Below are positions 1 to 21,563 of a stretch of 21,563 nucleotides of DNA, in pieces. The DNA lies in IMG/VR virus record IMGVR_UViG_3300030328_000493, positions 1-21,563 of that record. One strand, 5' to 3'. A program made the translations under genes and the position numbers. This DNA comes from a virus. Each line of letters opens with the position of its first letter. The stretch's first letter is position 1. Below the pieces are notes generated by a model that did no database searches, was not told where the DNA came from, and worked only from the letters and a program-made list of their open reading frames with translations.

Positions 1-251
1 GAATTGCTGCGTCATCCAAAAACATTGCTCGGTACGAATTTATATTGTTTTATATCAATCCATTGCTATCCAAAACGGAGAGAAAGTTGATGTGGTCTAG
101 GGCATTACGAGTGCCATATCATTATTTGGGTAAGAAGCTGAAGATGCACCGACACACGGTTAAGGAGAAATATATTGAGACAATCATTTATATAAAATAT
201 CTCATTGCTTATGATAAAAAACTACTCGACAAGTTCGACAAAATCAAATAA
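1..251 (+). CDS. Small helix-turn-helix-like protein, 5' end missing
   Basis: The reading frame (first full codon at base 3) is open to the left edge, so this is the C-terminal part of a longer gene. A TTG at 45 is a possible internal start, but nothing supports it over a start outside the window. The segment WSRALRVPYHYLGKKLKMHR followed by HTVKEKY looks like a sigma-region-4 or DUF6362-type helix-turn-helix: a tryptophan, an 'RVP' turn, a 'LGKKL' helix and a recognition-helix-like 'HRHTVKEKY'. Small proteins of this kind often sit just before terminase genes and may bind DNA. A rho-independent terminator follows 17 nt after the stop, so this gene closes the upstream transcription unit. The family assignment is by motif only; the function is unknown. 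Confidence 0.6.
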   Translation, partial: IAASSKNIARYEFILFYINPLLSKTERKLMWSRALRVPYHYLGKKLKMHRHTVKEKYIETIIYIKYLIAYDKKLLDKFDKIK

Positions 252-267
252 CAATCTGTTTATAATT

Positions 268-296
268 GACACAACTGTGTCGTTTTCCTTTTTTTT
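268..296 (+). terminator. Rho-independent terminator
   Basis: GACAC (268-272), loop AACT and GTGTC (277-281) form a perfect 5-bp stem. It is followed by GTTTTCC and a run of eight T, the last at 296. It lies just after the first gene and before the HGG gene, so it probably separates the upstream unit from the packaging genes. TTGACA at 266-271 overlaps the stem, but no -10 box lies at a suitable distance. Confidence 0.7.
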
Positions 297-316
297 GATT
301 AATAAATAATTCCATC

Positions 317-610
317 ATGGTTGGTAGACCACTTCATAAGCAAGAGTGTGGAGCCTATGCTCGTAGCACTGGACTGCCCTGTCGTGCTAAAGCACTGACT
401 AATGGAAGGTGTAGAAATCATGGTGGATTATCTACTGGAGCTAAGACAGCTCAAGGAAAATATAAAGCAATATTGAATTTAAAAAATGTTAAAAGAGAAA
501 CTATCGAGCATTATCGAAAGATTGCAGAAGGGAGAACCTCTCTCGAAGATCTGCAAGGACAAAGAGATGCCAGCAGTGACAACAGTCTATTCCTGGATGA
601 AAGACGATGA
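317..610 (+). CDS. HGG-motif phage protein, possible Cys/His zinc-binding
   Basis: This 97-aa protein contains the motif HGGLSTGAKTAQGK (residues 35-48). Many phages encode small proteins with an 'HGG.STG..T..G' motif near their terminase genes. Upstream of it are C11, C22 and C32, which with H35 could form a zinc site (inference). The function is unknown; its position suggests a link with packaging or DNA binding. ATG 317 is the only start available, because a stop lies in frame at 296-298. No Shine-Dalgarno sequence is visible. The family-like part ends near residue 57. The remaining 40 residues come from sequence that also encodes the start of the small terminase in another frame (125-nt overlap), so this tail may be non-conserved. 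Confidence 0.65.
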   Translation: MVGRPLHKQECGAYARSTGLPCRAKALTNGRCRNHGGLSTGAKTAQGKYKAILNLKNVKRETIEHYRKIAEGRTSLEDLQGQRDASSDNSLFLDERR

Positions 611-872
611 AGAACTAAAGAAACAGGTTATGGATGCAAGACAGCTTGGAGCATGGAGTTATCTAGATAGTATGCTAGAGCTGTTGCAACAAGACTGTGA
701 ACCACAACAAGTTCAGTGGAATAGAGAGAGACTACATCATGCAAGATGGATGAGTAGTAAACTATTAGCTGGTACATTTGGTGACAAGATACAGGCTGAT
801 GTCAAGACTGATGGTAACTTAACGATTGAGTGGGCAACACATGAGAAGACGGAAGAAGTATTGAGTAAGTAG
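486..872 (+). CDS. terS: Terminase small subunit (Sf6-like)
   Basis: A 128-aa protein with an N-terminal helix-turn-helix: 'GEPLSKICKDKEMPAVTTVY' followed by 'SWMKDDEELKKQ' (about residues 16-47). This matches the DNA-binding part of Sf6-type small terminases. Downstream come a helical oligomerisation-like region and 'HARWMSSKLLAGTFGDKI', typical of the family ('W...K..p..yGdk'). TerS recognises the packaging site and presents DNA to TerL, which is encoded about 900 nt downstream. The gene starts inside the HGG gene in a different frame. No good Shine-Dalgarno sequence precedes ATG 486, so it may depend on translation of the HGG gene. It is separated from terL by a hairpin-rich spacer and two small genes. 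The family call is by eye. Confidence 0.75.
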   Translation: MLKEKLSSIIERLQKGEPLSKICKDKEMPAVTTVYSWMKDDEELKKQVMDARQLGAWSYLDSMLELLQQDCEPQQVQWNRERLHHARWMSSKLLAGTFGDKIQADVKTDGNLTIEWATHEKTEEVLSK

Positions 873-1148
873 TGGGTAGTCTCCCATATACTATAAGCAT
901 CTGTGTGTTTACGCACACGCATCATGGACTGCGTTGATGACAGCATGACGTGCCACCTCACGTTCTTTGTTTTATTTTCTGTTGCAAATCCTGCGTACTT
1001 AGGAGGACTCCAAGTCTTATTACTATAAAAACGCTAGGATAAACGGTCAGGCCCTAACATTTTTTTACGGAATACCGACACCCCTATACCCCGAAATCGG
1101 GGCTGCGGTTACTAATATATATATAATAGGACATCAAGGTATCCATCG
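873..1148 (+). other. Noncoding spacer with five hairpins, downstream of terS
   Basis: This 276-nt gap has no convincing gene but several perfect or nearly perfect stem-loops. They are TGGG/CCCA (873-886); GTGTG/CACAC (903-918); ACGTG/CACGT (948-963), followed by a T-rich stretch that could make it a weak terminator; a 7-bp stem with one bulge (997-1015) containing AGGAGG with no start codon after it; and CCCCG-AAAT-CGGGG (1089-1102), inside an outer ACCG/CGGT pairing (1074-1109). Next comes an AT run with TATAAT at 1122-1127 just before the following gene. It could hold a promoter, a processing site or the packaging (cos/pac) site recognised by TerS. These roles are inference from position. 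Confidence 0.5.
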
Positions 1149-1337
1149 ATGGATGAAGAAGAACTAGAAAATTTACTAGCCATGGTCTTTTATGACGATG
1201 GCACTAAAAGCGTGTTTATAAACATCACAGGCTTTAGAAATAACATACATGGGAAAACTATATCTGATTGGGTTCTCAATAAGCTACACATAGAGCAAAT
1301 TGACATACCTTATGATGATAAACCCACGGTACATTAA
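1149..1337 (+). CDS. Small protein of unknown function
   Basis: A 62-aa acidic protein beginning MDEEELENLLAM that I do not recognise. It has no membrane segment and no metal-binding cluster. I accept it as a gene because its stop and the next gene's start overlap by one base (TAATG at 1335-1339), a usual sign of translational coupling, and because it fills the space between the spacer and the XF1762-like gene. An AAGG lies about 9 nt before the ATG, and a TATAAT-like sequence lies about 22 nt upstream, so it may be the first gene of a transcript leading into terL. Confidence 0.55.
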   Translation: MDEEELENLLAMVFYDDGTKSVFINITGFRNNIHGKTISDWVLNKLHIEQIDIPYDDKPTVH

Positions 1338-1792
1338 TGAAAGTAATTCCTATAACTATTAAGGCTGCAAAAGAATTTGTAGATAAACACCACAGACACA
1401 ATAAGGCCCCTGTTGGTGCTAGGTTTGCAATAGGCTGTTTATTTGAAAATGAAATAGTTGGAGTTGCAATAGTAGGTAGGCCCATTGCTAGACGGTTAGA
1501 TAATCAATTTACAGCCGAAGTTGTAAGGCTTTGCACTAAATTAAACGCACCTAGAAATGTTTGTTCTTTTCTATATGGAAGATGTTGGAGAATATGGCAA
1601 CAAATGGGTGGGGAAAAAATGATTACTTACACTCTTGAGAAAGAAAATGGACACAGTTTAAAAGCTGTAGGTTGGAAAATTTTAGGAAAAACTAAACCTT
1701 TTAAAGAAGGTAAAGGGTGGACAACAAGAAAAAATAGAGTTTACCAACCATTAGTCCATAGTGTTGCAAAAAATAGATGGGAGGTATCGTGA
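1337..1792 (+). CDS. XF1762-family protein (GNAT-like fold)
   Basis: A 151-aa protein that matches by eye the phage and prophage XF1762-type family. Its marks are an N-terminal 'KEFVDKHHRHNKAPVGARF' with the HHRH cluster at residues 18-21, 'VGVAIVGRPIAR' (42-52), 'EVVRLCT' (61-67), and a later 'ITYTLEKENGHSLKAVGWK'. The pattern of strands, an arginine-rich turn and a final 'S...GW' resembles the GNAT acetyltransferase fold. The substrate is unknown and acetyltransferase activity is not shown. It starts on the last base of the preceding stop codon and overlaps the terL start by 4 nt (GTGA), so it belongs to the terminase operon. Confidence 0.75.
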   Translation: MKVIPITIKAAKEFVDKHHRHNKAPVGARFAIGCLFENEIVGVAIVGRPIARRLDNQFTAEVVRLCTKLNAPRNVCSFLYGRCWRIWQQMGGEKMITYTLEKENGHSLKAVGWKILGKTKPFKEGKGWTTRKNRVYQPLVHSVAKNRWEVS

Positions 1793-3084
1793 AAGTAACA
1801 ATACCTTACGCCCCTCGTGATATACAAAAGGAAATCCACGAGAACTTTTCAAAGTATAGATGGGCAGTCATTACACTACATAGACGGTGTGGGAAATCCG
1901 TTTTATGTATTAACGAATTAATTAAACGAGCTTTAACGAATACTATGTGGAACCCACGGTACGCATACATCGGCCCTACTTATAAACAAACAAAAGCAAT
2001 TATATTTGACTATTTAAAACATTACGCTGGTGTCATACCTGGAGCTAAGTTCAATGAACAAGAGCTAAGTTGCACATTACCTAATGGTGCTAAAATAACA
2101 CTATTAGGTTCGGAAAACCCAGATAGCCTTCGTGGTTCTTACTTCGATGGTATTATTGTGGATGAGTATGCTCAGGTTAATCCAAGATTGTTTCCTGAGA
2201 TTATCAGACCTGCCCTATCTGACCGTAAGGGATTCTGTTATCTGGTTGGCACACCGCAAGGTATGTCAAATGATTTTTATGCAAAGTATCAGCATGGTTT
2301 AAAAAGTGATGACTGGTATGTAAAAGTTGCAAAGGCATCGGAAACTGGAATAGTCGATCAAGAAGAATTAGATGCTGCCTATTCTGTCATGGGTAAGAAT
2401 AAATTTAGGCAGGAATTTGAATGTGATTGGGTTGCTGCAATCGAAGGAGCTATATACGGAGATGCTATCGAGAAGATGGAAGGCCGTAAGCAAGTAACTC
2501 GTGTACCTTACGATCCAACATTTAAAGTTAATACAGCTTGGGATATAGGCGTATCTGATAAAACGGCAATTGTGTTTTTTCAGCAAATAGGTCGTACTGT
2601 TCAGATTATAGATTATTACGAAAACAGTAATGAGGGGTTGCCCCATTACATTCAGGTTTTGCAAAACAAAGACTACCTATACGACAAACACTATGGGCCA
2701 CATGACCTGGAGCAAAGAGAATTTACAAACAATAAATCAAGAAGGGAAATAGCATACGAGTTAGGCATACGCTTTAACATCGTTCCCAAGTTAAGTATAG
2801 AAGATGGAATACATTATACTCAACTATTGCTAAACCGTTGCTGGATAGATATGGAAAGTTGCAAGAAGTTATTAGAAGCACTACGCAACTATCATCGTAA
2901 ATTCAACGACACACTACAAACATTTTCAAATAAGCCTGTACACGACTGGAGCAGCCACGCTTGTGATGCTATGAGAGTGTTAGCAGTTGGGCTTGAAGAA
3001 GTGGATGATACTAGGAAATCACCACAACGAACCGCAATGAATTATTATAACCCTTTAGGAGATCAACGTGAGCAGATTATTTAG
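1789..3084 (+). CDS. terL: Terminase large subunit (packaging ATPase and nuclease)
   Basis: TerL cuts concatemeric DNA and pumps it into the prohead through the portal. The ATPase half shows a Walker A-like HRRCGKS (residues 31-37 from the GTG start), Walker B GIIVDE (121-126) and a coupling-type GTPQG (154-158). The nuclease half has an RNase H-like set of acids: D252 in 'AWDIGVSDKTA', D306 in 'HYGPHD' and D393 in 'SSHACDAMR'. I prefer the GTG at 1789 because GGGAGG lies just upstream and it makes a 4-nt GTGA overlap with the previous stop. An in-frame ATG at 1777 would add four residues and has no ribosome site. The length (431 aa) is normal for the family. The end overlaps the next gene by 17 nt. 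Confidence 0.95.
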   Translation: MKVTIPYAPRDIQKEIHENFSKYRWAVITLHRRCGKSVLCINELIKRALTNTMWNPRYAYIGPTYKQTKAIIFDYLKHYAGVIPGAKFNEQELSCTLPNGAKITLLGSENPDSLRGSYFDGIIVDEYAQVNPRLFPEIIRPALSDRKGFCYLVGTPQGMSNDFYAKYQHGLKSDDWYVKVAKASETGIVDQEELDAAYSVMGKNKFRQEFECDWVAAIEGAIYGDAIEKMEGRKQVTRVPYDPTFKVNTAWDIGVSDKTAIVFFQQIGRTVQIIDYYENSNEGLPHYIQVLQNKDYLYDKHYGPHDLEQREFTNNKSRREIAYELGIRFNIVPKLSIEDGIHYTQLLLNRCWIDMESCKKLLEALRNYHRKFNDTLQTFSNKPVHDWSSHACDAMRVLAVGLEEVDDTRKSPQRTAMNYYNPLGDQREQII

Positions 3085-3319
3085 ACCAAAGATTAGTATG
3101 CCAGCACCGCCGCCAGTGCAAGAGCAGCCTGTTTTCCAACCACCATCTTATACTCCACCATCAGGTGAAACTGAAGCAGAGATGGAAGATACGGTAGCTG
3201 AACAACAGGAAAAAGAAAAAATTGTATTAAAGAAAAAAGGCAAGAAGTCCACAATACTAACAGGCCCACAAGGTTTAACAACAGAAGCGGATGTATATTC
3301 ACCAACCTTGTTAAGTTAA
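3068..3319 (+). CDS. Proline-rich protein with C-terminal ILTGPQGL motif (copy 1)
   Basis: An 83-aa protein starting with GTG inside the end of terL. AGGAGAT lies 5 nt upstream, which fixes this start. It has a short basic N-terminus, a proline-rich part (PAPPPVQEQPVFQPP), an acidic stretch, a lysine cluster and a conserved C-terminus: 'KKKGKKSTILTGPQGL', a variable linker, then 'YSPTLLS'. Small phage proteins ending in 'TILTGPQG...LLG' are common between terminase and portal genes in podoviruses; their role is unknown. The protein at 4217-4543 carries a second version of the same C-terminus, so the two are paralogues or share a functional tail. The disordered middle suggests a flexible tether (inference). 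Confidence 0.75.
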   Translation: MSRLFRPKISMPAPPPVQEQPVFQPPSYTPPSGETEAEMEDTVAEQQEKEKIVLKKKGKKSTILTGPQGLTTEADVYSPTLLS

Positions 3320-3320
3320 A

Positions 3321-3824
3321 ATGGGTAAAGTTAGTAAAAATAAAAGTTTTAATAAGGATCCTAATAAATTTAATAAACAGGGAACAAAATACTCTGGTAA
3401 ATTAGCTGGAGCTATTCAAAGAGCTAATCAAATGCACTACAACAGAAGTGTGGCTGGTAGATTAGAAAACGCTGCAAGAGAGAGTTTGCAGGCTGGTGAA
3501 GCTAAACAAATTAATCCGACAGCTGCATCTGTTCAGGCTCGTGGTCTTTTATTAGAAGGTAATAGAAGTAGTTTATTGCAAAACGCAAAACAAAATAAAT
3601 TAGATAGCAGTGGTCTGAATGAATTGGCACAAGCAAACAAACAACTAGGTTTCAATGAAACAGAGGGTATGGGGCCAATCGAGTCTGTTAAGTACCAGGT
3701 TACTAATCCTGAATTTAAAAAAGATTTAAAGAAAACAAGTGAACGACTAAGAAAGATACCATCTATTGGTAATATATTATTAAATGCCCTTGGAGTAGGA
3801 TCAGGAAATAAGTTGCTTGATTGA
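3321..3824 (+). CDS. Unknown 167-aa protein between terminase and portal
   Basis: I do not recognise this protein. The N-terminus is basic and asparagine/lysine-rich (MGKVSKNKSFNKDPNKFNKQ), followed by mostly helical, alanine- and glutamine-rich sequence. The end is more hydrophobic (IPSIGNILLNALGVGSG). There is no signal peptide. It starts 2 nt after the previous stop with only a weak ribosome site, so it is probably translated by coupling. Its end overlaps the next gene's TTG start by 8 nt. Its place among head genes suggests a minor virion or assembly protein, but nothing in the sequence proves it. Confidence 0.6.
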   Translation: MGKVSKNKSFNKDPNKFNKQGTKYSGKLAGAIQRANQMHYNRSVAGRLENAARESLQAGEAKQINPTAASVQARGLLLEGNRSSLLQNAKQNKLDSSGLNELAQANKQLGFNETEGMGPIESVKYQVTNPEFKKDLKKTSERLRKIPSIGNILLNALGVGSGNKLLD

Positions 3825-4242
3825 TATAATACAAACTGACAACCATGAAGATCTACATGGTTTTTTAGTTAAGCATAATTTTGATAATCTTAAAGACCAT
3901 ACTGAGGTTGTTTGTTATGCCACAATATTTAAGTTCATGCATAATCAGAGTACGGCTGGTTTTGTATGGATGTATGAATTAGAAAATGAGCCTGGGCGTT
4001 TTAATGTTCACATGCACATTGCAGATGAATACAAAGGAAAAATTTTAAACCGTTACATTGTAAATAAGTTTTATCAGATGACTAAAGACTTTGCTGAAGT
4101 TCTTGAAGCTGATCCGATAAATCAAACATTAATAAATTTATATCAACGAATTGGTTGGAAACAAAACACCGACCATTCTGTTGAATTAAAACTACCCTAT
4201 ATATGGAGGAACAATTATGGGAGCCGTAAAAAAAATAGTTAA
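3817..4242 (+). CDS. GNAT-like acetyltransferase-fold protein
   Basis: A 141-aa protein whose order of elements suggests a GNAT fold: a strand pair 'TAGFVWMYELENEPGRFNVH' (about 46-65), 'MHIADEYKGKILNRYIVNKF' where a cofactor loop and helix would lie (66-85), and 'INQTLINLYQRIGWK' (101-115), like the C-terminal 'N..a..lY.r.GF' of acetyltransferases. The classical Q/RxxGxG/A cofactor signature is only approximate ('EYKGKI'), so activity is uncertain. No ATG occurs before residue 41, so the start is taken as TTG 3817, weakly supported by AGGA upstream. It overlaps the preceding gene by 8 nt and the next by 26 nt, so it is part of one tight operon. Its role and substrate are unknown. Confidence 0.6.
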   Translation: MIDIIQTDNHEDLHGFLVKHNFDNLKDHTEVVCYATIFKFMHNQSTAGFVWMYELENEPGRFNVHMHIADEYKGKILNRYIVNKFYQMTKDFAEVLEADPINQTLINLYQRIGWKQNTDHSVELKLPYIWRNNYGSRKKNS

Positions 4243-4543
4243 AAAGGTGGTTAAAAAAATACTACCTACACCGTCAGTAGCAACACCTGCACCAGTAGTT
4301 GCAGAACCAGCACCTGCACCAGCACCTGCCCCTACTCCAACACCTGCCCCTGTTACCCCTACTCCTGTAGTAGCTTCACCACAAGTTGCTGATCCAGCAC
4401 CTGTTACTGAAGAACCGATGGAAACACAGGAAACGGATCAAATGGTGCAAAGAAAGAAAAAAGGTCGTAAGCCTCTTATCTTGACATCTGCTCAAGGATT
4501 AGGTGGAAAACCTGACACATACTCACCAACTTTATTAGGTTAA
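4217..4543 (+). CDS. Lys-rich/Pro-Ala-rich protein with ILTxxQGL C-terminus (copy 2)
   Basis: A 108-aa protein in three parts. Residues 1-16 (MGAVKKIVKKVVKKIL) form a cationic amphipathic helix. Residues 17-75 are a Pro/Ala/Thr/Val linker with 'PAPAPAPTPTPAP' repeats. The C-terminus 'KKKGRKPLILTSAQGL' then 'YSPTLLG' is nearly the same as that of the protein at 3068-3319 (about 18 of 29 aligned positions identical by hand). GGAGGA at 4205-4210 gives a strong ribosome site 6 nt before the ATG. It lies directly before the portal gene. The helix could touch membrane or nucleic acid, and the tail may bind a shared partner; both are inference. Confidence 0.75.
   Translation: MGAVKKIVKKVVKKILPTPSVATPAPVVAEPAPAPAPAPTPTPAPVTPTPVVASPQVADPAPVTEEPMETQETDQMVQRKKKGRKPLILTSAQGLGGKPDTYSPTLLG
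4268..4410 (+). repeat. Low-complexity Pro/Ala-coding tract
   Basis: Degenerate tandem repeats of CCWGCACCTGCM and CCYACTCC-type units encode the Pro-Ala-Thr linker of the gene at 4217-4543. Such tracts change length easily by slippage. Confidence 0.7.
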
Positions 4544-4546
4544 TAT

Positions 4547-6142
4547 ATGAAAAATAAAACAGCAGAAATGCTGGTTGATCGTTTTCAAACACTGAGAACG
4601 ATGAGATCAACATGGGAAAGCCATTGGCAAGAAATTGCTGATTATATGCTTCCTCGTAAAGCAGACATTACACAACAAAGAACTCGTGGAGATAAGAGAA
4701 CAGAACATATTTATGATGGTACTGCAATCCACGCCTTAGAATTATTAGGTGCAAGTTTACATGGCATGCTAACTAACGCAGCTTCCCCTTGGTTCACATT
4801 ACAATTTAAAGATGGTTTATTATCTGAAGATGATGAAGCCCAAGAATGGTTAGGCTCTGTTACTGAGGATATGTATGTAGCTTTTAATCGTTCTAACTTT
4901 CAACAAGAAGTACAAGAGTTATATCAAGATTTAATATCATTTGGTACATCAGCAATGTTTGTAACATCTGATGAAAAAAACTTAGTTAGATTTAATACAC
5001 GCCACATTAAAGAAATTTATGTAAGTGAAAATGAAAAAGGTTTAGTTGATACGGTCTTTAGAAGATTTACTATTCCAGCTAGAGCTGCGGTATCTTTATT
5101 TGGTGAAACAAAAGTTGGCCCTGGTATTTTTAATAAATATAAAAAGGATGTTTTTGCTGATGTTGAATTACTCCATACGGTATCCCCACGAGATAGTTAT
5201 GATGCATCTAAAAGAGATTCAAATAACATGCCGTTTAAATCATGTTACTTAGATCCTGATGATATACATTTAATTTCAGAGGGAGGCTTTAATGAGTTTC
5301 CATACGTTGTACCACGTTATTTAAAAGCAAGTTATGAGATTTATGGAAGATCTCCTGCAATGAATGCACTGCCTGATGTTAAGATGTTAAACAAAATGTC
5401 TGAAGTTACAATCAAGGCAGCACAGAAACAAATTGATCCGCCTTTAATGGTTCCTGATGATGGCTTTATTTTACCTATTAGAACTGTACCTGGAGGACTT
5501 AACTTTTATCGATCAGGCTCAAGAGATCGTATTGAACCATTACAAACTGGAGCTAACAATCCAATAACAGTTAATATGATACAAGATAGACAATTGGCTA
5601 TTCAAAAAACTTTTTATGTAGATCAATTGTTAATGTCTCAAGGGGGTAACATGACAGCTACTGAAGTGTTGCAACGTAACGAAGAAAAAATGAGATTGTT
5701 AGGCCCTGTACTTGGAAGATTACAGTCCGAACTGCTCCAACCCCTTATTGAACGAGTATTCAATATTTTAAATAGAGCTAATGTATTCAAACCAGCACCA
5801 GAAATTATGCAAGGTCAAAATATAGAAATTGAATATGTCTCTCCTCTTGCTAAGGCACAGAAATCAGGAGACTTAAATGCTGTGATGAGAGGGGTTGAAA
5901 TCTTTGGAACCATGTCACAGTTTGCACCTATTTTGGATTATTTGGATACCGATGGTTTAGCCAAGTATGTTCAAAAGACCTTGGGCTTACCAGCTAAGAT
6001 CATAAGATCAGATGCTGAAGTATCTCAAGTAAGAAAACAAAGACAGCAACAACAACAACAGGCAGCTGAACAGCAACAGGCTCTACAAGAAGCTCAAGCA
6101 GCTGGAGCAGCAGCCCCAATGGTAAAAGCTGTACAACAATAA
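4547..6142 (+). CDS. Portal / head-tail connector protein
   Basis: A 531-aa protein of the T7 gp8-like head-tail connector family (gp8 is 536 aa). It forms the ring at the capsid vertex through which TerL packages DNA and on which the tail is built. Family marks are 'W.SHWQEIADYMLPRK' near residues 23-38, 'HIYDGTAIHALELLGASLHG' (about 54-73), 'TNAASPWFTL', 'YGRSPAMNALPDVKMLNKMS' in the middle, and 'MTATEVLQRNEEKMRLLGPV' (the 'TA.Ev..R..E' wing/stem signature). The tail from residue 495 is glutamine/alanine-rich (RQQQQQQAAEQQQALQEAQ), probably flexible. The gene starts 3 nt after the proline-rich gene with a modest AGG ribosome site. Confidence 0.95.
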   Translation: MKNKTAEMLVDRFQTLRTMRSTWESHWQEIADYMLPRKADITQQRTRGDKRTEHIYDGTAIHALELLGASLHGMLTNAASPWFTLQFKDGLLSEDDEAQEWLGSVTEDMYVAFNRSNFQQEVQELYQDLISFGTSAMFVTSDEKNLVRFNTRHIKEIYVSENEKGLVDTVFRRFTIPARAAVSLFGETKVGPGIFNKYKKDVFADVELLHTVSPRDSYDASKRDSNNMPFKSCYLDPDDIHLISEGGFNEFPYVVPRYLKASYEIYGRSPAMNALPDVKMLNKMSEVTIKAAQKQIDPPLMVPDDGFILPIRTVPGGLNFYRSGSRDRIEPLQTGANNPITVNMIQDRQLAIQKTFYVDQLLMSQGGNMTATEVLQRNEEKMRLLGPVLGRLQSELLQPLIERVFNILNRANVFKPAPEIMQGQNIEIEYVSPLAKAQKSGDLNAVMRGVEIFGTMSQFAPILDYLDTDGLAKYVQKTLGLPAKIIRSDAEVSQVRKQRQQQQQQAAEQQQALQEAQAAGAAAPMVKAVQQ

Positions 6143-6151
6143 GGAGGCAAT

Positions 6152-6391
6152 ATGGCTGATGAGCAACAAAATCAGACAATGCAAGAAGACCAGTTAAAAC
6201 AATTGGTCACTGACTACAAGATAACATTTGGCACTGAACAAGGAGAACGAGTATTAAGAGACTTAGAAAATCGTTGTCACATGTTTAGAACGACAAATGT
6301 AAAAGGTGATGCACACGAAAGTGCTTTTATGGAAGGACAACGTGCTGCAATACTGTTTATAAAACAAATGATAACTAGGGAGCTTAAATGA
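6152..6391 (+). CDS. Bbp19-like small phage protein
   Basis: A 79-aa protein that fits the Bbp19 family of short phage proteins encoded next to head genes. The pattern is 'YKITFGTEQGERVLRDLENRC' in the first half, then a histidine/arginine turn and 'MEGQRAAILFIKQMI' at the end (family: 'F.t..G..VL.dL....h.......eG.R..v..i'). The function is unknown. AGGAGG at 6142-6147 overlaps the portal stop, a strong site suggesting high and coupled expression. Its stop overlaps the next start as ATGA. Confidence 0.75.
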   Translation: MADEQQNQTMQEDQLKQLVTDYKITFGTEQGERVLRDLENRCHMFRTTNVKGDAHESAFMEGQRAAILFIKQMITRELK

Positions 6392-6507
6392 TTAAAGCAT
6401 ACACAGCTGCAAAAAAGATTTTCGATTTATGGTTAGCACTTAAAACCGAATGGAAAATAGCATCAGGAGTAATACTTTTGATAATTTTAATAACAATCTT
6501 TATATAA
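6388..6507 (+). CDS. 39-aa single-span membrane microprotein
   Basis: A short gene, MIKAYTAAKKIFDLWLALKT followed by EWKIASGVILLIILITIFI. The first half is an amphipathic, basic helix. Residues 22-39 form one clear transmembrane helix ending at the very C-terminus. The ATG overlaps the previous stop (ATGA), AGGGAG at 6377-6382 lies 5 nt upstream, and the stop overlaps the scaffold ribosome site, so the spacing on both sides is that of a real gene. It has too few spans for a typical two- or three-helix holin, though a one-span pinholin-like, holin-regulating or assembly-associated role is possible. The function is unknown. Confidence 0.65.
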   Translation: MIKAYTAAKKIFDLWLALKTEWKIASGVILLIILITIFI

Positions 6508-6517
6508 GGAGAACACT

Positions 6518-7330
6518 ATGGCAGAAGAACAGGTAACGGCTGTCGAACAACAAAGCCAACCGTCTGAACAAACTGCTGCAACCGAACCAAGTTGGAGAGA
6601 CAGTTTATCAGACGATTTAAAAACAAACGCATCATTACAAAAATTTAGTGATGTAGGAACACTGGCAAAAAGTTATATCAATGCTGAACAAATGATTGGC
6701 AAAGATAAAATGGTAGTGCCAGGAGTTAATACTACTGAAGACGAATGGAACGACATCTATAATAAATTAGGTCGGCCACAAGAACCAGGAGCTTATGAAC
6801 TAAAGCATGAAGTTGGAGAAGAATATTTAAACCAAGACATGCTAACAAAGTTTAAAGAGACAGCACATAAATATGGGCTATCTCCAAAACAAGCTCAAGG
6901 TGTTCTTGACCATTATCAAGACATAACTAATCAAGTTAATGTTGATAATGAAAATTCAGTAATGTTGACTCAACAAGAAAATGAAAGATCACTTAGAGAA
7001 GAATGGGGAAGAAGTTATGATGAAAATATTAACAAAGCATCATCACTTGCTAAAACATTCCTGGGTGAAGAAATATTGACAACAAAACTAGCTGATGGAT
7101 CTAACCTTGGAGACAATGCGGATTTAATTCGTGGATTAACAAAAATTGCTAATCTTGTCTCAGAAGATAAATTAGTTGGAGATAAAACATCAACTGTTGA
7201 TACGGCTAATATTCAAAGTCAAATTAATACATTGACTGAATCAGGCGGTGCTTATTGGAACAAGATGGATCCAAACCACCAATCAACTGTAGATAAAGTT
7301 TTAGCCTTGAGGGAAATGCTCTCAAGCTGA
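6518..7330 (+). CDS. Capsid assembly scaffolding protein
   Basis: A 270-aa acidic, charged, largely helical protein immediately before the capsid gene, the usual place of the scaffold. The N-terminus is disordered and Gln/Glu/Thr-rich. It is followed by 'PSWRDSLSDDLKTNASLQKF', 'SDVGTLAKSYINAEQMIGKD' (about residues 25-64) and 'RPQEPGAYEL'. This signature is shared by T7 gp9-like scaffolds and the related phage scaffold family. The C-terminal 'YWNKMDPNHQSTVDKVLALR' resembles the usual 'YW.k..p.h...v..v..L' end. It would direct capsid subunits into a prohead and then leave. AAGGAGA overlapping the preceding stop gives a strong start at ATG 6518. Confidence 0.88.
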   Translation: MAEEQVTAVEQQSQPSEQTAATEPSWRDSLSDDLKTNASLQKFSDVGTLAKSYINAEQMIGKDKMVVPGVNTTEDEWNDIYNKLGRPQEPGAYELKHEVGEEYLNQDMLTKFKETAHKYGLSPKQAQGVLDHYQDITNQVNVDNENSVMLTQQENERSLREEWGRSYDENINKASSLAKTFLGEEILTTKLADGSNLGDNADLIRGLTKIANLVSEDKLVGDKTSTVDTANIQSQINTLTESGGAYWNKMDPNHQSTVDKVLALREMLSS

Positions 7331-7467
7331 TATTTGAACAACCGAGAGATCGGCTCAAGATGACAACAGGGAAAGACCGTCACCTATCAGGTGTAAAATG
7401 AAAGCCAACCCTGAAAAGGATAATTGACTGTAATTTTTCTTAACAACAACTAAACGAGGAGGACTCT
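7331..7467 (+). promoter_or_regulatory. Structured leader before the major capsid gene
   Basis: This 137-nt untranslated region folds on paper into two elements. In the first, TTGA (7334-7337)/TCAA (7355-7358) encloses CCGA (7342-7345)/TCGG (7350-7353), closed by a GAGA (GNRA) tetraloop. In the second, CAGGG (7367-7371)/CCCTG (7409-7413) encloses the hairpin CACCT (7381-7385)-ATC-AGGTG (7389-7393). An unstructured A/C/T-rich stretch then leads to a strong GAGGAGG (7456-7462) 5 nt before the capsid ATG. There is no T-run after the stems, so it is not a plain terminator. An RNA stability or processing element, or a translation-control element for the most abundant virion protein, is likely (inference). 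Confidence 0.55.
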
Positions 7468-8340
7468 ATGAGTTCACAAGTAACAACTGCGTTTGTCCAA
7501 CAATATAGTTCAAACGTAGCAATGTTGGCCCAACAAATGGGCAGCCGTCTTCGTGCCGCTGTTGATGTAGAAACAGTCACTGGTAAAAACGCTTACTTCG
7601 ACCAAGTAGGCGTAACCGCTGCTGTGGAAAGAACATCTAGACACGCAGACACACCTCAGATCGATACGCCTCATTCTAGACGTAGGGTTTCCCTAGCCGA
7701 CTACGAATGGGCTGACTTAATTGACGATCAGGATAAAGTTAGAATGTTAATTGATCCAACTTCTTCTTATGCAAAAGCAGCTGCTGCTGCTATGGGAAGG
7801 GCAATGGATGATGTTATCATTACTGCTTTAGGAGGAACAGCTTACACTGGAGAGACTGGTAGTACATCTACTGCTCTACCTTCAGCAAGTAAGCACGCAA
7901 CGTCTGACCAATCAGATGGACTTACAATTGCAAAATTAATTGCAGCTAAAAAGTTCTTTGATCTTGGTGACGTTGATCCATCAATCCCTAGATACATTGT
8001 ATGTGGGGCAACACAGATTGCTGATCTACTTGGCACTACGCAAGTAACAAGTTCAGATTTTGCAACCGTCAAAGCTCTAGCTGCTGGTGACGTTGATTCC
8101 TTTATGGGTTTCAAATTCATCATGTCAAATAGACTTAGCTTAGACGCAACTAACACGGATGATAGACTTATCTATGCTTTCACTCAAGACGCTATCAAAT
8201 TGGCTGTTGGGAAAGACATCACTGCAAAGATTGATGTAAGACCTGACAAATCGTATGCTACTCAAGTGTACACATCTATGTCAATTGGAGCTACAAGAAT
8301 GGAAGAAGAAAAAGTTTTCCAAATTCCGTGTGACGAATAA
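7468..8340 (+). CDS. Major capsid protein
   Basis: A 290-aa protein that appears to belong to the Phage_capsid_2 type of HK97-fold coat proteins. Supporting features are its place directly after the scaffold and its strong ribosome site, an N-terminal 'TTAFVQQYSSNVAMLAQQMG', 'RLRAAVDVETVTGKNAYFDQ' and 'RRRVSLADYEWADLIDDQDK' (about residues 71-90). Further along are the helix 'AKAAAAAMGRAMDDVIITAL' (the spine helix position), 'DGLTIAKLIAAKKFFD', and a C-terminal 'YTSMSIGATRMEEEKVFQI' with the usual 'ga.r.e...v..I.cd' end. It is the main shell subunit of the icosahedral head. No protease gene or cleavable delta domain is seen, in line with T7-like heads. Confidence 0.92.
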   Translation: MSSQVTTAFVQQYSSNVAMLAQQMGSRLRAAVDVETVTGKNAYFDQVGVTAAVERTSRHADTPQIDTPHSRRRVSLADYEWADLIDDQDKVRMLIDPTSSYAKAAAAAMGRAMDDVIITALGGTAYTGETGSTSTALPSASKHATSDQSDGLTIAKLIAAKKFFDLGDVDPSIPRYIVCGATQIADLLGTTQVTSSDFATVKALAAGDVDSFMGFKFIMSNRLSLDATNTDDRLIYAFTQDAIKLAVGKDITAKIDVRPDKSYATQVYTSMSIGATRMEEEKVFQIPCDE

Positions 8341-8356
8341 CATTAGGAGGTAAATT

Positions 8357-8836
8357 ATGGGTACTAAAAACTCAGATCTAGTTACTAATTTTGAAGCTGT
8401 ACCACAGGTTCACAATAGTGCTGCCCTTCTACACGGTGTTGTTCGTGTAGCACAAGGAACTATAGCACTTGCTGCTGGTGATAGTGATGATAACGATATT
8501 GTTATGTTAGCACCGATTCCAAGTAATGCTGTTGTATCTCAACTTTTTGTTGGATCTGACACATTAGGTGGATCGTGTACTTTCAATGTTGGAATCTACA
8601 CTACTGCTGGAGTAGTTAAAGACGAAGATGTATTTGCTAGTGCGGTGGCTGACGCTGCTGCAATGGCTGATGTTCGTTTTGAAGCTGCTAACATTAATAC
8701 AGCTGGTCAAAAAATGTATGAATTGGCTGGAGACAGTTCTGATCCAGGAGGTATGTACTATATAGCAGCTACTATGGCTGCTGATGGTGGTACTGCTGGT
8801 GATATGTCTTTCAACATTCAATACGTTGTAAACTAG
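8357..8836 (+). CDS. Probable capsid decoration / accessory head protein
   Basis: A 159-aa, alanine-, aspartate- and glycine-rich protein with mostly beta-type sequence (for example 'HGVVRVAQGTIALAAGDSDD', 'SQLFVGSDTLGGSCTFNVGI', 'MSFNIQYVVN'). It has no lysine-rich, membrane or coiled-coil part. It follows the capsid gene by 16 nt with a perfect AGGAGG ribosome site (8345-8350) and lies before the strong stem-loop that ends the head block, so it should be made in large amounts with the coat. Small beta-rich proteins in this place usually stabilise or decorate capsids. The role is inferred from position and composition. Confidence 0.65.
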   Translation: MGTKNSDLVTNFEAVPQVHNSAALLHGVVRVAQGTIALAAGDSDDNDIVMLAPIPSNAVVSQLFVGSDTLGGSCTFNVGIYTTAGVVKDEDVFASAVADAAAMADVRFEAANINTAGQKMYELAGDSSDPGGMYYIAATMAADGGTAGDMSFNIQYVVN

Positions 8837-8843
8837 CATAAAC

Positions 8844-8873
8844 TATGGGGGCAGGCGTTAGTCTGCCCTCATA
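8844..8873 (+). terminator. Strong stem-loop after the capsid genes
   Basis: An 11-bp stem (8844-8854 with 8863-8873, one G-T pair) with an 8-nt loop GCGTTAGT sits 7 nt after the decoration gene stop. The downstream sequence is AT-rich but lacks a clean T-run, so termination may be partial. The position equals that of the T-phi terminator after gene 10 in T7. It probably reduces transcription into the tail genes or protects capsid mRNA. Confidence 0.7.
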
Positions 8874-8893
8874 ACAATTAAGAGATATTTTAT

Positions 8894-9460
8894 ATGGCAT
8901 CACAAGTTGATATTTGTAATGGAGCTTTAAACCAATTAGGAGCTTCTACTATTATTAGTCTTACCGAAGACTCTAAAAACGCAAGAATACTAAACCAACG
9001 ATATGAAATGGTAAGAGATCGTGTTTTCCGAGAACATCCTTGGAACTGTTTAATTAAAAGAATTAAATTAGCACAAGACACGGCTACACCTGCATACGAA
9101 TTTAGTTATCAATACACCCTACCCTCGGACTGTCTCCGTGTTCTCAAAACCTACGAACAAAAAGATGATATAGATTTTAAAATTGAAAACGGCAAACTTT
9201 TAACAGACGCTGGAACTGTTTATATTTTATATGTTGCTAGAATAACTGACACAATTACTTATGACACATCTTTAGTTGAAACTTTATCAGCTGCAATAGC
9301 ATCAGATATTTGTTATGCCGTTACAGGCTCAACAACTTTGTGTGATATGATGGAAATGAAATACAAAGAGAAATTAAAAGATGCTAGGTTTTCTGATGCT
9401 ACTGAAGGCATGCCAGATGAACTTGATGCTGACTACCCTTTTATATCTGCGAGGTACTAA
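8894..9460 (+). CDS. Tail tubular protein A (T7 gp11-like)
   Basis: A 188-aa protein close in length to T7 gp11 (196 aa). Family marks are the N-terminal 'VDICNGALNQLGASTIISLT' and 'SKNARILNQRYEMVRDRVFR', then 'EHPWNC' (about residues 48-53: 'l..hpWnfa..ra.La'). The middle has 'YEFSYQYTLPSDCLRV' and the C-terminus 'ETLSAAIASDICYAVTGS'. It forms the gatekeeper ring joining the portal to the tail nozzle. The ribosome site is weak (AAGAGA). It follows the stem-loop that separates head from tail genes and is directly followed by tail tubular protein B, its structural partner. Confidence 0.92.
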   Translation: MASQVDICNGALNQLGASTIISLTEDSKNARILNQRYEMVRDRVFREHPWNCLIKRIKLAQDTATPAYEFSYQYTLPSDCLRVLKTYEQKDDIDFKIENGKLLTDAGTVYILYVARITDTITYDTSLVETLSAAIASDICYAVTGSTTLCDMMEMKYKEKLKDARFSDATEGMPDELDADYPFISARY

Positions 9461-11989
9461 ATGCCAAGAGCTGCTCATGCATTCTCCAACTTTACTGCTG
9501 GAGAACTATCACCACGATTAGATGGTCGAACAGATTTACAGAAGTATTTTAACGGATGTAAAACACTTGAAAACATGGTGGTGCATCCTCATGGATCTGT
9601 AGCACGCAGACCAGGTACTAAATTTATTTCTGAGATTAAAACCAGTAGTGCAAAAACCAGACTTGTTCCTTTTGAGTTTTCTACAACTCAAACTTATATT
9701 TTAGAGTTTGGTAATTTATATATTCGTTTTTATAAAGATAATGGAATTATAACTGAAGCTGCAAAAACAATCAGTGCAATTACGAAAGCCAGTCCAGGTG
9801 TAGTAACTGCTAGCTCTCATGGTTATTCCAACGGTGACTATGTAATTTTATCTGGCATTGTAGGAATGACAGAACTTAATGGCCGTCAATTTAAAGTTGC
9901 AGGTGTAACAACCAATACCTTTAATTTAACAGACATGGAGGGGAATAATTTTGATACATCATCTTTAACAACTTATGCATCGGCTGGTAGTGCTTATAAA
10001 ATTTATCAAATCACAACAACGTATGCTACGGCTGACTTGTTTGATTTAAAGTTTGCTCAATCTGCTGATGTTATGTATGTGGTGCATCCATCTTATGTAA
10101 TTCGTAAGATCACTAGAACTGGACACACATCATGGTCTATAGCCAATGTGTCTATTAGTGGATCACCTAGTCCGAACTTAAATTCGGCAAGTGATAAATA
10201 CCCATCATGCGTTAGTTTCTTTGAACAGCGTTTGGTGTTTGGTAATAGTAATGATAATCCTCAGACCTTATGGTTTTCAAAGTCTGGTGATTATGAAAAC
10301 TTTACTACAGGTACAGACTCTGATGATGCCATGATATTTACCATAGCATCCAACCAGGTTAATGCTATTCGTTATTTAGCTGCCTCTCGTTCCCTACTTG
10401 TTGGAACTGTAGGTGGTGAATTTTTAGTTACAGGATCAGATACGGTTGATGGACTAACACCAACTAACATTAATATTCGTAGGCAATCAACGTATGGTTC
10501 TGCTAATGTTGATGCTATTCCTGTTGGTAATGTTACGCTGTTTCTACAACGAGCTAAAAGAAAAATAAGAGAGTTGGTCTATAACTACGATAGTGATAAC
10601 TATGTGGCCCCAGACTTAACTATTCTTGCAGAACATATTACTGATAGTTTGATTACTGATATGGCATATCAACAAGAGCCAGATTCAGTTTTATGGTGTA
10701 CTCGTACAGACGGTGTGTTGGCTGGTATGACCTATCAACGAACAGAAAATGTTATTGCCTGGCATCGACATATTATTGGTGGGAAATCTGATACTGGTAA
10801 AACAACACTAACAAAGGCTTTAGGTTTTACATCGAACAGTAGTAATGTTTCAACAACCAACAATACTATAACTATAAGTTCTCATGGTTTATCAACTGGA
10901 GATGTAGTTTCGTATTATGCTGCATCTAGTCCAATAGCAGGATTGAGACAAGATCGTTTTTATTTTGCAATTGCATCAGACAGTAATACTTTAAAATTAG
11001 CTTTAACATCGGCAGATGCTACAGCAGGTACAGCAGTATCATTAACATCAACACCAAGCAGTGATACAACGCAATACATTTACAAAGGTGTAAATATTTT
11101 AAACAATACTTTTTATTCTGCTAGTCATGGCTTTGGTAATGATAGTTATGTTTATTATTATCCTTCAGTATCAGGGGATGCACTAACAGGTATTTCAACT
11201 AATACTAAATATTATGTTGATGTTTTAGATGATAACCAATTTAAATTATCAACGTCATCTATCTTTGCAAGCTATGTTGATATTACAGCAGTCGATACTA
11301 CAGCTGCTACACACAAATGGCTGACACATGCAAAAGTTGAAACTGTTGCTGTTATTCCATCTGATAGTAATGAAGATGAACTTTACATGATCGTAAACCG
11401 GTTTATTAACGGAAGCACTAGGCGTTATGTAGAATATTTAACACCATTTGATTATGGTGATAGTCAACAAGATGCATTCTTTGTTGACAGTGGACTAACT
11501 TATAGTGGTGATGCTGATGCAACCATTTCTGGCTTAGATCATTTAGAAGGTGAAACGGTAGATGCCCTAGTTAATGGAGCAGCTCACTCACAAGTAAGTG
11601 TTAGCTCTGGTGGTGTAACTTTAAGTAGTTCTGCTATTAAAGCACACATAGGATTAAATTATCCATCTGTATTGCAAACCATGAGGGTAGAAGCAGGATC
11701 GGCTGATGGTACAGCACAAGGTAAAATAAAACGCATACACGATGTCACATTAAGATTACATAAAACTCTTGGTGCTGAGATTGGTGCAGATTTAGCTAAC
11801 ATGGAACGGATACCTTTTAGAGATAGTTCTATGTTAATGTCACAAGCAGTTGATTTGTTTACTGGTGATAAAGATGCAGAGTTTAGGGGAGATTTTGATA
11901 AAGCTGGTTATGTTTATGTTAGGCAAACAAGTCCGTTGCCATTAAACATAATTGCCATTTACCCACGTTTAACAACATTTGATGGATAA
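9461..11989 (+). CDS. Tail tubular protein B / nozzle (T7 gp12-like) with inserted beta modules
   Basis: An 842-aa nozzle protein, somewhat longer than T7 gp12 (794 aa). The family N-terminus is plain: 'FSNFTAGELSPRLDGRTDLQ' and 'GCKTLENMVVHPHGSVARRP' (residues 8-51). 'SFFEQRLVFGNSNDNPQTLW' and 'FSKSGDYENF' (252-281) and 'DSVLWCTRTDGVLAGMTYQR' (408-427) follow. Three copies of a short beta module beginning 'SHG' interrupt the fold: 119-157 (SHGYSNGDYVIL, ending NTFNL), 474-514 (SHGLSTGDVVSY, ending NTLKLAL) and 555-596 (SHGFGNDSYVYY, ending NQFKLS). They resemble FCCH-like inserts seen in many phage tail proteins and may face outward. The ATG follows directly on the TAA of the preceding gene. 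Confidence 0.92.
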   Translation: MPRAAHAFSNFTAGELSPRLDGRTDLQKYFNGCKTLENMVVHPHGSVARRPGTKFISEIKTSSAKTRLVPFEFSTTQTYILEFGNLYIRFYKDNGIITEAAKTISAITKASPGVVTASSHGYSNGDYVILSGIVGMTELNGRQFKVAGVTTNTFNLTDMEGNNFDTSSLTTYASAGSAYKIYQITTTYATADLFDLKFAQSADVMYVVHPSYVIRKITRTGHTSWSIANVSISGSPSPNLNSASDKYPSCVSFFEQRLVFGNSNDNPQTLWFSKSGDYENFTTGTDSDDAMIFTIASNQVNAIRYLAASRSLLVGTVGGEFLVTGSDTVDGLTPTNINIRRQSTYGSANVDAIPVGNVTLFLQRAKRKIRELVYNYDSDNYVAPDLTILAEHITDSLITDMAYQQEPDSVLWCTRTDGVLAGMTYQRTENVIAWHRHIIGGKSDTGKTTLTKALGFTSNSSNVSTTNNTITISSHGLSTGDVVSYYAASSPIAGLRQDRFYFAIASDSNTLKLALTSADATAGTAVSLTSTPSSDTTQYIYKGVNILNNTFYSASHGFGNDSYVYYYPSVSGDALTGISTNTKYYVDVLDDNQFKLSTSSIFASYVDITAVDTTAATHKWLTHAKVETVAVIPSDSNEDELYMIVNRFINGSTRRYVEYLTPFDYGDSQQDAFFVDSGLTYSGDADATISGLDHLEGETVDALVNGAAHSQVSVSSGGVTLSSSAIKAHIGLNYPSVLQTMRVEAGSADGTAQGKIKRIHDVTLRLHKTLGAEIGADLANMERIPFRDSSMLMSQAVDLFTGDKDAEFRGDFDKAGYVYVRQTSPLPLNIIAIYPRLTTFDG

Positions 11990-12413
11990 ATATACAATCG
12001 AAAAGTTTAAACCTGAACACGCAAATTACATATTGAGCTTTGGTGAAGTTGAAAACTACAGCAAAGAATATGATACTAAAGATTTAGTATGTGAAGATTC
12101 ATGGACAGGATTTTATTTGGGCCAACCTATTGCCTGTGGTGGAATACAGCGTATGTGGGAAGGCGTTGCTGAAGTATGGATTATTATTCAGCATGGTAAA
12201 AATAGGCATAAATTTTTTATGCTAAAAAATATTAAAAACAAATTAGAAGAAACAATTAAATTAAGAAATTACAAACGAGTTCAGTCAACCGTAAGAGCCG
12301 ACTTTGAAGAAGGTATCAAGTTTGCTGAATGGTTTGGAATGACATCAGAAGGTCTAATGAAACATTATGGCCCTGACGGTCAAGATTATTTAAGATTAGC
12401 AAGGATAGAATAA
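11982..12413 (+). CDS. T7 gp13-like / GNAT-fold internal virion protein
   Basis: A 143-aa protein (T7 gp13 is 138 aa) in the T7 gp13 position between the nozzle and gp14-like genes. Marks are 'GQPIACGGIQRMWEGVAEVW' (about residues 47-66: 'GG...w.G.gevW'), 'YKRVQSTVRADFEEGIKFAE' and 'WFGMTSEGLMKHYGPDGQDY' (113-138), the usual 'lGF..EG.l..YG.dG.Dy' end of gp13-like/GNAT phage proteins. In T7, gp13 is needed for virion assembly; acetyl transfer has not been a known part of that role. I take the ATG at 11982. A TTG at 11979 would add one residue. It overlaps the end of the nozzle gene by 8 nt, so translation is coupled. Confidence 0.85.
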   Translation: MDKYTIEKFKPEHANYILSFGEVENYSKEYDTKDLVCEDSWTGFYLGQPIACGGIQRMWEGVAEVWIIIQHGKNRHKFFMLKNIKNKLEETIKLRNYKRVQSTVRADFEEGIKFAEWFGMTSEGLMKHYGPDGQDYLRLARIE

Positions 12414-12414
12414 T

Positions 12415-12921
12415 ATGTCAGCACCAGTAGTAGTAGCAGCTACGGCAGGATCAGCATTACTTGGAGCATCAGCTCAGTATAATGCTGGTAAACAAGCCGA
12501 AGCCACAGCACAATTTAACGCAGCTCAAATGAATAGAGATGCACAACTTGCAGAGCAAGATGCTCTTAGAGTTCAAGAAGTTGCAGAATTTGATCTAAAT
12601 AGATTTAGAAGATCTATTCGTACACTTCAATCAGATGTACGTCATGGTTATGCTAAAAGTGGAGTTGATATTTCTGAAGGTACACCTCTTGATATTCTTG
12701 AAGAAAATTACAAGATGGCAAAAGATGATGAGTATTTAATTCAGTATGATGCCGATGTTCGTAAAGCAGCACTTCACAATCAAGCTGAAGGTGCAAGGTT
12801 CCAGGCAAAAGCTGAAATCCAAATGGGCAAATATGCTAAATTAGGTGCTAAGTATAAAGCTATAGGAACTTTACTTGGCGGAGCATCAGACGCTGGACAA
12901 CAATACATGATGTTAAGTTAG
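12415..12921 (+). CDS. Internal virion protein B (T7 gp14-like)
   Basis: A 168-aa protein with the gp14 layout. A short hydrophobic, small-residue N-terminus (MSAPVVVAATAGSALLGASA) is followed by a long alanine/glutamine-rich helical region. A characteristic 'RRSIRTLQSDVRHGYAKSGV' then 'DISEGTPLDILEEN' (about residues 65-98; family: 'G..ra.~aasGv....GS...vl..~') comes next. T7 gp14 (196 aa) leaves the virion first and forms the channel part in the outer membrane. The hydrophobic start fits that role. The ribosome-site sequence GGATAGAATA upstream of this ATG is repeated exactly before the next gene. Confidence 0.85.
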   Translation: MSAPVVVAATAGSALLGASAQYNAGKQAEATAQFNAAQMNRDAQLAEQDALRVQEVAEFDLNRFRRSIRTLQSDVRHGYAKSGVDISEGTPLDILEENYKMAKDDEYLIQYDADVRKAALHNQAEGARFQAKAEIQMGKYAKLGAKYKAIGTLLGGASDAGQQYMMLS

Positions 12922-12929
12922 GATAGAAT

Positions 12930-14555
12930 ATGGCAATTAAAGTATATACCCCTCAGATCAATGTAAATAAACAAAGTTCATTTATTGAGTCACAAAAATT
13001 ATCAAGAGATTTTGGTCAAGATGTTTTTGAAGGCATCCAAGGCTTAGCTCAAGGAACTAAAGAAGTAGCAGAGTTTGCTTTTAAAAGAGAACAATTAAAA
13101 CAAAAAACTGAAAAAGATAAAATTATTAATGATATTCGAGAAGAAGCTATAAGAGTTGAAAATGAAATGGACAACCCTGATGGGGAGTATAAAGATCAAT
13201 TTACTACAGCAAATATGGATGAGTTTTTTGATAGCTATATGGATAGCTACATTGCAGAACAAACTTTAGATTTATCAGGTAATTTTAAACAAGATGTTAT
13301 TAATTTTGCTAACTCACAAATACTACAAGCAAAATCAAGAATAGGAACCACACAAAATACTATATTAAAAAACGATGCTTTATCAGGATCATTAGAATCA
13401 ATTAACAAAGCAATTGATGAAGTGGACTATAGCAGTACAACTTCTGTAGCTATAACTTTAGATACATTTAATAATGAAATAGAATCTATTTCTAATCTTG
13501 GCTTATATGATGCCTTACAACTTGAAGAATTAAGAACAGATACAGTTGGTCGTTTATTAGAAAAAGCCATTTACCAAACAAGTAATGTAACAGGTTATGT
13601 TGATTATGAAGAATTATTATCAGGTGAGAATATTGATCCTATTATAAGTCCGATCCTAGCCATGATGGAAAATGATTTAAAAGCTAGAGAAGTTTTTGAT
13701 GCAGTCAATATTGCAAAAATTAACCGTATTGAAAATGAACAAAATAATTTTAAAGCATCAGCATTAAATTGGGTAAATGAAAATCAAGACATTATTCAAG
13801 GGCTTAATTCAAACGATGCTATGGTTAGAGCTGAGTCTTGGAATAAAATACAAGCAGCTCATACATTAAATTTAATAACAACAGATCTATATACTTCCTA
13901 TGCAAATATAGCCAATGCCTTTGGATCATTTGCTGTAGTTGATGACATGGCAGTTATAATGGATCTACAAAATAAAATTAGCACGAAAACATTAACATTA
14001 GATGATTTAGCAGGTATTGACCGTTCAAAAATAACACAAGCTACTTACAACTCAATGTTTTCAACAGTAAATACATATCATAATGCACAACAATCTGATG
14101 CTCGAACTTATTTGTATTCTATTTTTAATGTTGAAACAGCAATGTTAGATTCAACTAACTCAGATCATCAAGTCATATCTGCTATTATTAAAAAAGTTGA
14201 TGGTGATTATGCTCAATATATGTTGGGTGATATGGAGGCATTAAATGCAGAATATCCTGATAAAGATATTTCTAAAATGCCGTTCAGTCAATTTTCTATT
14301 TATGCTGCCAACGAAGCATTTAAACAAGCAAAGAATGTTAGGATTAATGCTTTAATTGCTAAAGTAAAAAAATTTAATGAATTACACTTAGGCCCTGATA
14401 CAGACTATCCTTACCTTCCACCTATGGATGCTAAAAATATTAATAAATGGTTTCTTGAAGCAATAGAAAAAGGAATGCCTTTAGGGGATCAACAATATTT
14501 AAAAGGTGATTTTATGATATATAACGATTTATTAGATGGATGGACAAGTGAGTGA
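12930..14555 (+). CDS. Internal virion protein C-like (T7 gp15 position)
   Basis: A 541-aa protein with few distinctive motifs. It is predominantly helical and charged, rich in Asn, Lys, Glu and Ile. It begins MAIKVYTPQINVNKQSSFIE, and an early 'QGTKEVAEFAFKREQLKQKT' segment is typical of the start of gp15-like ejection proteins. It has no membrane helix, signal peptide or visible enzyme site. T7 gp15 (747 aa) lines the periplasmic tunnel with gp16. This protein is shorter but sits directly between the gp14-like gene and the two giant proteins, so the same role is likely. It starts 8 nt after gp14 with a GGATAG site and overlaps the next gene by 20 nt. Confidence 0.65.
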   Translation: MAIKVYTPQINVNKQSSFIESQKLSRDFGQDVFEGIQGLAQGTKEVAEFAFKREQLKQKTEKDKIINDIREEAIRVENEMDNPDGEYKDQFTTANMDEFFDSYMDSYIAEQTLDLSGNFKQDVINFANSQILQAKSRIGTTQNTILKNDALSGSLESINKAIDEVDYSSTTSVAITLDTFNNEIESISNLGLYDALQLEELRTDTVGRLLEKAIYQTSNVTGYVDYEELLSGENIDPIISPILAMMENDLKAREVFDAVNIAKINRIENEQNNFKASALNWVNENQDIIQGLNSNDAMVRAESWNKIQAAHTLNLITTDLYTSYANIANAFGSFAVVDDMAVIMDLQNKISTKTLTLDDLAGIDRSKITQATYNSMFSTVNTYHNAQQSDARTYLYSIFNVETAMLDSTNSDHQVISAIIKKVDGDYAQYMLGDMEALNAEYPDKDISKMPFSQFSIYAANEAFKQAKNVRINALIAKVKKFNELHLGPDTDYPYLPPMDAKNINKWFLEAIEKGMPLGDQQYLKGDFMIYNDLLDGWTSE

Positions 14556-17500
14556 AATTAAATCATTACTTAATGACATTGATCCTAGCCCAGAGAAAAC
14601 TCATAATGATTATATAAATTCTCAATATGATGTTCCTGTCTATAATTATGTGTATGATCCATATTCTAAAGAAGTTAAATCAAAAAAAATTACACTGGCT
14701 GAAGTTACTAATGCAAAAAGTAATATTATTTTAAATGAAGTAGTACCATTAGCAAAAACTACTGTATCAGAAACACCACGAGTAGCAGCTGATATAGTAG
14801 ATACAGTGTTTGAAGAATTTGCTGACTTTGGAGACAATATTTTATTTTACATGAATAAGTATAATCCTACTCATGCTCTTAGTGAATACCCTCTACCTGA
14901 TGAAAAAAATATTTATTTTACTTCTAATATAGTTAAAGGAGAAGAAAAAGGGAAAGGCCCCATAAGAACAGCTTGGGATTATTATAGAAATTTTGGTGGC
15001 TTAATCAGTGAGCAAGCTATGCAAACTGCTGAACCCCAAACAGCCGTAGGTGATTTTACAGCTGATGTTGGAGCTTATTTAATTCCTTGGACTCAAGGAA
15101 TGAAGATAGTTAAGACACCTGAGTTAATTAAAAAAGGGGGCAACTGGTTAGATCAAGCATATAAATGGGCTATTTCAGGAGCTGCTGTAGATTTTATTTA
15201 TGGAGCTGAAGAAACTGAGGATCAAGGGCTATTAACAAGTTTAACAGGATTTAGTGCAACAGAACAATCTGGTTTAAAACAATTGATGCATAATAGCTTT
15301 TTATCAGGTGAAGATGCAGAACAGTTTGCAAATCGTTTAGATTATTCAATTAGTGGAGGTATATCCAGTGGATTGTTTTCAGTTGGATTTAGTGGATTAG
15401 GTCATATATTTAAAAGTTCTTACTACACAGCATTTCCACAAAAAGCTGTTGAAGGTTTAAAAAAATCTTTTATTAGAGAACACGGTATAAAAGCTACTAA
15501 GTTTATAGAAAAATTAAATGAAAAAACTATTGGAGGATTACCTGGTAAGCGTGCTATTGAAGAATATGTTAGCCAACCTGCGGTTGCTAAATGGCTTGAG
15601 CAAAACTCAAAAATTTGGTTTAGAAAAAGAATAAAAGCAAATGATCTAATTAATTCTTTAAAGTCTAAAGAAGTTTTTTATCCACCACGGATCGGTAATG
15701 GTAATCCATTTGCAAACGGCTACCCAACTTTTAAAGAAAATATTTTAAAAATTTATAAAAGGATGTTGGCTAATCGAAATCCTTTAATGCTTTATCTTCC
15801 TGCTACTGGTGTACTAGGTTACGCTTTATTTCAACCGTCTGAAGCACAGGCAGGTGTACTTGATAAAGCTATACAAAGATATTTTGCAAAAGGAGGTCAA
15901 AAATTATTTACTCGTGGTTCTGGTAATAAACTTATTCCTGTAACCCATGATGATGTTTTAGCCATGCCAATGAACAAAGAGGTTTATATCCAATCTCAAG
16001 ATGCTGAAGGTGAATGGGTTATTTACCAAAATAAAGAAGATTTCTTGGCATCAGAAGATGCTTTACCTGCTAATCCTATTGATCTTTTACCGAATGTTAA
16101 TGAGCCATATTACAATACTTTAGCACAAAAGATTGAGGGTATGAATTTTGAAACAATGCCTAAAGAGCAGTTTATTAATACTATTAGTAATATGCAGGGT
16201 ATTAAGAAAGAAGAAATTGAAACAACACAATTATTTGAATTTGTAGAAGCTGCTGAAGGGGATGTCATAAGTAAAAGGGATTTACTTAGCAATTGGTATG
16301 AAACTTCTCAAATTAAAGTAAGAACTCGGTTAATGGGATCAGATACTGGCTCTGGTGAAATGGAAGAAGCCTATGGCCGTTTTGAAGAACATATTACTCC
16401 AGGTGATTACGATAAGTATAAAGAACACTTAATTACTTACAAACCTTTAACATCACCTGAAGTTACAGCTGAGTTTGAAAAGCGTAAATTAAATTTAAAC
16501 GATATTGATTTAGACCTTGGTGGTTCTGGATTTTTGGGCTCTTATGTAGTGCGTAGAACTGGTAGTGCTGAAGTTGTAGATGAAGGTGATATGACAGGTC
16601 GAATTGCTGGGCCAACAGTTGATAAAATTATACAAGAAACAGGTTTATCAAGAGCAGAAGTTATAGTTTCTAATTTTTTTGAACTTAATCCTAAATACGA
16701 ACTTATTTTAAAACAAGGTATACTTGAAAAAATTAATAAAGATATACTGGAAGAAATTAAAAAAGATTTTGGTGTTGAGTGGATGCATAGCCATTTTCGT
16801 ACACCAAATCTATTAGCACACACTCGTAGTACAGAACGAGATATTGATGGCACACCTACTTTTTTTATAGAAGAAGTCCAATCCGATATGCACCAGCACG
16901 GTATGAAACTGGGCTATCGTAATACAGATGAATACATAGCGTTGAAAAAAAGGCATAGTGAACTTCTTAAATTGATGAATGAAGAAATACCAGGGCGTGG
17001 CTTCGACACATTAAGCAGGGAATTTACAGAAGTTTCAGGAAAATTAGATGATTTTAACCAAAGATTACCTGATGCCCCATTTAAGAATGAAAAGGATTGG
17101 GTGTCCTTGGCATTAAAAGAAATGGTCTATTTTGCAGCATTAAGAGGTTACAACCAAATAGCTTGGACTTCTGGGCGTATTCAAAATGAACGGTATGGTC
17201 AAGGTCAATATGTTGATGAAATTTCTGTAAAGCCTGAACCTCCAAGTGAAACATTAGTAGCACGAGGACTTACACAAGCACCTGGGTATCTAAGGCTAGA
17301 AGGATTTAATGAAGGTGAAAGGATTTATTCAGAGCCTATACATATAGATGAACTTCACGAATATATAGGTAAACCTTTAGCTGATAAAGTACGCAAAGGT
17401 GAAAAGGAAGTACCAGAAGAATTTAAAAAATTTGGATTAAAATTTAGTGGGTTAGAGCTTAACTTAGGTGAGAAAGGTAAAACTTTAGATCGTATTTATG

Positions 17501-18126
17501 ATAAGTTAATTCCTTCTGTATTAGATAAACTTTATAAAAAAGATGGTGTTCAGTTTGGAACAACTACTCTTGAAACAGCAATAGATGCTAAACCAGCTCC
17601 ATTTGAAGAAATGCAAGATGAACTTTGGATGGAGGCAAGTCAGAGAGTTGGTATTTTTCAATTAGGTAAAGATAAAATAAAAATATATAATGAACGCAAT
17701 CCTGATAATCAAGTTATTAAAAAAGAAGGTTTTGAGATATGGGGCTTAGTCCAAGATGATTTTGTTGTTGATGCTGAATTATTTGAAATTATAGATGAAC
17801 GCCAAATAGAAGCACCTTTAGAAAAAGTTTTTCAAGTTGAGAGAGGTATGGAACAAGTACCCCCACGGATAGAGCAAGATACCCAGGATCGTGCTGTGGA
17901 GTATTTCCAGGAACAAGAAGGTGAGGCTATCAATGAAATACAACAGGATTTATACCAAGCCTATGTTGATGATTTTTCAGTGGAAGCTCAAGACTCTGTT
18001 GAACGGATGATTATGTATATGACTATCCCTGAAGCGTTAAAAGACCGAATATTAAAGTTAGGGCAACCTCTCTTTGGAACGAACCCAAATAAATTAGGAA
18101 CATACGAAAATAAAACTACACAATAG
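14536..18126 (+). CDS. Giant ejection-type protein with C-terminal polyvalent-protein domain
   Basis: A 1196-aa protein in the T7 ejection-protein region. Residues 1-410 are mixed and unrecognised. Residues 415-440 contain one hydrophobic segment, 'LMLYLPATGVLGYALFQPSE' then 'AQAG', resembling a signal peptide plus cleavage site inside the chain. Residues 540-1015 match, by eye, a domain found in large phage and mobile-element polyvalent proteins: 'IEEVQSDMHQHGMKLGY' (778-794), 'NLLAHTRSTERDIDGTPTFF' (758-777), 'PDAPFKNEKDWVSLALKEM' (845-863), 'QIAWTSGRIQNERY' (874-887) and 'IYDKLIPSVLDKLYKKDG' (987-1004). The C-terminus 'LKLGQPLFG' is usual for such proteins. The domain's biochemical role is unknown to me. 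No lysozyme motif is seen. ATG 14536 is used; GTG 14548 is an alternative start. Confidence 0.7.
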   Translation: MDGQVSEIKSLLNDIDPSPEKTHNDYINSQYDVPVYNYVYDPYSKEVKSKKITLAEVTNAKSNIILNEVVPLAKTTVSETPRVAADIVDTVFEEFADFGDNILFYMNKYNPTHALSEYPLPDEKNIYFTSNIVKGEEKGKGPIRTAWDYYRNFGGLISEQAMQTAEPQTAVGDFTADVGAYLIPWTQGMKIVKTPELIKKGGNWLDQAYKWAISGAAVDFIYGAEETEDQGLLTSLTGFSATEQSGLKQLMHNSFLSGEDAEQFANRLDYSISGGISSGLFSVGFSGLGHIFKSSYYTAFPQKAVEGLKKSFIREHGIKATKFIEKLNEKTIGGLPGKRAIEEYVSQPAVAKWLEQNSKIWFRKRIKANDLINSLKSKEVFYPPRIGNGNPFANGYPTFKENILKIYKRMLANRNPLMLYLPATGVLGYALFQPSEAQAGVLDKAIQRYFAKGGQKLFTRGSGNKLIPVTHDDVLAMPMNKEVYIQSQDAEGEWVIYQNKEDFLASEDALPANPIDLLPNVNEPYYNTLAQKIEGMNFETMPKEQFINTISNMQGIKKEEIETTQLFEFVEAAEGDVISKRDLLSNWYETSQIKVRTRLMGSDTGSGEMEEAYGRFEEHITPGDYDKYKEHLITYKPLTSPEVTAEFEKRKLNLNDIDLDLGGSGFLGSYVVRRTGSAEVVDEGDMTGRIAGPTVDKIIQETGLSRAEVIVSNFFELNPKYELILKQGILEKINKDILEEIKKDFGVEWMHSHFRTPNLLAHTRSTERDIDGTPTFFIEEVQSDMHQHGMKLGYRNTDEYIALKKRHSELLKLMNEEIPGRGFDTLSREFTEVSGKLDDFNQRLPDAPFKNEKDWVSLALKEMVYFAALRGYNQIAWTSGRIQNERYGQGQYVDEISVKPEPPSETLVARGLTQAPGYLRLEGFNEGERIYSEPIHIDELHEYIGKPLADKVRKGEKEVPEEFKKFGLKFSGLELNLGEKGKTLDRIYDKLIPSVLDKLYKKDGVQFGTTTLETAIDAKPAPFEEMQDELWMEASQRVGIFQLGKDKIKIYNERNPDNQVIKKEGFEIWGLVQDDFVVDAELFEIIDERQIEAPLEKVFQVERGMEQVPPRIEQDTQDRAVEYFQEQEGEAINEIQQDLYQAYVDDFSVEAQDSVERMIMYMTIPEALKDRILKLGQPLFGTNPNKLGTYENKTTQ

Positions 18127-18156
18127 ACAATAAATCAATTATAGATAAATAAAATT

Positions 18157-18183
18157 GGGGAACTGTGCGTTCCCTTTTTTTTT
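18157..18183 (+). terminator. Rho-independent terminator in the leader of the 1073-aa gene
   Basis: GGGAAC (18158-18163), loop TGTGC and GTTCCC (18169-18174) make a perfect 6-bp stem, followed by nine T (18175-18183). The next gene's ribosome site GGAG starts at 18184, directly after the T-run, so the terminator lies within that gene's 5' leader. It lies 31 nt after the 1196-aa gene's stop. Partial read-through would set the ratio of the two giant proteins and limit tail-fibre transcription. Confidence 0.85.
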
Positions 18184-18192
18184 GGAGAAAAT

Positions 18193-21100
18193 ATGGCATT
18201 ACCAACCGAACCAATGTCTCCTGAAGAAGTATTATCATTAACAAATAAAAAAGATACAGATGATTTAGTTCAGGTAGCTGGCGTATTTGATAAATCACTT
18301 CAGAAGATTATAACAGACGCTACAAAAGAGACTTTTGGAAAAGCTGCTGAAAAAATAGCCCCAAAAACTGTTGAAAGATTAAGCAAGGCAGCAGAGGTTA
18401 AAGCTGAAAAAGAAGCTGAAATTGAGGCTGCTGAAAAGGCTGTATTAGATGAAGTAACTTATGGTGTTGGTCAAGATGTAACAGCACAAGTGGATGAGGC
18501 TGTTCAAACACCACAAACTATTGCATCACAAATTAATTCGTTAGATGATCTTGAAGGTTATTTAACAAAAAATGCTGGCATTAATATTGCTAAACCTGAA
18601 AGCGTATCTTTAGATGAAACATCTCAAAAATCTGTTGATGCTTTTTCTGAAGCAATGGAAATACCAAGTGTTGTTCTGGCACAAAATGGTATTTTAAATT
18701 CTGCTCAAGTAACTAAAGCATTTGAAATGATGCGTAGTTTACAAGAGCAAAATGTTAAACTTGCTGAAACAATAAGCAATCCTGAAACTCGTACAGATGC
18801 CTTAGAGTTGCAGTTACGTGAAGGATTAATGAAAGAGGCAGCTGTTCGTAAATACTTTATGGGAGCTAGGTCTGAAGTTGGAAGAACATTAAATATTTTT
18901 AAAAATCTTAAAAAGTTAGTTGGTGATGATCCAAGTTTATTAACTTCAGAGACAATTCAAAAAGAATTTGGAGGAGCTGGCCCTGATATAGCCAACGGCT
19001 ATCTCAATGCCTTTAACACAAGTAATGGTAATCTTGCTTCAACAGCAAGGTTTGCTGAAGGTACTTGGATGCAACGTGCCTGGGCAGGCGTAATGCATCA
19101 CTATTATTTTAATATGTTGGCTAACCCTAAGACACAGTTAATCAATATGATAGGCAATGCTAGTTTTGGAGCCATGTCTATGCCAGAGTATTATGTGGCT
19201 GGTTTATTTACATCACTAAATAGACAAGTTGCTAAACTACCTGCGTTAGTTGGTGGTAAAAAATTAAGTGAGTCATTACTAAAACAAATGGAAGGCAGTA
19301 TTAATCGAACTGAAGCACAAGCTCGATTTATGGGATTAATGCACTCTATCCCTTATGCGTTTCGTTTAGGAGTTCACTCTTTTAAAACAGGACAACGATC
19401 TACAAGTCACAGTCAAATTGGTGATGATACTACAATGACTCTAATGGACAGGGTGATTGGTAACAATAGAGTGCCTGAAAGAACTAATGAGTTTGATGCT
19501 TTTACTGGAGATAAACTTATTCCATCTCCATTAAAAGATAAACCAGGAATGAATATTCTTGGTAAATTTTTAGATTATTATGGAGCTATTACCAGTGTTC
19601 CTGGTCGTGGCTTATTGTCTGCTGATGAATTTTTTAAAGAAACAGCACGACAAATGGAATTATTTAGTCTTGCTGAAAGAGCAAGAGTAGAAGCTCTTTT
19701 AGCTGGAAAGACAGCAGCTGAAGCAGAAAGTATATTTGTTGAAGTGTTGGCTAACCCTGGCAATAATTTAAAACAAAGATTAGATAAAGCTGCGGATTAT
19801 TTTACGTTCCAAAACTCTTTAGATTTTATTGGACAAAATTTAAAAAGTGTTCAAGCTCTACCTGGTGGTAGATTAATTGTACCATTTTTTAATGTGGTCT
19901 ATAACATTGCTAAAGTTATCTTCGGTTATGTACCTGGGCCAAATTTAATTCCTTTAGCTGCTGAAGAATTTAAGTTTTTTGCTAACGCATTGCAAGGAGC
20001 TTACCCTGAAACTATGGCTAAGTGGACAGGAATGAAGAAGGAATTTGAACGAGATCCTACAAAAAGAACATTATGGGAAGCACGAGTTGCAACTAGTATA
20101 GGCATGCTTATTGGTAGTTACCATTTATTAGAAAATGGTCACATTATAGGATCAGCTCCTAAAGATCCTAAAGATAGAGCTGCATTTTATGATGCTGGTA
20201 AAGTTCCTTTTTCTTTTGTATTTAAAGATGGTGATTGGGAAGGCCCTAAGTTTGATGAAAATGGATTGCCACGAGGAGAACTTACTTACAGAAGATTTAT
20301 AGGGTTTGAACCTTTTGCAGGAATTTTAGGAACTCATATTGCAGCTATTGAGAATATGGCACGTTTTCAGGCACAAGATCCTGATGGTCATTTTGCTCAG
20401 TTTATTCCAATGGCTTATGCAGCTGCGTCTTATGACTATGCAACTGAATGGCCTTTAGTTAAAGGCTTTTCTAATTTAATGGAAACATTTATGGGGCCAT
20501 GGCATTCACGCATGAGTGATGAGCCAGAAAATATAAAGTTTGACCAACTACTTGCAGGTATTAGTACCAACATGATTGGTGGTGGAACGGTTGGACAAAA
20601 CATAGGAAATATAATGGATCCGACTTTGAGAATAAATCAACCTGCATTTGAACAAGATTTAGAAATATTTTTAGGAGATATTGTTGATCGTAAGTTAAAC
20701 CCTGACTTTGGTCAGTATGATGACAATACAGTTTATAATCAGTTTACTACTGTTATTGAAAAAACTTATGCAGCTTACGATACTGGCAATGCTCCTGCTC
20801 GAAAAGATATATTTGGTAAAGAATATAGTAAAGATTCTGGTAGAGGAACTATTGGTAACATTCGTAATTCTTTCTTGCCGTTTTCTGTATTTGATCGAGA
20901 AAAACCATCAAAACTGTATTTAGAACTATTAAGATTACATACGGTTACAAAAGATCTTCCAGGAGCTGGTGCATCAAATAAATTAATGAGGCCAAAGAAA
21001 CACAGTCTTATGGGTGTTATTGGTTTAAATGAAATACAGACAGCTTTCTATTTTGATCTTGTGGCTAACAACAATAAAGAGTTAGTAATGCATGGTATTT

Positions 21101-21414
21101 TAATGCCATTAGAAAGGCGTTTAGAATTATTAACAAAGAGTCCAAATTATAGAAAACCAAAAATATCCACTGCTTTCATTGAGTGGACTGATGGAACATT
21201 GGCTGGTTTTAAACAATATGGACAAGAAGATTTATATAGATTGCATTTAATAACAACAGAAATTAATAAATATAAAACAGCAGCTACAGCTGCTTATATT
21301 CGATATGACCGTCAAAATGATGGCCCTATTTTTAATGCTTTAAAAGAATACAAGCATAAAACAAATTGGGAGCAGCCAGAAGAATATGACGATTTATTTA
21401 TGTTAAAGAGGTAA
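18193..21414 (+). CDS. Giant ejection-type protein (T7 gp16 position, LPD38-like?)
   Basis: A 1073-aa protein, probably the last of the proteins injected with DNA. The N-terminus is an Ala/Glu/Lys-rich helical region (residues 45-90, coiled-coil-like). The middle resembles a family of large phage proteins that I associate, with caution, with the LPD38 class: 'MLANPKTQLINMIGNASFGA' (308-327), 'SVPGRGLLSADEFFKETARQ' (468-487), 'FVEVLANPGNNLKQRLDKAA' (515-534) and 'ALPGGRLIVPFFNVVYNIAK' (555-574). Another hydrophobic stretch is at 630-645. Near the end, 'LRLHTVTKDLPGAG' (913-926) fits the same class. No transglycosylase motif is seen. GGAG 5 nt before ATG 18193 fixes the start; a terminator lies just upstream. 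Confidence 0.75.
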   Translation: MALPTEPMSPEEVLSLTNKKDTDDLVQVAGVFDKSLQKIITDATKETFGKAAEKIAPKTVERLSKAAEVKAEKEAEIEAAEKAVLDEVTYGVGQDVTAQVDEAVQTPQTIASQINSLDDLEGYLTKNAGINIAKPESVSLDETSQKSVDAFSEAMEIPSVVLAQNGILNSAQVTKAFEMMRSLQEQNVKLAETISNPETRTDALELQLREGLMKEAAVRKYFMGARSEVGRTLNIFKNLKKLVGDDPSLLTSETIQKEFGGAGPDIANGYLNAFNTSNGNLASTARFAEGTWMQRAWAGVMHHYYFNMLANPKTQLINMIGNASFGAMSMPEYYVAGLFTSLNRQVAKLPALVGGKKLSESLLKQMEGSINRTEAQARFMGLMHSIPYAFRLGVHSFKTGQRSTSHSQIGDDTTMTLMDRVIGNNRVPERTNEFDAFTGDKLIPSPLKDKPGMNILGKFLDYYGAITSVPGRGLLSADEFFKETARQMELFSLAERARVEALLAGKTAAEAESIFVEVLANPGNNLKQRLDKAADYFTFQNSLDFIGQNLKSVQALPGGRLIVPFFNVVYNIAKVIFGYVPGPNLIPLAAEEFKFFANALQGAYPETMAKWTGMKKEFERDPTKRTLWEARVATSIGMLIGSYHLLENGHIIGSAPKDPKDRAAFYDAGKVPFSFVFKDGDWEGPKFDENGLPRGELTYRRFIGFEPFAGILGTHIAAIENMARFQAQDPDGHFAQFIPMAYAAASYDYATEWPLVKGFSNLMETFMGPWHSRMSDEPENIKFDQLLAGISTNMIGGGTVGQNIGNIMDPTLRINQPAFEQDLEIFLGDIVDRKLNPDFGQYDDNTVYNQFTTVIEKTYAAYDTGNAPARKDIFGKEYSKDSGRGTIGNIRNSFLPFSVFDREKPSKLYLELLRLHTVTKDLPGAGASNKLMRPKKHSLMGVIGLNEIQTAFYFDLVANNNKELVMHGILMPLERRLELLTKSPNYRKPKISTAFIEWTDGTLAGFKQYGQEDLYRLHLITTEINKYKTAATAAYIRYDRQNDGPIFNALKEYKHKTNWEQPEEYDDLFMLKR

Positions 21415-21420
21415 AAATTT

Positions 21421-21563
21421 ATGACATTATCAACAACAACAGTATCACAGAGTTTTTCTGGGGATGGATCAACCGTTGCGTTTACATTCACCTTCCCTAT
21501 CAACAGTACATCTGAGATAACTGTAATCGAAAGATCATCAGCTGGTACTGAAACTACAAAAAG
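21421..21563 (+). CDS. Tail fibre N-terminus (T7 gp17-like), cut by window end
   Basis: The first 47 codons of a gene that runs off the right edge. 'STTTVSQSFSGDGSTVAFTF' and 'TFPINSTSEITVIERSSAGT' match the start of T7 gp17-type fibres and related tail proteins ('..Y.gdG.t..F.~~FpY....~i.V......G'). This N-terminal domain anchors the fibre to the portal-tail junction, while the missing C-terminal part would bind the host receptor. AGAGGT lies 8 nt before ATG 21421, overlapping the end of the previous gene. The position after the gp16-like gene equals that of gene 17 in T7. Confidence 0.85.
   Translation, partial: MTLSTTTVSQSFSGDGSTVAFTFTFPINSTSEITVIERSSAGTETTK

Follow-up and report, generated by a model that had tools for sequence, protein, structure and literature searches.

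The 276-nt gap between the small terminase gene (terS) and the operon of the large terminase gene (terL) is, at a rough probability of 0.5, a control region in which two conserved blocks, E and F, would form a late promoter that works with an activator and a third, block A, would be a separate TerS-linked packaging site (pac). The window, i.e., the whole stretch of DNA that was analyzed, comes from IMG/VR as a linear virus record with a length of 21,563 bases and is probably a fragment. It belongs to a marine phage whose TerL is 60% identical to the TerL of HTVC034P and HTVC010P, both of them cultured phages of SAR11, and whose portal protein is 61% and 60% identical, respectively, to their portals. 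The gap that the initial annotation had described between terS and the terL operon was confirmed and is the largest non-coding gap of the window: the chosen open reading frames leave 12 gaps (765 nt in total), and the two that follow it in size are 137 and 126 nt. The features are listed in the table below. Besides its Pfam match, terS matches phrog_1482 (E 1.8e-24) and the Sf6 gene 1 protein in the PDB (E 5.7e-08). The genes downstream of blocks E and F all have the same orientation and are separated by small gaps. The first of them, orf62, had no match in Pfam or PHROGs, and its homologues were located before terL in the relatives by tblastn. By the same method the Mom-like gene between orf62 and terL was seen in the window and in three other contigs and was absent from most relatives, so that it appears to come and go within the packaging operon.

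Features of the terS-terL region (positions in the window)
Feature	Position	Strand	Remarks
terS, small terminase (Sf6 type)	486..872	+	Pfam Sf6_terminase PF20901, E 1.4e-23
Non-coding spacer	873..1148		Between terS end at 872 and next gene at 1149
Stem-loops	873-886, 903-918, 948-963, 974-989, 1006-1016, 1017-1028, 1089-1102		At least 4 Watson-Crick pairs, loops of 3-8 nt
Block A	909..935		Conserved DNA just 3' of terS; candidate TerS-linked site (pac)
Terminator-like hairpin followed by T-rich stretch	947..964	+	May end the terS transcript; absent from most relatives
Block E, C-box (TATACCCCGAAA core)	1080..1098	+	Upstream half of the module; possible activator site
Block F, TATATATA box with TATAAT at 1122-1127	1113..1134	+	Proposed -10
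orf62, 62-aa gene	1149..1337	+	Proposed late operon starts with this gene
Mom-like DNA modification gene	1337..1792	+	Pfam Mom, E 3e-08; phrog_1384, E 7.3e-36
terL, large terminase	1777..3084	+	Pfam Terminase_6N, E 8.6e-09; phrog_2, E 1.5e-35

When positions 700-1500 were compared with phage records by blastn there was no match and therefore relatives were gathered through TerL and TerS (80 of 123 TerL relatives and 42 TerS relatives). Merging of identical spacers left 44 distinct ones. Clade 1 accounts for 35 of these, which were aligned; terL was present in 33 of the 35, and 11 non-redundant genomes of this clade, giving 55 pairs, were kept for the measurement of divergence. In these 55 pairs the mean divergence at the 4-fold sites of terL was 0.49, with gaps scored as differences in the spacer and not at the 4-fold sites. 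Block A (911-933), block E (1086-1096), and block F (1116-1131) diverged by only 0.20, 0.08, and 0.14, respectively, and two middle stretches of the spacer by 0.63 and 0.57; the values were 0.42 in 976-1010, 0.50 in 1097-1115, and 0.38 in 1132-1148. These block boundaries were chosen after the alignment had been viewed, but a column permutation without preset blocks singled out these three again at the 1% level. Block E reached this level when the windows were 8, 11, or 16 columns wide, F at widths of 8, 16, and 23, and A at widths of 16 and 23 and not at 8 or 11. Of the two observations that the initial annotation had named as refuting its proposal, genome ends mapped elsewhere and a freely varying spacer, the second was seen outside the three blocks, and the contigs place no genome end either here or elsewhere.

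Blocks E and F make up a module, ACCCC followed after about 23 nt by TATATATA, that lies upstream of orf62-terL. Searching upstream of terL for ACCCC, 20-28 nt, and TATATA, and choosing the pair with the spacing nearest to 23, we found the module in 24 of 27 representatives, one of which, L006, was counted only through a looser box (TATTTGA) that was added after L006 had been seen. The 24 include 10 of the 12 cultured SAR11 phages examined, HTVC010P-type pelagiphages that carry the same module in the same place before orf62-terL; the three in which it was not found are L060, HTVC028P, and HTVC106P. The form ACCCC-N20-26-TATATA[TAG] occurred exactly once, in the sense orientation and 255-994 nt before terL, in each of 12 genomes or long contigs, where 0.55 occurrences were expected over all 12 together, a motif drawn up largely on the same genomes in which it was later counted. 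When viral contigs were scanned with a stricter form, it matched a single time in each of 26 contigs, and all 26 were already among the TerL or TerS relatives. The TATATATAT run alone is not unique, as it has three further places in HTVC010P, two in HTVC034P, and one in contig G002, and the exact run is absent from contig G007. In L060, L063, and L075, between terS and terL, the reading frame of the orf62 homologue looks by eye to remain open far upstream, through an E-like stretch; the TATA box was not found in these relatives, and block E may be coding there.

The most probable explanation of this module is that it serves as the late promoter of an operon that would consist of orf62 (and the Mom-like gene), terL, the portal and capsid genes, and those that follow. 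The initial annotation had offered a control region for terL as the alternative to a packaging site, and it is this alternative that came out better supported, a promoter-like module being present before orf62-terL across the group. Its position before the late operon is conserved and in the sense direction (24/27 and 12/12 in the two counts), and the TATAAT within the conserved box resembles a -10 element, which host RNA polymerase would read. There is no -35 hexamer at 16-18 nt and a sigma-70 scan gave no site on the + strand of the spacer, and for this reason the module is not classed as an ordinary sigma-70 promoter and would probably be activator-assisted. The distance from the end of the C-box, ACCCCnAAA, to the TATA box is about 23 nt and not the 17 nt of a -35 hexamer, so that the C-box most likely replaces the -35 element and would be bound by an activator that the phage encodes. 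The position, the conservation, and the single copy in the genomes examined were observed, and the promoter activity and the activator are what these features would imply. Activator-dependent phage late promoters that are read by host RNA polymerase exist, for example in P2 and Mu. Like the module described here, those promoters have a -10-like box without a recognizable -35 and a conserved box at about the position of the activator, before a late operon. They differ from it in that the activator and the transcript start of the module are putative, and to our knowledge the C-box sequence matches none of the P2/Mu-type late promoters.

The choice of host RNA polymerase follows from a related phage, since Skadi-1 is reported to encode two transcriptional regulators but no RNA polymerase (PMC10504331); this absence is a report on Skadi-1, and the window phage is known from a fragment only. 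The promoters named for Skadi-1 are close to replication genes, and the transcription-related section of that paper names no late promoter for the structural genes (PMC10504331). In the portion of the open-licence literature that was available, no report was found of a conserved element before terL in pelagiphages, or of a late-gene control region or a packaging site in this phage group. We tentatively put forward a broader proposal, which we hold with much less confidence than the promoter reading itself, that the module represents an unnamed class of late promoter of the HTVC010P-type pelagiphages and their uncultured relatives, with a C-box near -40 for a phage activator, and that it is accompanied in one branch by a pac site beside terS whose sequence is kept as it passes between coding and non-coding DNA. 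A single conserved module before the terL operon makes the timing of late genes in the group directly testable.

The evidence on block A comes from clades 1 and 2. In clade 1, none of the reading frames that cross it is long throughout the 11 genomes (the one that varies least is antisense and open for 21-98 codons), and as far as can be told the block is non-coding there. In clade 2, terS is longer and the sequence that matches block A lies within its 3' end. When a matrix trained on clade 1 alone was tested against 200 shuffles per locus, the block A site was the best match in five of six clade-2 loci, with none or one of the 200 shuffles as good, and was missed in the sixth (L058). In the L060-type group the site was the best match in 3/3 loci but 56-61 of the 200 shuffles equaled it, and in the L077-type group it was the best in 0/3. 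Something like block A can be seen by eye after terS in both groups. Scores for these two groups from a matrix trained on the pooled groups were rejected, as the sites in question had been in the training set. Because the clade-1 matrix performed no better than chance in the L060 and L077 types, we claim block A for clades 1 and 2 only. A search allowing up to six mismatches did not find it in HTVC010P or HTVC034P.

That the sequence is kept both inside and outside a gene is most simply read as a DNA site linked to TerS, and our best guess is that block A would be a separate site at which TerS starts packaging; if it is indeed pac, it bears on how the group packages its DNA. As would be looked for in a pac site, it is a conserved sequence in or beside terS. 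The pac site of P22 is a 22-bp asymmetric sequence in the terS gene (PMC9611059), and block A resembles it as a short sequence in or beside terS. The P22 site lies within terS, whereas block A of the window lies outside it and is a candidate pac site. What the initial annotation had proposed, a packaging site in this gap, is thus retained in the form of block A at the 3' end of terS and given up in respect of the hairpins as its signal. In the HTVC010P-type phages the terS-like genes lie about 3 kb upstream of terL, and unlike in the window, genes on the opposite strand separate the terS-like gene from the module in HTVC010P, Skadi-2, and Greip. Matches to a TerS profile built in this analysis were observed at 32494-32967 in HTVC010P, 2100-2567 in HTVC034P, 546-1043 in Greip (L115), and 433-936 in Skadi-2 (L114). 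Their E values, from a search of few open reading frames, were 2e-17 to 4e-28, and a weaker match was seen in HTVC106P (9e-06 in the same kind of small set). These genes, which are annotated as hypothetical or DNA-binding, are probably the small terminases of the HTVC010P-type phages.

The array of hairpins that had drawn attention to the gap does exist, but in numbers near chance and not as something kept in relatives. Seven stem-loops were found in the spacer, three of them with 6-nt loops, compared to 4.3 +/- 1.6 in dinucleotide shuffles, and 27 of 300 shuffles reached seven. Three had 5 pairs against 1.3 expected (37/300 shuffles reached three). With G-U pairs allowed there were six against 5.0 expected (108/300 reached six), and three with 6 pairs against 2.5 expected (138/300 equal). 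Their number is therefore near chance, with a mild excess at best. The fold of the spacer is about as in shuffled sequence, with z of -1.22 for RNA of the + strand, -0.86 for RNA of the - strand, and -1.15 for DNA of the + strand. In the 22 of the 35 clade-1 spacers that were used for the pairing and structure tests, the five hairpins tested keep 60.2% of their pairs compared to 61.3% with shuffled partners, and when the partners were slid by 1-3 columns 25-53% of the pairs were formed. RNAalifold predicted no conserved pair in these aligned relatives. The hairpins are evidence neither for a packaging site nor for control of terL. The AGGAGG of the initial annotation is present at 1001-1006, and the + strand of the window has seven copies of it in all; it is not conserved, and beside it only part of GGACT is conserved among the relatives; the AT run was confirmed at 1113-1128. 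Terminator-like sites occur on the + strand in 10 of the 44 relative spacers against 2.4 expected, in rows that are not independent, and on the - strand in 2 of 44 against 1.4 expected. The counts are a hint that terminator-like hairpins upstream of the module may stop transcription of terS, although most relatives lack such a site.

Several other explanations of the gap were weighed against a late promoter with a separate pac site. That the spacer codes for a structured RNA such as a leader, a riboswitch, or a ribozyme is highly improbable, for although the window has several stem-loops, their pairs are kept no better than in shuffles, none is predicted as conserved, and a search of the spacer against Rfam gave nothing at the gathering score, its sole match being at chance level (E 3.3); a tRNA search also gave nothing usable. 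An origin of replication in E/F that unwinds at the AT run would fit one conserved AT-rich module per genome in 12/12 genomes or long contigs, but the module precedes structural genes and not replication genes, and we consider such an origin improbable. GC skew does not help it: a minimum near the module was found in genomes rotated to start there, and as the total skew is positive the minimum falls near any chosen start, so that it is only what the rotation would produce and gene direction is not separable from an origin. The strongest of the competing explanations, possible although we doubt it, is that block A is no more than the decaying remains, now functionless, of a terS that was once longer. 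The match of block A is indeed coding in the longer terS of clade 2, and the flanks of the block in clade 1 are full of insertions and deletions. However, the block itself has diverged by 0.20 where the 4-fold sites have diverged by 0.49 and the neighboring stretch by 0.63 in the same 55 pairs, and there is no frame through it that is long in all 11 genomes.

It is also unlikely, though a little less so than an origin, that the spacer holds a cos site or another fixed end at E/F or over the whole gap, cut by TerL with the boxes as cutting signals. The location between terS and terL is suited to such an end, much as the cos site of lambda is near the terminase genes (PMC9611059), and 3 of the 54 contig ends counted from within terL to 4 kb upstream of it fall within 30 nt at E/F (L046, L025, and L040). 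These three ends, however, are at different bases, and two contigs that break at E/F, G014, which ends there, and G013, which starts there, overlap by exactly 127 nt. The names of these two share one sample number, the other ends have no overlap, and the 127 nt look like the k-mer of an assembler. The clustering of contig ends at E/F was consequently dropped as a sign of a genome end, the overlap accounting for one of the three. In addition, the region is unbroken in five contigs of 34.7-37.7 kb, each of which has terL at a different place, and E/F is kept in phages that have about 3 kb between the terS-like gene and terL. Unlike at the cos site of lambda, no fixed genome end at the spacer is supported by the contigs. 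The differently permuted contigs are compatible with headful packaging from a pac site and only that; the PDB matches of TerL are to the 4zni group, from which the packaging type does not follow. For Skadi, a direct terminal repeat of 125 bp is described in 4 of 9 circular assemblies (PMC10504331). In the Skadi records OP131293-OP131302 terL lies at differing places and on differing strands, with which a terminal repeat is hard to reconcile, and the repeat may be an assembly overlap like the one of 127 nt.

The spacers of near relatives differ in ways that were also observed. L003 and the window have 99% identity in TerS, and the L003 spacer at about 1017-1115 resembles L084 and not the window. 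It looks as if a segment of the spacer had been swapped between near relatives, with the conserved blocks as the joints of recombination. Six of the 44 distinct spacers (L084 at 3365-3600, L038, L044, L085, L043, and L103) have about 230 nt extra after terS, which by eye form one open frame ending in TPIY and a stop, and a trace of the end of this frame (TCTCCCATATA) is seemingly left at 880-890 of the window.
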